Origin: Pyrococcus kukulkanii
GTDB taxonomy: Archaea; Methanobacteriota_B; Thermococci; Thermococcales; Thermococcaceae
DNA: 64,000 bases
Reading direction: 5' to 3'
NCBI RefSeq assembly: GCF_001577775.1
Contig: NZ_CP010835.1
Span: forward strand, 558,001 to 622,000
Shown here in pieces: positions 1 to 64,000 of this stretch (the stretch's first letter is position 1; each line of letters opens with the position of its first letter). The translations under genes were made by a program, and so were the position numbers. Under the pieces are notes generated by a model. It was given only the letters and a program-made list of their open reading frames with translations. It did no database searches and had not been told where the DNA came from.

Positions 1-190
<190 letters not shown>

Positions 191-254
191 TTAATAATTA
201 CCCCATTTTCTTTCGTTGGAGAATACATTTAAATATTGATTTGTTTGGTATTTA

Positions 255-418
255 GCTAGGGAGAGAGTGAGGGAATAGTTAGCCTTGGAAAAGCAGCCGA
301 AATAGCTGGAGTTAGTAAATGGGAAATGATGGAGATTCTGGCTTCAAAAGGCATACCTCTCCAGTATAGTGAGGAGGATCTAAGAGAAGATGTGAAAACC
401 TTGGAGAGATTACTATGA
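255..418 (+). pseudogene. UPF0175-family antitoxin remnant
   Basis: The frame ending at 418 reads SLGKAAEIAGVSKWEMMEIL, then a short tail with LREDVKTLERLL. This is the helix-turn-helix core of UPF0175 antitoxins, the usual partner of DUF3368 PIN toxins. There is no start codon in frame: the residues upstream that resemble the family (ARERVRE, about 255-275) lie in another frame, and stops interrupt the reading. The stop overlaps the start of the toxin remnant at 415 in an ATGA, as in an intact operon. I read it as a decayed antitoxin gene. Confidence 0.6.
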
Positions 419-550
419 TAGTGATAGTAGTCTCTAATTCAGGGCCCCTAATAGCCCTAGCCAAGATTGGAAAGTTAAAGGTTCTAAAGGAACTTTTTTG
501 GTGAGATAATAATTCCAAAGGCCATTTGGTATGTATTTCTCAGAATTTAA
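415..550 (+). pseudogene. DUF3368 PIN-type toxin remnant
   Basis: From ATG 415 the frame reads MIVIVVSNSGPLIALAKIGK and then VLKELFW before a stop at 502. This is the N-terminus of a DUF3368 PIN ribonuclease; the SNSGPLIAL stretch corresponds to the metal-binding N-terminal motif. A one-base shift in the T-run near 493-499 restores GEIIIPKAIWY, typical of the next segment, but that frame stops at 548-550. The rest of the toxin (over 100 codons) is missing. With the antitoxin remnant it forms a dead TA pair. The intact homologue is at 3761-4228. Confidence 0.6.
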
Positions 551-646
551 GTCTAAACTCAGCTGATCAAAATTCTCCAGTAGTTTTAAGATGTGATGTT
601 CCCGTGTTCACTTAATTTAAACACTATATAGTAATGAACCCATGTT

Positions 647-688
647 TTGTTAAACAATCAATAATTTTTTATATGGTTGTTTAACAAC
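647..688 (+). promoter_or_regulatory. AbiE promoter with two palindromic operators
   Basis: Two related inverted repeats, TTGTTAAACAA (647-657) and GTTGTTTAACAAC (676-688), flank a TATA-like stretch (about 664-673) just before the ATG at 696. Their centres lie 30 bp apart, about three helical turns. AbiEi antitoxins are known to repress their own promoter by binding inverted repeats, so autoregulation is the natural reading. The repeats are directly visible; the binding is inferred. Confidence 0.65.
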
Positions 689-695
689 TTGAAAC

Positions 696-1337
696 ATGAG
701 ACAACTTGCAATTAGGTATGTAGTCTCAAGATTTGGAGGAAATGCTATTACAAAAGAGGAGCTGAAAGATATTAGTAAGAGGTTTGGCATTGATATTGAC
801 TATTTTGTCAACTACATGCTATCTCAAGGCTACATAATCAGAATCTTAAGGGGCGTGTACTATGTTAGAACTATTGAAGAAATCGGGTTAAAACTGGCTC
901 CTAACGTGTTTAGAGTTATTGCCAAAGGCCTCAACAAGCTCAAGTTAAGGTGGTACTACGGGTTGTTCACTGCCCTGAGGCTAAATGGCATAACCCACGA
1001 ATACTTCAACACAATATTTGTTCTCAATGATAAAGTAGTTCGATCAAAAACCGTTGAAATTCTTGGAGAAAACGTCAAATTCATAAAAATAAAACCTGAT
1101 CTAGCCTCTTTTGGGATAATTAAAAGTGATGAGGTAAGGTTCTCAGATCTTGAAAAAACGATCTTGGACTTCGTATATCTCTCAAGGTACAACAAGAAAC
1201 TCAAACCACGCGCAGAGGGAGTTTTAGTAGAATACAAAGACAAGATTAACTGGGTTATCCTGTGTAATTATTTACAAAAATATCCAAAAAGCGTACAAAG
1301 GGAGGTTTTAAAGTATGAACGAGAGGGAATTTGCTGA
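696..1337 (+). CDS. AbiEi-like antitoxin / transcriptional regulator
   Basis: A 213-residue protein with an N-terminal winged-helix-like segment (about residues 10-60: KEELKDISKRFGIDIDYFVN, then ILRGVYYVRTIEEIG) and an alpha/beta C-terminal domain ending in a helical part (DLEKTILDFVYLS). This layout is that of AbiEi antitoxins of type IV toxin-antitoxin systems. The next gene overlaps it by 23 bases and encodes an AbiEii nucleotidyltransferase, which supports the assignment strongly. Two palindromes sit at its promoter, consistent with self-repression. The family call rests on fold layout and context rather than on a unique motif. Confidence 0.7.
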   Translation: MRQLAIRYVVSRFGGNAITKEELKDISKRFGIDIDYFVNYMLSQGYIIRILRGVYYVRTIEEIGLKLAPNVFRVIAKGLNKLKLRWYYGLFTALRLNGITHEYFNTIFVLNDKVVRSKTVEILGENVKFIKIKPDLASFGIIKSDEVRFSDLEKTILDFVYLSRYNKKLKPRAEGVLVEYKDKINWVILCNYLQKYPKSVQREVLKYEREGIC

Positions 1338-2263
1338 ATTCATAGTCCAAAAAACTGGAATTAAAAAGAGAGACCTTATACGAAAGGATATAATCCTTCA
1401 CTCAATCTTGAGAGAGTTGTACTCAAACGATTACTTTTCTGATAGCTATCTCTTCAAAGGAGGGACATGCCTAATTAAATGTTATCTCGGCTACTACCGC
1501 TTTAGTGTTGATCTGGATTTCACAAGTAGAAATCCTCAAATGTGGCTGGAACTTTCAAGACGAAACCGGGAAAGGGAACTCAAAGCTGAAGCTATAAAAC
1601 TTGCAGAGCTAATTGAGGGTATTGCCAACAAAAGGAGTCTAGAATTTAAAGCAGATTTGAGGGACAGGAATTATGTAGAATTTGGGGGAGGCTCAAGGAT
1701 GATCACCTTTAAGCTGTATTATCCTGAAGAGGTGATGCGCGAAATGATAAAGATTCAAGTTAACTTCGTAGAAACGCTGCTTTTTGAGCCTAAAAAAAGT
1801 CAGTGCTAAATCCTTACTTTCAGAAGTCAAACTAAATGATGAGGAGAAAGTATATTTCTTTGAGTTCCTTGAAGATTATTCTGATGTCGTTGTTTCTGCA
1901 TATGATCTCCGAGAAATCCTAACAGAGAAAGTCAGGGCACTTTTAACTCGAAAGAATTTGAAATTCAGGGACATCTACGACTTATATTATCTTGAAAAAG
2001 AAGCGGGTCTAAGGGTTGAAGATTATACTGAGGAGATAGCTCAAAAGCTTTTATTTGCACTGAAATTTGAAAGGTACTCCATTAACTTTCAAAAGACCAT
2101 AGATTCATTGTCGTTCCTTGATACCACTTCAGCAAAAGATGAATTATTTTTGCTGAATGCTTCCTTTAATGTCGAAGATTTCAAAAAGTTTTTAGAAAGG
2201 TTACGCGACCACATTTTAAACAATTTAGGCAAAATCAGAAATGTAGAGCCAACAACCGCGTAG
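1315..2263 (+). pseudogene. AbiEii-like nucleotidyltransferase toxin, frameshifted
   Basis: Two frames together cover one AbiEii protein of about 315 residues. Frame one (1315-1809) carries the nucleotidyltransferase motif: LFKGGTCLIKCYLGYYRF followed by SVDLDFT (GG...S-D-D core). Frame two (to 2263) carries the second conserved part, ILTEKVRALLTRKNLKFRDI followed by YDLYYL. The frames meet at an A7 run (about 1794-1800): six A would restore one reading frame, giving EPKKVSAKSLLSEV. As written, translation ends after KKSQC and the toxin lacks its C-terminal half. Either the toxin is inactivated or the run length is a sequencing error. The family NTPase-type toxin modifies nucleic-acid or translation targets; the specific target cannot be read here. 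Confidence 0.75.
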
Positions 2264-2381
2264 TAGATTTACAGAGATCAAACAACGAGAAGTGAGGCAT
2301 TAAGGCAGTAAAGGGATCTATATAACAAGATCGAGAATGCCACGAAAGGTGGTAGAGACGCTCAAGTTTTTGGTTTAATCC

Positions 2382-2588
2382 TCACTCCTCAACCTCCTCC
2401 AAGAGCCTTTTGACAGCCTCTTTTTCTAATTTGGCCTCTTCTTCATCTAAAAATGAGTATTCAACTCCAAGTAGATCTAAAAGAAATGCCAGCTTTTCTG
2501 CATCAAGCTTGAGAAACTCAGCAGCTTTCTCGAACGTTATCTGATGGGAAACCAATAGGTTCAACACTTGATACACTTCTTTCTGCAT
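2382..2588 (-). CDS. UPF0175-family antitoxin, duplicated copy without toxin
   Basis: A 68-residue protein; ATG at 2588 follows an AGGTGA ribosome site. Most of it (LLVSHQITFEKAAEFLKLDA onward) is almost identical to the antitoxin at 4212-4484, including at DNA level over about 2394-2565. UPF0175 proteins are small HTH antitoxins paired with DUF3368 PIN toxins. No toxin lies beside this copy; downstream is the AbiEii stop region. The N-terminus is shorter than in the other copy. It may still neutralise the toxin made at 3761-4228, or it may be a passive duplicate. Confidence 0.6.
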   Translation of the reverse strand: MQKEVYQVLNLLVSHQITFEKAAEFLKLDAEKLAFLLDLLGVEYSFLDEEEAKLEKEAVKRLLEEVEE

Positions 2589-2696
2589 ATTTTTCACCTG
2601 GGTTAATAAGATAAAAACTCGAAATTTGGTCAACAATCGTTTTAGGAGAAGGAGGAGGGAATAATATATGGGCGGAATTTTAACCGAGAGATAGTC

Positions 2697-2850
2697 ACTT
2701 AACCATGACAGCCCAGAACCTCTTAGCGTTCTCCTTGAGCTTCCTTTCATAGTCAGAGTACACCTTCACTTCCCCAAAGACCTCCCCTCCCAGAAGTCTA
2801 ATCTCCCTGGGAGTGTATATATTGAGCCCATCGTTAACGAAGAACGCCCC
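2697..2850 (-). pseudogene. duplicated 3' end of the SAM methyltransferase gene
   Basis: These bases match 4570-4723 almost exactly (the C-terminus of the methyltransferase at 4568-5311, including the segment encoding NIYTPREIRLLGGEVFGEVK). Only about 50 codons are present, with no start. It stands in the same order and orientation relative to the UPF0175 copy as in the intact locus, so one event duplicated both. The similarity ends sharply near 2850, just before the DUF104/PIN pair. Confidence 0.8.
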
Positions 2851-2895
2851 AAAACCTTAAATCTTCCAATGATAGAATTCCTCATGGTGGGAGTT

Positions 2896-3084
2896 GTGCA
2901 AGTTATTGAGGCAATTTATGAGGATGGAGTGTTAAAGCCCCTGAAAAAGCTAAAGCTCAAAGAGCACTCAAAGGTCATCATCAAGATAATAGATGTTGAG
3001 AAAATCTTGGATTCCATGGTTATCGAGAAAGTTGAGGGCATAGATTATAAGAGGCTTAAGGAGGCTTATTATGAATCACTCTGA
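2896..3084 (+). CDS. DUF104-family (AF2212/PG0164-like) antitoxin
   Basis: A 62-residue protein reading VQVIEAIYEDGVLKPLKKLK, then LKEHSKVIIKI, the signature of the DUF104 beta-barrel antitoxins that pair with PIN toxins. I prefer GTG 2896 as start because it gives the usual family N-terminus and has GGTGGGA just upstream; in-frame ATG 2884 and a start at 2869 are alternatives. It overlaps the next gene (PIN toxin) by 14 bases, as TA pairs do. The left neighbour is the duplicated methyltransferase fragment. Confidence 0.75.
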   Translation: MQVIEAIYEDGVLKPLKKLKLKEHSKVIIKIIDVEKILDSMVIEKVEGIDYKRLKEAYYESL

Positions 3085-3538
3085 AGTCTTTGTAGATTCT
3101 TCTGTTCTGGTAGGATTAAACCTCGGTGATGAGAGAGCAAAGGCATTAGTGAAGTCGTTGATTGAAAGAGGGTTTACCTTAGTTATAAACCCAATCGTTT
3201 TCTCTGAAACAGTATACAAAGTTATGTTTACATTAGCCATTCGGGATGGATTGAAGGGTGTTTATGATCTCAAAAAGCACTTGGATAGATATGCCTGGGT
3301 TTATGGAAAAGTCAGAGAATCGATCGAGCAACTGATAAAGAATGGCCTCTTGAGGGTAGTTGAAATCAACTGGGAGATACTAAGGTTATCTGCAGAAATT
3401 GGGGAGAAATACGCTCTTTTAACCAACGATGCAATAATAGTTGCCACCTGCAAATATTACGGGATTAAGAGAATAGCTACTTTCGATGAAGACTTTAAGG
3501 AAGTCGATTTTCTTGAAGTTATCGCATCGCCGTTATAG
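3071..3538 (+). CDS. PIN-domain ribonuclease toxin (VapC-like)
   Basis: A 155-residue protein with PIN acidic positions: VFVDSSVLVGL (D near residue 9), FSETVYKVMF (E near 45), LLTNDAIIVATCKYYGIKRI (D near 118) and ATFDEDF (D near 137). PIN toxins cut RNA with Mg2+ or Mn2+ and are held by the upstream antitoxin, here the overlapping DUF104 protein. Length and motif spacing are normal, so it seems intact. The RNA target cannot be told from the sequence. Confidence 0.8.
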   Translation: MNHSEVFVDSSVLVGLNLGDERAKALVKSLIERGFTLVINPIVFSETVYKVMFTLAIRDGLKGVYDLKKHLDRYAWVYGKVRESIEQLIKNGLLRVVEINWEILRLSAEIGEKYALLTNDAIIVATCKYYGIKRIATFDEDFKEVDFLEVIASPL

Positions 3539-3546
3539 CGGACACA

Positions 3547-3760
3547 TTACCTTTGTTCAGCCTGCGGGCCCGGCCTAAAGTCACCTCTACCCGCCCAACC
3601 TGGCTCGGGGTTATCGGTTGAGAGGACGCCTAACAGCACCATCCTCCCAATAACGGGAGGACACGCAAAACTCATTCTAAGAAGGGTTTTCGCTGATTCA
3701 AGGCCCGCTAGGCAGTTTACTGTATCCCCACCCTGAAGGGCAAGGGTAATTAAGATTTTT
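3547..3760 (-). mobile_element. probable relic of an IS605-type tnpB 3' end
   Basis: This GC-rich patch sits between the two PIN genes in otherwise AT-rich DNA. The minus frame reads LRMSFACPPVIGRMVLLGVL and STDNPEPGWAGRGDF, then a stop at 3547. I think this resembles the low-complexity C-terminal tails of Thermococcales IS200/IS605 TnpB proteins, but I cannot confirm it without a search. There is no catalytic TnpB core. In such elements the tnpB 3' end overlaps the omega RNA, which would explain the GC richness and the hairpin potential (for example CCTCCC AATA ACGGGAGG near 3644-3661). Confidence 0.35.
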
Positions 3761-4228
3761 TCAAGATTGCTCCCCAAGAATTTCAAAGAACAGTTCTTTT
3801 TTGATTCTAAAGCCAACTTTAGTTAGCTCTTTAAAAAGCTCTTTAGGTTCAAACTCGACTAGGCCAAGATCTTTTAGAAGCCTTAAGATACCCAGCGTTC
3901 CGATGACTTTAACATTTTCACCCCTAGCAACTTTTCTAGCTTTTAAATCGTCCAAAACTACCCAGCAATTGTTTATCTTTGCCAGAACAATCGCTTCGAT
4001 TTCTCCTCTGTGCAAGCCTGGGATATTCTCCGCATTTACTTCAAGAACTTTGATCTTTCCTGTCTTAACTAATTCCCTAATTTTCTTTGAAACTTCGTCA
4101 TTCTTTACCATAACTTCTTCATAAACTGCCTTCGGGATAATAACATCGCTAAAGATTCCAAAAATTTTGTCTAGATATCCCAGCTTTCCTAAAGAGATTA
4201 GAGGCGATGTATTAAAGATTGCCTTCAC
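3761..4228 (-). CDS. DUF3368 PIN-domain toxin
   Basis: A 155-residue protein beginning MKAIFNTSPLISLGKLGYLD, with IIPKAVYEEV, an acidic HRGEIEAIVLA segment (E near residue 77) and VVLDDLKARKVA (D near 93). These are the conserved blocks of DUF3368 PIN ribonucleases. It lies downstream of, and overlaps by 17 bases, the UPF0175 antitoxin at 4212-4484, the standard partnership. It appears intact, unlike the remnant at 415-550. GC-rich IS-like sequence follows its stop. Confidence 0.8.
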   Translation of the reverse strand: MKAIFNTSPLISLGKLGYLDKIFGIFSDVIIPKAVYEEVMVKNDEVSKKIRELVKTGKIKVLEVNAENIPGLHRGEIEAIVLAKINNCWVVLDDLKARKVARGENVKVIGTLGILRLLKDLGLVEFEPKELFKELTKVGFRIKKELFFEILGEQS

Positions 4229-4484
4229 TTCCCAGCTCCTCCAAGAGCCTTTTGACAGCCTCTTTTTCTAATTTGGCCTCTTCCTCATCTAAAAATGAGT
4301 ATTCAACTCCAAGTAGATCTAAAAGAAATGCCAGCTTTTCTGCATCAAGCTTGAGAAACTCAGCAGCTTTTTCAAATGTTATTTGGTGAGAAACGAGTAA
4401 CCCCAACACCTTAAAAAACTTCTCCTTTTCCTCGTAAGTCTTAAAGAGAGGAAATTCCCAAACAACTTTCTCTATCTCCTGCAT
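4212..4484 (-). CDS. UPF0175-family antitoxin
   Basis: A 90-residue protein starting MQEIEKVVWEF, with the HTH-like block LLVSHQITFEKAAEFLKLDA and an acidic helical C-terminus (EEEAKLEKEAVKRLLEELG). It pairs with the DUF3368 toxin downstream (17-base overlap). The ATG at 4484 directly follows GGGAGGT; that spacing is unusually tight, so an upstream GTG or TTG (to 4511) is possible. A truncated near-identical copy lies at 2382-2588. Confidence 0.75.
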   Translation of the reverse strand: MQEIEKVVWEFPLFKTYEEKEKFFKVLGLLVSHQITFEKAAEFLKLDAEKLAFLLDLLGVEYSFLDEEEAKLEKEAVKRLLEELGSEGNL

Positions 4485-4567
4485 ACCTCCCACTAAGACT
4501 AGGTAAATCAATCAGTAAATAAAAACATTTTGACTAAATAGCTATAAGCTCCTTCTCACTCAGTGAG

Positions 4568-5311
4568 TCACTTGACCATAACGGCCCAGAACCTCTTAGC
4601 GTTCTCCCTGAGCTTCCTTTCATAGTCAGAGTACACCTTCACTTCCCCAAAGACCTCCCCTCCCAGAAGTCTAATCTCCCTGGGAGTGTATATATTAAGC
4701 TCATCGTTAACGAAGAATGCTCTAACATCACCGTTCGGCCTTAAAATCTGCACGAGCCTCTTGAACCTAACCTTCTGCACTCCAGGCAAAACCTCCCTCC
4801 AGTCCGTGATTATAAGCCTCTCCTCTCCATGAACCTCGTCCCACACGAAGGGGCCCAGATTCCTCACCACGAACCACTGGGGGAAGTCAGCTACGAACAC
4901 TCCGCCCGGCCTTAGGGCTTCATGAACTTTTCTAAACAGTATCATTAGCTCATCCTCGTTAAAATAGGTGATGCTCGAGAAGAGCATCGTTACAGCATCG
5001 AACTCTTCCCTGAAGTTAATCTCAAGGGCATTTCCTTGAATGAACTTGACCTTATCTGTTTTCCTGCGGGCAACTTCAAGCATCTCCTCGTGGAGGTCAA
5101 TGCCGGTAACGTTGTAACCTCTATTAGCGAGTTCAACTGTTGGTATTCCCGTTCCACAGGCCAAATCCAAAACATCTCGAACTTCCCTCTTAGCGTCTTT
5201 CCTGAAGATCTCCTCAAGGAAATCAACTTCCCTCGATATCTCCTGGGCCCTCCTCCTGTATATTGAGTCGTAATACTTAGCCAAGACCGTATAAAGCTCG
5301 TGCATGTGCAT
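4568..5311 (-). CDS. class I SAM-dependent methyltransferase
   Basis: A 247-residue protein with motif I VLDLACGTGIPTVELANRGY (about residues 46-65), motif II GIDLHEEMLEVARR, motif III KFIQGNALEI, and motif IV-like FDAVTMLFSSITYF. It is close to the P. horikoshii methyltransferase PH1305 as I remember its sequence. The substrate is not known. Starts at ATG 5311 or 5305 are equally possible. Its last 50 codons are duplicated at 2697-2850. It lies upstream of the UPF0175/DUF3368 pair but is separated by about 80 bp, so a functional link is not implied. Confidence 0.85.
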   Translation of the reverse strand: MHMHELYTVLAKYYDSIYRRRAQEISREVDFLEEIFRKDAKREVRDVLDLACGTGIPTVELANRGYNVTGIDLHEEMLEVARRKTDKVKFIQGNALEINFREEFDAVTMLFSSITYFNEDELMILFRKVHEALRPGGVFVADFPQWFVVRNLGPFVWDEVHGEERLIITDWREVLPGVQKVRFKRLVQILRPNGDVRAFFVNDELNIYTPREIRLLGGEVFGEVKVYSDYERKLRENAKRFWAVMVK

Positions 5312-5446
5312 GAATTAAACTTCATCTTTAAATATCTTTGGCCTTAAAATCTGCCCGAAACATTTTGCACTCCCGTAAAAAGGGACAGGTTGTGATACAA
5401 AAATGTTTATATATGTGTATTCAATTATGTATTCAGGTGTCGTATT

Positions 5447-5668
5447 ATGGAAGTTGTTAGTTTTAGGATCCCAAAGAAGCTCAAGAAAAGCATGAAGGAA
5501 GTTGACATTAACTGGAGTGAGGAGATTAGGAAGTTTATTGAGGCCAAGGTCAGGGAGTACAAAAGGAGGAAAGCATTGGAGGAGATTGATGCAATGCTCT
5601 CAAACCTTCCAAAAGCCGAAAAAGGAACTGCAAAAAGATACGTGAGGGAGGATCGTGATAGTAATTGA
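5447..5668 (+). CDS. vapB: VapB-type antitoxin
   Basis: A 73-residue protein: MEVVSFRIPKKLKKSMKEVD, then INWSEEIRKFIEAKVREYKR. The beta strand followed by two helices is a ribbon-helix-helix DNA-binding fold. It overlaps the PIN gene at 5655 by 14 bases, so this is a VapBC pair. A TATA-like TTTATATATG lies about 35 bp upstream (5405-5414). The acidic/basic C-terminus is the part that usually blocks the toxin. Autoregulation is expected for the family; I see no clear operator palindrome. Confidence 0.8.
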   Translation: MEVVSFRIPKKLKKSMKEVDINWSEEIRKFIEAKVREYKRRKALEEIDAMLSNLPKAEKGTAKRYVREDRDSN

Positions 5669-6062
5669 TGCATCTTCCCTTGCCAAGTACATACTAAGGG
5701 AGGAAAACTGGGAGAAGGTTAGAGGATACCTCCTAGATGAACCCTATTCCTTAACATTGGCCCTAGCTGAAATCTCAAATGCTATTTGGAAACATCACAC
5801 ACTATACAAGAGGATTTCTAGAAAAGAAGTTGAGATAATGTTTACTGCGTTGAAAAAGCTCAGGGAGGATGTGGTGATTTTTGAACCGTTCGAGAATTAC
5901 CTTGGCATGGCAATGGACATATCAATGAGCGAGAGGATTCCTATTTATGATGCCCTCTATTTAGCCCAGGCGAAGAGATATGGAGTCCCCCTTTTAACAA
6001 GTGATGAAAGGCAATGGGATGTTGCACTCAAACTCGGGATTAAAGCTAGGTACATTGAATAA
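5655..6062 (+). CDS. vapC: VapC PIN-domain ribonuclease toxin
   Basis: A 135-residue PIN protein with all four acidic positions: MIVIDASSLAKYIL (D5), LALAEISNAIW (E near 37), IPIYDALYLAQAKRYG (D near 97) and LLTSDERQWDVA (D near 115). It should cut RNA with divalent metal and be neutralised by the overlapping VapB. Its 3' end overlaps the convergent aminotransferase gene by 17 bases. The gene looks intact. Confidence 0.85.
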   Translation: MIVIDASSLAKYILREENWEKVRGYLLDEPYSLTLALAEISNAIWKHHTLYKRISRKEVEIMFTALKKLREDVVIFEPFENYLGMAMDISMSERIPIYDALYLAQAKRYGVPLLTSDERQWDVALKLGIKARYIE

Positions 6063-7011
6063 CCTCTTTCAAAATCTTAAGGAGGATATCGTTCTCCTCG
6101 GGCCTCCTAACGGAGAACCTTACGAACTCGGGGAGGCCGAAGCTACTGCAGTCCCTAACCAAGATGCCCCTAGACTTAACCCTCTCGACGAATTCTTTGG
6201 CGTTTCCAACCCTCATTATGAAGAAGTTAGCATCACTCCTAACTCCCAGTTCCCTCTCCAGCCGAGATTTCTCCTTCCATATTAGGGGCATTGTCCTCTT
6301 CAGGTGCTCAAACCCATCCTCAAGCAGGAACTCAAGGAAGGCAACTCCCGTAGAGCCTATGCTCCAAGGCATCCTGACGCTCCTGAAGTACTCCGGGAAT
6401 CCGATGACGTAGCCCACCCTAATCCCAGGTAGCCCGTAGCTCTTTGTGAACGTCCTCAGCTTCACTATGCTCTCCCCTTCGGGACTTTCTGGCCTTTTAA
6501 CGAAGTCTATGAAGGCCTCATCTAGGATTAACAGAGAATTTGTATCTTCAACGGCATCAATTAAAGGCTTCAGCTCCCTAACCCCGTAGAATTTTCCATC
6601 CGGATTATTGGGGTTGCAGAAGAAAACCACTGAACCTTGAGTCACAAGCTTGGCAAGCTCCCCAGGATCGTTTGGCCCCTTAACTACCTCAGCCCCGAAT
6701 ATCCTCGAGACCCTCTCGTACTCTTCGTAGGTGTGCCTCGGAATTATCACGGTTTTACCCTTGAGGGTTGGGCCCAGGAGGTACAAAGCTTCGGTTATCC
6801 CGGCCGTTACCGTCACCTCCTCCCCAACGAGATCACTAAGCTTCTCTTCAAGCTCGTCCCAGTAAGGGTACCTCCCGCTTATCTCCTTGGCCCTCTCGAA
6901 CATATCCTCTACCCACTCCGGAGGATAGGGGTTCACAGAGGCCGAGAAGTCTATCAGTCCCTCTTCTCTAGCCCCGCCGTGCTTGGCCTTGAAGTTTACC
7001 GGCTCGAGCAT
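6046..7011 (-). CDS. PLP aminotransferase of the CobD/HisC type (probable threonine-phosphate decarboxylase)
   Basis: A 321-residue fold-type I PLP enzyme. The N-terminus KAKHGGAREEGLIDFSASVN followed by PYPP is the HGG/DFS-N-P signature of CobD-like L-threonine-O-3-phosphate decarboxylases. FFCNPNNPDGK, LLILDEAFIDF and the PLP lysine in TFTKSYGLPGIRVGY follow in order. CobD makes the aminopropanol part of cobamides; HisC makes histidinol phosphate, and the two are hard to tell apart. ATG 7011 has a good GGGAGGGG site; an in-frame start at 7038 seems less likely. No other cobalamin genes are in the window. Confidence 0.75.
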   Translation of the reverse strand: MLEPVNFKAKHGGAREEGLIDFSASVNPYPPEWVEDMFERAKEISGRYPYWDELEEKLSDLVGEEVTVTAGITEALYLLGPTLKGKTVIIPRHTYEEYERVSRIFGAEVVKGPNDPGELAKLVTQGSVVFFCNPNNPDGKFYGVRELKPLIDAVEDTNSLLILDEAFIDFVKRPESPEGESIVKLRTFTKSYGLPGIRVGYVIGFPEYFRSVRMPWSIGSTGVAFLEFLLEDGFEHLKRTMPLIWKEKSRLERELGVRSDANFFIMRVGNAKEFVERVKSRGILVRDCSSFGLPEFVRFSVRRPEENDILLKILKEVIQCT

Positions 7012-7061
7012 GCTACCCCTCCCTGAATATCCTCTCAATCACGGGGTCAAAAATGTAGTAT

Positions 7062-8087
7062 CTACCCCCCCTTCTTTTCAACATAGCCAGACTTTACGAG
7101 GTTCTCCAAGAGCTTTGAAAAGTTTGAATCGTTTATATAGCCGAGCTTAAGCGTTACATAATCCCTTACATCCCTCCACCGGGAGTATCCAAGGGCTATA
7201 GCCTTGAGCATGATCCTGTAGCGAGGGCTGTACGAGAAGAGCCTCGAGAGTTCGCTTTCGACTATAGCCTTGGCCTCCCTGAAGACTTCTTCCAAAGCCT
7301 TATCGTGCCCTAACCCTCTCGCCACCCTTAGGTAGCCATAGAGGGTCAGCCAGCCAACAACGCCATCAAATGTGCTGACGGCATCTTCAAGCTCCTCCTC
7401 TTTAGTTCTCATGCCAGCTTCACTGAACCCACTCTTCAAGAATTCAAGGCTCAAATCCTGGGAGAACCTGCTTAAAACTACGTCATGATGGTACCTCCCG
7501 AAGAGGGGAGCTCTTGGATCGTCAAACCTAAGGAAGTCGAAGAGCATTCCAACCTCAGAGCCAGTTAGGATGAAAGTCAGGTTCTCAAGGTTGTCAACCG
7601 CGTAGGCCAAAATACCATCGTAGCGGGTTGCTCCCCCAAATCTTAAGTACTGAGCCTCGTCGAACGCTATAATAAACCTTCCGTACTCGTTTAGTGCCTC
7701 AAGCAACTCGACTATTGAGAAATCCTTTGCAATCTCAACCCTAACGCCAGAAATCGTTATGCCTTTAACGTTCCTTAGAAGCATCTTTAATTCCTCTAAG
7801 AGCCTCTTCCTGCCACTGAGTGATGACAATAACATCCTGCCAATCACGTACCTGTTCACGGAGGAGAACTCAGAGTAGGTTTCTCTAACGTCGACCTTTA
7901 TTGATGGATACTCAATTTCATTAAGCACGACGTTCAGCAGTGAGCTCTTGCCGAGTCTCCTAGAACCCAGGATTAGAATGAGCCTTTCTCCTCTATCAAT
8001 TGCCTTCATAACATCTTCCAGCTCATTTTCCCTGTCAAATAACTCCTCCCTTTTCGTTTTTGGGTGGGGGAGAATAACAACTTGCAC
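7062..8087 (-). CDS. archaeal AAA-type ATPase (ATPase_2 family)
   Basis: A 341-residue protein starting PHPKTKREELFDRENELEDV, with Walker A ILGSRRLGKSSLLNVV (about residues 40-55), Walker B FIIAFDEAQYL (about 139-149) and sensor-like FILTGSEVGML. The C-terminal part (after residue 260) is a winged-helix-like domain. This family is expanded in Pyrococcus, and its roles are mostly unknown. The start chosen is GTG 8087, inside a short repeated motif (see the regulatory entry), so translation may begin at a later codon. It does not form an obvious operon with the aminotransferase 50 bp downstream. Confidence 0.8.
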   Translation of the reverse strand: MQVVILPHPKTKREELFDRENELEDVMKAIDRGERLILILGSRRLGKSSLLNVVLNEIEYPSIKVDVRETYSEFSSVNRYVIGRMLLSSLSGRKRLLEELKMLLRNVKGITISGVRVEIAKDFSIVELLEALNEYGRFIIAFDEAQYLRFGGATRYDGILAYAVDNLENLTFILTGSEVGMLFDFLRFDDPRAPLFGRYHHDVVLSRFSQDLSLEFLKSGFSEAGMRTKEEELEDAVSTFDGVVGWLTLYGYLRVARGLGHDKALEEVFREAKAIVESELSRLFSYSPRYRIMLKAIALGYSRWRDVRDYVTLKLGYINDSNFSKLLENLVKSGYVEKKGG

Positions 8088-8118
8088 CCCTCAAAGTTAC
8101 TTGCACCCCTACAAGTTA
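8078..8118 (-). promoter_or_regulatory. tandem repeated element at the ATPase promoter/start
   Basis: On the minus strand, ACTTGTAGGGGTGCAAGT is followed by AACTTTGAGGGGTGCAAGTT. Each copy has complementary ends (ACTTG/CAAGT and AACTT/AAGTT) around a shared GGGGTG core. A TATA-like CCTATATTAAC lies immediately upstream. Two copies at one promoter suggest an operator, possibly for the ATPase's own C-terminal winged helix; this is inference. Confidence 0.5.
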
Positions 8119-8418
8119 ATATAGGTTTCGACAAACCTGAGCTTGAGCCACCTCCAATTCCTGTAGATTCTTTGATGGAACTTTCCCGAGTATTCCGTAG
8201 TACTTAGAGATACTTGTGTTTGCCCTCTCCTTATTCCTTAAGCTAGTGGGTATTTCTACCTCCCCATTTTGGCCTTTGAAAGTGCCTATAAACTCTATGC
8301 ATTCTTTCATCCCCTCCTCCATGACCTTTTCAATATCTCTAGGAGAAAGCTTCTTTCCAAGCGTAAGCCTTTTTCTCGTCTTTGTATTGGCACAATCTTT
8401 CATATCCCCCGATACCAT
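8116..8418 (-). CDS. small hypothetical protein, doubtful
   Basis: An open frame of up to 100 codons reading LTLGKKLSPRDIEKVMEEGM and later SISKYYGILGKVPSKNLQEL. The charged helix followed by a short hydrophobic tail resembles small antitoxin-like proteins of archaea, but I do not recognise the family. There is no PIN gene beside it, and flanking sequence (8430-8790) is decayed coding DNA, so this may be the least damaged part of a larger relic. The start is uncertain (ATG 8418 or ATG 8403). Confidence 0.3.
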   Translation of the reverse strand: MVSGDMKDCANTKTRKRLTLGKKLSPRDIEKVMEEGMKECIEFIGTFKGQNGEVEIPTSLRNKERANTSISKYYGILGKVPSKNLQELEVAQAQVCRNLY

Positions 8419-8429
8419 GTCACCTCACA

Positions 8430-8780
8430 TTTTGATAAAATCCATTATGCGGAGGAGCTTTAGCCTTAGGCTCTCTCTGAGCTCAGCCCAGTTTAGTCGA
8501 AGAAGTAGTTAGTGGAATTACCAATCTGGCGTAGATCTTCCAAAAAGTCTCCTTCAACGTGAGTTTCAGGGGTTTCATGGGATTAGAGGATTTTTGCAGA
8601 TCAAAGTCTAATTTGAGTGCATAAAAGACATCGTAAAGTACGTTTTTCTGCTCTTCTTGAATCGATGATTGCTATTATTGACTTCTAGATAGTCCTTGAC
8701 TACCCTTAGCTCCTCCCTAAAGACCATGTTTAGTGCTCCATTTGCATCCCTATAAGCTGTACTGTTCAATGGACTATTGG
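8430..8780 (-). pseudogene. decayed coding sequence of unknown family
   Basis: No intact gene is present, but protein-like stretches appear in two minus frames: YRDANGALNMVFREELRVVK then DYLEVNN in one, and QEEQKNVLYDVFYALKLDFD then PMKPLKLTLKETFWKIYARL in the next. They join through a shift near 8660-8680, then hit stops. Sequence composition is coding-like. I cannot name the family. It lies between the hypF stop and the small ORF above. Confidence 0.4.
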
Positions 8781-8787
8781 TAGTTCA

Positions 8788-11109
8788 TCACATCATTAAG
8801 TCTTCACTGTTGAGGTAGCCCTCCAAGTACAATCCACCAAGGAATGCCTGTCCAACGTTTATCCCGTTGTCTCCCCTTGGAACCTCGTAGGTTGAGTAAA
8901 ACCTTAATCCATGAGCCTCAACGAACTTCCTTACGGTCTTAACTATGAGCTCGTTGTAGGCGACTCCCCCGCTCATTGCAATTCCCTTAACTCCGAACTC
9001 TTTAGCTTTCTCAACGGCAAGCTCTGCGAAGGCTCTCGCTAAGGCGAGATGTACTGAATAGGCGATGTCCGCTGGGTTTGCTTTGTCTATCACTTCGAGG
9101 ACTTCTCTAAACAGCTCAGTTATTTTTATCTCCTCTCCCTCAACTGGAACCTTGAACCCTAAATCGTTCTTCCCTTTGAAGGCGAAGCTCTCAAGCTTCA
9201 TCGCTGGTTCTCCCTCGTAGTGCCTCCTGTAGGCGACGTTCAATAGGACTGCAAACGCATCGAGAACCCTTCCCGTTGAGGAGGCGTAGGCTACGTTAAT
9301 TCCCCTGGCGAGCTGGTTGAATATCACGTTGAACTCTACCTTTCCGTACTTTAAGCTTTCAATGGCCTTCGGGCATAACCTTTCAATTGTACTTCTAACT
9401 TCCTCGAGCTCGTACATCTCGCTTAGAATTCCTATTAGAGCCCGCAGTGGATAATAGCTCGCGAGATCCCCACCGGGAAGGGGATAGTACTCTATGTGAG
9501 CCAGCCTCTCCACGTCTTCGTAGCTGAGGTAGATGACTTCTCCGCCCCATGTTTTTCCATCGGTTCCGTAGCCAACACCATCTAAGGCTATCCCAACTAC
9601 CTCCTCAAGCCCGTGCTCGGCCATAACCGAGGCTATATGGGCATAGTGATGCTGGACTTGAAGTAGTTCAGCATTTGTTTCCTCGGCTATCTCCATGGCA
9701 AGCTTCGTCGTGTTGTAGGAGGGATGCAGGTCGGCAATTATTAAATCGAAGTCAGAAACCCTAAGGATTTTCCTGAAGTGGGCTACTGCCTCTCTCATGA
9801 ACTCAAGGACTTCAATCTTCGATGTGTTCCCTATGTACTGGCTAGGATAGACCCTATTCCCCTTTACAACACCAAAAGCATTCATTAATTCGGCCCCTAC
9901 AGCTAATCCCTTGTATTCAAAAGGTATCTCAATGGGCAGGGGAACGAATCCCCTTGATCTTCTAATCACTGCCCTCCTCCCATCGACGAACCTTACTACG
10001 CTATCATCGGCCCTGTTGGGAATTCTCCTGTTATGTAGGAGGAGATAATCCGCGACATCCTTAAGCTTTTCAAATGCCTCATCGTTGTCCTTTATCATCG
10101 GCATGCCAGGGAAGTTGGCGGATGTCATGACGTAAACAGGAGTTTTCGACCAGTGGAAGAGTATATAGTGGGTTCCAGCGTAGGGAAGCATGACTCCAAT
10201 TGTGTGGAGTCCTGGGGCAAGATTCTCAGGGAGTGGGAACGGCTCCTTCTTCCTCAATGCCACTATTGGCCTCCTGTAGCTCGTTAGCTCTTCCTCTTCC
10301 TCCTCGGTTACATAGGCGAATGTCTTAATCGTCTCCAAGTCCTTGGCCATTATTGCGAAGGGCTTCTGCGGCCTGAACAGCCTTTTCCTTAGCTCAGCCA
10401 CTACATCTTCCCTTGTTGCATCACAGGCTAAGTGAATTCCGCCGATGCCCTTTATCGCCACTATATACCCCTTATCTATCAGCTTTGCCGCTCTCCTTAG
10501 AGGATCTCCAATTATCTCTTCACCCGTAGAGGTGTAGAGTCTGTAGCTCGGCCCACAGGTTGGGCAGGCAACTGGCTCCGCATGGTACCTCCTGTTTAGT
10601 GGATCCTCGTACTCACTCCTGCAGAAGTCGCACATTGGGAATTCTCTCATCGCCGTGTTTTCCCTATCGTAAGGGAGATCCTCTATAATGGTAAACCTAG
10701 GCCCACAGTTGGTGCAGACTATGAATGGATACATGAACCTCTTATCGTTCGGATCAAACAGCTCCCTTAAGCAGTCCTCACAGATGGCTATGTCAGGGGG
10801 AATTATTGAGTCTCCCTCACCCTTCTTTTCCGTGGAGCTCTTTTCTATGTAGAATCTATCAAAACCCTGAATTGGGATTTCCTTTCTAATGACTTTTTCT
10901 ATCTTAGCTAGGGGAGGTTTTTTCTTGTATAAATCTTCTAGAAATGCCTCAATATCTTCCTCTCTTCCTTCAACGACTATTTCAACTCCGGCATCTCCCA
11001 AATTCCTCACGTAACCCCTCAAGTTGTGAGCGTGAGCTATCCTGTACACGAAAGGTCTAAACCCTACAGCCTGGACTATTCCTTGAACATGAATCCTGTA
11101 TGCCTTCAT
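8788..11109 (-). CDS. hypF: HypF carbamoyltransferase (hydrogenase maturation)
   Basis: A 773-residue protein with the full HypF layout: acylphosphatase domain (HVQGIVQAVGFRPFVYRIAH, residues 5-90), two zinc fingers (CEDCLRELFDP..., CTNCGPRFT, CDFCRSEYEDP, CPTCGPSY, about 105-190), a YrdC-like domain, and a Kae1/carbamoyltransferase domain with QVQHHYAHIASVMAEHG near 470. HypF makes thiocarbamoyl-HypE from carbamoyl phosphate for the cyanide ligands of the NiFe site. ATG 11109 gives the standard N-terminus; the longer frame to 11163 is unlikely. It is the last hyp gene of the hypC-D-F run. HypE is encoded at 29301-30311. Confidence 0.95.
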   Translation of the reverse strand: MKAYRIHVQGIVQAVGFRPFVYRIAHAHNLRGYVRNLGDAGVEIVVEGREEDIEAFLEDLYKKKPPLAKIEKVIRKEIPIQGFDRFYIEKSSTEKKGEGDSIIPPDIAICEDCLRELFDPNDKRFMYPFIVCTNCGPRFTIIEDLPYDRENTAMREFPMCDFCRSEYEDPLNRRYHAEPVACPTCGPSYRLYTSTGEEIIGDPLRRAAKLIDKGYIVAIKGIGGIHLACDATREDVVAELRKRLFRPQKPFAIMAKDLETIKTFAYVTEEEEEELTSYRRPIVALRKKEPFPLPENLAPGLHTIGVMLPYAGTHYILFHWSKTPVYVMTSANFPGMPMIKDNDEAFEKLKDVADYLLLHNRRIPNRADDSVVRFVDGRRAVIRRSRGFVPLPIEIPFEYKGLAVGAELMNAFGVVKGNRVYPSQYIGNTSKIEVLEFMREAVAHFRKILRVSDFDLIIADLHPSYNTTKLAMEIAEETNAELLQVQHHYAHIASVMAEHGLEEVVGIALDGVGYGTDGKTWGGEVIYLSYEDVERLAHIEYYPLPGGDLASYYPLRALIGILSEMYELEEVRSTIERLCPKAIESLKYGKVEFNVIFNQLARGINVAYASSTGRVLDAFAVLLNVAYRRHYEGEPAMKLESFAFKGKNDLGFKVPVEGEEIKITELFREVLEVIDKANPADIAYSVHLALARAFAELAVEKAKEFGVKGIAMSGGVAYNELIVKTVRKFVEAHGLRFYSTYEVPRGDNGINVGQAFLGGLYLEGYLNSEDLMM

Positions 11110-11199
11110 CCTCTCCCCCGAATGTTTTACGAAATTAAAAGCTTTATACGTTTCTAAAACCAAAAGTTGGGAACGGGAGGGGAGTTTTCAACCATGGGT

Positions 11200-12303
11200 T
11201 TAGAAGAGTGCCCCATACTTGTAGAATATTGAGCATGTACCCTCGTAGGAAACCATGCAGGGCCCTATGGGGTGCCTCGGGGTGCAGGTCTTACCGAAGT
11301 GCGGACACTGGGGAGGTAAAGCTAAACCCCTGAGGATCGCACCGCAGAGGCAACCCTTCTCTAAGTCGGGAAGCTTCGGAACTTCCGGATCGTAGTACGT
11401 CCTTATCTCCAACTCCCTCCACTCCCTCCTGAGCTCAAGTCCGCTCTCTGGAATTATTCCCAGGGCCCTCCACTTTGCATCCTTAACCTCGAAGAATTTG
11501 TCAATTAACTCTTGGGCCTTGACGTTTCCCTCCCACTTCACGACCCTCGTGTACTCGTTTAGTATCTTTGCCTCTCCCTTCTTAACCATCTTTATGAGTA
11601 AGAGTATTGCCAGTAGCATATCAACGGGCTCGAAACCGGCAACTACCTGGGGAATGCCATACTTTTCGGTTATGTGAGCCCATCCCTTAACGCCAATTAT
11701 CGTGGAGACGTGCCCAGGGTCAATTAACCCATGGAACCTTGTTCCCGCCTTTACCAAGGCTTCAACTGCTGGAGGCGTTAGCCTGTGGACCGAATAGATC
11801 TTAAAGTTCTCCAATCCCTCCTCCACAACGGCATTGAGCATTCCAGCGGCTGGAGCTGTTGTTGTCTCAAAGCCGGGTGAGAAGTGAACTACTAGCTTAT
11901 CAGGATTCTCCTTGGCTATTTTGTAGGCATCGTAAATTGAGTAAACGACTCTAACATCGTAGCCTTCGCTCTTTAGATCGGCGAAGCTTCCCCTTGGTGT
12001 AGGAATTCTGTACATGTCTCCAAAAGTCGTCAAAATAATCCTCTCACCCTCTTCATAGGCTTGTTTCATAATCTCCATCATTTTTACTATGTCCTCTACT
12101 GGAGTTATACACACAGGACAGCCCGGTCCGCTCATTATTTTGACGTTCTCCGGCAGTAGTGATCTTATGCCTGCCCTTGTGACGGTATCCTCATGCGTTC
12201 CGCAGACGTGCATGAACCTTAGTTCCTCAAAACCTTTAGCTTCCTCATGTATCTTTCTAACAATCTTTTGGGCTAACTGCCTATCCCTGAATTTCTCAAG
12301 CAT
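11200..12303 (-). CDS. hypD: HypD hydrogenase maturation iron-sulfur protein
   Basis: A 367-residue protein. The HypD motifs are in order: FMHVCGTHEDTVTRAGIRSL, IMSGPGCPVCITPVEDI, VHFSPGFETTTAP, and the C-terminal cluster motif CLCGAILRGL...CPHFGKTCTPRHPIGPC. The conserved cysteines hold a [4Fe-4S] cluster and, with HypC, the Fe(CN)2CO unit. ATG 12303 follows GGAGGGATAGCC, a good ribosome site, and starts only two bases after the hypC stop, so the genes are co-transcribed and probably translationally coupled. Confidence 0.95.
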   Translation of the reverse strand: MLEKFRDRQLAQKIVRKIHEEAKGFEELRFMHVCGTHEDTVTRAGIRSLLPENVKIMSGPGCPVCITPVEDIVKMMEIMKQAYEEGERIILTTFGDMYRIPTPRGSFADLKSEGYDVRVVYSIYDAYKIAKENPDKLVVHFSPGFETTTAPAAGMLNAVVEEGLENFKIYSVHRLTPPAVEALVKAGTRFHGLIDPGHVSTIIGVKGWAHITEKYGIPQVVAGFEPVDMLLAILLLIKMVKKGEAKILNEYTRVVKWEGNVKAQELIDKFFEVKDAKWRALGIIPESGLELRREWRELEIRTYYDPEVPKLPDLEKGCLCGAILRGLALPPQCPHFGKTCTPRHPIGPCMVSYEGTCSIFYKYGALF

Positions 12304-12305
12304 GG

Positions 12306-12530
12306 CTATCCCTCCAGAGCTGAGAGAACTTCTTCCCACGCTTCAAGAATTTCCTTTGCTCTCTCCTCGTCGAGTTTCTCTATTGCAAAGCCAGTGTGGA
12401 CTATCACGTAATCGCCAACTTTGATGTCTGGGAGTAGATCTAACCTTACTTCCCTTTTAATGCCCCCAAAATCCACTATTCCAACGTTACCCCTAATTTC
12501 CACGACTTTCCCAGGAACGGCTAGGCACAT
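12306..12530 (-). CDS. hypC: HypC/HybG-family hydrogenase maturation chaperone
   Basis: A 74-residue protein beginning MCLAVPGKVVEIRGNVGIVD. The invariant N-terminal Met-Cys, exposed after methionine removal, binds the iron centre during assembly; ATG 12530 is therefore the right start, not the codon at 12539. The later DYVIVHTGFAIEKLDEE segment is also typical. It heads the hypC-D-F run. A 15-bp palindrome lies about 50 bp upstream. Confidence 0.95.
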   Translation of the reverse strand: MCLAVPGKVVEIRGNVGIVDFGGIKREVRLDLLPDIKVGDYVIVHTGFAIEKLDEERAKEILEAWEEVLSALEG

Positions 12531-12574
12531 TCTTCCCACCTATTCTACCTTTCCTTGGCTAGACTTTTAGGTGT

Positions 12575-12593
12575 TTTTGGAACCTATGGTTCC
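12575..12593. promoter_or_regulatory. palindrome upstream of hypCDF, possible SurR-like site
   Basis: GGAACCTATGGTTCC (12579-12593) is a perfect inverted repeat with a 3-base centre. Read from 12575, TTTTGGAACCTATGGTT differs from the SurR consensus GTTn3AACn5GTT at only the first base. It lies between the stop of the uncharacterised gene (12609) and the hypC start (12530). It may be an operator for hypCDF or merely a hairpin between genes. Confidence 0.45.
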
Positions 12594-12608
12594 CATCCAA
12601 AGGAAGTT

Positions 12609-13553
12609 TCAAATGAATCTCCAGAAGTTTCTGATGTAGAATTTTACCTCCCTTATCCAATCCTCTACTGGCGGGAGACTTCTTGAGGTTGCAAGACGGG
12701 TGTAGATTGTTCTTAAATATTCCTCAAGTACTTCTGAGTCTAAGCCAAGGGAAAATACGAGTTCCCACACCGTTTTATCTTGAGCCAATAGAAAGGCTAT
12801 GTCGTTTTTAATTTTTACTAATCTTGGTGCCATATTATCCATCCACCATTTGACAAAACTTCTTTCATCTTGTTCCGAGAACCATACTGAACTTGTATAA
12901 TCCATGTACACAAATCTTATCCCCTTCTGTAGGATCTCCTCCCAATTTTCCTGGAGGAATTTCGATGTTATTATGATATTCCCAAGCTTATAGGTGGAGA
13001 ATACCCTAGGGGATTTACGTCTTACCTTTGACGAAGTTATTTTCTTTGGATTTTGACGTTTCTGAGGTTTAGCATTGCCTAAGCCAGACTCAATATCTGC
13101 CAAGATCTCATTAAAGTGCTTATCCAAGAAATCTAAAACATCTAAAAGCATGTTGCTATAATATGGACTCCAAAGTCTGTTCTTTATTCGTTTGAGTATC
13201 TCTGATTTTGGAAAGATTTTCCCAACGGTTCCTATGTAATCTAGAGCATGATGCAAAAATACGCATTTAACTCCATCCTCTCCATAGGCCCCGTAGGCTA
13301 AGTCCAAAAGAAAGTCAAGTTCCCACTTTCTTCTTCTCCCCCAGTCGTGGTGCAAAGGTGAAAATCCCGTTATTACCCCAATTTCTTGAAGGTATCGGAT
13401 ATGGACATTAAGATCAAGGTCATCTGCTTCAATATTTTTTGATATCCAGTTTTCAGGAAAATCTATAAGCTCATTGGTGCCATCTGCTACTTCTTCCGAA
13501 ATACCCAACTTCCTACACCATTTTCTGTGGATCACCCATTTGGGCAAATACAA
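12609..13553 (-). CDS. uncharacterised protein in the hydrogenase operon
   Basis: A 314-residue protein I do not recognise. It has no signal peptide or membrane segments. The N-terminal half has a striking histidine pattern: SPLHHDWGRRRKWELDFLLD (near residue 63) and VFLHHALDYIGTVGKIF (near 98). HH-x-x-D/Y-I-G resembles helices of zinc-dependent phospholipase-like or HD-type metal sites, but this is only a visual resemblance. A basic linker (about 155-175) separates this from an alpha/beta C-terminal half. The gene starts just 6 bases after the AAA ATPase stop and shares its strand with hyp and hydrogenase genes, so the two probably work together. Confidence 0.6.
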   Translation of the reverse strand: MYLPKWVIHRKWCRKLGISEEVADGTNELIDFPENWISKNIEADDLDLNVHIRYLQEIGVITGFSPLHHDWGRRRKWELDFLLDLAYGAYGEDGVKCVFLHHALDYIGTVGKIFPKSEILKRIKNRLWSPYYSNMLLDVLDFLDKHFNEILADIESGLGNAKPQKRQNPKKITSSKVRRKSPRVFSTYKLGNIIITSKFLQENWEEILQKGIRFVYMDYTSSVWFSEQDERSFVKWWMDNMAPRLVKIKNDIAFLLAQDKTVWELVFSLGLDSEVLEEYLRTIYTRLATSRSLPPVEDWIREVKFYIRNFWRFI

Positions 13554-13559
13554 TCACCC

Positions 13560-14567
13560 CTACCCTACAATCCTCCTAATAGCCAAGAGCTCAAGCCTTC
13601 CCTGAGGTCTTAAAATTCCCTTCTTCGGATCTAAGAAGAGAATATTCTGCTTCACTAACCATCTTATTCCTGGGCTTACATCCTCTATCTTGATGAACTC
13701 GCTGTCCATAAAGCTTTTTAATATCCTTATAACTTCCCTGTAAATGATCCCGTTTTCCCTTTTGAGGTCATTCAGCTTAAATTTTATCCAATTCTCTCTT
13801 GTATCAAGTTCTCCCCTGCACCATTCTTCTAGGTTGTCCTTGTGAAGAGAAGCAAGTGTGAGATAGGAGGGCTTTCCCCCAAAGTGCCTGATGACTAATT
13901 CTATCTCTTCCCCCTTAAATCCAAGTTCTTCAAGGAATTCTCTCGCAGTATCCTCATCAAAATCATCTACCAAGAAGAATTCGGCCCTACCGTGGAGCAT
14001 TGCTTCGCTGTACACCTTCTCAATGAAGAGAGAATCTGAGGTTATTGTGAAGACGTGGGCTAGGTGTAGTTCTTTCGTAAGTCCGACTAGGAGGTTGAAG
14101 AGTTCATAGAGTAGTGGTCCATTTATTTTGAGGTCTTCAACCTTCTGGAGCTCATCTAAGATTAGAATTGGAATTTTTCCACTTTTCCTAATCTTTTTCA
14201 AAGTCTCAATTATATAGGAAAAAGCGTTTTCGTGGTTCCCAATTACCTCTCTCAGCAGAGCTTTTGGAACTGGAATTCCGTGGATAATCCCAGGTAGATC
14301 CTCTACTATTGCTTTAACAACGTCCTTCTTGCCTCTGTGTATCGAGAACAGAATATTAAGGAAATCAGAAGGGCTGGATATAGCATGCCACCTGAGGTTT
14401 ATATAGAATGGAACAAAATCCTCGGAAAGTCTCCTAGAAAATTCCATTAGTAGTGTTGTTTTGCCCGAGTTTATCGGGCCGTAAATGAAGAAGATTGTGT
14501 TTGGCTCGCTCTCAACGAAAGTTCTGAGGAGAGCCAGCTCTTTCTCCCTGTCGTAAAACATGAACAT
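13560..14567 (-). CDS. archaeal AAA-type ATPase in the hydrogenase operon
   Basis: A 335-residue ATPase: Walker A FFIYGPINSGKTTLLMEFSR (about residues 25-44), Walker B IPILILDELQKVEDL (about 130-144), and sensor-like VFTITSDSLFI. The C-terminal 80 residues look like a winged helix (IRWLVKQNILFLDPKKGILR). It belongs to the ATPase_2 group like the protein at 7062-8087. It starts 41 bp after the hydrogenase alpha gene and is followed by the uncharacterised gene at 12609-13553. A role in hydrogenase assembly is possible but unproven; the family is also common as stand-alone genes. ATG 14567 is preferred over a TTG at 14588. Confidence 0.75.
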   Translation of the reverse strand: MFMFYDREKELALLRTFVESEPNTIFFIYGPINSGKTTLLMEFSRRLSEDFVPFYINLRWHAISSPSDFLNILFSIHRGKKDVVKAIVEDLPGIIHGIPVPKALLREVIGNHENAFSYIIETLKKIRKSGKIPILILDELQKVEDLKINGPLLYELFNLLVGLTKELHLAHVFTITSDSLFIEKVYSEAMLHGRAEFFLVDDFDEDTAREFLEELGFKGEEIELVIRHFGGKPSYLTLASLHKDNLEEWCRGELDTRENWIKFKLNDLKRENGIIYREVIRILKSFMDSEFIKIEDVSPGIRWLVKQNILFLDPKKGILRPQGRLELLAIRRIVG

Positions 14568-14607
14568 CCCAAAGAAATGTTCGCTCAAAAAATATAAAAA
14601 TTTAAGC

Positions 14608-15846
14608 CTAAAGCTTGACGAAGTGCACTGAACAGGAGATACATGGGTCGAATGCTCTAACTATCTCCTCCAATTTTTTCTTCAAAGACTCCTCTGGCAC
14701 TGATCCATACATCTTCTTAGCATCCTCAAGTAAGCTAAGCTCCATCATCCCTTGATTAAATGCAGTCGGTGTGATCGTGTTCGACCACACGACTTTTCCA
14801 TCTTCGATTCTATAGTGATGGACTAGAACTCCTCTGGGAGCTTCAACATATCCAATCCCTTCCCCGCTTTTTTCTTCCGGTTCCACAATGCCTTTTTCTA
14901 TTCCCTCACTCGCTATTTTATTGCTGAGCTCAGCAACTCTCTCTAAAGCATAGACAAGCTCTATGGCTTGGGCTAAGTTGTTGTATATTACGTATCTGCT
15001 CTCAATTTTGTCTTTGTAGGTATCTAGCAGTCTCCCCGCTTCCCCCTGAATGTATTTTTCTTTCAATAATAACCTAGCCAATGCACCGACAAAAATAGGT
15101 TTGCCTTTGTAGTAGGTATGCTTTGCAAAGCTGTAGTTTACTGGAACTTCGTCAAGCTCTATATATTGAATTCTGTCTTCCCCAACTATTAGGTCATCTC
15201 CCCACAAGTATTCACTGGTAACCATCGGAATTTCAGCTTTGGCCCCTCTTGGTTCTTGAGAAGCAAATATTCCAACTATCCTTCTGGCAAATTTAACTAG
15301 TGACTCTGCATGCTTTGCTATTCCTTCCAGTTCTTCTTCTCTTGGATACCTTCCAAATCCTCCTGGCTTTATGTTTATTCCATGAATTTCTCTTCCCCCT
15401 AGGAGCTCTCTTATCGTGTTACCAAATGCCTTTATTGTCAATCCTTCCTTTATTAACTCCCCATGCTTTGGTATCATTGAGATTGCATCTGGATAGCCAA
15501 AAATATCCGGCAACGCTAGGAGGTAAAGGTGAAGAGCATGGCTCTCTATTATTTCCCCCCACAGGGCTAGCTCCCTTAACTTCTCAACCGTGGGTGGAAC
15601 TTCTATTCCTAGGGCATTTTCTATGGCCCTTACCGATGCAACGGAGTGAGCTACGTAGCAGATAGCACATATCCTTGCCTCAAGATCGGGAACGTCCCAG
15701 TAGCTCCTCCCCAACGTTAGGACTTCAAAGAATCTTGGCCCCTCGAGTATCTTAACCCTCGCCTCCTTAACAGTTCCATCCTCAACAACTATCTCTGCCT
15801 TTCCGATCCCCTCAACCCTGGTGAATTCATCAAGCTCTATGATCAT
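14608..15846 (-). CDS. cytosolic [NiFe] hydrogenase alpha (large) subunit, group 3b
   Basis: A 412-residue catalytic subunit. The N-terminal nickel motif is ARICAICYVAHS (about residue 58) and the C-terminal motif is DPCISCSVH; these four cysteines bind the NiFe site. Four residues (FVKL) follow the last His, the peptide normally removed by the maturation protease. The gene order beta-gamma-delta-alpha and the NAD(P) module identify a sulfhydrogenase-type soluble hydrogenase. The sequence and its position next to the Nfn pair fit hydrogenase II (shyA) of P. furiosus better than hydrogenase I, from memory. ATG 15846 starts 2 bases after the delta stop. Confidence 0.93.
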   Translation of the reverse strand: MIIELDEFTRVEGIGKAEIVVEDGTVKEARVKILEGPRFFEVLTLGRSYWDVPDLEARICAICYVAHSVASVRAIENALGIEVPPTVEKLRELALWGEIIESHALHLYLLALPDIFGYPDAISMIPKHGELIKEGLTIKAFGNTIRELLGGREIHGINIKPGGFGRYPREEELEGIAKHAESLVKFARRIVGIFASQEPRGAKAEIPMVTSEYLWGDDLIVGEDRIQYIELDEVPVNYSFAKHTYYKGKPIFVGALARLLLKEKYIQGEAGRLLDTYKDKIESRYVIYNNLAQAIELVYALERVAELSNKIASEGIEKGIVEPEEKSGEGIGYVEAPRGVLVHHYRIEDGKVVWSNTITPTAFNQGMMELSLLEDAKKMYGSVPEESLKKKLEEIVRAFDPCISCSVHFVKL

Positions 15847-15848
15847 GA

Positions 15849-16565
15849 CTACCACCTCGTGAACGTCCTAAGCTTCCTTGCAATTTCCTCCTCTGGCAGA
15901 ATCTCCTTTAGAACCTCGACGAGCCCAGGAACGTTTGCATCCATTGAAGGTCCTCTACACCCTATGCATCCTAATCCTAAGGCAGGGCACTGGGCATTAC
16001 ACCCTCCAGCCGTTACTGGTCCAAGGCATGGAATGCCTTTCTTTAAGAGAACGCACTCGTACTCGTTGAGTTTGCACTCAAGGCAGACAGGATAGTCCTT
16101 TGCAACTGGCTCAACTCCTCTCGCTAGGTTCATCAGGACTTGAAATACCTCCTCCTTATTGTAAGGGCACCCAGGAATGGCGAAGTCGACGGGAACGTAC
16201 TCCGTTATTGGCCTCGGCTCGAGAACTTTAGTAGGCCCCTTGACATCTCCGTATATTCGTCTAAATGCCTCCTTCGCATTCTCAACGCTCCCTTGAACGC
16301 TACCGTGGGTTGCACAAGTTCCAAGAGCTATCAGGTACTCACTTCTGTTCCTAGCCTCCCTAAGAACATCTAGATCCCTCTGCGTTGAAACAGTCCCAGT
16401 TACAAGAGCTACATCGACCTTCTCCTTACTCTTGCTTGAGCTCGCCATGTGGAACTCAACTATCTCGTAGAACTCCAAGATATCAAATAACCTATCGTAC
16501 AGGAAGAGCAAGTTTAGAGCACAACCTCCACAGTCGGTAAGCTCGAAAACAGCTAACTTCATCAT
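15849..16565 (-). CDS. cytosolic [NiFe] hydrogenase delta (small) subunit
   Basis: A 238-residue electron-transfer subunit. The proximal-cluster ligands are visible: LTDCGGCALNLLF at the N-terminus, GTCATHGS and PGCPYNKEE. A cysteine-rich C-terminal part (CLECKLNEYECVLLKKG, CLGPVTAGGCNAQCPALGLG, CIGCRGP) should bind more [4Fe-4S] clusters. It passes electrons between the NiFe site and the beta/gamma module. ATG 16565 overlaps the gamma stop in ATGA. The frame extends back to 16682 but that part lies inside the gamma gene. Confidence 0.93.
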   Translation of the reverse strand: MMKLAVFELTDCGGCALNLLFLYDRLFDILEFYEIVEFHMASSSKSKEKVDVALVTGTVSTQRDLDVLREARNRSEYLIALGTCATHGSVQGSVENAKEAFRRIYGDVKGPTKVLEPRPITEYVPVDFAIPGCPYNKEEVFQVLMNLARGVEPVAKDYPVCLECKLNEYECVLLKKGIPCLGPVTAGGCNAQCPALGLGCIGCRGPSMDANVPGLVEVLKEILPEEEIARKLRTFTRW

Positions 16566-17428
16566 ATCAACCCCCTCGTTGAGAGGGCATCCCAGTACGT
16601 GAAGACGGGTCCGTCTTTGCAGATGTACTTCATGGAAACGCTTGTTCCAACGACGCAATGACCACACTTTCCAATTCCGCACTTCATCCTTCTCTCGAGG
16701 GTCATGTATATCCTCCCTGGGGAAAGTCCTCTATCCAAAAGCTCCCTAATCACGAACTTATACATAACAGGCGGGCCGCAGATCAGTGCATAGGAGTTGT
16801 TAACGTCGAACTCTTCGCCCCTAAATAAGTCTGTAACAACTCCCTTGCACACCTTCTCCGAGAATCCCTTCTCAAGGTAGATGCATGAAGGAGTTTCAAC
16901 TTCATAAGCGAGTTTAACGTGGCAGTTGAGCTTTTCTCCGTGCTTGAGCAAGTAGATTATCTCGTCCCTAAAGAGTATATCTTCGTAGCTCTTTGTTCCG
17001 TAGAAGAGGTATATCTTCTCGAATTTGCCAGTATCTATTGCATACCACAGCACGGAACGTAATGGGGCCATTCCTAAACCGCCGGCAACTAGGATTAAGT
17101 TCGCTCCTTCCATCTTCTCAAGTGGAAAGCCGTTGCCATAGGGTCCTCTAATTCCTATGGATTCTCCTTCACTAAACTTGTGAATGAACCTAGTTAATCT
17201 TCCAGTTCTCCTTATGCAGAGCTGTATCGGCTTCCTCGTTGGTGGGGAGCAGAGGCTAATAGGGAACTCTCCGTACCCCCTTAGGTCAACTACTACGAAC
17301 TGTCCCGGCTTGAAGGTAAAGCTTTCTTCAACTTCCCTATCGGTGAAGCGGAGGGTAAAGAGCTTTTCCCTCGATGTAAGCTCCCTAATTTCGATTATCT
17401 TGGCATCGTAACTTTGATATGGATTCAT
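16562..17428 (-). CDS. cytosolic hydrogenase gamma subunit, FAD/NAD(P) reductase
   Basis: A 288-residue flavoprotein of the ferredoxin-NADP reductase type. FPISLCSPPTRK holds the FAD, LILVAGGLGMAPLRSVLWYA is the nucleotide-binding loop, and CGPPVMYKFV is the NAD(P) motif. The C-terminal MKCGIGKCGHC...YICKDGPVF binds a [2Fe-2S] cluster. It exchanges electrons between NAD(P)H and the hydrogenase. Its ATG overlaps the beta stop by four bases and its stop overlaps the delta start, so the operon is translationally coupled. Confidence 0.93.
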   Translation of the reverse strand: MNPYQSYDAKIIEIRELTSREKLFTLRFTDREVEESFTFKPGQFVVVDLRGYGEFPISLCSPPTRKPIQLCIRRTGRLTRFIHKFSEGESIGIRGPYGNGFPLEKMEGANLILVAGGLGMAPLRSVLWYAIDTGKFEKIYLFYGTKSYEDILFRDEIIYLLKHGEKLNCHVKLAYEVETPSCIYLEKGFSEKVCKGVVTDLFRGEEFDVNNSYALICGPPVMYKFVIRELLDRGLSPGRIYMTLERRMKCGIGKCGHCVVGTSVSMKYICKDGPVFTYWDALSTRGLI

Positions 17429-18429
17429 AACAATTCCTCCCGAACCTCCTCAAGAACTCTTACGTGCTCTATTTTCGCTGGACAGAATTCATCACACCTA
17501 CCACAGCCGACACAGTTGAAGCCCGCAGAAGGATCGAAGTAGCTCTTACAGTAGTAACGGTGCCTGAACCTATCCAACCGAGTAGGCCTGAAGTTGTGAC
17601 CCCCTGCAACTAAGCCGTGGGTAGGCATGAAGCAAGAATCATATCTCCTCTCCCTCACGACCTCATAAGCCCTAATCCAATTGTCGCAGACCTCATAGCA
17701 TCTACACGTTGGGCAGACGAGGGTGCAGTTCCCACAACCTAAGCATTTTTCAGCGTACTTCTTCCACACCTGACTGTTGAAAGCTAAATCAAGTATATCT
17801 GCCAATCCTTCTTTGTTTAGGCTCCTCTTGAACGCTTTAGCTCTCTTTTCCTCGAATTCTTTGAAGTGCCTTAGGTCTTCCTCCGTAACTTCTTCAAATA
17901 GCTCTTGATTTTCCCACACTACCTCGTGCCCCTTGACGCTTCCTACTCTTACCAGCCAGCCGTCAGGTAGCTTGTGGAGGAAGAGATCGAAGCCGTCCAT
18001 AGCGAAGTCTGTACCCAAGCTCTTGCAGAAACAGTACTCATCGGGCATACAGCTTATCCCCACTATGAATGCGTTCTCCCTTCTCGACTTGTAGTAAGGG
18101 TCTGGGGGATCTCTAAGGTAAACTTTGTCTAGAATTTTGAGACCGTGGATGTCACATGAGTGAACTCCAAAGAGGACAAAGCTTTCTCCGTCTTTTACTT
18201 CTTCCCACTTTTCTCTTTTCAGCTTAAATAACTCATCCCTAGGCTTTACGAAGAATTTCTTTGGAGGGAGAATTGTTCTTGTATAATCTAAGCTTAGTTC
18301 TTTAACATTGTCAACTTGTATAAACGTATACGTTGAATTATGTTTGACTGGACCGTATATTTTGCCAAGTTGCTTAAGGGTCTCAAAAAATGTGGAAAAG
18401 TTTTCAGCAGGAAGCTTGACGTACCTCAT
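17425..18429 (-). CDS. cytosolic hydrogenase beta subunit, iron-sulfur protein
   Basis: A 334-residue protein, first gene of the hydrogenase operon. FGVHSCDIHGLKILDKVYLR and GISCMPDEYCFCKSLGTDF lie in the N-terminal half. Two [4Fe-4S] motifs follow: CLGCGNCTLVCPTCRCYEV (near 222) and CVGCGRCDEFCPAKIEHV (near 307). The related beta subunit of P. furiosus reduces sulfur and joins electron flow to the gamma subunit. It starts at ATG 18429 and is divergent from the Nfn pair; an exact SurR consensus lies about 75-90 bp upstream. Confidence 0.92.
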   Translation of the reverse strand: MRYVKLPAENFSTFFETLKQLGKIYGPVKHNSTYTFIQVDNVKELSLDYTRTILPPKKFFVKPRDELFKLKREKWEEVKDGESFVLFGVHSCDIHGLKILDKVYLRDPPDPYYKSRRENAFIVGISCMPDEYCFCKSLGTDFAMDGFDLFLHKLPDGWLVRVGSVKGHEVVWENQELFEEVTEEDLRHFKEFEEKRAKAFKRSLNKEGLADILDLAFNSQVWKKYAEKCLGCGNCTLVCPTCRCYEVCDNWIRAYEVVRERRYDSCFMPTHGLVAGGHNFRPTRLDRFRHRYYCKSYFDPSAGFNCVGCGRCDEFCPAKIEHVRVLEEVREELL

Positions 18430-18501
18430 GAATGTTCACCCTCTTAGTATTTTCTATATGCTAAAACTGGGTGATAAGAATTTCCAAAACGCCATTTTAA
18501 C

Positions 18502-18518
18502 AACCCTAAGTTTTGAAC
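18502..18518 (-). promoter_or_regulatory. exact SurR consensus between hydrogenase and Nfn genes
   Basis: On the minus strand the sequence is GTTCAAAACTTAGGGTT, a perfect match to GTTn3AACn5GTT, the extended SurR motif described for P. furiosus. SurR is a redox-sensing regulator that activates hydrogenase genes without sulfur and loses DNA binding when sulfur oxidises it. On the plus strand the core GTTTTGAAC is followed by AAAAGGTG, nearly a second half. The site can serve both divergent promoters. The surR gene itself is not in this window. Confidence 0.75.
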
Positions 18519-18579
18519 AAAAGGTGAAATACCCTGGAAGAAATTTTTATTACACTTAATATAGAGATTTTAAGAGGTG

Positions 18580-19422
18580 ATGCGAGTGTACAAAATTTTA
18601 CGGAAAGAACGGCTTGCTCCTGGCATTAATCTTTTCGAGATAGAAGCTCCTAGAGTGGCTAAACACGCGAAACCAGGGCAGTTCGTGATCGTGAGATTAC
18701 ATGAGAAAGGTGAAAGGATACCATTGACAATTGCCGATGCTGACAAAAGTAAAGGTTCAGTTACGATAGTTGCTCAAGAGGTCGGAAAAACAACTCACGA
18801 ATTGGGCACGTACAATGAAGGGGATTACATCTCGGATCTCCTGGGGCCCTTGGGAAACCCAAGCCACATAGACAAGTTCGGAACGGTAGTAATGGTTGGG
18901 GGTGGAGTTGGTGTTGCGGAGATATACCCAGTCGCAAGAGCCATGAAGGAAGCGGGCAACTATGTGATCTCGATCCTGGGGTTCAGGACAAAAGAGTTAG
19001 TTTTCTGGGAGGATAAGCTTAGAGACGTTAGCGATGAAGTAATAGTCACGACAAACGATGGAAGTTATGGAATGAAGGGCTTTACAACTCATGCACTCCA
19101 AAAGTTAATCGATGAGGGTAGGAAGATTGACTTGGTACATGCAGTTGGACCTGCAATAATGATGAAAGCCGTTGCGGAGCTAACTAAGCCCTACGGGATA
19201 AAGACTGTGGCAAGCTTGAACCCGATAATGGTGGATGGAACAGGGATGTGCGGAGCGTGCAGGATTACGGTGGGAGGGGAGATAAAGTTTGCATGCGTCG
19301 ATGGGCCCGAGTTCGATGCCCACTTAGTCGATTGGGACGAGCTAATGAAGAGGCTCAACTACTACCGGGATTTAGAGTTGATAAGCTTTGAAAAGTGGAA
19401 GAGGGAAAGGGGGATGGTTTGA
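18580..19422 (+). CDS. NfnA-type small subunit (ferredoxin-NADP oxidoreductase / sulfide dehydrogenase beta)
   Basis: A 280-residue flavoprotein: HAKPGQFVIVRLHEKGERIP (FAD binding), VVMVGGGVGVAEIYPVARAM (nucleotide loop), and C-terminal VDGTGMCGACRITVGGEIKF then ACVDGPEFDA, which binds a [2Fe-2S] cluster. With the next gene it forms the electron-bifurcating NfnAB complex (NADH, ferredoxin, NADP), first described in Pyrococcus as sulfide dehydrogenase. ATG 18580 is preferred; a GTG sits just before it. A TATA-like TTTTTATTAC lies at 18544-18553. Confidence 0.9.
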   Translation: MRVYKILRKERLAPGINLFEIEAPRVAKHAKPGQFVIVRLHEKGERIPLTIADADKSKGSVTIVAQEVGKTTHELGTYNEGDYISDLLGPLGNPSHIDKFGTVVMVGGGVGVAEIYPVARAMKEAGNYVISILGFRTKELVFWEDKLRDVSDEVIVTTNDGSYGMKGFTTHALQKLIDEGRKIDLVHAVGPAIMMKAVAELTKPYGIKTVASLNPIMVDGTGMCGACRITVGGEIKFACVDGPEFDAHLVDWDELMKRLNYYRDLELISFEKWKRERGMV

Positions 19423-20847
<1,425 letters not shown>

Positions 20848-21321
20848 CTACCATTTATTTTTTCTGTACCCCAGGAAGAAACCTCTAAATGCCATGCCCA
20901 TAAAATCTTCTCCCAAAAACCTGTTGAAAAATTCTCTCGTCTGTTCTTCGTTGAGCCATTCTATATGTTCAGGTACTCCCTCGTCAAAGTAGTAGGTTAT
21001 GGAATCATCATTCTTGCTAGCTATATCTATGGTGTAGATCTTCTTTTTAAATGCTTTAGCCTTCTCAACCTCCCTACATACCAGGGAGGAAAACTTCCCG
21101 TAGATTGCGACAGCTACAAAATATTCAGCGTCTTGAATCTTGTTACTCACGTCCTTTATCCCGTAGTCCGAAGGTAGAATGACGTTGGTGGAGTTGAGCT
21201 TTTCTTCTATGATTTCAAGTATAACCTTCTCGGTTTGGGTATGATACAGGATAGTGGGCTCGCTTAAATATACTAAGGGGCCATATCTCTCTTTTCTCTT
21301 CCTCCTTAGGAAATTAAACAT
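20848..21321 (-). CDS. hypothetical protein
   Basis: A 157-residue soluble protein I do not recognise. It starts with a basic segment (MFNFLRRKRKERYGPLVYLS) and then has alternating strands and helices: TEKVILEIIEEKLNSTNVIL, YFVAVAIYGKFSSLVCREVE, KAKAFKKKIYTIDIA. The pattern resembles a TIR- or toprim-like alpha/beta fold, where a nucleotide or signal could bind, but no catalytic motif is certain. Convergent with the Nfn operon; its stop codon touches that of NfnB. A C/D sRNA lies just upstream on the same strand. Confidence 0.6.
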   Translation of the reverse strand: MFNFLRRKRKERYGPLVYLSEPTILYHTQTEKVILEIIEEKLNSTNVILPSDYGIKDVSNKIQDAEYFVAVAIYGKFSSLVCREVEKAKAFKKKIYTIDIASKNDDSITYYFDEGVPEHIEWLNEEQTREFFNRFLGEDFMGMAFRGFFLGYRKNKW

Positions 21322-21326
21322 CCTAT

Positions 21327-21393
21327 CACCTCAGGTGGGGACTTTACCTCATCATTGACCCCGGGTCAGCAGGGATGACACTCATCATCGGTT
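21327..21393 (-). ncRNA. C/D-box sRNA
   Basis: On the minus strand the four boxes are in order: C ATGATGA (21388-21382), D' CTGA (21369-21366), C' ATGATGA (21355-21349), D CTGA (21334-21331). The guides before D' and D are 12 and 14 nt, a normal size for archaeal 2'-O-methylation guides bound by L7Ae, Nop5 and fibrillarin. Targets (tRNA or rRNA) were not worked out. It lies in the intergenic space between the two minus-strand genes. Confidence 0.85.
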
Positions 21394-21419
21394 CTATCCT
21401 TGATTTGGTATAAGAAATT

Positions 21420-22088
21420 TTAAGGATTTCCAAGTATGGCCTGGATTTCCATGAGCTTTCTTTTAATAAACTCTTCTAAGAATTCCTGGGAAAACTCCAT
21501 CTTCCTACCTTCTAAGTACTTCTTATAAACTTCTAAGGCCTCTTTATCTCCAACCTCCTCAACCTTTTTCAACACACTTGTTTTATCTAAATCTGCTCCA
21601 TTTAAGAAGGCCCAAAGGCGAACTACTTCTCCGGCCAAGATATGCATCATCTTTCCATTATTTTTAAACCTTTCAAGGTTACTCTCTATCGATTTTATCC
21701 TCTCCTGCAATAGAGCGCTAAAATCATAGGATGGAGGCATTATATCATTCCCCACAACCACAATGTGATTCTCAACGAAGTCCTGTCTATATATCGTCAG
21801 GAACTTGTAAGGATAACCTTTCCTCAGAGGATCATCAAGGTTCTCAACTAACTCCCACGCAACATCCACTTCCACGGGCTTGAAGTCTGCAAAGCACTCT
21901 CTAACTACCTCCTCCACTCTCAAGAGTATTTTCTCGTCGTACTCCTCTAAAACCACAAAAACATCAACATCGCTAACTCCTGGGATATAATCTCCCCTAA
22001 CGACTGAACCATACAGAATAAGGGAATAAATGGGGAGAGAAGAAAGCCTTTTTCTTAAGCAGTCAAGTGGTAGATGCTTCCTCGTCAT
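21420..22088 (-). CDS. nucleotidyltransferase-domain protein (MNT-like)
   Basis: A 222-residue protein with the minimal nucleotidyltransferase motif LILYGSVVRGDYIPGVSDVD then VFVVLEEY near residues 27-55 (GS...D-x-D). After about residue 110 it is helical and resembles a HEPN-like or substrate-binding domain (RIKSIESNLERFKNNGKMMH). The function is unknown; MNT/HEPN proteins often act in toxin-antitoxin or RNA modification. It overlaps the bpsA 3' end by 26 bases (ATG 22088) or 41 (ATG 22103), so it is co-transcribed with it. Confidence 0.7.
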   Translation of the reverse strand: MTRKHLPLDCLRKRLSSLPIYSLILYGSVVRGDYIPGVSDVDVFVVLEEYDEKILLRVEEVVRECFADFKPVEVDVAWELVENLDDPLRKGYPYKFLTIYRQDFVENHIVVVGNDIMPPSYDFSALLQERIKSIESNLERFKNNGKMMHILAGEVVRLWAFLNGADLDKTSVLKKVEEVGDKEALEVYKKYLEGRKMEFSQEFLEEFIKRKLMEIQAILGNP

Positions 22089-23112
22089 TGTATATGTCCT
22101 CATCTGTTATCTCTTCTTCGTAACCTCTTGACCCCTCTAGCGTCTCAATCCTGAACATGTAGCTCTTGTACCAGTTGTACTCGGGCAACTTCTTGATCGG
22201 AATTAGCTTCCATGCCCTCGTCTCTTCGGCATAGCCCCAGTTGACGTACTCATTAAAGTTCCTGATTATATCGGTTATTACAACGTTGAATTCATTCAAC
22301 AACAACTTCTGTATCTCTCTCCACTTATCAAGGGAGCTCTCCCTTCTCGTTATCCCGAAGTAGCCTGCACATCTAGGCCCCTTAAGCGTTGCAATTCCCC
22401 TTCCAACGAAGGCCCTAATGGCCTTAACCGTCTCTGGAGGATCGGTGATGAACGTGTCGAACTTGTGTAGGGCATAATCCGGCAATGGCTTCCTCAGGTC
22501 GAACGTGAATATCTCAATGTCGTTGTAGCCGATCTCATCGGCGACCTTCTCAATGAACTTTATCAGCCTCTCATCTATGTCTAAAACAGCTATCCTCTTT
22601 GGAAGTCCCGAGAGCATTAGAGCAATGCTCGTTAGGTCATCGTCACCCAACACGAACACCTCTTTGTTCTCTAAATCACCTCTAGTGTGCATTAAAATTA
22701 CCCTGGCAACCGTTGTTTCTGGAGTAACGTAGGCCTGATCGTACTCGTGGACTGGCTCTGGTCTATCCTTCACTATCTCCCTGAACTGCTCTAGCAAATC
22801 AGCGAAGGCCTGAAGGTCAACGGTTTTACCCTGGCAATGGGGGCAGGTGTAATCGTACCTCTTCCCTATTCCGTACTCTGCAACAAAATCTTCTCCCTTC
22901 TCGGTAAGCTTAACTCCGTCCTTAAATTCAACGTAGCCAAGTTCATTCAAAGCTTCAAGAATTGCAACAACTAGAGGTAGAGGTTCTTCACTCAAATCAA
23001 CGATCCTCCATATATCGTTGCTCGCTAAAACTGCAGATAAGACGTTTTCTACACTTCTCTCGTAAACTGGTATCTTTGTTTTGGCTTTAACCCTCTCTAC
23101 TATCTCTCTCAT
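22063..23112 (-). CDS. bpsA: N4-bis(aminopropyl)spermidine synthase (branched polyamines)
   Basis: A 349-residue protein. An N-terminal winged-helix-like domain (residues 1-80) is followed by YDYTCPHCQGKTVDL and the catalytic domain with VFVLGDDDLTSIALMLSGLP (the GDDD motif that binds aminopropyl acceptor) and FDTFITDPPETVKA. The family (DUF43) adds aminopropyl groups twice to N4 of spermidine; branched polyamines support growth at high temperature. The acidic tail (EEEITDEDIYNDEEAS) is typical. ATG 23112 is preferred to TTG 23118. Confidence 0.9.
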   Translation of the reverse strand: MREIVERVKAKTKIPVYERSVENVLSAVLASNDIWRIVDLSEEPLPLVVAILEALNELGYVEFKDGVKLTEKGEDFVAEYGIGKRYDYTCPHCQGKTVDLQAFADLLEQFREIVKDRPEPVHEYDQAYVTPETTVARVILMHTRGDLENKEVFVLGDDDLTSIALMLSGLPKRIAVLDIDERLIKFIEKVADEIGYNDIEIFTFDLRKPLPDYALHKFDTFITDPPETVKAIRAFVGRGIATLKGPRCAGYFGITRRESSLDKWREIQKLLLNEFNVVITDIIRNFNEYVNWGYAEETRAWKLIPIKKLPEYNWYKSYMFRIETLEGSRGYEEEITDEDIYNDEEASTT

Positions 23113-23210
23113 CTCCAAACACCCCCAGAAGTGTTCTTTTTCTGAATTCTCTTTTCACCCCTTTTAAAGGTTTCTAAGCTTAGCTTAAACTTTATTTAGT
23201 TTTCAAGCGA

Positions 23211-23822
23211 ATGAAAAATTTGGTGGTGAGAGTGGACAGGAAGCGCGGGGCTTATCCTGAGTACACCCTTGAGGATGCCATAGCAACTATATTCTTGCTC
23301 CGAACCCCTCTCGGCAGAAAGCAAATAGCGGAAAAGCTTGAGCTGGGAGAGGGAACAGTGAGAACTCTCCTTAGAAAGCTCTCTAATTTGGGAATAATAG
23401 GATCTAGGCAGAGAGGTCACTTCCTAACCAAAAAGGGGGAGGAGTTGAAGGTCAAGATTAACGAGAGTTTCCTTGACCCAATAGGAGTTTCCGTGGATGG
23501 TTGGCCTGCCTTTGCAATAATCGTAAGGAAACCTCCTGAGTTCAAGTCAATAGAGTTGAGAGACGAAGCAATAAAGTTTGATGCAAAGGGTGCGATGATC
23601 CTAACGGTCAAAAACAGTGAAATAGTGTTCCCCGAGGATCTAAGGCCCCTCAAGGAAACTTACCCTGAGATAGTTAAGAAGCTTAGAAATTATGAGGAGG
23701 GAGATGCGATAGTAATAGCATGGGCCGAAACCCCCGCAAAGGCGTTAAAGGCTGCCATTCACGTCGCCGTGATAATGAAAGAAAATAACCTCCCTGGGGA
23801 ACTACTGGAGGTGGTTAGGTGA
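23211..23822 (+). CDS. HTH protein with DUF4443 domain, likely transcription regulator
   Basis: A 203-residue protein. The N-terminal winged helix (LGRKQIAEKLELGEGTVRTL then LRKLSNLGIIGSRQRGHFLT, residues 34-75) is followed by a domain of the DUF4443 type that ends GDAIVIAWAETPAKALKAAI, which looks like a small-molecule-binding alpha/beta fold. The stop overlaps the pyrF start. That suggests a regulator linked to pyrimidine or nucleotide metabolism, but the effector is unknown. Confidence 0.75.
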   Translation: MKNLVVRVDRKRGAYPEYTLEDAIATIFLLRTPLGRKQIAEKLELGEGTVRTLLRKLSNLGIIGSRQRGHFLTKKGEELKVKINESFLDPIGVSVDGWPAFAIIVRKPPEFKSIELRDEAIKFDAKGAMILTVKNSEIVFPEDLRPLKETYPEIVKKLRNYEEGDAIVIAWAETPAKALKAAIHVAVIMKENNLPGELLEVVR

Positions 23823-24454
23823 TAATCCTCGCCTTGGACGTTTATGAAAGGGACAGGGCCTTAAAGATAGCTGAGGATGTTAAAGATTACATTTCAATGG
23901 TGAAGGTCAACTGGCCCTTAATTATAGGGAGTGGCCTTGATATAATAAGGGAGCTAAAGGAGAGGACGGGGCTGAAGATAATAGCCGATCTAAAGCTTGC
24001 AGATATCCCAAACACTAACAGGCTAATAGCAAAGAAGGTCTACGAGGTAGGCGCGGATTATATTATAGTTCACTCCTTCGTCGGGAAGGACAGCGTTCTG
24101 GCAGTTAAGGAGATTGGAGAGATAATAATGGTAGTCGAGATGAGCCATCCTGGGGCCCTTGAGTTCATAAACCCGCTAACGGATAAGTTCATTGAAATGG
24201 CCAACGAAATAAAGCCTTTTGGCGTTATAGCTCCAGGAACAAGGCCTGAGAGGATTAAGTACATCCGTGAGAGGTTAAACGGGGAAATAAAGATCTTAAC
24301 TCCAGGAATAGGGGCCCAGGGAGGAAAAGCCTTAGAGGCCATAAAAGCCGGTGCGGACTACATAATCGTTGGAAGGGCAATATACTCTTCGGAGAATCCC
24401 AGGGAAGCGGCAAGGAGAATTTACGAGGAGGTGAAAGGATGGAGCTCAGGGTGA
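23819..24454 (+). CDS. pyrF: orotidine 5'-phosphate decarboxylase
   Basis: A 211-residue TIM-barrel enzyme making UMP from OMP. The catalytic signature is LKIIADLKLADIPNTNRLIA (near residue 52), with VVEMSHPGALEF, the phosphate loop VIAPGTRPERIKY, and ILTPGIGAQGGKALEAIKAG then ADYIIVGRAIY. It starts at GTG 23819, overlapping the regulator gene by 4 bases, and overlaps the PUA gene by 16. Length and motifs are normal. Confidence 0.95.
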   Translation: MIILALDVYERDRALKIAEDVKDYISMVKVNWPLIIGSGLDIIRELKERTGLKIIADLKLADIPNTNRLIAKKVYEVGADYIIVHSFVGKDSVLAVKEIGEIIMVVEMSHPGALEFINPLTDKFIEMANEIKPFGVIAPGTRPERIKYIRERLNGEIKILTPGIGAQGGKALEAIKAGADYIIVGRAIYSSENPREAARRIYEEVKGWSSG

Positions 24455-24957
24455 AGCATCCACTCAGCAAGAAGGAAGTTAAGGAGATAATAAGGCAACT
24501 GAGCGATATGTTTGGGGAGGAGATAGCCTCAAAAATGCTCAAGAAAAAGGATGACGTCAAGGTTGCCGAATTTGATAAGACGACGGAGATAATAATCGTG
24601 AACGAGAAGCCGATGTTCATAAGGAGGAAAGACCTCATCTTTCCGCTGGTCATAGCCCTGTACAATCTATCGGATGAGGAAGACCTAAGGAAGTGGCCCA
24701 GAAGAGTCGTCGTTGATGAAGGAGCGGTCCCCCATATCCTTAACGGGGCTGACGTCATGGCCCCAGGAATAGTTGATGCTGACGAAGACATTAGGGAGGG
24801 GGACTTCGTCTTCATAGTGGAGGAGAACTACGGGAGGCCCCTGGCGATAGGGATAGCCCTAATGAGTGGAAAGGCAATGAAGGAAAGGGACAGGGGAAAG
24901 GCCGTGAAGGTGATACACCACGCGAGGGATAAAATATGGCAGATAACCGCAAGATAA
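24439..24957 (+). CDS. PUA-domain RNA-binding protein (MCT-1-like)
   Basis: A 172-residue protein. The N-terminal half ([20 protein letters not shown]) is the DUF1947/MCT-1 type; the C-terminal half is a PUA domain ([20 protein letters not shown] then [20 protein letters not shown]). Such proteins bind tRNA or ribosomal RNA; eukaryotic MCT-1/DENR relatives act in translation reinitiation. It sits in an overlapping chain pyrF-PUA-ribL. Confidence 0.85.
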
Positions 24958-25382
24958 GGGTGGTAGTCGGTGGGGTCTTCGATATCCTCCACGTTGGCCA
25001 CATTCACTTTTTAAAGATGGCCAAGGAGCTTGGAGATGAGCTGATAGTTATAGTTGCACATGATGAAACCGTAAAGAAAAGGAAGGGAAGGCCTCCGATA
25101 AATCCAGCCGAGGATCGAGCTGAAGTCCTTAGGGCGATAAGGTACGTTGATGATGTTGTAATAGGAGAACCCGGGGAGGTAAGCCTCGAGACTATTAAAA
25201 GGCTAAAGCCAGATATAATAGCCCTGGGCCCAGACCAAGACTTCAGCTGCAAAGACTTAAAGGAGAGACTAAAGAGGGAAGGCCTAAACGTTGAGGTGAT
25301 AAGGCTGCCTTACCTGTATAAGGCGGACAGGGCAAAGACGAGCAAGATAATTCAGAGGATCATTGAGACTTTCTGCGACTGA
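24936..25382 (+). CDS. ribL: FAD synthase (RibL-type cytidylyltransferase fold)
   Basis: A 148-residue nucleotidyltransferase. [20 protein letters not shown] carries the HxGH motif; [20 protein letters not shown] and the C-terminal [10 protein letters not shown] (ISSTxxR-like) complete the site. Archaeal RibL makes FAD from FMN and ATP. A close alternative is a glycerol-3-phosphate cytidylyltransferase, but context-free archaeal homologues are annotated as RibL. It overlaps the upstream PUA gene by 22 bases and converges on the acetyltransferase with a 23-base overlap. Confidence 0.85.
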
Positions 25383-25899
25383 ACCTTAGGACGACGAATT
25401 CCTTAAACTTCATTACCTCCTCAAATCCCTTCCTCTTGTAGTAGTTGTACGCATCTAAGTTCGGGAAGGTCACAACGTATGCCTCCTTCCCGAGACTCTC
25501 AAGTCTTTTTATCGCAAATTCTAAGAGTTGGCTTCCAAGGCCCTTTCCCCTGTACCTCTCGTCAACCATGAAGAATTCTATTAGGCCGGTTCTTGGGCCT
25601 ATTATCTCCTGGGGAACCCACCATACTCCTTCCTTGGGAAGATTGTATACTAAGGCGACTGTACCGACTATTTCATTATCTTGAGCAACGTAAAGCTCAT
25701 CAAACTCCCTGGTTAGTCTGAACTCCAAGAATGGCTCATAGATTTTCTTAAAACCTTCAAAATCATCAATGCTCGGCTTTTTCTCAACCCACTCTAACGC
25801 CGGATACTTGCCTTTAGTACTCCTGTATATTCCGAATACGAACTTCACAAGTTCATCCTTTAGGCTGAGGGGATCCTCTGCTCTCTTCACTTCCACCAT
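25360..25899 (-). CDS. GNAT-family N-acetyltransferase
   Basis: A 179-residue GNAT protein. The acetyl-CoA loop is [20 protein letters not shown] (about residues 110-130), followed by [20 protein letters not shown] and the tyrosine-rich end [17 protein letters not shown]. The substrate is unknown. ATG 25899 ([13 protein letters not shown]) gives a normal N-terminus; the frame back to 25956 lies inside the upstream gene. It overlaps the nitroreductase-like gene by 47 bases. Confidence 0.85.
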
Positions 25900-26428
25900 A
25901 CGCAACACCAAATTCGTTGTGGAACACCTTCCACCACTCCTCAACTTCCTTACCATGGGGCTTCTTTTCCTCGGCGGGAAATCCTATGGCTATTATGAAT
26001 GGCACCCTTAGATTCTTGGGGACGTTAAGAACCTCCCTAACGTACTCCTCAGCATCTCTCCCGTCGAAGCTCTTTCTGTTCATTATCTGAATCCACACGC
26101 TCCCAAGGCCTACCGCGAAAGTTGCGAGGTGTATATGCTCCGCAACTATAGAGCAGTCCTCAAGCCAGACGTCGCTCTTCTCTGGATCACCAACTATCGC
26201 TATAGCCAAGGGAGCACTCGCCAATGGATTTGCCCCAGGCTTCGCTTTGCTTAGCAGGTCTAGCTTCTCCCTGTCATCTATAACGATGAAGTACCAGGGC
26301 CTCCTGTTGTGGGAAGAGGGGGAGAGAAAAGCTGCCTTTAAGATTAACTCAACGATTTTCCTGGGGATTTTCTCGTCTTTAAACCTCCTTATGCTTCTCC
26401 TTTTTCTCAGCAATTCAAAGAACTCCAT
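25853..26428 (-). CDS. nitroreductase-family flavoprotein
   Basis: A 191-residue protein starting MEFFELLRKRRSIRRFKDEK, the classic FMN-binding N-terminus, with AAFLSPSSHNRRPWYFIVID and AEHIHLATFAVGLGSVWIQI in the middle and FIIAIGFPAEEK near the end. These enzymes reduce nitro or quinone compounds, or serve in other flavin reductions. ATG 26428 overlaps the peptidase stop (TGATG). Confidence 0.85.
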   Translation of the reverse strand: MEFFELLRKRRSIRRFKDEKIPRKIVELILKAAFLSPSSHNRRPWYFIVIDDREKLDLLSKAKPGANPLASAPLAIAIVGDPEKSDVWLEDCSIVAEHIHLATFAVGLGSVWIQIMNRKSFDGRDAEEYVREVLNVPKNLRVPFIIAIGFPAEEKKPHGKEVEEWWKVFHNEFGVAYGGSEESRGSPQPKG

Positions 26429-27435
26429 CACAACACCTCTAGGTAAGCTTTAATTAGTTCTTTAGTCGCCAGCAGACCCTTAACGTGAGTCCTCTCCATT
26501 CCATGGCTCGCGTGGACTCCTGGACCTATGAGGGCAACCCTAAAGTCCCAGCCGGCCCTCAAAGCAGCGGAACCATCTGAGCCGTAGTAGGGGAATACAT
26601 CCACAACGTAGGGGATCTTTCTCTCCTCGGCGAGCTCTATCAGCTTAGTCGTCATCTCGTAATCGTAGGGGCCTGTAGAATCCTTCGCGGCGATTGAAAC
26701 AGCTGTTTCCTTTCCATAGACTCCCTCACCAACGACGCCCATGTCCACAACGAGAAGCTCCTCGGTAGTCCTGGGGTAGCCAGCTGAGCCTCCGTGGCCG
26801 ACCTCCTCGTAGGGCGAGAAGAAGAATGCCACGGGTATGTCATGGAGCTCGTCCTTTAAGTCCGCGATGAGATCAAGAATCACGGCTACACTAGCCTTAT
26901 CGTCAAGGAAGTGGGCCTTCACGAAGCCATTGACGTACTCGAACTTTGGATCGAAGGCTATGAAGTCCCCAGGCCTTATGCCAAGCTTCTCTGTATCTTC
27001 CTTCTTCTCGACTTCGGCGTCGAGCCTTATGTACATGTTCTCTTCCTTCCTCTCCTTCTTCCCAACTTCTCTGTTTACGTGGGCGCTCGGGTTCCTCAAG
27101 AGGAGGGTTCCCCTGAACTTCTTGCCCTTCCTCGTTATTACCGTGCAGTATTCTCCCTCAAAGGTTGGGAGGACTAATCCGCCGATCCTCGAGAATGCCA
27201 AGTGACCGTTGGGAAGGATTTCTTTAACCATCGCACCGAGAGTGTCAACGTGGGCTATAACAACCAGCTTTGGCTCGGGATGGTTGCCAGCTATTAGTGC
27301 ACCCTTCTTCGTGTAGTACGTGTTAACGCCGAGGCCTTCAAGATAGTCCTCAAGGTAGGGCATTATCTCCTTCATGTAGCCGGTTGGGGACGGTATCTCG
27401 AGAATCTCCTTGAGTATCTTAACTACCCTCTCCAT
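26428..27435 (-). CDS. M42-family aminopeptidase (TET/deblocking type)
   Basis: A 335-residue metallopeptidase. Metal and catalytic residues are visible: VVIAHVDTLGAMV (His, Asp), KAHFLDDKASVAVILDLIAD (bridging Asp), FFSPYEEVGHGGSAGYP (Glu-Glu), LLVVDMGVVG (Asp) and GPGVHASHGMERTHVKG (His). Pyrococcal members form dodecameric tetrahedral particles that trim peptides. It heads a minus-strand run with the nitroreductase and the acetyltransferase; the run may be co-transcribed, but no pathway joins them clearly. Confidence 0.9.
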   Translation of the reverse strand: MERVVKILKEILEIPSPTGYMKEIMPYLEDYLEGLGVNTYYTKKGALIAGNHPEPKLVVIAHVDTLGAMVKEILPNGHLAFSRIGGLVLPTFEGEYCTVITRKGKKFRGTLLLRNPSAHVNREVGKKERKEENMYIRLDAEVEKKEDTEKLGIRPGDFIAFDPKFEYVNGFVKAHFLDDKASVAVILDLIADLKDELHDIPVAFFFSPYEEVGHGGSAGYPRTTEELLVVDMGVVGEGVYGKETAVSIAAKDSTGPYDYEMTTKLIELAEERKIPYVVDVFPYYGSDGSAALRAGWDFRVALIGPGVHASHGMERTHVKGLLATKELIKAYLEVL

Positions 27436-27532
27436 AAAATCACCATGCTAATGTAGAACTGAACCTTAAAGTCATTTTCTCAACAGTTGGATTGCCATCT
27501 TACTTTGGAGTTCTTTTTATGATTTCAAAAGC

Positions 27533-27679
27533 TTAAGTATCACTAAGAGCCTTTCTGAAGCTTTCTCTAACAGCTTCACTAACTTCATCAACATCCTTGA
27601 GAACTTCAACAAATTCATCTAATAGCCTTTCAACGTTCCTTTTTGATTTTGCAGATACTTTCCTCTCACGGTCAACCAT
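27533..27679 (-). CDS. small helical protein (48 residues)
   Basis: A short intact frame from ATG 27679: MVDRERKVSAKSKRNVERLL then DEFVEVLKDVDEVSEAVRES and FRKALSDT. It is highly charged and helical, with heptad-like spacing of hydrophobic residues, and its codon use looks coding. A short GGGGA lies upstream of the ATG, and an ATTTAAAT TATA-like sequence near 27710. I do not recognise the family. It is too short for most automated annotation. Confidence 0.5.
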   Translation of the reverse strand: MVDRERKVSAKSKRNVERLLDEFVEVLKDVDEVSEAVRESFRKALSDT

Positions 27680-27785
27680 AAAATCCCCAAGAGTGAATAA
27701 TGACCCAGGGATTTAAATGTTTAGTAAAAAAACCAAGCTCACCTCCTTTGTGGGCTGGAAGCCTTTAAGGGGAGGAAGGCCAAAG

Positions 27786-27912
27786 TTTTATACTCCATTT
27801 TTATTCCTCCCGAGGTACCCTGACCGTGCCCGGTGACGCCAACCTGCCCGATGAATCACGGGTGACCGTGCGGAGCTATGGGAACCCCCGTTTAGGGAGG
27901 AGGTCAGATGAA
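27786..27912 (+). ncRNA. candidate GC-rich structured RNA
   Basis: A 100-base GC-rich block in AT-rich surroundings. TTTTATAC (27786-27793) looks like a TATA box on the plus strand. The block starts CCTCCC (about 27807) and ends GGGAGG (about 27900-27905), which could pair as a closing stem. Inside, CCCGATGAATCACGGG forms a hairpin with a GATGA/TGA element like a K-loop, and TGACCGTGC occurs twice. High GC in a hyperthermophile genome is a known mark of RNA genes. I cannot assign a class (H/ACA guide is a possibility). It overlaps the tail of the TDT pseudogene frame. Confidence 0.4.
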
Positions 27913-28093
27913 TAACTGTCCTGACCCCAGTGATCAGCCATAGAACGAAGAGCATTCCATATAGTAGCACTCCAAAAACCTTTATCGTTGGACTGCTAAG
28001 GAGCGAAGCTATCTTAAGGGTTGCCGAGGTGTAGGCCCCGAGGGGGAAGATGAAGGCCCACCATGCGAGGCTGTATGGGAGCGAGATCTTTCT
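27905..28093 (-). pseudogene. C-terminal fragment of a TDT-family transporter (TehA-like)
   Basis: The minus frame from 28093 reads ISLPYSLAWWAFIFPLGAYT then SATLKIASLL and FGVLLYGMLFVLWLITGVRT, which is the end of tellurite-resistance/dicarboxylate transporters (TDT), two or three last membrane helices. No start and no N-terminal 250 residues: the reading meets the AAA ATPase fragment at about 28095. The fragment's frame continues toward 27788, but that tail does not look like transporter. Confidence 0.65.
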
Positions 28094-28097
28094 AAAT

Positions 28098-28829
28098 TTG
28101 ATGTTCTATTTCAGTTGCGACATGCTTGAAGATTACAAGGAACTAATGGAGGTTATCGAGGACTACCTAAAACTTAAGAAAAGGAAAGGAGTTAAATCAG
28201 CGTTCATATTCCTTGACGAAGTGACATTCGTAGATGAGTGGTGGAGAGCTATAAAGTTCCTTGTCGACCGCTGTACCCTAAGGAGGGACCATAATAGGTT
28301 CAGTATCTTTAACTCTAGGAAAGCACTTCGAGACATTTGGGGGGAGGAGAGGTTATGGTAAAACTATAGAGGTCATGCCTCTAAGCTTTCGTGAATATTA
28401 CAGCCTGTTCTATCGCGAGTTCTTTCCTCTCAAAGCCAAAGAAATACTTGAAGAGTACCTTGAGACGGGAGGATATTTGGCCTACTTTAATAGCAATTTA
28501 AAAGCTGAGGACATCATCGGATTCCTAAAGGCAGATATCAGGGCCCTTGAACGCTCTACTGATATTGCTAAAGAAGTTATGGGGGCTATTTTAGAGAAAA
28601 TTGATACTTCGCGATCCCCTCCTGGTTAAAGCTATGGAGCTCTGGACAAGAAGGAAAGTTGAAAGAGCTGTGATCTATGAATGGCTTGTTCAGGAGCACC
28701 TTTGAAATAGACGCTATAGCTGGAGATTTAAAAGTGGAGGTTAAATCCAAGGTAAGTAGGGGGAAATACCCAAAAGGTGTTAAAGTCATAGGAATCGATG
28801 AGATCCCTGAGTTCCTTTATAACATCTAA
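28098..28829 (+). pseudogene. decayed AAA ATPase (AAA_14/DUF4143 type)
   Basis: Pieces of one ATPase in several frames: FYFSCDMLEDYKELMEVIED, SAFIFLDEVTFVDEWWRAIK (Walker B), then in another frame GSVSLTLGKHFETFGGRRGY and GKTIEVMPLSFREYYSLFY, then LKAKEILEEYLETGGYLAYF-like sequence, a further shift and the C-terminus AGDLKVEVKSKVSRGKYPKG. The N-terminal Walker A part is missing. Frameshifts lie near 28270, 28610 and 28700. DUF4143 ATPases are common lineage-expanded genes in Pyrococcus; this copy is dead. Confidence 0.8.
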
Positions 28830-28840
28830 AAGTGAGGAAC

Positions 28841-29344
28841 ATGAAATTCATAGCCGACATGATGCTTGGTAGGCTTGCTCGATGGTTGAGGCTCTACGGT
28901 TACGATACTCTGTATGGAATTAAAGAGGATGACAGAATCCTTGAAGTCGCTAAAAAAGAGGGCAGGATAATACTTACGCGGGACTCTGAGCTTGCTAGGA
29001 AGGCTAGAAAACTTGAAGTGAGAGTTATTCTAATAGAGTCCAACTCCTTCGAGGATCAAGTTAGGCAACTGATGAGGGAGGGAATACAGTTTAAGGAGTT
29101 ATTCCCCGAAAATGCTAGATGTCCGAAGTGCAATGGGCCAATAGTTAGGGTCAATAAGAAGGAGGAGATAAGGGATAAAGTTCCCGAGAAGGTTTATGAG
29201 GCCTATGACGAGTTCTACGTCTGTCTAAATTGCGGCCAAGTCTACTGGCCCGGGAAGCAGTGGAGGGAGATGATGAAGATTGATAAAAGGATTAGGGATA
29301 TCAGCAAACTCTCGGGACGGGATCACCAATCGGAGGTTCCATGA
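28841..29344 (+). CDS. Mut7-C RNase-domain protein (DUF82) with zinc ribbon
   Basis: A 167-residue protein: MKFIADMMLGRLARWLRLYG then YDTLYG, with ILTRDSELARKARKLEVRVI (PIN-like acid site), and a zinc ribbon CPKCNGPIVRV...CLNCGQVYWPGKQW. This is the Mut7-C family, a PIN-related putative RNase. The target is unknown. Its 3' end overlaps the convergent hypE gene by 44 bases. ATG 28841 is preferred to a codon at 28832 because it matches the family start. Confidence 0.85.
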   Translation: MKFIADMMLGRLARWLRLYGYDTLYGIKEDDRILEVAKKEGRIILTRDSELARKARKLEVRVILIESNSFEDQVRQLMREGIQFKELFPENARCPKCNGPIVRVNKKEEIRDKVPEKVYEAYDEFYVCLNCGQVYWPGKQWREMMKIDKRIRDISKLSGRDHQSEVP

Positions 29345-30311
29345 ATCTCTTTCCTCCAATGCCCGTTTCTAGAATGACCTTTCCTGGATAGTCCTTTATT
29401 ACCTCTCCTATGATCGCTGCATTCTTCCCCTTCTCGCTCTTCCTCATGGCCTCAAGGGCTTCCTCGGCGTACTCTTTAGCCACGATCATTACGACCTTCC
29501 CCTCATTGGCGACTTCATAGGGACTTATTCCGAGCATCTCACTTGCAGCTTTTACTTCTGGCCTTATCGGTATGTCGCTCTCCCTGACAAGGATTCCGAC
29601 GTTGGCCTTCCTCGCCATCTCGTTAAGGGCGTTGCTGAGGCCTCCTCTCGTTGGATCTTTCATTGCATGGATGTTCTCCCAGCCTATTGCCTTCGCTACC
29701 GCCTCCACTACATCCCATATCGGTGCGACATCGCTCTTGAGCTCAGTCTCAAATGATATACCCTCTCTGTGGCTCATTAGGGCTATTCCATGGTCTCCTA
29801 TCGTTCCGCTGACCAAAACGGCATCGCCAACTCTAGCTCCAGCATCGCTTATCGGCCTTTCCGCTATCCCTATTCCGGCCGTAATCACGAAGATCCCTAT
29901 CTCATCTTCAACGACTTTAGTGTCTCCTGTAACTATTGGAACGGGAACCTCTTCCGCTGTGTCGTTCATTGATCTGAGAATTCTCTCCAAATCTGCTCCA
30001 TCAAAGCCCTCACCAATTATCAGGGAGCTTGCCATGGCTAATGGTTTAGCCCCCATAACGGCTAGGTCATTGACTGTTCCGCTGACAGCTAATCTGCCTA
30101 TGTCACCCCCAGGGAAGAAAAGCGGTTTAACTGTGTGTCCATCTATCGTAAACACCAGGTGCCTATCCCCTAGAGGTATTGTAGCCCCGTCATCAAGGGC
30201 TTCTAGGCCAATTCCGCCAGCGGAGTTTAGCTTTATGTTCTTTAGTATTACATTCCTGATGAGTTCTTCCATTAACTCCCCACCGGCACCGTGCTCGAGC
30301 TTTATCTTCAT
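29301..30311 (-). CDS. hypE: HypE hydrogenase maturation protein
   Basis: A 336-residue AIR-synthase-like protein. It starts MKIKLEHGAGGELMEELIRN, has FTIDGHTVKPLFFPGGDIGR and PTRGGLSNALNEMARKANVG, and ends in PRVC, where the terminal cysteine becomes thiocyanate after carbamoylation by HypF. It is away from hypCDF (8788-12530), as in some Pyrococcus genomes. Starts at 30317 or 30323 add 2 or 4 residues and cannot be excluded. Confidence 0.93.
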   Translation of the reverse strand: MKIKLEHGAGGELMEELIRNVILKNIKLNSAGGIGLEALDDGATIPLGDRHLVFTIDGHTVKPLFFPGGDIGRLAVSGTVNDLAVMGAKPLAMASSLIIGEGFDGADLERILRSMNDTAEEVPVPIVTGDTKVVEDEIGIFVITAGIGIAERPISDAGARVGDAVLVSGTIGDHGIALMSHREGISFETELKSDVAPIWDVVEAVAKAIGWENIHAMKDPTRGGLSNALNEMARKANVGILVRESDIPIRPEVKAASEMLGISPYEVANEGKVVMIVAKEYAEEALEAMRKSEKGKNAAIIGEVIKDYPGKVILETGIGGKRFMEPPIGDPVPRVC

Positions 30312-30368
30312 ACTCATCCCCATTACTACTCCAAACTTAGGTCTTAATAAGGAAACGTTTTTAAATCA

Positions 30369-30398
30369 ATATCGAATTTCGATATCGGGATCCGATAT
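30369..30398 (+). promoter_or_regulatory. two overlapping palindromic operators at the PadR gene
   Basis: ATATCGAATTTCGATAT (30369-30385) and ATATCGGGATCCGATAT (30382-30398) are 17-bp inverted repeats that share ATAT. They lie between a TATA-like TTTTTAAATC (30358-30367) and the ATG at 30397, and the second reaches into the start codon. This strongly suggests tight self-repression of the PadR-pump operon and an almost leaderless transcript. Confidence 0.75.
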
Positions 30399-30693
30399 GA
30401 AGTACCGGGACTTTCTAATCCTGCATATACTTCACCACGCGGAAAAAGAAGGGATAACTGGGGTCTTCATGATGAAAGAGCTTGAGAGACACGGCTACAA
30501 AGTCAGCCCAGGGACTATTTACCCCCTACTTCACTCAATGGAGAAGGAGGGGTTGCTAAAGAGTAGATGGGAGGTTAGAGAAGGAAAGAGGATCCGGGTG
30601 TACGAGATAACTGAAGAGGGAACTAAAGTACTTGAAGAAGGGAGGAAAAGGGTTAGAGAGCTCTGTAAAGAGCTACTGGGGGAGTATGAATGA
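30397..30693 (+). CDS. PadR-family transcriptional regulator
   Basis: A 98-residue winged-helix protein: ILHHAEKEGITGVFMMKELE, then RHGYKVSPGTIYPLLHSMEK (recognition helix) and EGLLKSRWEVREGKRIRVYE (wing). The PadR family usually represses drug-pump genes and is released by ligand. Here the next gene is an MFS transporter that overlaps by 4 bases (ATGA), and two palindromes cover the promoter. ATG 30397 fits the family length; the long open frame back to 29572 is antisense to hypE and not a gene. Confidence 0.9.
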   Translation: MKYRDFLILHILHHAEKEGITGVFMMKELERHGYKVSPGTIYPLLHSMEKEGLLKSRWEVREGKRIRVYEITEEGTKVLEEGRKRVRELCKELLGEYE

Positions 30694-31865
30694 AGGAGAG
30701 GAAGATATTCGGGATAAGCTGGAACGTCTTCCTCCTCGGAATAGTCAGCTTCCTCAACGATATGAGCAGCGAGATGATAATGCCCATAGTTCCCACTTAC
30801 CTCACCGATGTTCTCGGTATAGGAAAGGCCCTCAGCGGTTCAATCATGGGGCTGATAGAGAGCTTAAGCTCACTGTTCAAGGTTCTGTTTGGATACTTCA
30901 GCGATAGGTTCAGGAAGAGAAAAGCCTTCGTTGCCCTGGGCTACACGCTCTCAGCTCTAGCTAAGGGTTCTCTGGCGTTCATAAGTAGCTGGTGGGAGTT
31001 CGTTGCCCTTAGGGTAGTGGACAGGATTGGTAAGGGAATAAGGACGGCCCCCAGGGATGCTTTAATTGCGGAATCGAGCGAGAAGGGCAAAACGGGAAAG
31101 GCCTTTGGCTTCCACAGGATGATGGACACCCTGGGGGCCGTTGCCGGCCCCTTAGTTGCCATGGGTCTCCTAGCGATATTTTCCCAACTTCCGAGGGTCG
31201 TTGCCTACAAGAGGATATTCATAATCTCGGCGATCCCGGGGTTAATAGGTGTTCTTATAGTCCTTCTCTTCGTCGTCGATAAGGGTGGGGAAGTTAAGAA
31301 GAAGATAAAAGGCATATCGGCATTAAGATCAAGAAACCTTCAGCTGTTCCTGGTTATAGTCGCGATAGGTGCCTTGGGGAGGTACAGCTACGCTTTTACC
31401 CTCTGGAAGGCTGAAGAGCTTGGGCTAACGGTTATGCAGGGCTTGGGCTTCTACGCTCTCTTCAATCTCATCTACGCCCTCTCAGCTTATCCCCTGGGAG
31501 CTTACTCAGATAAGATAGGAAAGAGGAAGCTCATAACTATTGGCTTCGGAATAGCGGCTTTAGCTTCAGTAGCCTTCGCATTCGCAAGGAATGCCTTAGA
31601 ACTTGCGTTGGCCTTTATCCTCTACGGAATATACATCGCGATAGAAGATACAATCCCAAGGGCTTACATGGCTGACCTAGCGAAGGAGTTCGAGAAGGGC
31701 ACTGTTATAGGGGCATATCATACGGTCTTTGGGATCTTCGTGTTCCCTGCTTCGGTAATAGCCGGAATACTTTGGCAGACTTACTCCCTAACCTATGCTT
31801 TCCTATATGCCGCGGCCATGAACGCCCTAGCAATGATCCTTATGGTTCTAACGAGGGAAAAGTAG
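30690..31865 (+). CDS. MFS transporter, probable efflux pump
   Basis: A 391-residue membrane protein with about 12 helices, beginning KIFGISWNVFLLGIVSFLND. The loop between helices 2 and 3 reads GYFSDRFRKRKAFVALGYTL, the G-x-x-x-D-(R/K)-x-G-R-(R/K) MFS signature, repeated as GAYSDKIGKRKLITIGFGIA in the second half. RIGKGIRTAPRDALIAESSE is shared by archaeal/bacterial drug-pump-like MFS proteins. PadR upstream overlaps it, so the substrate is likely the PadR ligand. Confidence 0.85.
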   Translation: MKERKIFGISWNVFLLGIVSFLNDMSSEMIMPIVPTYLTDVLGIGKALSGSIMGLIESLSSLFKVLFGYFSDRFRKRKAFVALGYTLSALAKGSLAFISSWWEFVALRVVDRIGKGIRTAPRDALIAESSEKGKTGKAFGFHRMMDTLGAVAGPLVAMGLLAIFSQLPRVVAYKRIFIISAIPGLIGVLIVLLFVVDKGGEVKKKIKGISALRSRNLQLFLVIVAIGALGRYSYAFTLWKAEELGLTVMQGLGFYALFNLIYALSAYPLGAYSDKIGKRKLITIGFGIAALASVAFAFARNALELALAFILYGIYIAIEDTIPRAYMADLAKEFEKGTVIGAYHTVFGIFVFPASVIAGILWQTYSLTYAFLYAAAMNALAMILMVLTREK

Positions 31866-31943
31866 GGCCTCCTGGCTCGGTTTAAAAGTTTTTCCGCGAA
31901 GCTTTATTAATTTTTAATTCCAGCTTTTTTCTGGTGGGTGAGC

Positions 31944-32612
31944 ATGAAGTTTGAGAGCTTAGATGAAAAAATGAAAAAAGTTTATGCAAAGATACGAACA
32001 ATTGACGAGTTCCACTGGCACATTGACGATAACTCCATAATCGGGATTCACAAGAAGAGCGGGATGAAGCTGCAGGTGAGGATAGCGGGTAGCAAGGAGG
32101 AAGCCGACAGACTTGCCCAGGAAAAGGAACCCGGGGTTCTAGACGTTATAGTGATCCCTGGGAAGGGAACCTTCTACGTCAACAACGGTGCCTTCATAAT
32201 GTCCCTGAAGTTCCTGAGGCCAACCGTTCAGGATATAGCTGATCACATAGTTTGGGCCGGCTTTAAGGTGATTGAGAAGGATGGGAGGCTGGAGCAGGAG
32301 GACATATATGACTACCTTGGCGGAAGGCTGATAGAGCACTTAAAGCAGGGCTTGGTTAACGGGAGAGACTACGTATTTTGGCCCTTCTACAAGTGCAAGC
32401 ACTGCGGGAAGTACGTGGATATAGACAGCCTTGCTAGGCACATGAAAAACCATGGTGAGGACGTGAAGGAGTGGAGCGAGGAGAAATACGAGATACTTGA
32501 GATAAACTTCGCGGATAAGAAAGTCTATGACAAGTTCGGAAAGGAAGTTCCTATGGACAAGTTTAGTGAGGAGGCTCAGGACTTCATAAAGGACAGCTTT
32601 GAGGGTGAGTGA
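31944..32612 (+). CDS. TBP-interacting protein TIP26-like
   Basis: A 222-residue protein beginning MKFESLDEKMKKVYAKIRTI, with VIPGKGTFYVNNGAFIMSLK and a zinc-finger-like YKCKHCGKYVDIDSLARHMK then NHGEDVKEW (C2H2-like). This is the Thermococcales TBP-interacting protein family (TIP26), reported to bind TBP and hinder its action at TATA boxes. ATG 31944 follows GGTGGGTGA. It lies just upstream of the alcohol dehydrogenase gene with 2 bases between, likely one operon. Confidence 0.85.
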   Translation: MKFESLDEKMKKVYAKIRTIDEFHWHIDDNSIIGIHKKSGMKLQVRIAGSKEEADRLAQEKEPGVLDVIVIPGKGTFYVNNGAFIMSLKFLRPTVQDIADHIVWAGFKVIEKDGRLEQEDIYDYLGGRLIEHLKQGLVNGRDYVFWPFYKCKHCGKYVDIDSLARHMKNHGEDVKEWSEEKYEILEINFADKKVYDKFGKEVPMDKFSEEAQDFIKDSFEGE

Positions 32613-32614
32613 GC

Positions 32615-33745
32615 ATGAGGTTCTTTCTCAAAACTACCCTCTTTCTTGGGGAGGGTTCACTGAAGAACGTTGAAAAGATCGTGAACGAAAACGAGAGGGT
32701 GCTCGTGTTCTCATCAAGATCAATGGACAGGCTTGGCTTCTTGGGAGAAGTTACCAAGTACCTTGAGGAAGCTGGTGCCGTTTACGAGACCATAATAGGT
32801 GTTCCGGCCGAGCCAACCCTAGAAGCCGTGGAAGAGATACTCCCAAAGGTCAAAGAGTTCGAGCCTGAAATGTTTATTGCAATTGGTGGGGGAAGCGTTA
32901 TAGACGTTGCAAAGGCTGTCAAAGTTTTCTATGATGTTCCAGACCTTAACTTCGACGATGTGGCTATATTCAGCAGGTTCCAGAAGGTGAATCCCATTCC
33001 AAAGCTCAAGACTAAGCTCATAGCCATCCCATCAACGAGCGGGGCTGGAAGCGAGGTTTCAGCTGCGAGCGTCATAAAGAAAGGTGACACAAAGTACACC
33101 CTCGTAAGTCCCGAGCTCTGCCCGGACTATGCAATCCTCGACCCAAGGTTGCCGGAGAAGATGCCTAAGGAAGTTGCCAGGAACTCCGGATTGGACGTTC
33201 TGGTTCATGCAATCGAGGCGTACGTTTCAAAGGCCGCAACTCCATTCAGCGATGCTTATGCAATTAAAGCCGCGAAGACGGTCTTTGAGTACCTAGAGAA
33301 GAGCGTCAGTGGGGATAGGGAGGCAAGGGAAAAGATCCACTATGCCGCGACCATGGCCGGTATAGCCTTTCTCAATGGGAGGCTTGGCCTAGTTCATGCA
33401 ATGAGTCACAAGGCAGCATGGATAGGGCCCCACGGGTTAGTTAACGCGATACTATTGCCTTACGTTATGGAGTACAACATAAAGAGGGCCCCAGGGAGGT
33501 ACGATTCCCTCGCAAAGGAACTCGGCTTCAAGGACGTCGAGGAGCTTTACTTCAAGGTTATTGAGCTCAACGAGAAGCTTGGAGTTCCCAAGCTCTCCGA
33601 GATCGTCGATGAAAAGGAGTTCATGGAGAAGCTCGATGAGATGGCTAAAAAGGCATATGAAGATCCACTAGTAAACTTCAATCCGGTGGAGCCAACGGTA
33701 GATGAAATCAAGGAGATCTATATGAAGGCCTTCCGCGGGGAGTGA
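32615..33745 (+). CDS. iron-containing alcohol dehydrogenase
   Basis: A 376-residue group III alcohol dehydrogenase: [20 protein letters not shown] (NAD(P) binding), [20 protein letters not shown], and metal ligands in [14 protein letters not shown] (Asp, His), [11 protein letters not shown] (His) and [14 protein letters not shown] (His). It reduces aldehydes from fermentation or oxidises alcohols. It follows TIP26 by 2 bases and overlaps no other gene, the next starting 2 bases after its stop. Confidence 0.9.
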
Positions 33746-33746
33746 A

Positions 33747-34118
33747 ATGAATAAGGGATTGGCGAAGTTTGGGGACTCCCTTATCAACTTCCTTTATTCT
33801 CTTGCCTTAACGGAGTTCCTGGGGAGGCCAACTGGGGACAGGGTTCCTAACGCGTCCTTAGCTATCGCTTTAGACTTAGCAGGGCTTTCAAAGGGGCTGA
33901 GGAGAATGGACAAGCACGCGAAGGGGGATTATGCCGAAGCCTTAATTGCGGAGGCGTGGCTTAAAGGCTTAATAACGGAGAGGGAGGCTGTTGAGATAAT
34001 AAGGGCAAACTTGAGTGAAGACGTGTTGGACTTCTCAAAGAAGAAGGAGGCTATAGGGAGAGCTTTGGCTCCCCTTCTCAAGGTAATAAGCGAGAGGCTC
34101 ACCTCCTCTCGAGCTTGA
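33747..34118 (+). CDS. archaeal RNase III-like domain protein
   Basis: A 123-residue protein: [20 protein letters not shown] then [20 protein letters not shown]. The L-x-x-F/L-GD-x-h pattern and a later [18 protein letters not shown] are those of the RNase III catalytic fold in minimal form. There is no double-stranded-RNA-binding domain. Whether it cuts RNA is unknown; the acidic positions (D12, E87 region) are present in part. It is encoded in line with the dehydrogenase and converges with the zinc-ribbon regulator, overlapping 20 bases. Confidence 0.6.
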
Positions 34119-34389
34119 ACCTTGGCTCTTCTATCCACTCGCTCTTGCACCTTGGACACCTTGAGGGGATGTTTATCTCTGGCTTAAACGTAAAGCCGCA
34201 CTTCCTACATTGGGCTGGCTTAATCAAGAGAACCATGCCTTCTCTTTTTGCTATCTTTGCTATGACCTTTAGGTCTTCAATTATCGCCTTCTTTGACCCC
34301 TTGCCCCTAAGCCCTAGGATTCTCGCAAGCTCGCTAACGCTGTAGTCCCTCTCCAAGAGCAACTCAATTATCTTCTCCCTTCTGGCCAT
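34099..34389 (-). CDS. winged-helix regulator with zinc ribbon
   Basis: A 96-residue protein. [20 protein letters not shown] then [20 protein letters not shown] is an [23 protein letters not shown] then CKSEW is a zinc ribbon with CxxC and CxxC. This belongs to the family of archaeal HTH-zinc-ribbon transcription regulators. ATG 34389 is preferred to an upstream codon at 34419. The regulatory target is unknown. Confidence 0.75.
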
Positions 34390-34435
34390 TCTTAATCCCG
34401 AAATGAATTTAAGATTCAAGATTTAACGTTTTGTG

Positions 34436-35569
34436 ATGAGATCAGGCATAGCCGAGTTGCCACTTCACACCGGCCACGTTCCTCCTTGGCTCGCCTCGAG
34501 GATGAAGAGGTTAGCTAAGATTGTTCTCAAGATATTGGTTGATGAGTACGGTACGAAGGGAACCCTTGAAAGGTTCGCTGATCCAGTTTGGTTCCAGGCC
34601 TTCAATAACCTCATCGGAATGGACTGGGATTCTTCAGGATCAACGACTGTAACAACTGGAATAGTTAAGGAAGCCCTAAACGAACTTAACCTGGGAATAA
34701 AAGTTGCTGGAGGAAAGGGAAAGGTCAGTAGGAAGACTCCTGATGAGCTGAAGGTTATAGCGGAGAAGTTTGATCTTCCCTGGGAAGAGTACGTTAAGAG
34801 GTCAAGGTTGGTTGCGAAGGTAGATTCCGTTGCACTTCAAACGGGATATCAACTATATCACCACACCTTCTTCCTCGATGAGGAGGGAAACTGGGCCGTT
34901 GTACAGCAGGGGATGAATCCCGAGGAGAAGTTAGCGAGGAGGTATCACTGGTTCAACGCTGAGGAGTTGCTAAACCCTCATAGAGGAGTGGCTGGAGTTA
35001 AGAGGGACTTCGCCCTGAACACCGTGGATAGAGACTCCAAAGAAATACAGAAGACAATAATTGAGATAGCCCAGGAAGGGAAAAAGGTTGCGAGAGAAGT
35101 CGAGACGATTAAGGCCATGAAAAAGGGCTACATGGTGTTCTACAAGCCCAGGGACGTTGATGTTCCCAAGGTTATTAAGAGATACGAGAGCCTTGGGAAG
35201 ATAGAGCTCAACGTTAAGGCCTTGGAATTCGCTAGGGAACTTGCAGTTGAAGATTATGAGAGCCTCCTCTTAATTAAGGGCCTCGGCCCGGGGACTTTGA
35301 GGGCCTTGGCCTTAGTTGCCGAGCTGATATATGACGTTAAGCCGAGCTGGAGGGATCCAGTTACCCACCCAATTGATCCCTTCAAGTTCGCCTACGCCGT
35401 TGGGGGCAAGGACAGAGTCCCCTTCAGGATCGAGAAGGGAACCTATGACGACCTGATAGAATTCTTGATGAGGCTTGAGGAAACTAAAAACAGGGAAATT
35501 CTGAAGAGAGTTAAAAGGATCACGGAGAGGTGGAAGTTTCCGGAGGAGGAAAAAGTTCCTACCTTCTGA
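34436..35569 (+). CDS. DUF763 protein (helix-hairpin-helix-like nuclease-type)
   Basis: A 377-residue protein with the DUF763 signature: MRSGIAELPLHTGHVPPWLA, KVDSVALQTGYQLYHHTFFL, WAVVQQGMNPEEKLARRYHW, and a helix-hairpin-helix-like LLLIKGLGPGTLRALALVAE then GGKDRVPFRIEKGTYDDL. The family is common in archaea; a role in DNA metabolism is suspected from the HhH but unproven. ATG 34436 is preferred over GTG 34433. Its end overlaps the convergent dioxygenase by 11 bases. Confidence 0.85.
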   Translation: MRSGIAELPLHTGHVPPWLASRMKRLAKIVLKILVDEYGTKGTLERFADPVWFQAFNNLIGMDWDSSGSTTVTTGIVKEALNELNLGIKVAGGKGKVSRKTPDELKVIAEKFDLPWEEYVKRSRLVAKVDSVALQTGYQLYHHTFFLDEEGNWAVVQQGMNPEEKLARRYHWFNAEELLNPHRGVAGVKRDFALNTVDRDSKEIQKTIIEIAQEGKKVAREVETIKAMKKGYMVFYKPRDVDVPKVIKRYESLGKIELNVKALEFARELAVEDYESLLLIKGLGPGTLRALALVAELIYDVKPSWRDPVTHPIDPFKFAYAVGGKDRVPFRIEKGTYDDLIEFLMRLEETKNREILKRVKRITERWKFPEEEKVPTF

Positions 35570-36344
35570 AGAGTGCCGAAGCCATTCCATAGTACGTTGG
35601 GCAGGCGTAGGACACTAGATCGGGCTTCATTGGTATCTCCCTTAGAATTCCGAGGGCAATGAGAAGGGACCAGTAGCTGTCTGGCTTTGCCTTGGCTATA
35701 AACTCATCAGTAAACTCCAAGAGACCTTCGAGATTCCCAGATTTTAGCATCTCAACTATTCTCTTGTCGTACTCCTCGGACTCTTCTGCATAACCGTAAG
35801 GGCCCTCCTCGCTGTGGGCATGTCCATGATCTGCGCTCACAACTACGGCAACTTTCTTGTCTGCCTTCTCAAGGAGGTTCCCCAAGAATCTCCCAAACTC
35901 TATAAGCCTCTCTCTTTCGAGTTTCGCAGGAGTTATTAGGATTAGTGGTCTTTTCTCGAGGAAATAAAGGGGAATTATTTCTCCCCATGTCAGCGGAAAC
36001 CTTGAGTACTTCCCACCAGATGTTGCGAAGTTTATGTCAACGATCGGAAACTCGGCCTTAGCCCCCAGGAATATTTCTTGGGCTAATTCTCTGTCGGTCC
36101 CGTACTCCTCCTCTACGGGCACATCAACATCGTTAAAAGGTAGCCACGGGATTAGGTGTTCGGCCATTATAACTCCGAGAGCCCAACTTATCCTTACGTT
36201 GTGCGGGGTTATCAATACGTAGGTTTCCGCCCCTCTCAGCTCTTCTCCAATCTCCTTCAGGTTTTCATGGAGTTTCCTTGTCTCTTCATCTGGCGGATAA
36301 ACGGCCTCATTCCCGTGAGGCATTATGGCCATCCCGATCAGCAT
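35559..36344 (-). CDS. class III extradiol dioxygenase-like protein (LigB/MEMO type)
   Basis: A 261-residue protein: MLIGMAIMPHGNEAVYPPDE (metal-binding His), TYVLITPHNVRISWALGVIM (second His), VAVVVSADHGHAHSEEGPYG (His/Asp), and YYGMASALFRR at the C-terminus. This is the LigB/DODA-type family, related to Memo. The substrate in an anaerobic archaeon cannot be an oxygen-cleaved catechol; the role is unknown. The start has a ribosome site region AAAATGCTGAT; ATG 36344 fits. Confidence 0.75.
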   Translation of the reverse strand: MLIGMAIMPHGNEAVYPPDEETRKLHENLKEIGEELRGAETYVLITPHNVRISWALGVIMAEHLIPWLPFNDVDVPVEEEYGTDRELAQEIFLGAKAEFPIVDINFATSGGKYSRFPLTWGEIIPLYFLEKRPLILITPAKLERERLIEFGRFLGNLLEKADKKVAVVVSADHGHAHSEEGPYGYAEESEEYDKRIVEMLKSGNLEGLLEFTDEFIAKAKPDSYWSLLIALGILREIPMKPDLVSYACPTYYGMASALFRR

Positions 36345-36503
36345 TTTACCACCGCAAAATATTTGGGGGTACCTAATTTTAACTTTCTCCTCGAACTTGG
36401 CGAATTTAATTATCTTTAGAGCTCATTTCCTTTCATAATGTAAAGTTTAACTCGGGGTGAATACTTGTCATTTTCGGTGGTGAAAGTTAACAAAGGCAAA
36501 ATT
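36345..36503. other. intergenic region without a gene
   Basis: AT-rich sequence between the divergent dioxygenase and FBPA/ase genes. I see no RNA motif or repeat apart from the TATA box of the FBPA/ase gene near its right end. Confidence 0.5.
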
Positions 36504-36512
36504 TTTTAAGAA
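36504..36512 (+). promoter_or_regulatory. TATA box of the FBPA/ase gene
   Basis: GGCAAAATTTTTTAAG (36497-36510 region) gives a BRE-like CAAAA followed by TTTTTTAAG about 45 bp before the ATG at 36559. Spacing puts transcription start near 36535-36540. GTGATA at 36551-36556 lies between the likely start and the gene (see rejected item on the glycolytic motif). Confidence 0.5.
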
Positions 36513-36558
36513 CGTGTAACTTTAATGTTAGACGGATTTGTTCACTGGGGGTGATACC

Positions 36559-37686
36559 ATGGCAGTGGGGGAGAAGATCACCATAAGCGTGATTAAGGCT
36601 GACGTCGGTGGTTGGCCTGGGCACTCGAGAGTTCACCCTGCCCTAATAGAGAGGGCGAAGGAGGTTCTAAGCGAGGCCCAGAAGGAGGGGACTCTAATAG
36701 ACTTTTACGTCACGTACGCTGGAGATGATCTACAGTTAATAATGACCCACAAGAAGGGTGTTGACAGCTCCGAAATTCACGGTCTCGCATGGGAGGCATT
36801 TAAGAAGGCCACCGAAGTCGCCAAAGAACTTGGATTATACGGTGCAGGTCAGGACCTCCTAAAGGATGCATTCAGCGGGAACGTCAGAGGATTAGGACCG
36901 AGTGTTGCTGAGATGGAGATTACGCTAAGGAAGAGCGAGCCAATAGTTACGTTCCACCTTGACAAGACGGAGCCTGGAGCGTTCAACTTACCGATATTCA
37001 GGATGTTCGCTGATCCCTTCAACACCGCCGGTCTAGTAATTGATCCAAAGATGCACATGGGGTTCAGGTTCGAGATCTGGGATATCTACGACCACAAGAA
37101 GGTCATCATGAGTTCACCCGAGGAGATGTATGACATTCTCGCGTTAATAGGTGCGAAGGGCAGGTACGTAATCAAGAGGGTCTATCCAAAGAAGGGTCAC
37201 CCAATACCAGAGGACGAGCCCGTTGCGGTGGTCTCAACTGAAAAACTCTATGAAATTGCCGGAGAGTACGTCGGTAAAGATGATCCAGTTGCAATAGTTA
37301 GAGCTCAGAGCGGCCTTCCAGCCTTGGGTGAGGTTCTAGAGCCATTCGCCTTCCCGCACTTGGTTAGCGGATGGATGAGGGGTTCGCACAATGGGCCTCT
37401 AATGCCAGTCCCGCTCAAGTACGCAACGCCAACTAGGTTCGATGGACCACCAAGGGCGGTAGCGTTAGGATGGCAGATAAGCCCAGAAGGAAAGCTGATC
37501 GGTCCAGTTGACTTATTCGACGATCCAGCCTTCGACTGGGCCAGGCAGAAGGCCATGGAGATCACCGATTACATGAGGAGGCACGGGCCATTCGAGCCTC
37601 ACAGGTTGCCTCTTGAGGAGATGGAGTACACTACGCTCCCAGGAGTCCTTGAAAAGTTAAAGGACAGATTTGAGCCCGTGGAGTGA
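36559..37686 (+). CDS. fbp: bifunctional fructose-1,6-bisphosphate aldolase/phosphatase
   Basis: A 375-residue archaeal type V enzyme. It starts MAVGEKITISVIKADVGGWP with GHSRVHPAL (His/metal), DLQLIMTHKKGVDSSEIHGL, DPFNTAGLVIDPKMHMGFRF and the Schiff-base lysine/tyrosine loop YVIKRVYPKKGHP near residue 230. It joins triose phosphates and dephosphorylates the product to F6P for gluconeogenesis. ATG 36559 has GGGGGTGAT just upstream. The gene stands alone in its own transcription unit. Confidence 0.95.
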   Translation: MAVGEKITISVIKADVGGWPGHSRVHPALIERAKEVLSEAQKEGTLIDFYVTYAGDDLQLIMTHKKGVDSSEIHGLAWEAFKKATEVAKELGLYGAGQDLLKDAFSGNVRGLGPSVAEMEITLRKSEPIVTFHLDKTEPGAFNLPIFRMFADPFNTAGLVIDPKMHMGFRFEIWDIYDHKKVIMSSPEEMYDILALIGAKGRYVIKRVYPKKGHPIPEDEPVAVVSTEKLYEIAGEYVGKDDPVAIVRAQSGLPALGEVLEPFAFPHLVSGWMRGSHNGPLMPVPLKYATPTRFDGPPRAVALGWQISPEGKLIGPVDLFDDPAFDWARQKAMEITDYMRRHGPFEPHRLPLEEMEYTTLPGVLEKLKDRFEPVE

Positions 37687-38289
37687 TCAGAGATTGAATG
37701 CCCCTTTTATTCCATTTATTATCATTTGAATGGCCATTGATGTAAGAATCAATCCCATCATTCTCGTCGTTACCTTGATTCCCACTCGTCCCATCTTCTC
37801 GATTATCTTGTTACCTGACGATAAGATAAGATAGACCGTAACACTTATGGCAATTATTGTCAAAATGACAATTACTGGATTCTCCCTAGTCGTGTACAGC
37901 ATAACCGTGGTTATGGCTCCAGGACCGGATATCAGCGGAATTGCTAAAGGAATTACAGCCACCTCCTCTAATGTTACTTCCTCTTCGTCTATCTTTACAG
38001 AGGACAGCTTTCCAGAAAGCATCTCCATTCCCATTCTGAAGAGCAAGATCCCTCCAGCAATTGCGAAGGCATCAACGCTTGAACCAAAGAACTTGAATAT
38101 CCACTGACCTATTAAGGCGAAGGTTATTAAAGTCATTAGAACTGTTATTGACACTTTCCTGGCTACTTCGTGCCTCTTCTCTATGGGAAGGTGACTTACA
38201 ACGCCCATAAAAACGGGAACCGCTCCAATGGGATTGGTTATTGCAAACAGACCAGCGTACATAAGGATGAAAGACTTTAGACCTTCCAT
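37687..38289 (-). CDS. MarC-family membrane protein (SnatA-like)
   Basis: A 200-residue protein with six predicted helices, starting SFILMYAGLFAITNPIGAVP, the MarC signature, with VIPLAIPLISGPGAITTVML in the middle. The Thermococcus relative SnatA transports small neutral amino acids, so amino acid transport is the likely role. Its stop abuts the stop of the FBPA/ase gene (convergent with no gap). Confidence 0.85.
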   Translation of the reverse strand: MEGLKSFILMYAGLFAITNPIGAVPVFMGVVSHLPIEKRHEVARKVSITVLMTLITFALIGQWIFKFFGSSVDAFAIAGGILLFRMGMEMLSGKLSSVKIDEEEVTLEEVAVIPLAIPLISGPGAITTVMLYTTRENPVIVILTIIAISVTVYLILSSGNKIIEKMGRVGIKVTTRMMGLILTSMAIQMIINGIKGAFNL

Positions 38290-38329
38290 TTAATCACCTG
38301 GCTATGAAGGGGTATGGGCTTTAAAAACT

Positions 38330-38932
38330 TTAAAGTCTCCATACTTTTACTGAGAAAAGACTTTCTTCGCCCTTTACCCTATAAGCTCTTATTGATCCTG
38401 AGTCTATTAAAACCCTGAAATAACTTGAGCCATCAAAAGATATTCCAGAAGTGTATGATCTTCCAGGTAGATTAGAAAGCATCAGAATTAAATTGCCAAT
38501 ATCTGATGTTCTACCGCTGTACAGAACGTATCTTCCCTTAAGGGTATAATATATATCGAAGATGGTGAATGCTGCATCCCCTTCTGAAATTAAGAATTGA
38601 AGCATTTTTCTGTGATCTTTAAATTGTCTCATGGGATTATCTAGAACTATGTCAAGTAACTGCAATAGAACGTCCTCCGGAACCTGAGGAGATTTAACTT
38701 TAATTGAAAATTCGACGATGTTTCCTTCAGATATAACAATGTTGTCATTTCCTAGGTCTTCTATAACTTCAATATTCTCTATTTTTCCGGATTCCATATC
38801 AAGCTCTCCTACTATCCTTGGACTTACACTCTCAACTATCTCAGGCCATATTGAAACTATTGGATCCAGGGGATCATATTCACCAGTGTGGTTGTTTCCG
38901 AGTAGTTTATTGCTCTCATTTATTCCTTCCAT
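38330..38932 (-). CDS. hypothetical protein
   Basis: A 200-residue soluble protein without a recognisable domain. It is acidic at the N-terminus and rich in strands later: NIEVIEDLGNDNIVISEGNI, VEFSIKVKSPQVPEDVLLQL, then FTIFDIYYTLKGRYVLYSGR and SIRAYRVKGEESLFSVKVWR. No catalytic motif. ATG 38932 follows GAGGG; a TATA-like TTTTTATTTTT is about 35 bp upstream. The frame to 38992 includes that TATA region, so the shorter start is right. Confidence 0.55.
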   Translation of the reverse strand: MEGINESNKLLGNNHTGEYDPLDPIVSIWPEIVESVSPRIVGELDMESGKIENIEVIEDLGNDNIVISEGNIVEFSIKVKSPQVPEDVLLQLLDIVLDNPMRQFKDHRKMLQFLISEGDAAFTIFDIYYTLKGRYVLYSGRTSDIGNLILMLSNLPGRSYTSGISFDGSSYFRVLIDSGSIRAYRVKGEESLFSVKVWRL

Positions 38933-39071
38933 AATCCCTCGTATGCCAATGTGATAACAAAAATAAAAATCTTTCCCATGCCAGTTAGTCAAAAAATCAT
39001 TTATTCAAAAATTTTCAACTATAAGTATTCCAGGAAGTAATTAAAAAACAAGGTTCCGAATATCTTTTACC

Positions 39072-40705
39072 TTATTTAGTAACATCCAAAAGCCTGTTCC
39101 ACCGCTCTTTTGTCCTTTGAAAGCATCCTGGGGGCATTAACTCTCTCTCGGGACAGTAGCCAAGCTGAATACACCTTGGCCCTAGCTTCGCCCACTTTAT
39201 GATGGGCCTTATGTCCTCTCTTTTCGCTAACTCTTCGAGCATCTTCCAAGCTACCTCTCTGATTTCCCACTGCGCCCTTTCGCAGAGCCTTAAACCAAAG
39301 AAGTGCTTAAGCTCCCTAAGGTTCATTGTCACTACTATCTTGGTTCTAACGGCTTGGGGAAGGATGAAACGTGCGTCCTCCTTGGGAACTCCTGCCTGAA
39401 CGGACTCAATGTAGAGCTCTCTGGCATCTCTCATAAGATCGTACCACTTGTATGCTAAAAATGGATCTTCTAAAACACTTTCAGGTATTGTGAACTCGTA
39501 CTCCTCAAGCCTCCTGCGTATGGAGTCCCTAATTCTCTCCCTGAGCTCTGGAACAACAGCTAGGACTTTCAGTATGTTAGTTCTCCTTGTGAGGAACGGA
39601 TCTGCATCCTTGTAGAGAAGTCTCAATAGGTCTTTGGAACCTCTGTTCTTGGTGTAGCGGAGATATCCTATTCCTTGAGTTTCGTAGTATCTTAGTGCGC
39701 CTTCAGGGAGCCCCAATTCAGACAACATAAACATCGTATCTTCGAGGGCTTTTTTACTCGAGCTAACGAACATCACCTCTGCTCTCTGAAAAGTGCCATC
39801 TTTGAAAATCACTCTGATATATCCGTCTCCGTCCAAGTAGCCCCTGAGAAAATGAGGCCAAAGATCTTTAGATACTCCACTAATCACCTTTTCAAACTTA
39901 GGGTTTTTGCCTTTCTTTCGGAGACTCCCCACTTTTTGAGATCTTCAACTAGCTTTTTGTTCCCAACCCAAATCCGAATGGTGTTTCTGCCCTTCTGAGC
40001 CTTTACTTTTATCCCCCGACCAATACGTTCTGCTATTTCTATTAAGAGAGTTTTTTCAAGATTTTTCTGTTCGATTATAAGAGCGTTCTTTGACTCGTCA
40101 ATGCTACCGTCTGCCATAATGAAACCGAGGATGTAAGCTCGGTCTGGGTCACTTATGTTCTCAAAGAAATCCTTATTCACAATCCTTCCGTTGTAAACTT
40201 CTCCTGCTTTTCGCGGAGTGATACCATACGCCCGAAGTATCGAGAGAACTGAAGTGGGGTGGAGTCCTACTATCTTTGCTATTTGCCAGGATGAGAGGCC
40301 ATCCTCAAGGTACCATTTAATAATTTCCTTCTCTTGATTTATGCTAAGCTTACAGTGTGGGTTCCTTTTCTTTCCAGAAGGCTCAGGAAGTTTATACTCC
40401 TTTAGTTTCACGGAAGAAACGAATTGATATCGCTGACTCTGCTGTGTATAACTTGCTATCCTATGCCTAACCAGCTGGTGAGTACAGACCCTTGAGCATC
40501 CCTCTATGGCGAACGTGAAGGTTGCATGCTCAAGTATACTCTCGTGTCCATAGCTCAGAATTTTTGGAAGGTGCTTCTCAACATCAGCTTTATTCACGTT
40601 CTCAAAGGCTTCAGTACTCCACTTGTCCCAGTAGCTTATAAGAGCGGCCCAGGTTATGGTCTCAAGTGGCTTAGGAGTGTAATTTACGAGCTTAACCTTT
40701 ATCAT
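39072..40705 (-). CDS. thyX: flavin-dependent thymidylate synthase ThyX interrupted by an in-frame LAGLIDADG endonuclease, with a frameshift
   Basis: The frame from ATG 40705 starts [20 protein letters not shown] and has the ThyX signature [14 protein letters not shown]. After VKLKEY the ThyX sequence stops and an HTH ([20 protein letters not shown]) plus LAGLIDADG motif 1 ([13 protein letters not shown]) follow. The frame ends at 39884. A second frame, one base back at GGCAAAAACC (about 39909-39918), continues with motif 2 ([12 protein letters not shown]) and then rejoins Thy[21 protein letters not shown] ... [20 protein letters not shown] then RAQWEIRE. It ends at 39072. I see no intein block A/B and no HN-C/S/T terminus. 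One missing A in the A5 run would explain the frameshift. ThyX makes dTMP with FAD and methylene-folate, so loss would matter. Confidence 0.8.
39195..39884 (-). other. C-terminal part of the endonuclease and ThyX in the shifted frame
   Basis: This marks the segment of the previous gene readable only after the frameshift; as a separate unit it could start at GTG 39932. It contains the second LAGLIDADG motif [12 protein letters not shown] and about 150 residues of ThyX C-terminus. If the cell reads two proteins, ThyX would be split into two parts that may or may not assemble. Confidence 0.4.
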
Positions 40706-40757
40706 TTAACCACCTTCTCGAGGTATGTGGGATAGGTTTAAACGTTTCCACCGTAAA

Positions 40758-40769
40758 CTTTAAATATTA
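40758..40769 (+). promoter_or_regulatory. TATA box of the tRNA gene
   Basis: CTTTAAATATTA lies 27-38 bp before the tRNA, the usual distance for archaeal TATA boxes. It is followed by the tRNA with no other promoter in between. Confidence 0.6.
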
Positions 40770-40795
40770 ATCTCTGAGATGAACTACCGGGTAGT

Positions 40796-40873
40796 GGACC
40801 GGTAGCCTAGCCAGGACAGGGCGGCGGCCTCCTAAGCCGCAGGTCCGGGGTTCAAATCCCCGCCGGTCCGCCA
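40796..40873 (+). tRNA. tRNA-Arg (anticodon CCT)
   Basis: The acceptor stem GGACCGG pairs with CCGGTCC near the 3' end. The anticodon stem GCGGC/GCCGC encloses CTCCTAA with anticodon CCT, reading AGG for arginine. The T arm is CGGGGTTCAAATCCCCG. Discriminator G is followed by an encoded CCA. No intron is visible. A C/D sRNA follows at 40919. Confidence 0.95.
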
Positions 40874-40918
40874 AACAACTTTTCTGGAAAGCTTTATTAG
40901 TCTACCAGTAATTCTAAG

Positions 40919-40981
40919 AACTGCGATGAGGAAGGGTGGCGTCACTGATTGGTGATGATGATGCCTGCGATGACTGAGCAA
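40919..40981 (+). ncRNA. C/D-box sRNA
   Basis: Boxes in order: C GCGATGA (40923-40929), D' CTGA (40945-40948), C' ATGATGA (40955-40961), D CTGA (40974-40977). The guide before D is 12 nt (TGCCTGCGATGA); that before D' is 15 nt. This is the normal archaeal 2'-O-methylation guide layout. It lies between tRNA-Arg and the Tfx gene. The C box has one U-to-C change from the consensus. Confidence 0.8.
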
Positions 40982-41024
40982 AATATTTTAACTATTCAAT
41001 ATAGGTAAGCGATGGTGCTTAATA

Positions 41025-41453
41025 ATGAAGACCTTCCTTACCGACCAACAGATCAAAGTTTTGATGCTGAGGGCAAAGGGCCTTAAGCAAAGTGAGATAG
41101 CAGAAATCCTTGGTACCAGTAGAGCCAACGTTAGTATACTGGAAAAGAGGGCCTTAGAGAAGATAGAGAAAGCGAGGAATACCATTCTCCTGTGGGAGCA
41201 GATTAATTCCAAAGTTCGAGTTGAAGTTCGAGCCGGAGAGGATATATTCAACATTCCTGAAAAACTTTTTAAGGAGGCCGACAAAGCGGGAGTGAAGGTT
41301 CCGTACAGCACGGCGGAAATAATAGCATTCCTCGTTGAACACGCTCCCGTTGAGGATAGGCTCGCAAAGAGGGATTTTACGTTGTTTCTAGATTCAAGGG
41401 ATAGGCTAAGGGTCAGCGAATGCATTCTTGAAGAAGGGATAGATCATGATTAA
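41025..41453 (+). CDS. Tfx-family DNA-binding protein
   Basis: A 142-residue protein: MKTFLTDQQIKVLMLRAKGL then KQSEIAEILGTSRANVSILE (HTH) and KRALEKIEKARNTILLWEQI. This is the Tfx family, known from methanogens as an activator at the fmd promoter; here the targets are unknown. Its 3' end overlaps the NhaP relic. Transcription may be almost leaderless (TATA-like AAATATTTTA at 40980-40989). Confidence 0.85.
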   Translation: MKTFLTDQQIKVLMLRAKGLKQSEIAEILGTSRANVSILEKRALEKIEKARNTILLWEQINSKVRVEVRAGEDIFNIPEKLFKEADKAGVKVPYSTAEIIAFLVEHAPVEDRLAKRDFTLFLDSRDRLRVSECILEEGIDHD

Positions 41454-41975
41454 GTTGACGTTTGTAGGGTCCCTCTTCCTAATATTATCCACTTAGAGTA
41501 CTATCAATGATAATAAGGATAATAAGAAGAGCTGGAGTGTCACACATTCCACTTATACTAACTAGAATGTTAATCGGGCCGATTCTTCGACTTATCCCCA
41601 GGATCTTGCCCATGACATTTTTGAGTTTGTTAGACTGTTCTTTTGTTGGTTTCTTTTGTTGGTTGTAAATCGTAATTTTTTTAGGTTTGAGTGTGTTTTT
41701 GTTTTGGGGCTGTTTATGTTAAGTCCGGAGGTTGATGACCTCCCGCTCGAGCCTATGATCCTAATGTGAACGGGAGTGAGAAGCCAACCGCACCAGTTGC
41801 ACTACAACCGGTAGCGGAAACGGTGGCTATGGGCCTTGCCACTAACATAACCCTCCCGCTACTCAAGTGGTGGATCTCTAAGGAGTACCTCTTCATAGCC
41901 CTTGAAGGGTCCAGAGGCGTAGTTCCATCTGCTCTGGCTTCTCTACCTTTAAGCTTGGCCTTGAAGTATCATTAA
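41446..41975 (+). pseudogene. decayed NhaP-type sodium/proton antiporter
   Basis: Starting at ATG 41446 the frame reads MIKLTFVGSLFLILST then a stop. The next fragment in another frame, IIRIIRRAGVSHIPLILTRM then LIGPILRLIPRI, continues typical antiporter N-terminal helices. After a gap, 41766-41975 reads TNITLPLLKWWISKEYLFIA then LEGSRGVVPSALASLPLSLA, the late-helix motif of the family. The middle half is lost and the frames are broken. It lies directly after Tfx. Confidence 0.7.
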
Positions 41976-42015
41976 GGATAGGATAAAGAGAATGGAAAAG
42001 AAAAGATGGAGATCA

Positions 42016-42074
42016 AGAGATGATGACTCTGGAGCCCCCTGATTGGATGATGAACAGTTCGCGGGACTGATCTT
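42016..42074 (+). ncRNA. C/D-box sRNA
   Basis: Boxes: C ATGATGA (42020-42026), D' CTGA (42039-42042), C' ATGATGA (42047-42053), D CTGA (42067-42070). Guides are CTCTGGAGCCCC (12 nt) and ACAGTTCGCGGGA (13 nt). All four boxes are perfect, which makes this the clearest of the set. It is convergent to iorB, ending 3 bases before its stop codon. Confidence 0.9.
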
Positions 42075-42076
42075 AA

Positions 42077-42691
42077 TTAAAGGCCAAGCATCTCTTTAGC
42101 TGCTTTCACGCCAAGGTCAAAGGCTTTCATATTGACATCAACGGCCCTTGGTGGGACGCTCAGCCTTATGACCTCCTTTACGTGTTCGGGGGAAAGTGGG
42201 AATCCTGGGGTTTGGGTCAGTGCTCCGATTAAAACGACGTTGGTCGTTATCACATGCCCTGCCTCAATGGCCAGCTTTTCAGCATCGAAGGCCAAGAACT
42301 TTCCGCCGAACTCCTCTTCAACAATTCTCTTTATTTCCTCCATGCTTGGGTACTTAGCTAATCCCATCGAAACCTGAACTGGGGGAATTGGCCTTGCGTT
42401 CGTAAATACTAAACCGCCTTTCTTGAGGTAGTTAATGTACCTCAAAGCTTCGACGGGCTCGAAGCTCAGGATTACATCAGCTTTCCCTTCAGGAACCATG
42501 GCACCGTAAACGTCTTTGCCAAACCTAACGTAGGCAATAACTGAACCGAAACGCTGGCTCATACCATGGACTTCGCCAACTCTCACCTTATAACCGGCTT
42601 TAAGCGCAGCCCACCCTAGTAGGTTTGCGGCGGTAAGGATACCTTGGCCACCAACACCAGTGATCACGATGTTGTACTCCTTCACGCTCAT
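42077..42691 (-). CDS. iorB: indolepyruvate:ferredoxin oxidoreductase, beta subunit
   Basis: A 204-residue protein: [20 protein letters not shown] then [20 protein letters not shown], with [19 protein letters not shown]. This is the gamma-type domain of 2-oxoacid oxidoreductases. With IorA it decarboxylates aryl-pyruvates from aromatic amino acids to aryl-acetyl-CoA, reducing ferredoxin. Its start overlaps the iorA stop in ATGA, and the order iorB-iorA-acdA reads as one pathway unit. Confidence 0.93.
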
Positions 42692-44628
42692 AGCTCTCCC
42701 TCCCTAACCTTCTCAAACGCATCGAACGGACACACCTGAGCGCAACCTCCACAGCCCCAGCACATAAGTGGGTCGACCTTGGCTTTCTTCTTCTCTGGAT
42801 CCCAGTAGATCGCTGGACAGCCGTAGGCGTTGATACAGATCTTACAGCCGGTACACTTATCCTCGTTGACCTGGTAGATTGGCCACTGCTTTCCTTCCCT
42901 CCTAAGCTGGCCGATTCTATAGAGGGCACAAGCCCTCCTAGCAACCACAACACTAACTCCCTCGACCTCTAGGGCCTTCTTTATTGTCTCATAGGTAGCC
43001 TTTATGTCGTAGGGATCAACCACGGCAACGAAGTCGGCTCCCATAGCTCTAGCAACTTCCTCAATTGAAATTCTCTTACCCTCTCCATGAGGAGTTTCTC
43101 CAGTTCCTGGGTTGGGCTGATCTCCAGTCATTGCCGTAACCAAGTTGTCCATCACTACTATGAGAACGTTAGAGCGGTTGTAAATCGCGTTAGCTAAAGC
43201 TGGAAGTCCAGTGTGGAAGAACGTTGAATCACCTATTGTTGCGACTATTACCTTTTTCTCCTTACCTGTCTTCTTCTGCTCTTCGGCAACCGAGCCATTA
43301 AGTGCAATGCTTAAGCCGTGAGCAACCCCAATCGAGCCACCCATGGCTATTGTAGTATCAACTGTCTTGAGTGGTGGGAGGACGCCTAGGGTGTAACAGC
43401 CTATGTCGCTCGGGAATATGGCCTTAGGGGACGCGGCCTTCCTAATCGCGAAGAATGTATTCCTGTGTGGGCATGCTGGGCAAAGTGACGGTGGCCTCGG
43501 TGGAACTATCTCCTGAACCTTCTTGTACTTCTCATCTATCTCCTGGAAGTTCACCGGCAGATCAAGACCTAGGAACTTTGCTATGGCTTCCACTGCTCTC
43601 CTTGTTGTCATCTCAAATACCCTTGGGACTAGATCCTTGCCGTGAATTGGAACGTTAATCTTTTGCTCGTAGGCCCACAGCTTAACCTGCTCCTCAACGA
43701 CGGGCTCAAGCTCCTCGACAATGAGAACCTTCTCTAGGCCATCAAAGAACTTCTCGAGCAATCCGTAGGGCACTGGGAACGGCGTTCCAAGCTTGAGTAT
43801 CTTGACATTATCAACGCCGAGCCAAGCTAGGGCCTCTTTTACGTACGCGTAGCTAAGTCCTGGGGCTATTATTCCGACCTTACCGTTCCCCTCAATCCAG
43901 TTGAATGGGGAATTATCGAACTCCTTTCTGTACTTCTCGATCGTCTCAAGCAACCATGCATGCTTGGGCCTCTGGAACGCGGGAATGTCAACGTACCTCT
44001 CTGGGTTCTTCTTAAACTCTCCGAACTTCCTCTTTCCCTGCTTTATCTCCTCTGGAAGCTCCCCCAGGACTACATCTCCTCTCATGTGTGAAGTTCTCGT
44101 AGTTGTTCTTAGGATCACCATCTGCCCGTACTTCTCGCTTATCTCAAAGCCGTACTTGACCATATCCTTTGCCTCTTGAACGCTTGAGGGCTCAAGGACT
44201 GGGATGTTGGCGAACTTGGCTATTGCTCTTGTATCTTGCTCGTTCTGTGAAGACCACATGCTGGGGTCGTCAGCGACCATAACTATTAGGCCACCGTTAA
44301 CTCCCATGTAGCTGACGGTCATGAATGAGTCCATTGCAACGTTCAAACCCACATGCTTCATCGCCGTCATTGCCCTGAGCCCGGCCCAGGAAGCACTTAA
44401 TGCTGTTTCAAACGCGACCTTCTCGTTGGTCGAGTACTCCATGTAAACGCCAGCTCTCTTGGCAACTGCGGCCATTGTGTCCGTGACCTCGGAACTTGGA
44501 GTCCCAGGGTAAGCTGCAAATACTCCAATGTTGCCCTCGAGGGCTCCCCTAACTATAGCCTGGTTTCCCAAGAGAAGGACTCTTTCCCCTGGTTTGTCCC
44601 ACAAAACTATATCCGTAACTTTAACCAT
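42688..44628 (-). CDS. iorA: indolepyruvate:ferredoxin oxidoreductase, alpha subunit
   Basis: A 646-residue TPP enzyme. Pyrimidine-binding part: [23 protein letters not shown] motif [20 protein letters not shown] then NAIYNRSN (GDS...N). The C-terminal ferredoxin domain has [20 protein letters not shown] and [17 protein letters not shown] for two [4Fe-4S] clusters. It starts at ATG 44628, directly abutting the acdA stop. Oxidises transamination products of Trp, Phe and Tyr. Confidence 0.95.
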
Positions 44629-46002
44629 TCACTCCACCTCCAACTTTCCAACATTTCTGGCCTGCTGAACTAAAGCGTAGGCAGCAGAAGCTACATCTTC
44701 AGGCCTCTCATACGTTGGAATTCCGTTCTTCTCCAATAACTCCTTAGCTTTCTCGCTAACGTAACCCGCCATAAACATTGCGAGAATAGGCTTTCCGTTA
44801 TTTACCTCCTTCATGGCCCTTATAATGCCTTCAGCGTGCTCAGTTGGTGTCATTCCGGCGAAAGTTGGGACTACGCAGATCGCTATTAGGAGGTCAACGT
44901 TTGGATCTTGTAGCAGGAGCTTTGCTGTCCTGTAATAGTCTTCTCCCCTTGCGGAGGCTATCATATCTACTGGATTTTTAACTGCCGCCATTGGTGGTAG
45001 GAATGATCTAAGCTCTTCAATTGTTTTCTCCTCCAAGTTAGCCAGCTTTAGTCCTCTCTTGTCTATTTCGTCCGCTGTAAGTACTCCAGGTCCTCCAGCG
45101 TTCGTCATTATAGCAACCCTATTTCCTCTTGGTAGCGGCTGCGTGAATGCCCTAGCCATGCTCAACATTTCATCGATAGTATTTGCTACTAAAACCCCGC
45201 TCTGTTTGAATGCTGCTTCATAAATCTTCCAGCTCCCAGCAAGTGAACCTGTGTGGGATGATGCAGCTCTAGCCCCGCTCTCGCTCTTTCCAGCCTTTAG
45301 AGCGATTACGGGCTTCTTCTTCGTTACCCTCTTCGCGATCTCCATGAACTTCCTTCCATCCCTTATCCCCTCGATGTATAGGGCGATTGCTTTGTCTTCC
45401 TCTGTATCCGCCAAGTACTCCATTATCTCGGCGAAGTCCAGATCTGCCATGTTCCCAACGCTTATGAACTTTGAGAATCCTATGTCTTCTTTTATCGTCT
45501 TATAGACTATTCCAGCTCCCAACGCTCCGCTCTGGCTTATGAAGGCAACGCTTCCCTTCTTTGCCACGGTGATGAAAGTTGCGTTCAAGTTCGCATGGGT
45601 GTTCATTATTCCAACGCAGTTCGGCCCTATTATCCTCATTCCATACTTGTGGGCTATTTTAACGAGTTCTTGTTCTTCCTTCTTTCCTTCTTCGCCCGTC
45701 TCTCCGAAGCCTGCTGTTATTATTACGACTCCCTTTACCCCCTTCTCCCCGCATTGAATTAAGGTGTCTTTGACGAACTTCTTGGGGACGACTATTATTG
45801 CAAGATCAACTTCCCCTGGGATGTCCTTAACGCTCTTATAGGCCTTGACTCCCTGTACTTCCTCTTCCTTGACGTTTACTGGGTAAACTTTTCCACCCTT
45901 GTACTCCTTTAGATTTTTGAAAACTTCATAACCGAGCTTCTTTGGGTCATTAGAAGCGCCAATAACCGCGATTCCCTTAGGATTGAAGAAATAATCGAGC
46001 AT
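44629..46002 (-). CDS. ADP-forming acyl-CoA synthetase alpha subunit (aryl-acetyl-CoA type)
   Basis: A 457-residue protein: KGIAVIGASNDPKKLGYEVF (CoA-binding), GPNCVGIMNTHANLNATFIT, GSVAFISQSGALGAGIVYKT, and the phosphate-accepting histidine in AASSHTGSLAGSWKI. It needs a separate beta subunit not in this window. It converts aryl-acetyl-CoA plus ADP and Pi into acid, CoA and ATP. The position next to iorAB matches the second (aromatic) isozyme in P. furiosus, as I recall. Promoter: BRE-TATA GAAACCTTATAAGG (minus strand, about 46038-46051). Confidence 0.9.
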   Translation of the reverse strand: MLDYFFNPKGIAVIGASNDPKKLGYEVFKNLKEYKGGKVYPVNVKEEEVQGVKAYKSVKDIPGEVDLAIIVVPKKFVKDTLIQCGEKGVKGVVIITAGFGETGEEGKKEEQELVKIAHKYGMRIIGPNCVGIMNTHANLNATFITVAKKGSVAFISQSGALGAGIVYKTIKEDIGFSKFISVGNMADLDFAEIMEYLADTEEDKAIALYIEGIRDGRKFMEIAKRVTKKKPVIALKAGKSESGARAASSHTGSLAGSWKIYEAAFKQSGVLVANTIDEMLSMARAFTQPLPRGNRVAIMTNAGGPGVLTADEIDKRGLKLANLEEKTIEELRSFLPPMAAVKNPVDMIASARGEDYYRTAKLLLQDPNVDLLIAICVVPTFAGMTPTEHAEGIIRAMKEVNNGKPILAMFMAGYVSEKAKELLEKNGIPTYERPEDVASAAYALVQQARNVGKLEVE

Positions 46003-46037
46003 TAAGCCCCACCATTTTCATGCTTGTAAAACGACCT

Positions 46038-46051
46038 TATAAGGTTTCTTA
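46038..46051 (-). promoter_or_regulatory. promoter of the acdA-iorA-iorB operon
   Basis: On the minus strand, GAAACCTTATAAGG combines a BRE-like GAAAC with a TATA core, about 40-50 bp before the ATG at 46002. A GTTTTAC follows. No repressor palindrome is visible. Confidence 0.6.
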
Positions 46052-46116
46052 GGCTTCAATGGACGTAGAAATGCAACGATGAGCAAGTTCTTATACCACC
46101 TTTAGGAAGAGGTCAT

Positions 46117-46149
46117 CTCTACGCGAGATTTTTGTTGACTCACGTAGAG
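46117..46149. repeat. hairpin inverted repeat
   Basis: CTCTACGCGAG (46117-46127) pairs with CTCACGTAGAG (46139-46149) over 11 bp, with one G-U type mismatch, around an 11-base loop. It lies between the acdA promoter and a decayed reading frame. It could be a terminator-like hairpin or the end of a lost mobile element. Confidence 0.5.
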
Positions 46150-46372
46150 GTTTATTTCTCATGCTTCTGAGGGACGAATCGCTCGAATGCCTGCAGAATT
46201 CAGCCAGCCAAACTATTGCTGGAAGAGTACAGAGAGTATGAGTTATAAAACAAGACTCAAACCAATTATTTGAAACTTGCACTCCTAACAGAAAAGTTCA
46301 AAAGGGCAGTTGAGCCGGTAGTTGGGCTCCCAGCTCAAGGCATCCATAAAGGTTCGTTGGGTCTAAGCTAAA
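46150..46372 (+). pseudogene. decayed coding sequence of unknown family
   Basis: The plus strand reads MLLRDESLECLQNSASQTIA and, after a shift, LEEYREYEL-stop-NKTQTNYLKLALLTEKFKRA then VEPVVGLPAQGIHKGSLGLS before a stop at 46370-46372. The spacing of charged and hydrophobic residues looks protein-like, but I cannot name the family. An in-frame stop and a shift break it. Nothing else is in this 380-bp gap apart from the acdA promoter and the hairpin. Confidence 0.35.
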
Positions 46373-46383
46373 ATTAGGAAAGT

Positions 46384-46713
46384 TTAAGATTTGAGCTTCT
46401 CTAAGTAATCCCTTAGGAAATTAGGGTCTTCCCTCTTAACGACCTCCATTAGCTCATCAAATTTCCTTTCCCCAAGAGCCTTTTTTAAGTAATAGTATAG
46501 GTCAACGGCATCCTCAACTATCTTGCTCTGTCTTCTTCCCTCCTCAGCGTAAAGCTCTATTAACTTTCTGTTTGTGTCAAGGGATATGTAGAGGGTTTTT
46601 TGCTTCTTCTCTTTCTTGAGATCTCTTTCTTCCTTCTTTTTCTTCCCAGGCTTTGTGAGTTCATCAAGGGATCCCGAGAAGAGCTTCGGTATTTTTCCCT
46701 TTTCATTCGACAA
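46384..46713 (-). CDS. ribbon-helix-helix protein, probable ParA partner
   Basis: A 109-residue protein. A basic N-terminal tail (PGKKKKEERDLKKEKK) precedes a ribbon-helix-helix-like segment KTLYISLDTNRKLIELYAEE then GRRQSKIVEDAVDLYYYLKK, and an acidic helical C-terminus. It overlaps the ParA gene by 11 bases. This is the arrangement of small centromere-binding proteins in type Ib-like partition pairs: ParA ATPase upstream, RHH protein downstream. No centromere-like repeat is obvious nearby. Confidence 0.65.
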   Translation of the reverse strand: MSNEKGKIPKLFSGSLDELTKPGKKKKEERDLKKEKKQKTLYISLDTNRKLIELYAEEGRRQSKIVEDAVDLYYYLKKALGERKFDELMEVVKREDPNFLRDYLEKLKS

Positions 46714-47470
46714 TTGAGATCACCTCTTTGGCAAGTTTTTCAAATGCTTTGCTTGCCTTACCATCGGGCTCGTACTCAAATATACTTTTCCCTTCCGCTT
46801 GAGCTTTCTCTATCGCTATTGCCTTAGGGATCGTGGGGAGTATTGGTGCATCTGGATAGAGCTCCTTGAGCTCTTTGAGTCTCATCTGGGGGACTTTCGT
46901 TTGTTTAGTAAATTTATTGGGGACTATGCCGAGTAACCTGAGGTTGTCATTTGTCTCTTCTTTTATCATTGTCATTAAGTTAAACATTAGTTGCATGCCT
47001 ATTACTCCAAAATAGCTGAGCTCTAGTGGAATTAAAACATAGTCTGAAGCCGTGAGAGAGTTGACTAAGAATATCCCCATGCTTGGAGGGTTGTCAATTA
47101 TAATGTAATCGTAATCGGGAAATACTGGCTTCAGCGCTTTCTCTAATCTCCTCTCCCTATTGTATGAGTTAAGGATCTCAATTTCCTTTGCGGATAGGAT
47201 TAAGTGGCTGGGAATTAGATCTAAATTCTCCTTCACCCTAATTATAACGTCCTCTATTGAGCTCTCCCTTGTCATTAATGTTCCAACGTTCTTATCTGCA
47301 TAATTAATGACATCCATACCTATCAAGGCGAATGTTAAGTTGAACTGTGGGTCTATATCTACAAGGAGTACTTTTTTGCCAAGTTTAGCGAGAGCGTGGC
47401 CTAAATTTAATGTGAGGGTTGTCTTACCGACTCCTCCTTTCTGGTTGGCTACACTAATAACTACTCCCAT
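46703..47470 (-). CDS. parA: ParA/Soj-type ATPase
   Basis: A 255-residue Walker-type ATPase: VVISVANQKGGVGKTTLTLN (deviant Walker A), LLVDIDPQFNLTFALIG (Walker A'), DYDYIIIDNPPSMGIFLVNS (Walker B), then LSYFGVIGMQLMFNLMTMIK and VPNKFTKQTKVPQMRLKEL. ParA proteins segregate DNA or place protein cargo. The RHH gene downstream overlaps; the upstream neighbour is ftsZ (51 bp away). ATG 47470 gives the family N-terminus. Confidence 0.9.
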   Translation of the reverse strand: MGVVISVANQKGGVGKTTLTLNLGHALAKLGKKVLLVDIDPQFNLTFALIGMDVINYADKNVGTLMTRESSIEDVIIRVKENLDLIPSHLILSAKEIEILNSYNRERRLEKALKPVFPDYDYIIIDNPPSMGIFLVNSLTASDYVLIPLELSYFGVIGMQLMFNLMTMIKEETNDNLRLLGIVPNKFTKQTKVPQMRLKELKELYPDAPILPTIPKAIAIEKAQAEGKSIFEYEPDGKASKAFEKLAKEVISIVE

Positions 47471-47520
47471 TAAAGCCACCTAAGAAGTGTGTAGAAAATG
47501 TAAGTTAAAAATTTTAAAGA

Positions 47521-48765
47521 TTAAAGTTCATAGAAGCCAAGATCCTTAAATACCTTCTTTACGTAATCCTCTCTTCTCTTGCTCAGCCTTTTGCCTCTAG
47601 GATCTATTTCGGCAAATATTTCGTCGATTTTGCTGTCAACGGCCATAATTTCGCTGGGTGAAATTATTGGGTTTGAGTCCGTTAAAGCGTGAACTTCGAC
47701 AGTCTCCTTATATCCTAGTATTTGTGGACTTTTTACCCCCGTCATTATAACCATTGCTCTTACAGTCTTACCCATATCAGGATCTACCATTGCTCCCCAT
47801 TTAATTTCGCTCTTCTCCCCGAGTTTCTCGTAAACTATTTCCATTGCACTTGTTATCTCCTTCAGGCTAACATCAGGTCCCACGGTAAAGTGCACTAGAG
47901 CCTTATCTCCGGATCCAAACTCTACCTCAAGCATCTTATTATTTAGGGCCTCCATCACGGCATCTACTGCTCTGTTGTTTGAGTCGCTCTCTCCGATTCC
48001 TATAAGGGCAGGCCCTCCGCCTTTCATTACACTATAGATATCGGCGTAATCTATGTTCACCATGGAAGGGAGCTTTATCGTTTCGATTATCCCCTTGACC
48101 ATCCTAGCTATAATTTCGTCTGCGAACCTAAATGCTGTCTGAATTGGAAGATTTGGAACTAAATCTATTAACTTGTCATTCTGGATTATTATTACGGTAT
48201 CAGAATACTCAAGGAGCATCTTTATTCCAGCTCTAGCTTTCTCTATTCTAACACGTCCTTCCATTTTGAATGGAAAAGTTACAACGCTTATGACAAGAGG
48301 CTCCTGAAGTTTGGCATTGTTTCTTGCAGTCTCCTTGATTATTCTTGCAACTACTGGAGCAGCACCGGTTCCTGTTCCGTTGCCCATTCCTGCCGTTATG
48401 AACACAAGATCGTAATCCTTAACCATCTTTGCGATCTCATTGGCACTTGCCTCTGCTGCTCTGTAACCTATTCTGGGGTCTCCACCGGATCCCTTCCCCT
48501 GGGTTATCGACCTACCTAGCAAAAGCTTCTTATGGGCTTTAATTTGGTGCAGATGCTGGGCATCGGTGTTCATAGCTATTAGATCTGCTCCTTGGACACC
48601 AAGGTCATAAAGCCTGCTAATTGTATTGTTGCCAGAACCTCCCACACCAATGACTGCAATCTTTATAAGGTCTTCACTATCCCCAAAAAATTCAGAGGTT
48701 TCAACTTTCTCTCCGTCAAAGTCAAGGTCGATTCCGGCTTGCTCTAACAATTTCTTAAATACCAT
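47521..48765 (-). CDS. ftsZ: cell division GTPase FtsZ (probably FtsZ2 type)
   Basis: A 414-residue tubulin-like GTPase. [20 protein letters not shown] binds nucleotide, [20 protein letters not shown] is the tubulin signature (GGxGTG variant), and [20 protein letters not shown] is the T7 loop that activates the neighbouring subunit. The C-terminal tail is basic ([17 protein letters not shown]). The upstream RHH gene resembles CdrS, which in haloarchaea controls ftsZ2, so I favour FtsZ2. It builds the division ring with FtsZ1, not in this window. Confidence 0.9.
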
Positions 48766-48786
48766 TCCTCCCCTCCTCCCCCAAGT

Positions 48787-48975
48787 TTATCTAACAAGGT
48801 ATTCAGGGAGCTCTTCCTGTAACTCTTCCCTGTACAGCTCCTTCTTAAGAAGCTCCCTGATAGCTACCCGAATAGCTTCACTTCTATTTGGGAAAACACC
48901 TCTTTTAACAAGAGCGTCAAGCCCGTGTATCATACTTTGAGGTAGTTGAACGCTGATTATTTTCATCTTGGCCAT
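48787..48975 (-). CDS. ribbon-helix-helix regulator, CdrS-like
   Basis: A 62-residue protein: MAKMKIISVQLPQSMIHGLD then ALVKRGVFPNRSEAIRVAIR and ELLKKELYREELQEELPEYL. PNRSEAIR is the RHH recognition helix. It lies 21 bp upstream of ftsZ on the same strand, exactly where CdrS sits in other archaea. CdrS is a repressor/activator of ftsZ2 in Halobacterium (established). The binding site is not identified here. ATG 48975 is preferred; the frame to 48990 is possible. Confidence 0.8.
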   Translation of the reverse strand: MAKMKIISVQLPQSMIHGLDALVKRGVFPNRSEAIRVAIRELLKKELYREELQEELPEYLVR

Positions 48976-49140
48976 TCTTTCAACACCCACGGAGAGTTTC
49001 CTATTCTAAGCCTGCGCTTTAATTAGTTAAATATTTTTGGCCTAAGTTATTATTGTCATAATATCATTCTTTAAAAATTCAAAATTTCTTCTCCTAATAT
49101 TTTAAAAATTTTAATAAACTTAACCTCCCAGGATAGCATG

Positions 49141-49172
49141 AATTATATACCACTTGGTAATTAGAAGTTCAC
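49141..49172 (+). promoter_or_regulatory. TATA box of the cgi121 gene
   Basis: ATTATATACC at about 49142-49151 lies 22-31 bp before the ATG at 49173, so the transcript would be nearly leaderless. The 150 bp before it are very AT-rich and contain no gene. Confidence 0.55.
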
Positions 49173-49604
49173 ATGAAGGAAATAACCACAAAATTTGGGA
49201 AAATCTGTATAGCAAAGGTTCACCTTACTAAGGAGAATGTCGAATTACTAATTAATATTTGTGGTGAAAATTGTCAAATTGTCAAAGCTGATTGTCCTGA
49301 AGAGGTTACATTTGCAACACTTCTTGCCCTAAAGGCCTTTATTCAAGGAAGAAATAAGGCAAGAACAGTAAAAGGGGAGATACTATTAAGACTTGCCGGG
49401 GTTAGACAAATAAGAGAAGCCATAAACCTTGTAGGAGCTAGGGAGGGAGAAAACTTCATAGTTACATTTGGAACGGAAGATCCATGTAAACTCTTAGCTG
49501 AAATACTATCGAAAATTGGGGTTGTTGAAGTAACTTTGAACGAATGTGACAAGGAAATTGTGAAAAAATCTTTTGAAAGGATTGCCATGACCGAAACGCT
49601 CTAA
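49173..49604 (+). CDS. cgi121: KEOPS complex subunit Cgi121
   Basis: A 143-residue protein: EEVTFATLLALKAFIQGRNK then ARTVKGEILLRLAGVRQIRE and AINLVGAREGENFIV are the conserved Cgi121 core. The KEOPS complex (Kae1, Bud32, Cgi121, Pcc1) transfers threonylcarbamoyl to A37 of ANN-decoding tRNAs; Cgi121 binds tRNA 3' ends. The other subunits are not in this window. No operon partner lies downstream. Confidence 0.9.
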   Translation: MKEITTKFGKICIAKVHLTKENVELLINICGENCQIVKADCPEEVTFATLLALKAFIQGRNKARTVKGEILLRLAGVRQIREAINLVGAREGENFIVTFGTEDPCKLLAEILSKIGVVEVTLNECDKEIVKKSFERIAMTETL

Positions 49605-49665
49605 TTCTCCCCTTCAGCAAAATTTTATAAATTTTTCATTTTTATGGAGAACCAGGTGAGCCCTG

Positions 49666-50841
49666 ATGAGACAGAAAAAGAAGTACTTCATTGCAACTCG
49701 AATGGGTCTCATACAGCGATCTAAGATAAGGGAACTTTTTGAAAGAGCCTCAAAAATGAAAGGCGTTATATCTCTTGGAATAGGAGAACCGGACTTTGAT
49801 ACTCCTGCCAATGTTAAAGAAGCAGCGAAGAGGGCTATAGATGAAGGATGGACACATTATACGCCGAATGCAGGAATCCAAGAGCTTAGGGAAGCAATTG
49901 TTGAGTATTATAAGAAATTCTACGATGTTGACGTCGAAATTGACAATGTAATAGTCACTGCAGGAGCTTACGAAGCAACGTACATAGCCTTCGAAACGCT
50001 TCTTGAGCAGGGAGATGAAGTTATAATCCCCGATCCCGCATTCGTTAGCTACGTTGAAGATGCAAAGCTCGCTGAGGCTAAACCCATAAGGATACCTCTG
50101 AGGGAGGAGAACGACTTCATGGTGGATCCAGATGAGTTGCTTGAGCTTGTTACAAAGAGAACAAGGATGATAGTTATTAACTATCCCAATAATCCAACCG
50201 GGGCAGTTCTGGAAAAAGAAGTTGCCAAAGCAATAGCTGACATAGCCCAGGATTATAACATCTACATATTGAGTGATGAACCATATGAACACTTCCTATA
50301 TGATGACGCAAAGCACTATCCGATGATAAAGTTCGCCCCCGAAAACACGATCCTTGTTAACTCGTTCTCAAAGACCTTCGCAATGACCGGGTGGAGGTTA
50401 GGGTTCGCAATAGCTCCAAGTCAAATCATTAAAGACATGGTAAAACTTCATGCCTATGTTATAGGGAATGTAACTTCATTTGTGCAGGTTGCTGGAGTCG
50501 AAGCATTGAGGAGTGAGGAGAGCTGGAAAGCTGTAGAAAAAATGAAGAAAGAGTACGCAGAGAGGAGAAAGATAGTTCTTGACAGGCTAAAGAAAATGCC
50601 CTATATAAAAGTCAGAGAGCCGAAAGGGGCATTTTATATCTTCCCGAACATAAGTGAAACCGAAATGAGTAGTGAAGAGTTCAGTGAATGGTTACTTGAA
50701 AAAGCAAAGGTCGTTGTAATTCCTGGGACGGCATTTGGTAAGAATGGTGAAGGGTACATAAGGATAAGTTATGCGACGAGCAGGGAGAAACTCATCGAGG
50801 CGATGGACAGAATAGAGAAAGCCCTGAGTGAGGTGAAATAA
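49666..50841 (+). CDS. PLP-dependent aminotransferase class I (aspartate/aromatic type)
   Basis: A 391-residue protein: GVISLGIGEPDFDTPANVKE then AAKRAIDEGWTHYTPNAGIQ; PLP contacts VINYPNNPTGAVLEKE, ILSDEPYEHFLYDDAKHYP and the lysine in NSFSKTFAMTGWRLGFAIAP; C-terminal GTAFGKNGEGYIRISYAT. The nearest relatives I recall are aspartate or aromatic amino acid aminotransferases. It could feed iorAB with aryl-pyruvates, though the genes are 4 kb apart. Good ribosome site GGTGAG before ATG 49666. Confidence 0.88.
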   Translation: MRQKKKYFIATRMGLIQRSKIRELFERASKMKGVISLGIGEPDFDTPANVKEAAKRAIDEGWTHYTPNAGIQELREAIVEYYKKFYDVDVEIDNVIVTAGAYEATYIAFETLLEQGDEVIIPDPAFVSYVEDAKLAEAKPIRIPLREENDFMVDPDELLELVTKRTRMIVINYPNNPTGAVLEKEVAKAIADIAQDYNIYILSDEPYEHFLYDDAKHYPMIKFAPENTILVNSFSKTFAMTGWRLGFAIAPSQIIKDMVKLHAYVIGNVTSFVQVAGVEALRSEESWKAVEKMKKEYAERRKIVLDRLKKMPYIKVREPKGAFYIFPNISETEMSSEEFSEWLLEKAKVVVIPGTAFGKNGEGYIRISYATSREKLIEAMDRIEKALSEVK

Positions 50842-51104
50842 TGAAAGAGATCTTTCAAATTTTCTTGGCTATTTTTTTAGCCGAGCTTGGAGATAAAACT
50901 CAGCTCGCTACGATAGCTTTCGCATCGAAGTATGGGTGGTGGAAAGCTTTCATAGGAGCTATCTCGGGATTGGCTCTTGTTAACCTAATTGGGGCTCTAA
51001 TTGGAGAGAAAATTAAAGATTATCTTCCCCTGGAGATCATCCACAAATTCGCTGGAATTTTGTTCATAACATTTGGCATCTTGATGCTCTTTGGAAAACT
51101 GTAA
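50841..51104 (+). CDS. half-size GDT1/UPF0016 (TMEM165-like) cation transporter
   Basis: An 87-residue membrane protein with three helices and the family motif E-x-GDK-T: IFLAIFLAELGDKTQLATIA. Full-length GDT1 proteins have two such repeats; archaeal half-size members are expected to work as dimers to carry Mn2+, Ca2+ or H+. Its ATG overlaps the aminotransferase stop by one base (TAATG). Confidence 0.8.
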   Translation: MKEIFQIFLAIFLAELGDKTQLATIAFASKYGWWKAFIGAISGLALVNLIGALIGEKIKDYLPLEIIHKFAGILFITFGILMLFGKL

Positions 51105-51116
51105 GGAGGTGTTTAA

Positions 51117-52304
51117 ATGAAAAAGTGGAGAGCAGTACTGTTAGACACTTTACTCATGACTGCGGGATTTGGGACGCTTACCTTTATGAGTGTAGCTAGG
51201 CCTGACATAATTAAGCATTTTGGCATTCCAGAGTCCGCTTACGAGTTACAGCACATAGCTTATGTCTTCGGTTTATTCGTCGCATTCCTAATAGGACACA
51301 CGAGACTTTATGAAGGTTCGTTCAAGAGGAGCGTCGGAATTGCGGTTTCGTGGGCGGCTATACCTCAGATGTTGATTCCATTTGTCGGCAACTGGAACGT
51401 AGTTGTATTCCTAAGGTTCATTCAGGGATTTGTCGTTGGTTTGGTTCCATTATTTAGCACTCAGATAGCGAGATACTTTATTGCAGAAAGACCATTTGCA
51501 AAGGGAATAATACTCTCTGGAATATTCTGGGGAGGAGTATTTGGGAGTATAAGTGCAAGATATCTACTTGGGTACGTTTCTTGGAGTATGGGATTTATAA
51601 TTACTGGTATAATAATCTATGTCGTTTACGTGATTTGGTATCTCTTCACCGAGGATTTCGAGATAAGGCATCCGAAAGCAGGAGAGGCAACGGTGAACAT
51701 TTGGAAGTTGCCCTTTACATGGGTCTTAGGATTTACGTTTTTCCCTGCTCTCTGGGTCATATTTACGATAATTGGATTTTCAAGTAGCCTTGGATATAAA
51801 ATAGGATGGACTAAAGAGCACGTAGCTACTCTCTCCACGACATTAAATGTCTCCAAGGCCCTTTGGAGCATAGGGTTTGGCTATCTCGGTTACCAGCTCT
51901 CAAGGAAGAATACTGATCCGAGGGGGTTGTTCAATGCAATCGTCAAGGTAATGGTAATGGCCTATGCAATAGCGTTCGTTGGACTTACCATATACTCGAA
52001 GGCCATGCTCGATGGAAATTATACGTTGGCCCTAGCAAGCGTCATCCTTGTGGGAGCTCTCCAAGGAACGGGTCCAGCATTTTGGACAAGTGCTCCTGCT
52101 ACTTATCCGCAGGAAGTTGTACCCAGGGCAAACTTTGCCCTTGGCCTTATCTCAAACTCGGCCAATGCCATAGCTCCGGCAATAACGGATATCTTAGCTA
52201 GACACAGCGAGACCTTGGCGTTAGCTGAACTAACTTTAATGCCGCTAGTTGGTATAATAACCCTCATAGTTGTCAGCAGAATGAAGCTACCCGTGGAGGA
52301 GTGA
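51117..52304 (+). CDS. MFS transporter
   Basis: A 395-residue membrane protein with about 12 helices: LLDTLLMTAGFGTLTFMSVA, VVVFLRFIQGFVVGLVPLFS, FWGGVFGSISARYLLGYVSW, and NFALGLISNSANAIAPAITD near the end. The MFS loop motif is weak, so it is an outlier of the superfamily and the substrate is unknown. It follows the GDT1-like gene by 12 bases with an AAGGAGG ribosome site. The stop overlaps the convergent membrane gene by 18 bases. Confidence 0.75.
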   Translation: MKKWRAVLLDTLLMTAGFGTLTFMSVARPDIIKHFGIPESAYELQHIAYVFGLFVAFLIGHTRLYEGSFKRSVGIAVSWAAIPQMLIPFVGNWNVVVFLRFIQGFVVGLVPLFSTQIARYFIAERPFAKGIILSGIFWGGVFGSISARYLLGYVSWSMGFIITGIIIYVVYVIWYLFTEDFEIRHPKAGEATVNIWKLPFTWVLGFTFFPALWVIFTIIGFSSSLGYKIGWTKEHVATLSTTLNVSKALWSIGFGYLGYQLSRKNTDPRGLFNAIVKVMVMAYAIAFVGLTIYSKAMLDGNYTLALASVILVGALQGTGPAFWTSAPATYPQEVVPRANFALGLISNSANAIAPAITDILARHSETLALAELTLMPLVGIITLIVVSRMKLPVEE

Positions 52305-52697
52305 GCGTCGAAGGAATGCGTACAATAAAAAAGCAAAAGCTACAGCTACCCATGTCACCTCCAAGGGAGCCTTGAGTAAGTAAAGGGTGTATACAATAAT
52401 ATAGAAGATCACCGAAGAACCTATAGCGAAGACAGCAGAAAGGTAGTGGTTTAGTGGTGCTCTTTTCTTTTCCATTTCCCTAATTTCAATAATTAACAGA
52501 AAGAGGGCAACTATGGCAACACCCAGGAAATCTGTGATACCCATGGTTATTAGATACAGGGCAAGTCCTATTATTCCGAGGATTCCAAAGGTGCCTGAGA
52601 TGAGTGCCAAGGTTGAGAGGAATATAAGTAGCCATGAGTGGGGGAGCTTTATAATGAGAGCAAGAAAGACCACCCAAGGAATCAAGGAATACTTCAT
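52287..52697 (-). CDS. small membrane protein, MoxR-cluster member
   Basis: A 136-residue protein of almost only hydrophobic helices, about four: YSLIPWVVFLALIIKLPHSW, LALISGTFGILGIIGLALYL, FLGVAIVALFLLIIEIREME, SSVIFYIIVYTLYLLKAPLE. No catalytic residue stands out. Start ATG 52697 overlaps the DUF58 stop by 4 bases, so it is the last gene of the MoxR/DUF58 operon. Confidence 0.65.
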   Translation of the reverse strand: MKYSLIPWVVFLALIIKLPHSWLLIFLSTLALISGTFGILGIIGLALYLITMGITDFLGVAIVALFLLIIEIREMEKKRAPLNHYLSAVFAIGSSVIFYIIVYTLYLLKAPLEVTWVAVAFAFLLYAFLRRSLLHG

Positions 52698-53917
52698 AAT
52701 TTTAACACCTCCGTTATTGCCGATTTTAACGGCGTTTTTACATCCCAGTCAATTACCAGCGCGTACCTCTTTAGTCGTTTTAATCTTGCTTTCCTTTTAA
52801 GGTCTAATATTTTGATTGCAAGTTCCTCCTCCTTCTCTCTTGGTTTCCATAAAGAATAGGGGTTTGGACTTATTGCCACAACCTTATAGCCAAATGAGTA
52901 TAGTAGCTTAAGGGAATCCTCGCTCTCTTGGGTCAAGAAGGGAGATATAAAGACTATCTGGGCTCTAGGAGGAATTTTTGTTCTTACCAAGTGATCAACT
53001 TGATAAAAGATTAAGTTATTTTTGTCGGGTTTGGCCATGCTAAGCACATCTATGCACCTAAAGAAGTGCCTCTTTCCGTAGTCAACATTAACCCATATTG
53101 GTACTGCTTCAGATATCAAAAGACCAAAACTCATACCGTTTTCAAGGGCATCTAAAAGAATAGAGGCTGCGGCTCTCATCATATGGTCAAATATTCTCGT
53201 TGCTTTATATGTGGCATCCACTATAACAACAACGTCAACTTTTCTCTCGCTTTCGTATTCATTAACCATTATTTTGCCGGACTTAGCCGTCGCTTTCCAG
53301 TTTATGTATTTCATAGGATCGCCGGGATGATATTCCCTTACGGCGTGAAATTCTAACCCCTCTCCAAGTCTCGGAGATGGAAGTGGGCCTACGGTAACCT
53401 TAGTTCCTCTGGTTATGTATGGAGTAATGATTTCCTCAATCTTGGGAACTCCTACTATTTCATCGTAGACCTTTATTACCTTATCCTCTTCAAAAAGACC
53501 AAAGGGATCGGTGTACACTATTCTTATCCCTAGAAATTCATGAAGACCTCTTGGAACCTTTACCTTGTATGAGAATTCTTTTTCGTCTCCATTAAAAGAA
53601 AATACACTCCAATTTTTGCCTGCTACTATCTGGAGTTTGTCTGGAACTAAATCTTGGACAAGGAGGGAATTTATTTTTGAGTTTGCCTTGATTTTTATAG
53701 TAACTTCAACTTCTCCCCCTTCTATAACTCGAGTACTTGAGACTTCCCTTTTCACCTTGACATCTAAAACCGGTTTGTATAAGAGAGATGCGAAGAGAAA
53801 TAAAGTGAGAATTGGGAGGGTTAAAACTACTCCTTCCCATTTAACGAACAAGTATGAAGTGATTACTATTATCCACACAACAGTAAGCAACGCATAGGCC
53901 TTTCCTGTCGGCTTCAT
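52694..53917 (-). CDS. DUF58 protein (MoxR-associated, vWA-like)
   Basis: A 407-residue protein. Two N-terminal helices (VVWIIVITSYLFVKWEGVVL) anchor it in the membrane; a beta-rich middle part precedes the DUF58 core GLEFHAVREYHPGDPMKYIN then WKATAKSGKIMVNEYE and VDVVVIVDAT, a von Willebrand-A-like metal motif region. DUF58 and MoxR proteins work together in the assembly or activation of complexes, often on the cell surface. MoxR lies directly upstream in the operon. Confidence 0.85.
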   Translation of the reverse strand: MKPTGKAYALLTVVWIIVITSYLFVKWEGVVLTLPILTLFLFASLLYKPVLDVKVKREVSSTRVIEGGEVEVTIKIKANSKINSLLVQDLVPDKLQIVAGKNWSVFSFNGDEKEFSYKVKVPRGLHEFLGIRIVYTDPFGLFEEDKVIKVYDEIVGVPKIEEIITPYITRGTKVTVGPLPSPRLGEGLEFHAVREYHPGDPMKYINWKATAKSGKIMVNEYESERKVDVVVIVDATYKATRIFDHMMRAAASILLDALENGMSFGLLISEAVPIWVNVDYGKRHFFRCIDVLSMAKPDKNNLIFYQVDHLVRTKIPPRAQIVFISPFLTQESEDSLKLLYSFGYKVVAISPNPYSLWKPREKEEELAIKILDLKRKARLKRLKRYALVIDWDVKTPLKSAITEVLKL

Positions 53918-53923
53918 ATTCCA

Positions 53924-54868
53924 TCACTCGAACTTGGGGACTGGGACTCTCTCCAATATCTTCCCAATGATACTCTCTTGGCTTACCCTTGTATACCAGA
54001 GTTCTCTCTTTAGTATAATCCTATGACTTAGTGCAGGTATTGCTACCTTTTTTACGTCATCCGGAATAACGTAATCCCTTCCCTCTATGGCTGCATAAGC
54101 TCTTGAAAGCTTTAGCAAGGCTAAGCTACCTCTAGGAGAAACTCCAACTTCGATGTCCCTTTTATCTTCCCTTGTCGCCCAAACTATGGAGGTTATGTAC
54201 TCTATTATAGCTTCGCTTACGTAAACATCTTCCACCTCGCGTTGCATTTCAATGACTTCCTCGACACTCACGACGGGATTTATGTCTATCTCCTCCTTTT
54301 TTCTTTCTATCCTTCTCCTTAGTATTTCTTTTTCGTCCTCCTTACTAGGATAGCCAACCCTCAGCCTTACAAGGAACCTATCCAATTGAGCCTCCGGTAA
54401 AGGATATGTACCCTCCTGCTCTATCGGATTTTGGGTTGCTATAACTATGAAAGGCCTCGGTAAAGGGTACGTTTTTCCCTCTATTGTTACCTGTCTCTCT
54501 TGCATTGCCTCTAATAGTGCTGACTGCGTCTTTGGTGGGGCCCTATTTATCTCATCCGCAAGGAGAACATTAGTAAATATGGGTCCCCTCTTAAACTCAA
54601 ACTCAAGAGTCTTTTGGTTGAACACGTTAACCCCAAGAATGTCACTTGGAAGTAAATCGGGGGTAAATTGAACCCTCTTAAACTCTAGACCTAGGGCCCT
54701 AGCAAAGCTCTTGGCCATTAAAGTCTTGGCGAGTCCTGGAAGATCCTCTATTAAGATGTGGCCATCCGCAAGTATTGTGGCAAGCATTAATTTGAGAACG
54801 TCATCCTTTCCAACTATCGCCTTTTTTACCTCCTCCAATATTATCTCTGCTTTCTTATGTACTTTCAT
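53924..54868 (-). CDS. MoxR-family AAA+ ATPase
   Basis: A 314-residue ATPase. Walker A is [20 protein letters not shown], with alanine in place of the usual glycine before lysine; Walker B is [20 protein letters not shown] then [38 protein letters not shown] then [15 protein letters not shown] completes the MoxR signature. It should act with the DUF58 protein downstream. The order is DUF4129, small protein, MoxR, DUF58, membrane protein. Confidence 0.9.
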
Positions 54869-55260
54869 TTTACCTCCTCCTCTAATAATCTTAGGGAATC
54901 TTCCAACTTACTCATGAAATTTTCAGGTTCATTGAGTACCTTCAATCCCTCAGGTGGGTTTTCTCCAAGCTGGGAATATTCATATCCTAGGAGATGATAT
55001 GCTTCAAGTATGTGGTCTCTTATTATCCTTCTAGAGACTTCGCTATACCTTGACCTTGCAACTATTTTAGCAAGTCTTTTGACTTCCTCCTCGCTAAAAC
55101 CCTCTCGCCTTGATCTCCTTAATTTTGGTTCCCACCCTTCTATGGAGTACGCGAACAATATTCCTGCTGTGAGTATTGCAAATATCCACCGAACAACGTA
55201 TGATCCTGCAAAAATAGCTATGAGTGCGGTAATTGATGGAATAAGCAACTTACTCCTCAC
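54865..55260 (-). CDS. small membrane protein of the MoxR cluster
   Basis: A 131-residue protein with two short helices at the N-terminus ([38 protein letters not shown]) and a soluble helical remainder ([20 protein letters not shown]...). GTG 55260 is the start; it overlaps the stop of the DUF4129 gene by 11 bases and the MoxR start by 4. No known family motif was seen. Confidence 0.65.
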
Positions 55261-56050
55261 CTTTAATCACCATATATAGTCTGTACGCTCTCCTTGCATC
55301 CTCTAATGTTACTTTTTCAGGGGCATATTTAGCTTTTTCAAACAACTTAGCTAGTTCAACGTAGGCTTTCCTCTTATACATGACTTTCTCCGCATGCTCC
55401 CAATGGGTCCAGCTTTCCTTATATGGTATTCCAAGCATCTCAAGCCATAGAACTGCCTTTTTATAAAGTTCGATGACGGCTTCCCTGGGATTGGAAAATA
55501 AGTCGATTCCCCTTTCCTCAAGTTTCTTATCGAACTCCTGTAAATGTTTTTTGATCTTCCTTTTCTTTTTGACTTCTCTTAGCTCATTAGTCATGCTAAT
55601 TAGGCTTAAAACGAAAACAAAGAGAAGAAGCAGGATAGGTAAATAGAATAAGACTGGGGAGGAGTATTTTTGGTGTAAGAGGGAGGGTGGTATAACTGTA
55701 GCATTTGTCATTGTGACATTATTAACCTCTTTCAAGTTTCTTAAACTCTTGAGGTAGGGTAATAATTTGGCGATTAGGAGGAAATAGAAGGCAATAAGAA
55801 TAGAAGATGTGAGTAATAGGAGTATCTCCCTAAAACTTATAGAAGCCTCCTTACCTTTTCTAAATAAATCCTTATCTCTGAAAAACAAGGCCAAAAAGAG
55901 CAATAAGACACCCAAGAAGATGTAAATTATCACGAGTATGTCAACTAAAACTTCGAGGCTGAATGTGGCCCAGTGCCTATGGATGCCGCTACCTATGAGC
56001 CCCATTCCGATTAATAATAAGATAAAGAGCAGCAGCTCAAGCTTCTTCAT
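55250..56050 (-). CDS. DUF4129-domain membrane protein
   Basis: A 266-residue protein. Two or three N-terminal helices, a long loop, a third membrane segment (LFYLPILLLLFVFVLSLIS), and a C-terminal soluble domain NPREAVIELYKKAVLWLEML then GIPYKESWTHWEHAEKVMYK, typical of DUF4129, often next to MoxR genes and transglutaminase-like proteins. ATG 56050 is preferred over 56065. It starts the operon of five genes that ends at 52287. Confidence 0.8.
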   Translation of the reverse strand: MKKLELLLFILLLIGMGLIGSGIHRHWATFSLEVLVDILVIIYIFLGVLLLFLALFFRDKDLFRKGKEASISFREILLLLTSSILIAFYFLLIAKLLPYLKSLRNLKEVNNVTMTNATVIPPSLLHQKYSSPVLFYLPILLLLFVFVLSLISMTNELREVKKKRKIKKHLQEFDKKLEERGIDLFSNPREAVIELYKKAVLWLEMLGIPYKESWTHWEHAEKVMYKRKAYVELAKLFEKAKYAPEKVTLEDARRAYRLYMVIKGEE

Positions 56051-56190
56051 TGATTTTATAATCAACCGTACTCGGTTTAAACTTTTCTAATAGTGCAATT
56101 ATTTTCACTTATGACGAAATAGGGACAAGTAAGTCTTAAATATTGCATTTTATAATAATGAAATTCGATAATCAACATGGGGGTGCATTG

Positions 56191-57744
56191 ATGGGCGGAA
56201 TTATGGACTTCGTTAATTGGCTGGACGGCGAGGTTTGGGGACCGCCAATGATAGTCTTGCTACTGGGTACTGGACTACTACTAACAATAGTGCTTAAGGG
56301 AATACAGTTCAGGAGGCTAGGATGGTCAATTAGGTATACCCTCTTCGAGGGAAGAAAAAAGACAGGTGAAGGTGATATCACCCCATTCCAGGCCTTAATG
56401 GCAACGATATCAGGAACGGTAGGAATTGGTAACATAGCTGGAGTTGCGACTGCAATTCACTTTGGTGGTCCTGGGGCGCTCTTCTGGATGTGGATCACCG
56501 CACTAGTAGGAATGGCCACAAGGTATTCAGAGGGTCTCCTTGGAGTTGCATTCAGAGGCAAGTTGCCAGATGGAACAATGATCGGTGGAACATTCAACTT
56601 CCTTGAGAGAGGATTTTCAGAAGTTAAGGGAACTGGGGTTAGTAGGGTTATAGCCTCGATAATGACGATATTGTTTGCAGCATTTATAGCAAAGGATGGG
56701 CTTGGGCTTACTGGAGGTCTTAAGGTATTAGCATTCATCATAGCAGTACTCTTTGCTATCCTTGGCCTTGCACTGCTGAAGGAAGACTACCTGCCTACAA
56801 TCGGTAAGATCTTGGCAGTGCTGTTTGCACTCTTCGCGGCAATTGCTGCATTCGGTATCGGTAACATGACCCAGTCAAACTCAGTGGCTGATGCCATTGA
56901 AGCGGCTTTTGGAGTCCCGGCATGGGTTACGGGATTAGCACTGGCAGTTCTAACGTTCATAGTAGTCATTGGTGGAATCAAGAGAATCGGTGAAGTCGCT
57001 GAGATGCTCGTTCCGTTTATGGCAATAATATACTTCCTCTTCGCGGTCGGAGTTTGGATTAAGTTTGCAGGCCAGATACCAAGTGCAATTGCAACCATAA
57101 TTAAGGATGCATTCACAGGAAAGGCAGTCGCCGGAGGTGCCATAGGTCAGGTTATAATCTGGGGTGTCAAGAGAGGTCTTTTCTCTAACGAAGCAGGCCT
57201 TGGAACGGCAACCCTCGCTCACGCTGCCGCTAAGACGGATCACCCATCTAAACAGGCCCACGTTGCTATGCTCGGTCCATTCATCGACACTCTGATAATC
57301 TGTTCACTTACCGGAATAAGCATAGTAGTTACCGGAGCCTATGCAAAGTACCCAGACTTAAACGGTGCACCCCTCACACAGGCAGCTTTTGCTGAGGCAT
57401 TCGGACAGATAGGAAAGATAATGGTGGCAATAGGAATAGTGCTCTTCGCATACTCCACGATCCTGGCGTGGTCATTCTACGGAAGGCAGAACGTCATGTA
57501 CTTAGCCAAGTGGATCACCCAGGATCCAAACAAGTTCGCCAACCTATATCCAAAGCTCCACCTCGTCTACAACCTGCTCTTCGTGATCTTCATCTACATC
57601 GGTGCAGTCAAGCCACTCGAAGACGTCTGGAACTTCTCAGATATGATGAATGGACTTATGGCAATTCCAAACCTCATTGGACTTATAGTGCTGTACCCAA
57701 TAATCAAGCAGTACACTGAGGAGTTCATATCCAAGAATCCATAA
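56191..57744 (+). CDS. sodium:alanine symporter (AGCS family)
   Basis: A 517-residue membrane protein with about 11-12 helices. AGCS signatures: TPFQALMATISGTVGIGNIA then GVATAIHFGGPGALFWMWIT; RGLFSNEAGLGTATLAHAAA; and GITGWSFYGRQNVMY-like LAWSFYGRQNVMYLAKWITQ. It imports alanine (or glycine/serine) with sodium. ATG 56191 follows GGGGGTG at a proper distance; an upstream in-frame ATG (56143 or 56158) is less likely. The neighbour is a racemase/aminotransferase that may handle the imported amino acid. Confidence 0.9.
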   Translation: MGGIMDFVNWLDGEVWGPPMIVLLLGTGLLLTIVLKGIQFRRLGWSIRYTLFEGRKKTGEGDITPFQALMATISGTVGIGNIAGVATAIHFGGPGALFWMWITALVGMATRYSEGLLGVAFRGKLPDGTMIGGTFNFLERGFSEVKGTGVSRVIASIMTILFAAFIAKDGLGLTGGLKVLAFIIAVLFAILGLALLKEDYLPTIGKILAVLFALFAAIAAFGIGNMTQSNSVADAIEAAFGVPAWVTGLALAVLTFIVVIGGIKRIGEVAEMLVPFMAIIYFLFAVGVWIKFAGQIPSAIATIIKDAFTGKAVAGGAIGQVIIWGVKRGLFSNEAGLGTATLAHAAAKTDHPSKQAHVAMLGPFIDTLIICSLTGISIVVTGAYAKYPDLNGAPLTQAAFAEAFGQIGKIMVAIGIVLFAYSTILAWSFYGRQNVMYLAKWITQDPNKFANLYPKLHLVYNLLFVIFIYIGAVKPLEDVWNFSDMMNGLMAIPNLIGLIVLYPIIKQYTEEFISKNP

Positions 57745-57819
57745 CGTTTGTCATTCTTTCAACTTTTTTCGCTTAACATATATTTCTGTCCATATAATAC
57801 TTCTCTGGGATGATGCCCT

Positions 57820-59193
57820 ATGGAGTACCCTAAGATCGTTGTTAAACCCCCAGGACCAAAAGCAAAGGAGCTTATTGAGAGAGAAAAGAAGGTGCTATCG
57901 ACCGGAATTGGAGTAAAGTTGTTCCCCTTAGTTCCCAAGCGGGGGTTTGGCCCTTTTATAGAGGACGTTGATGGTAACGTATTCATAGACTTCTTGGCGG
58001 GAGCTGCTGCCGCGTCCACGGGATACGCTCATCCGAAGCTTGTGAAAGCAGTTCAGGAGCAAGTAGAGCTAATTCAACACTCGATGATAGGTTACACCCA
58101 CAATGAAAGGGCAATAAGGGTTGCTGAAAAGTTAGCTAATATTTCGATCATAAAGAACCCTAGGATAATATTTGGGCTGAGCGGAAGCGATGCCGTAGAT
58201 ATGGCAATTAAAGTTTCAAAGTTTTCAACGAGGAGGCCATGGATACTGGCTTTCATAGGCGCATATCATGGGCAGACGTTTGGGGCGACCTCCATAGCGT
58301 CCTTCCAAGTCTCCCAGAAGAGGGGTTATTCTCCACTAATGCCCCAAGTATTCTGGCTTCCCTACCCTAACCCCTACAGGAACGTGTGGGGAATTAACGG
58401 TTACGAGGAGCCCGATGAGCTTGTAAACAGGTTCCTTGACTATCTTGAGAGCTACGTATTTGCCCACGTTGTCCCTCCGGATGAAGTTGCTGCCCTCTTT
58501 GCTGAACCAATTCAGGGTGATGCGGGAATAGTGGTTCCTCCGGAGAACTTCTTCAAGAAGCTAAAGCCAATCCTTGAGGAGCATGGAATCCTTTTGGTCA
58601 TGGACGAAGTTCAGACAGGAATAGGAAGGACTGGAAAGTGGTGGGGTAGCGAGTGGTTCGATGTTAAGCCTGACTTGATGGTCTTTGGCAAAGGCGTTGC
58701 AAGCGGAATGGGTCTAAGTGGGGTCATTGGAAAGGAAGAGCTTATGGAAATGACAAGCGGTTCCGCTCTGCTTACACCAGCCGCAAATCCGGTAATATCA
58801 GCAGCTGCTGAGGCCACTTTAGAAATAATAGAGGAGGAAAAACTGTTAGAGAATGCCCTGAAGGTTGGAGATTTCATAATGAAGAGGCTAAGGGAGATGC
58901 AGGAGAGGTACGAGATAATAGGTGACGTCAGAGGAAAAGGACTAATGATAGGGGTGGAGATAGTTAAAGAAGGAGGTAAGCCAGACCCGGAGATGACTGG
59001 GAAGATCTGCTGGAGGGCATTCGAGCTTGGCCTAATCCTGCCAAGCTACGGAATGTTCGGGAACGTGATAAGAATAACCCCACCACTCGTCCTAACCCGG
59101 GAAGTTACAGAGAAGGCCTTGGAGATAATTGAGCAGGCGATCAAGGATGCTATGGCTGGAAAAGTTGAGAGGAAAGTTGTAACATGGCACTAG
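57820..59193 (+). CDS. class III PLP aminotransferase / amino acid racemase
   Basis: A 457-residue enzyme: DGNVFIDFLAGAAAASTGYA, IIFGLSGSDAVDMAIKVSKF (PLP phosphate), ILAFIGAYHGQTFGATSIAS, LLVMDEVQTGIGRTGKWWGS, and the PLP lysine in LMVFGKGVASGMGLSGVIGK. Pyrococcus enzymes of this subgroup include ornithine aminotransferase and alanine/serine or broad-specificity racemases; I favour an amino acid racemase because of the adjacent alanine symporter, which is inference. It starts at ATG 57820. Confidence 0.85.
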   Translation: MEYPKIVVKPPGPKAKELIEREKKVLSTGIGVKLFPLVPKRGFGPFIEDVDGNVFIDFLAGAAAASTGYAHPKLVKAVQEQVELIQHSMIGYTHNERAIRVAEKLANISIIKNPRIIFGLSGSDAVDMAIKVSKFSTRRPWILAFIGAYHGQTFGATSIASFQVSQKRGYSPLMPQVFWLPYPNPYRNVWGINGYEEPDELVNRFLDYLESYVFAHVVPPDEVAALFAEPIQGDAGIVVPPENFFKKLKPILEEHGILLVMDEVQTGIGRTGKWWGSEWFDVKPDLMVFGKGVASGMGLSGVIGKEELMEMTSGSALLTPAANPVISAAAEATLEIIEEEKLLENALKVGDFIMKRLREMQERYEIIGDVRGKGLMIGVEIVKEGGKPDPEMTGKICWRAFELGLILPSYGMFGNVIRITPPLVLTREVTEKALEIIEQAIKDAMAGKVERKVVTWH

Positions 59194-59718
59194 CTACTTC
59201 TTCTTCCTCTTCCTAATTTTTATTCTAGCTATGTCTCCTAGAGTTGGCTCGTAGTCCTTGGGGATTAGAGGCCTTTGTTCGAAGTCGGCTTCGACTTTTT
59301 CAATGAGCTTTATCTTGAAGAACCTTTCAAGCTTCCTCGCCTCCTCAATTGTTGGCGTGTACTCCCCGTGGGCTATTCTCCTTAGTACGTTAACCGAGAG
59401 ACCAACTTTATGGGAGAGCTCTTCATAACTCAGCCCGCTCTTCCTTATCGCCTCCATTACCTTTTCAGCGTAATCCTCAACGATGTCCTCGGTTATCAAC
59501 GGCCTCTCCCTTTTCACCTGAGGCTTGGGCCTTGGAGTTGAGATTCTCCTCGTTGGCTCCCTCCTTGGCATTATGCTAAAGGTTCCAGGCTTCCTTCCGT
59601 ACTTCCTGTAGCACTCATCACAAACCAAAAGTTCGGCACCTTCAATCCTTATAACGTGCCCCTGCCCCCTTATCTCCCTTCCACAAAGCTCACAGTACCT
59701 TGGCTTAGCCTTAGCCAT
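59194..59718 (-). CDS. multiprotein bridging factor MBF1 homologue
   Basis: A 174-residue protein. The N-terminal zinc ribbon reads YCELCGREIRGQGHVIR and LLVCDECYRKYG (CxxC, CxxC); the C-terminal HTH reads LSYEELSHKVGLSVNVLRRI then AHGEYTPTIEEARKLERFF. This is archaeal MBF1 (aMBF1), which bridges regulators, TBP or ribosomes. ATG 59718 is preferred; 59730 adds four residues. A divergent C/D sRNA lies about 50 bp upstream. Confidence 0.92.
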   Translation of the reverse strand: MAKAKPRYCELCGREIRGQGHVIRIEGAELLVCDECYRKYGRKPGTFSIMPRREPTRRISTPRPKPQVKRERPLITEDIVEDYAEKVMEAIRKSGLSYEELSHKVGLSVNVLRRIAHGEYTPTIEEARKLERFFKIKLIEKVEADFEQRPLIPKDYEPTLGDIARIKIRKRKKK

Positions 59719-59767
59719 AACTTTCCCCATTAAGCCTTTTAAGTTGGGCATTAAAAAACATAGTGGC

Positions 59768-59824
59768 CAGCGATGATGAAAGCGAACTGCACTGAAAAGT
59801 GATGACAGGGCCTTGCTGAGCGTG
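59768..59824 (+). ncRNA. C/D-box sRNA
   Basis: Boxes: C ATGATGA (59773-59779), D' CTGA (59792-59795), C' GTGATGA (59799-59805), D CTGA (59816-59819). Guides are AAGCGAACTGCA (12 nt) and CAGGGCCTTG (10 nt). It ends just before the ATG of the glycosylase gene (59831), so the two may share a transcript. It is divergent from MBF1. Confidence 0.9.
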
Positions 59825-59830
59825 ATTGAG

Positions 59831-60643
59831 ATGATCGATCTGAAGAAAACGACGCATGAGATGATAAAAAACGGGACGTGGAAGTACGAGGGAGGAGTGT
59901 TCTGGCAAGCTTTGCCCCAGGGCATAGTTGGTTACGATGGAGACTTCATAGTTCCCGAGGATCTCTCACAGAGAGAGAGGAGGGAGGCCATGGAAAAGAT
60001 AAGGTTTATTCTTGGGCTTGATACAGATTTAGATTCCTTTTACTCCGAGATAAGCGACTCAAAGTTCGCGTTTTTGATTGAGGAATTTTATGGTTTAACG
60101 ATTCCTGGGGCTCCAAGCTTGTATCAGGCGATCGTTGAGGTTATAGCCCAGCAGCAGATAAGCTTTGAGTTCGCGCAGAAGGCAATCCACAACCTGGTGA
60201 GGCTAGTTGGGAGGAAAATTGGTGGTCTCTATTTATTTCCAGAACCCCAGGATATTCTTTCCTTGGGAGATAAAATCAGGGAGGCAAAGCTTGGTTACAG
60301 AGCTAACTACATCCTTTCCGTAACTCGGGAGTTCATTAAGGGAAATTTGAGGCTTGATCTATGGGAGTTGAATGAAGAGGAGGCAATAAGATACCTAACG
60401 AAGTTCAAGGGCATTGGAAAGTGGAGTGCGGAGCTGTTCCTAATGTACGGGCTTAGAAAGAACGTTTATCCGGCTGGAGATTTAGGTCTGAGAAGGGGAA
60501 TAGCCAAGATATTTGGGCTGAGGGTGAAGGATGTGAAAGAGAAGGACGTTAGGGAGATCATAGAGCCCTATGGGAAGTGGAAGTCTCTTCTGGCGTTCTA
60601 CATATTATGCTATGATAGAAAAACCCAGGGGGTGAGAAAATGA
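59831..60643 (+). CDS. DNA-3-methyladenine glycosylase-like (HhH-GPD superfamily, AlkA type)
   Basis: A 270-residue base-excision enzyme. The helix-hairpin-helix and catalytic aspartate are FKGIGKWSAELFLMYGLRKN then VYPAGDLGLRRGIAKIFGL (GPD-equivalent, D near residue 220). The N-terminal half resembles AlkA. It removes alkylated bases or other lesions. ATG 59831 is chosen because the earlier frame (59813) runs through the D box of the sRNA. It is followed with a 4-base overlap by the MazG-like gene. Confidence 0.88.
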   Translation: MIDLKKTTHEMIKNGTWKYEGGVFWQALPQGIVGYDGDFIVPEDLSQRERREAMEKIRFILGLDTDLDSFYSEISDSKFAFLIEEFYGLTIPGAPSLYQAIVEVIAQQQISFEFAQKAIHNLVRLVGRKIGGLYLFPEPQDILSLGDKIREAKLGYRANYILSVTREFIKGNLRLDLWELNEEEAIRYLTKFKGIGKWSAELFLMYGLRKNVYPAGDLGLRRGIAKIFGLRVKDVKEKDVREIIEPYGKWKSLLAFYILCYDRKTQGVRK

Positions 60644-60936
60644 GGATTAGCGAGTTCCAAGAGATGATCAAGGAGATTTACTATCACAAGGATAAGAAGA
60701 GAGGGGTCGAGAGAACGTTCTTCTGGTTCGTTGAGGAGGTTGGGGAATTAGCTGAAGCATTAAGAAAGAACGATAGGGAGGCTTTGGAAGAGGAGTTTGC
60801 CGATGTTTTGGCTTGGCTTGCGAGTTTAGCTAACCTAGTGGGAATAGATTTGGAGGAAGCTGCGAAGAAGAAGTATCCTGGGGTGTGTCCATATTGTGGG
60901 AAAAAGCCTTGCGAGTGTCCGGAGGATTTATTATAG
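60640..60936 (+). CDS. MazG-like nucleotide pyrophosphohydrolase
   Basis: A 98-residue protein: FFWFVEEVGELAEALRKNDR then EALEEEFADVLAWLASLANL, the MazG helix motifs E-x-x-E and E-x-x-D that bind Mg2+. The C-terminus has CPYCGKKPCECP, which may bind zinc. It would hydrolyse damaged or surplus NTPs, in keeping with the DNA repair gene before it. The next gene overlaps its 3' end. Confidence 0.88.
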   Translation: MRISEFQEMIKEIYYHKDKKRGVERTFFWFVEEVGELAEALRKNDREALEEEFADVLAWLASLANLVGIDLEEAAKKKYPGVCPYCGKKPCECPEDLL

Positions 60937-62972
60937 CATTCCTCTTCCTCACTAAACATCCCTTTCTTTTGATCCTAGCAACATCTATATTGGGCTTTCT
61001 AGCCGGGCTCAGGTTATTCAAGGGGCTTGATCCTTGGGAAGTTCTGCTTTTGAGCCCTGGGATTGGCTTCGTTATAGTAATTCTGGTTGGGCTAGTTTTT
61101 GGCAGGATGAGAGTTCCTTTTTCCGCTATCTGGCCGACTATGGCTGTTCTTTCGATTGTCTTAAGTTTAAACGCGGATATAAGGCTTAAACTTGAGAAGT
61201 TTGATGGTGCAGTTCTTCTGGCATCGATTTTCCTCTCGTTCTTGGTTAGGGGCTTTTATTTCCTTCTTCCAGACTATAGAGCCGCTGATACATGGTTTCA
61301 TGGCTCGAAAGTCAAAATGATATTGCTTTTCAATACCCCCTATTTTTCTTCTTCACTTGTTCCTGAATACTTCAGCAAGACAATTTCGAATTATCCCCCG
61401 GGCTATCATGTTCTCGTTGCTTTCCATACTGGTGGGGTTAGTAGGGAGATTATATATGCTATGAATGCCTTGAGGCTTTTTGAAATAGCGTACCTTCCGG
61501 TTGCTATCTATTTGGTTGGTAAGAAGATAAAGCGAGAAATTGGGTTAATAGCAGCTCCCGTTGTTGCCGTTTCTGCCCTCTATTTCTACTTTGTCCAATA
61601 TGCTTTGTTGCCAGCCTTTTTCAATTATCTTCTTTTTCTGTTTTCCGCGTTTGTCTTATTTGAAATCAGGGAGAATAAATTGAGCCCAGCAATACTTGGA
61701 ATTTTTGGTGGGATCATGGGGGTTGTTCACCCTTATCAGTACATAATCTTTCAGATAATGACACTTCTTGTCTTGAAGGATCTTAAGAAGTTCTCATATC
61801 AATTGGCGACGAGCCTAGTACTAATGGTAATTTTTATGCCTCACCCTCAGAGATATGCTGAGGGAATGATTAAGGTCAACAGCTACTACCCAAACAAGGA
61901 TAACCCTGAGTTCCTTAAACACATACTGAAATATACCTTTGTGTCAAATGGTCAAGTCATTCTTGGTCTTGCATTTTTACTTGGTCTCCTTGTCTACAGA
62001 CCAATCTCAGGAACTTTTGTTGCTATCCTACTTATAATCCTCAACAAAATATTCTTTAGGCTTCATGTTCCGATAGTATCTGCCATATGGAACTCGGAGA
62101 GGGCATTTATGCTTGCCACACCTCTAGTACCGATAATAAGTGCCCAGGGGTTCTACCTGATAATAAGGCGATGGAAGTCCTTTGGGGTGTTTCTTTTAAT
62201 CGCAGGGGTTACACTCGCCTTTCCACATGTGAGAATGGAGCACCTCGCGAGTGAGTCCTCCTACTTGTTAGACGATGAAACCGTGAATTTCATTCTGAAA
62301 GTTCACAAAATCGTTGGAGATCACGAAGTATTGACGGCATGTGATTTCGACTCGGGAAGATGGATACCGATACTGACCGATACTCCCATAAAGTGCTATG
62401 AGGGAGGAGTTGACAATGCAACCTACATATACGTTGATAGTAGAGGTGCGGGGGAGCTTAGGGCGTATCCACTAGATGTCACCCAGCTCTACTCTAAATA
62501 TGGAATACTTGAATTTCACAATGGCCTCTGGTTGTTGTCCCGGGTAAATAAGACCTCTAGCAGGATCATGGAGAAGGTGTGCTCATATTACCTAGCATTG
62601 GGGGAGATAAGTTGGCTGAACTCAACGAAGTATTTTGTCCATGGCTTCATAGTAAAGAACTATGCCACCCAAAAGCTAAGGCTTATGGGGTACCCTTACG
62701 CTGTCTCGGTATCAAGGAATTCAACGATACTGTTCTGTACAAGGGACTACATTAAAATGCTTGAGATGAAAGTTGCAATAGGAAAAGGGTGTGAGAAAGC
62801 CAATATCTACGTTGACGACAAGCTGGCTCTAACGACTAAACTCTCAGAAAGGTCAAAGATTCTGAGAATTCCAGTAGATCTTACTCCAGGTCTTCACTAT
62901 ATAAGGATATCATGCAATTGTTCATACCTAAATCCCCTAGGAGTTGAATACGTGAGGCTTGAAGGTGGTTGA
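60915..62972 (+). CDS. large membrane protein, probable GT-C-type glycosyltransferase
   Basis: A 685-residue protein with about 12 N-terminal helices and a soluble C-terminal half (about residues 480-685). Near residue 115 VRGFYFLLPDYRAADTWFHG has the acidic pair in the first loop expected for GT-C enzymes, followed by NYPPGYHVLVAFHTGGVSRE. The rest does not give a family name. Such proteins glycosylate surface proteins or lipids using polyprenyl-linked sugars. GTG 60915, with GGAGGA nearby, is preferred; GTG 60885 would overlap more of the MazG gene. The partial gene downstream is of similar type. Confidence 0.6.
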   Translation: MSGGFIIAFLFLTKHPFLLILATSILGFLAGLRLFKGLDPWEVLLLSPGIGFVIVILVGLVFGRMRVPFSAIWPTMAVLSIVLSLNADIRLKLEKFDGAVLLASIFLSFLVRGFYFLLPDYRAADTWFHGSKVKMILLFNTPYFSSSLVPEYFSKTISNYPPGYHVLVAFHTGGVSREIIYAMNALRLFEIAYLPVAIYLVGKKIKREIGLIAAPVVAVSALYFYFVQYALLPAFFNYLLFLFSAFVLFEIRENKLSPAILGIFGGIMGVVHPYQYIIFQIMTLLVLKDLKKFSYQLATSLVLMVIFMPHPQRYAEGMIKVNSYYPNKDNPEFLKHILKYTFVSNGQVILGLAFLLGLLVYRPISGTFVAILLIILNKIFFRLHVPIVSAIWNSERAFMLATPLVPIISAQGFYLIIRRWKSFGVFLLIAGVTLAFPHVRMEHLASESSYLLDDETVNFILKVHKIVGDHEVLTACDFDSGRWIPILTDTPIKCYEGGVDNATYIYVDSRGAGELRAYPLDVTQLYSKYGILEFHNGLWLLSRVNKTSSRIMEKVCSYYLALGEISWLNSTKYFVHGFIVKNYATQKLRLMGYPYAVSVSRNSTILFCTRDYIKMLEMKVAIGKGCEKANIYVDDKLALTTKLSERSKILRIPVDLTPGLHYIRISCNCSYLNPLGVEYVRLEGG

Positions 62973-62973
62973 A

Positions 62974-64000
62974 GTGAGAAAGGAGATAACCCTCATACTC
63001 GTGGTTGCAGTATATTTCCTCCTAAGGGTGCCACTCCTCTTTCACTTCTATGGATCTTTTGACTACGATGAGGGAACTTACCTAATGATAGGAAAAGAAT
63101 TTGCGGAGGGAACTATGCCGTATAGGGACATATTCACAGTTCATCCGCCCCTTTACTACATTCTCCTAGCTTTGTGGTTTAAGGTATTTCCTATAACGTA
63201 CGTCTGGGGAAGAGTGCTATCATTGTTCCTTGGCTTTGTTTCGGTCATATTGGCCTATAAAATAGGTGAGGCCTTGGGAGGAAGGGGGATTCTTGTGACA
63301 TTAATTCCCGCTTTGGATCTTCAGACGATATTCCTTAACTCTTTGGCATTACATGAGACTCTCCTTGAGCTCTTTGTTTTCTTGAGTGTATATCTCTATG
63401 TTAAGGGAAAGCCAAAGCTCTCTGCTTTTGTTCTTGGAATAGGAACCTCAGTCAAGCACACGTTCTTGCCTTTTGCGGCTGCAATGCTGATGAGTATGAT
63501 TGTGAATGTGAGGGTTAAAAGGAGCATCTTCAAGGCATTGGTAGAGGCGTATCTAGCGTACATTCTCATTATCACGCCAGTGGCAATCCTGTATCCCTAT
63601 AGGCTAACTAAAGGCATATTCCCAGTACCTGGGTTCTCTTCAATTGAGATTATAGGAGCGAAGTACGGATTACTTACCTTCCTGCTTCTGTTGACGTATT
63701 TCGCGCTTAAGGAGAAGGCCGTTGAATTCGATGCTTTCCGTGACTTATACAAGGCATTTTCTCTGCTCTCGTATGCTATAATTGGGAAGGCGATAGTTGA
63801 ACTGCCATTTTTCATATTATGTGGCAATGAGTATGTGAGAGATGTCTACTTGGCAAATAAAGGAAGAGGAATACTTTTTATGGGCCTACCCTCAGCGTTG
63901 GCTGACGTTATCTCGAATATAAGAGGATCAAATTTTGAAATGCTGTATCCCTACACTCTTCTGTTCTTTCTGCTACTCCTCTACGTAGCTGTGGGGGGGA
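62974..64000 (+). CDS. GT-C-type glycosyltransferase, incomplete (PMT/ArnT-like)
   Basis: The frame from GTG 62974 runs to the window end without a stop (342 codons). It begins VRKEITLILVVAVYFLLRVP then FYGSFDYDEGTYLMIGKEFA and EGTMPYRDIFTVHPPLYYIL. D-x-D/E-G-x-Y followed by YRD-x-F-x-x-HPP is the first-loop signature of PMT/ArnT-like glycosyltransferases. About eight helices are visible. GTG 62965 is an alternative start. It lies 1 base after the previous stop, so the two are co-transcribed. It is absent from simple ORF lists because the stop is outside the window. Confidence 0.75.
   Translation, partial: MRKEITLILVVAVYFLLRVPLLFHFYGSFDYDEGTYLMIGKEFAEGTMPYRDIFTVHPPLYYILLALWFKVFPITYVWGRVLSLFLGFVSVILAYKIGEALGGRGILVTLIPALDLQTIFLNSLALHETLLELFVFLSVYLYVKGKPKLSAFVLGIGTSVKHTFLPFAAAMLMSMIVNVRVKRSIFKALVEAYLAYILIITPVAILYPYRLTKGIFPVPGFSSIEIIGAKYGLLTFLLLLTYFALKEKAVEFDAFRDLYKAFSLLSYAIIGKAIVELPFFILCGNEYVRDVYLANKGRGILFMGLPSALADVISNIRGSNFEMLYPYTLLFFLLLLYVAVGG

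Follow-up and report, generated by a model that had tools for sequence, protein, structure and literature searches.

Why should the genes for a ParA ATPase and a small partner protein lie directly behind ftsZ in Pyrococcus kukulkanii? A preliminary description of this locus proposed a compact unit of four genes in which ParA, together with a ribbon-helix-helix (RHH) partner, might position the division ring or move DNA or another cargo. The DNA analysed here, referred to as the window, is a stretch of 64,000 nucleotides from that genome, and the locus was compared with its counterparts in other Thermococcales, in plasmids and in the SegAB system. The relationship of the ftsZ2-linked pair to plasmids, its pattern of replacement by SegAB and a probable operator are new beyond that description, and no earlier account of the ftsZ2-parA linkage was found in the literature searched.

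The cdrS-ftsZ2-parA-rhh2 unit and its conservation

All four open reading frames are on the minus strand of the window, with the following features.

49047..49064, minus strand: palindrome ATATTAT-GACA-ATAATAA, probable CdrS operator (from 29/29 cdrS promoters in six genera)
49017..49039, minus strand: invariant cdrS promoter block CAAAAATATTTAACTAATTAAAG, BRE/TATA-like (from an alignment of cdrS upstream regions)
48787..48975, minus strand: cdrS-like gene (RHH1), 62-aa ribbon-helix-helix protein (from RHH_1, NCBIfam and its order-wide position beside ftsZ2)
47521..48765, minus strand: ftsZ2, 414 aa (from TIGR00065)
47471..47520, minus strand: ftsZ2-parA spacer, 50 bp (from a sequence comparison of spacers)
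46703..47470, minus strand: parA, Soj-type ParA ATPase (from AAA_31, an invariant KGGVGKTT and Soj as the nearest structure)
46718..46726, minus strand, within parA: Shine-Dalgarno sequence GAGGTGATC of rhh2 (from the sequence; GAGGTG is kept in the order)
46384..46713, minus strand: rhh2, 109-aa probable RHH partner of ParA (from alignment, a plasmid homologue and AlphaFold)

In the order cdrS-ftsZ2-parA-rhh2, the genes are separated by 21 bp and 50 bp, after which parA and rhh2 overlap by 11 bp. The first of these distances agrees with the preliminary description, and both reading frames that border it are present. The gap between ftsZ and parA, formerly put at 51 bp, is indeed short, but it measures 50 bp if parA starts at its ATG (47470), which is preceded by an AGGTGG Shine-Dalgarno sequence, and 41 bp if counted to the GTG given in a mechanical list of reading frames. 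The start codon of rhh2 is a TTG at 46713, located inside the end of parA and behind GAGGTGATC; the overlap claimed for a second RHH gene is therefore real, and weak but consistent evidence points to the RHH nature of its product. On the 3' side of rhh2 lies a non-coding gap of 380 bp (window 46003-46383) with short inverted repeats CTCTACGCGAG / CTCACGTAGAG. This gap is not conserved, and an Rfam search for an RNA element near the cluster gave no match.

The ftsZ2 product scores 366 bits against TIGR00065, above the NCBIfam cut-off, and is distinct from a second FtsZ (49% identical) encoded elsewhere in the genome. A more distant FtsZ-like match (28%), at G000:C1:1865606-1866619 (L003), lies in an open frame of great length for which one internal TGA is reported.

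Conservation was assessed in 94 Thermococcales genomes, with distances computed from match coordinates. At the thresholds used, ftsZ2 and cdrS were each recognised in 91 genomes, and rhh2 in 84. A synteny check across the order found the parA-ftsZ linkage conserved: in 75 genomes, representing 5/6 genera, parA shares the strand of ftsZ2 and lies immediately 3' of it, while G035, G046, G052 and G056 were left undecided, either because of where a contig ended or because no ftsZ2 match was obtained. Across the 57 distinct units compared, 35 bp is the median length of the ftsZ2-parA spacer, and all spacers lie between 24 and 87 bp except that of unit L062, for which the value is apparently negative. 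The overlap of parA and rhh2 is 11-20 bp in 55/57 units, and in these same units rhh2 starts with TTG, mostly behind GAGGTG. Because it recurs in about 75 genomes of five genera, the compact four-gene arrangement cannot be ascribed to chance, although these genomes are not independent counts, since the whole neighbourhood is conserved (aminotransferase-Cgi121 / cdrS-ftsZ2-parA-rhh2 / FAD synthase). In several Pyrococcus genomes, including P. kukulkanii, a different gene stands right 3' of rhh2, and the four genes are still together. In two sister families, ten genomes, each of them fragmented, carried their ParA matches and FtsZ2 on separate contigs.

The cdrS promoter and a probable operator

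The CdrS protein matches RHH_1 above the Pfam cut-off; its best NCBIfam match is the halobacterial CdrS model (2.9e-11), yet it scores below the equivalog cut-off of that model. An RHH regulator immediately upstream of ftsZ2, as in the CdrS-FtsZ2 unit, is found throughout the order. The arrangement resembles the haloarchaeal operon in that cdrS immediately precedes ftsZ2, but descriptions of the latter give cdrL-cdrS-ftsZ2, with no parA-rhh2.

Upstream of cdrS, a palindrome of the form ATAWTAT-N4-ATAWTAT is present in 29/29 units of six genera, with 0-2 mismatches, whereas, when the same sequences are shuffled with their dinucleotides preserved, the best match has about 4 mismatches on average. 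It sits 13-15 bp upstream of the invariant TATTTAAC block in these 29 units, and this genome contains no other exact match to the form that was searched for. A symmetric site upstream of the promoter is also the arrangement at most haloarchaeal CdrS targets (PMC7439475, PMC8406309); those of Haloferax are symmetric and lie mostly upstream of the transcription start (PMC8406309). The palindrome is kept also in genomes that lack parA-rhh2, which makes CdrS its likely binder. Judged from sequence conservation, CdrS probably binds this palindrome as an operator, and the CdrS-like control proposed earlier gains support from its order-wide presence. The ftsZ2-parA spacers contain no order-wide promoter-like sequence, and those of Pyrococcus hold a TATA-like stretch; the four genes may be co-transcribed.

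ParA, rhh2 and their plasmid relatives

ParA is a protein of about 255 aa that scores 189.8 bits against AAA_31. The match begins at residue 7, so that the N-terminal helix-turn-helix domain is absent, as is characteristic of type Ib. In the alignment the ATPase motifs are intact, KGGVGKTT is invariant and the mean column identity is 81%. The nearest structure is bacterial Soj 6iub (7.5e-47), with SegA 7dut far behind (5.7e-13). The checked genomes outside genus g4 (see below) that have the pair contain no strong AAA_31/ParA protein other than the linked one.

The position beside ftsZ2 brings to mind MipZ, MinD and PomZ, which are likewise ParA-superfamily ATPases linked to FtsZ. A ParA patterned by chromosome-bound rhh2 might act on FtsZ2 and thereby place or time the ring, much as MipZ or PomZ does, and one published account (PMC11588486) describes bacterial ParA-family ATPases that position division proteins. 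The order-wide adjacency to ftsZ2 is what speaks for such ring positioning in these archaea, together with 41.9 bits against the MipZ model, a score over the Pfam cut-off but far under that of AAA_31. With the archaeal MinD model of NCBIfam the protein reaches 108 bits, where the cut-off is 201.75, and the nearest structures are of the Soj/ParA type; by sequence the protein belongs with Soj/ParA rather than with MinD or MipZ. Moreover, cdrS-ftsZ2 stays intact where the pair is missing (genus g4 and genome G034), and the C-terminal tails of FtsZ2 show no consistent change tracking this loss. The suggestion that ParA and its partner position the ring thus found nothing beyond linkage to sustain it, and we regard it as unlikely.

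The partner gene is real, as the preliminary description had it, and its product is only probably of the RHH, centromere-binder type. An alignment of 40 sequences (mean column identity 68%) reveals an N-terminal KIPKLFxGSVxELTKP motif, followed by a KTLYIS strand and two helices; in the AlphaFold monomer these helices span residues 45-58 and 62-80, after an extended KTLYIS segment. Profile searches gave no significant family match, and the weak RHH_1, Arc-like and repressor-family matches were all non-significant. With SvtR (2kel) and omega (1irq) the protein aligns across their RHH region, at non-significant E values of 0.34 and 0.67, respectively, and a Foldseek search with the monomer gave no useful match. 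The sequence and the predicted model together suggest a probable RHH protein whose fold is statistically unproven. A comparison of rhh2 with CdrS by hhalign detected no similarity, and hence nothing to suggest that one small protein arose by duplication of the other. Within its phylum the rhh2 family was found only in Thermococcales, and a scan of the genome collection gave the same result; weak relatives occur on two plasmids, and none was found in the viral contigs searched. An orphan relative (about 33% identity) lies on the Thermococcus nautili plasmid THER333_p (L148:2872-3204), with no annotated ParA beside it.

The closest relative of the pair found outside Thermococcales is MJ_RS09090-MJ_RS09095 on plasmid pDSM2661_1 of Methanocaldococcus jannaschii, whose ParA is also the best plasmid relative of the linked ParA (51-52% identical). 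There, parA overlaps the gene of a 110-aa partner by 11 bp, the same overlap as in the window. In an alignment of 96 columns (E 2.8e-13) the partner proves homologous to the rhh2 family over its whole length, and it shares an N-terminal SGxVxxLT-like motif and a KTL(Y/R)I strand. The plasmid cassette differs in being plasmid-borne, in not lying beside ftsZ and in a partner identity of only about 31%. Since both proteins have homologues in it, parA-rhh2 is related to a plasmid partition cassette. A small ParA with a small downstream RHH-like partner is likewise the composition of type Ib systems (delta/omega of pSM19035, ParFG), and omega, although not a significant match, ranks with the best structural matches of rhh2. 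Unlike these systems, the Thermococcales pair is chromosomal and located in a division operon, and a local centromere array was not found. For want of such an array at the operon, the pair is best regarded as related to type Ib and working like it, rather than as a full member.

Loss of the pair, SegAB and the proposed role of a captured cassette

In genus g4 (13 genomes), cdrS-ftsZ2 is kept in the conserved block, and in the members examined FAD synthase lies directly 3' of ftsZ2, parA-rhh2 being cleanly missing. In an FtsZ2 tree, the pair-bearing genera g2 and g6 fall outside the group containing g4 (88/91), so that loss in g4 is the simpler reading. A recognisable SegB occurs in 12/13 g4 genomes and in 0/81 others, and matches Sulfolobus SegB 7duv at 1.5e-9. 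The g4 protein (L108:1601-1909, L107:1560-1868) begins with MKKKALGRGLEALI, which resembles the peptide at the N-terminus of bacterial ParB/Spo0J that activates ParA; the remainder matches SegB.

SegAB resembles the linked pair in that a chromosomal ParA-type gene overlaps a small partner gene, and probably in its role, but SegB is unrelated to rhh2 and SegA is far from the linked ParA. No match was obtained between rhh2 and 7duv or 7dv2, and hhalign against g4 SegB gave a probability of 0.4. Accordingly, assignment of the linked pair to SegAB was rejected, the real SegB of the order being located elsewhere. The two systems are mutually exclusive across Thermococcales genera, and g4 looks like a case of non-orthologous replacement of parA-rhh2 by SegAB, a pattern that is one clade-level event and not twelve independent ones. 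In a published survey of SegAB, T. sibiricus stands as the example for Thermococcus, and no further gene was seen to accompany segAB consistently (PMC12284271).

Five g4 genomes also possess an unlinked pair resembling ParA-rhh2, whose two proteins are about 58% and 35% identical, respectively, to those of the linked pair. It might be taken as the linked pair relocated, but its ParA groups with that of the M. jannaschii plasmid (95/93, long branches) and not with the linked clade, and relocation was rejected with moderate trust. At the three loci examined (L093-L095), both sides of the unlinked pair carry AT-rich repeats built around AATTATTTAATTATT, with a period of 8 bp. Sites of this type number 12 in 4 kb, against 0.14 expected, and 15/16 of those in 40 kb adjoin the pair. 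Such clustered repeats beside a plasmid-type ParA cassette represent a candidate centromere; the RHH ParB of pSM19035, for comparison, has sites made of contiguous 7-bp repeats (PMC9499535).

Near the window's own cluster, the search for RHH binding repeats that the preliminary description envisaged returned repeats but nothing convincing. With the g4 iteron motif, no centromere-like array was found at the ftsZ2-linked locus in the ten genomes checked, and no convincing centromere emerged among the palindromes that recur within the 40 kb surrounding the clusters. One candidate, GATAGT-N5-ACTATC (window 50169-50185), lies upstream in 7/10 genomes and is rare genome-wide, but it spells the I-V-x-N-Y codons of the aminotransferase; synonymous codons are conserved, and its conservation probably reflects coding constraint. 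If the linked pair does segregate the chromosome, its sites must therefore lie elsewhere or be different.

RHH proteins are often repressors. With its weak repressor-family matches, rhh2 might mainly be a transcription regulator, or else the pair might move another cargo, such as an envelope or motility structure; ParA-family ATPases are described as positioning varied cargoes (PMC11588486). The cdrS-promoter palindrome, however, is kept in genomes without rhh2 and so is not specific to it, and the sister cassette of g4 has centromere-like iterons. Both possibilities appear very improbable. Somewhat less improbable, but still poorly favoured, is a domesticated or residual plasmid module that hitch-hikes in the ftsZ2 operon with little function in segregation: plasmid relatives exist, a centromere near the linked locus was not found, and the pair was lost in g4 and G034. 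Such a relic is hard to reconcile with the strong conservation of ParA and rhh2, with intact ATPase motifs, with the presence of the pair across five genera or with a loss in g4 that coincides with the presence of SegB. The complete 1.5-Mb genome G034 (L102; 99% complete), of another genus, is without the pair, SegB or any strong ParA; having lost the pair without gaining SegB, it indicates that cells can do without the system under some circumstances. G034 is in itself a natural loss of parA-rhh2 worth studying.

The reading that we favour, and consider reasonably probable, is that of a captured cassette that acts on the chromosome, either segregating or organising it, with its synthesis tied to that of ftsZ2. 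A partition cassette, consisting of ParA and a probable RHH centromere-binder, would have been captured behind cdrS-ftsZ2 before Thermococcales diversified, and would now serve the chromosome, its presumed cargo. ATP-bound ParA may coat the nucleoid while dimers of rhh2 bind chromosomal sites, and the conserved N-terminal peptide of rhh2 may trigger ATP hydrolysis by ParA, spreading sister DNA. With parA-rhh2 coming after ftsZ2, one CdrS-type promoter could yield division and segregation proteins together, and rhh2 would be translationally coupled to parA. The SegAB replacement pattern and the plasmid relatives support this segregation reading, as does the precedent of Halobacterium, where deletion of cdrS misregulates ftsZ2 and several soj genes (PMC7439475). 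So does the rearrangement seen in most Pyrococcus, whose breakpoint falls right 3' of rhh2 and which leaves the four genes together. Against it stand the linked locus without a centromere-like array in ten genomes, G034 without pair or SegB and the statistically unproven fold of rhh2; moreover, Thermococcus is polyploid (PMC5120986), which weakens the need for active segregation.

A bolder proposal, which we put forward as doubtful, is that the operon couples segregation and division physically and not only genetically, with ParA-rhh2 as the link between the FtsZ2 ring and chromosome sites undergoing segregation. If so, division-plane choice or ring timing would depend on segregation in FtsZ-based archaea.

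These results bear on how archaea that divide with FtsZ segregate their chromosomes and tie segregation to division. SegAB, the best characterised archaeal system for chromosome partition, appears to be absent from 5/6 Thermococcales genera. In its place the operon offers two candidate segregation genes and a candidate operator, and the question is directly testable because the operon occurs in genetically tractable species of Thermococcus. If the segregation reading is true, a plasmid-type partition cassette was captured by a division operon, and within a single order one segregation system was replaced by an unrelated one. The arrangement suggests that cells of Thermococcales make their division and DNA-segregation proteins together.
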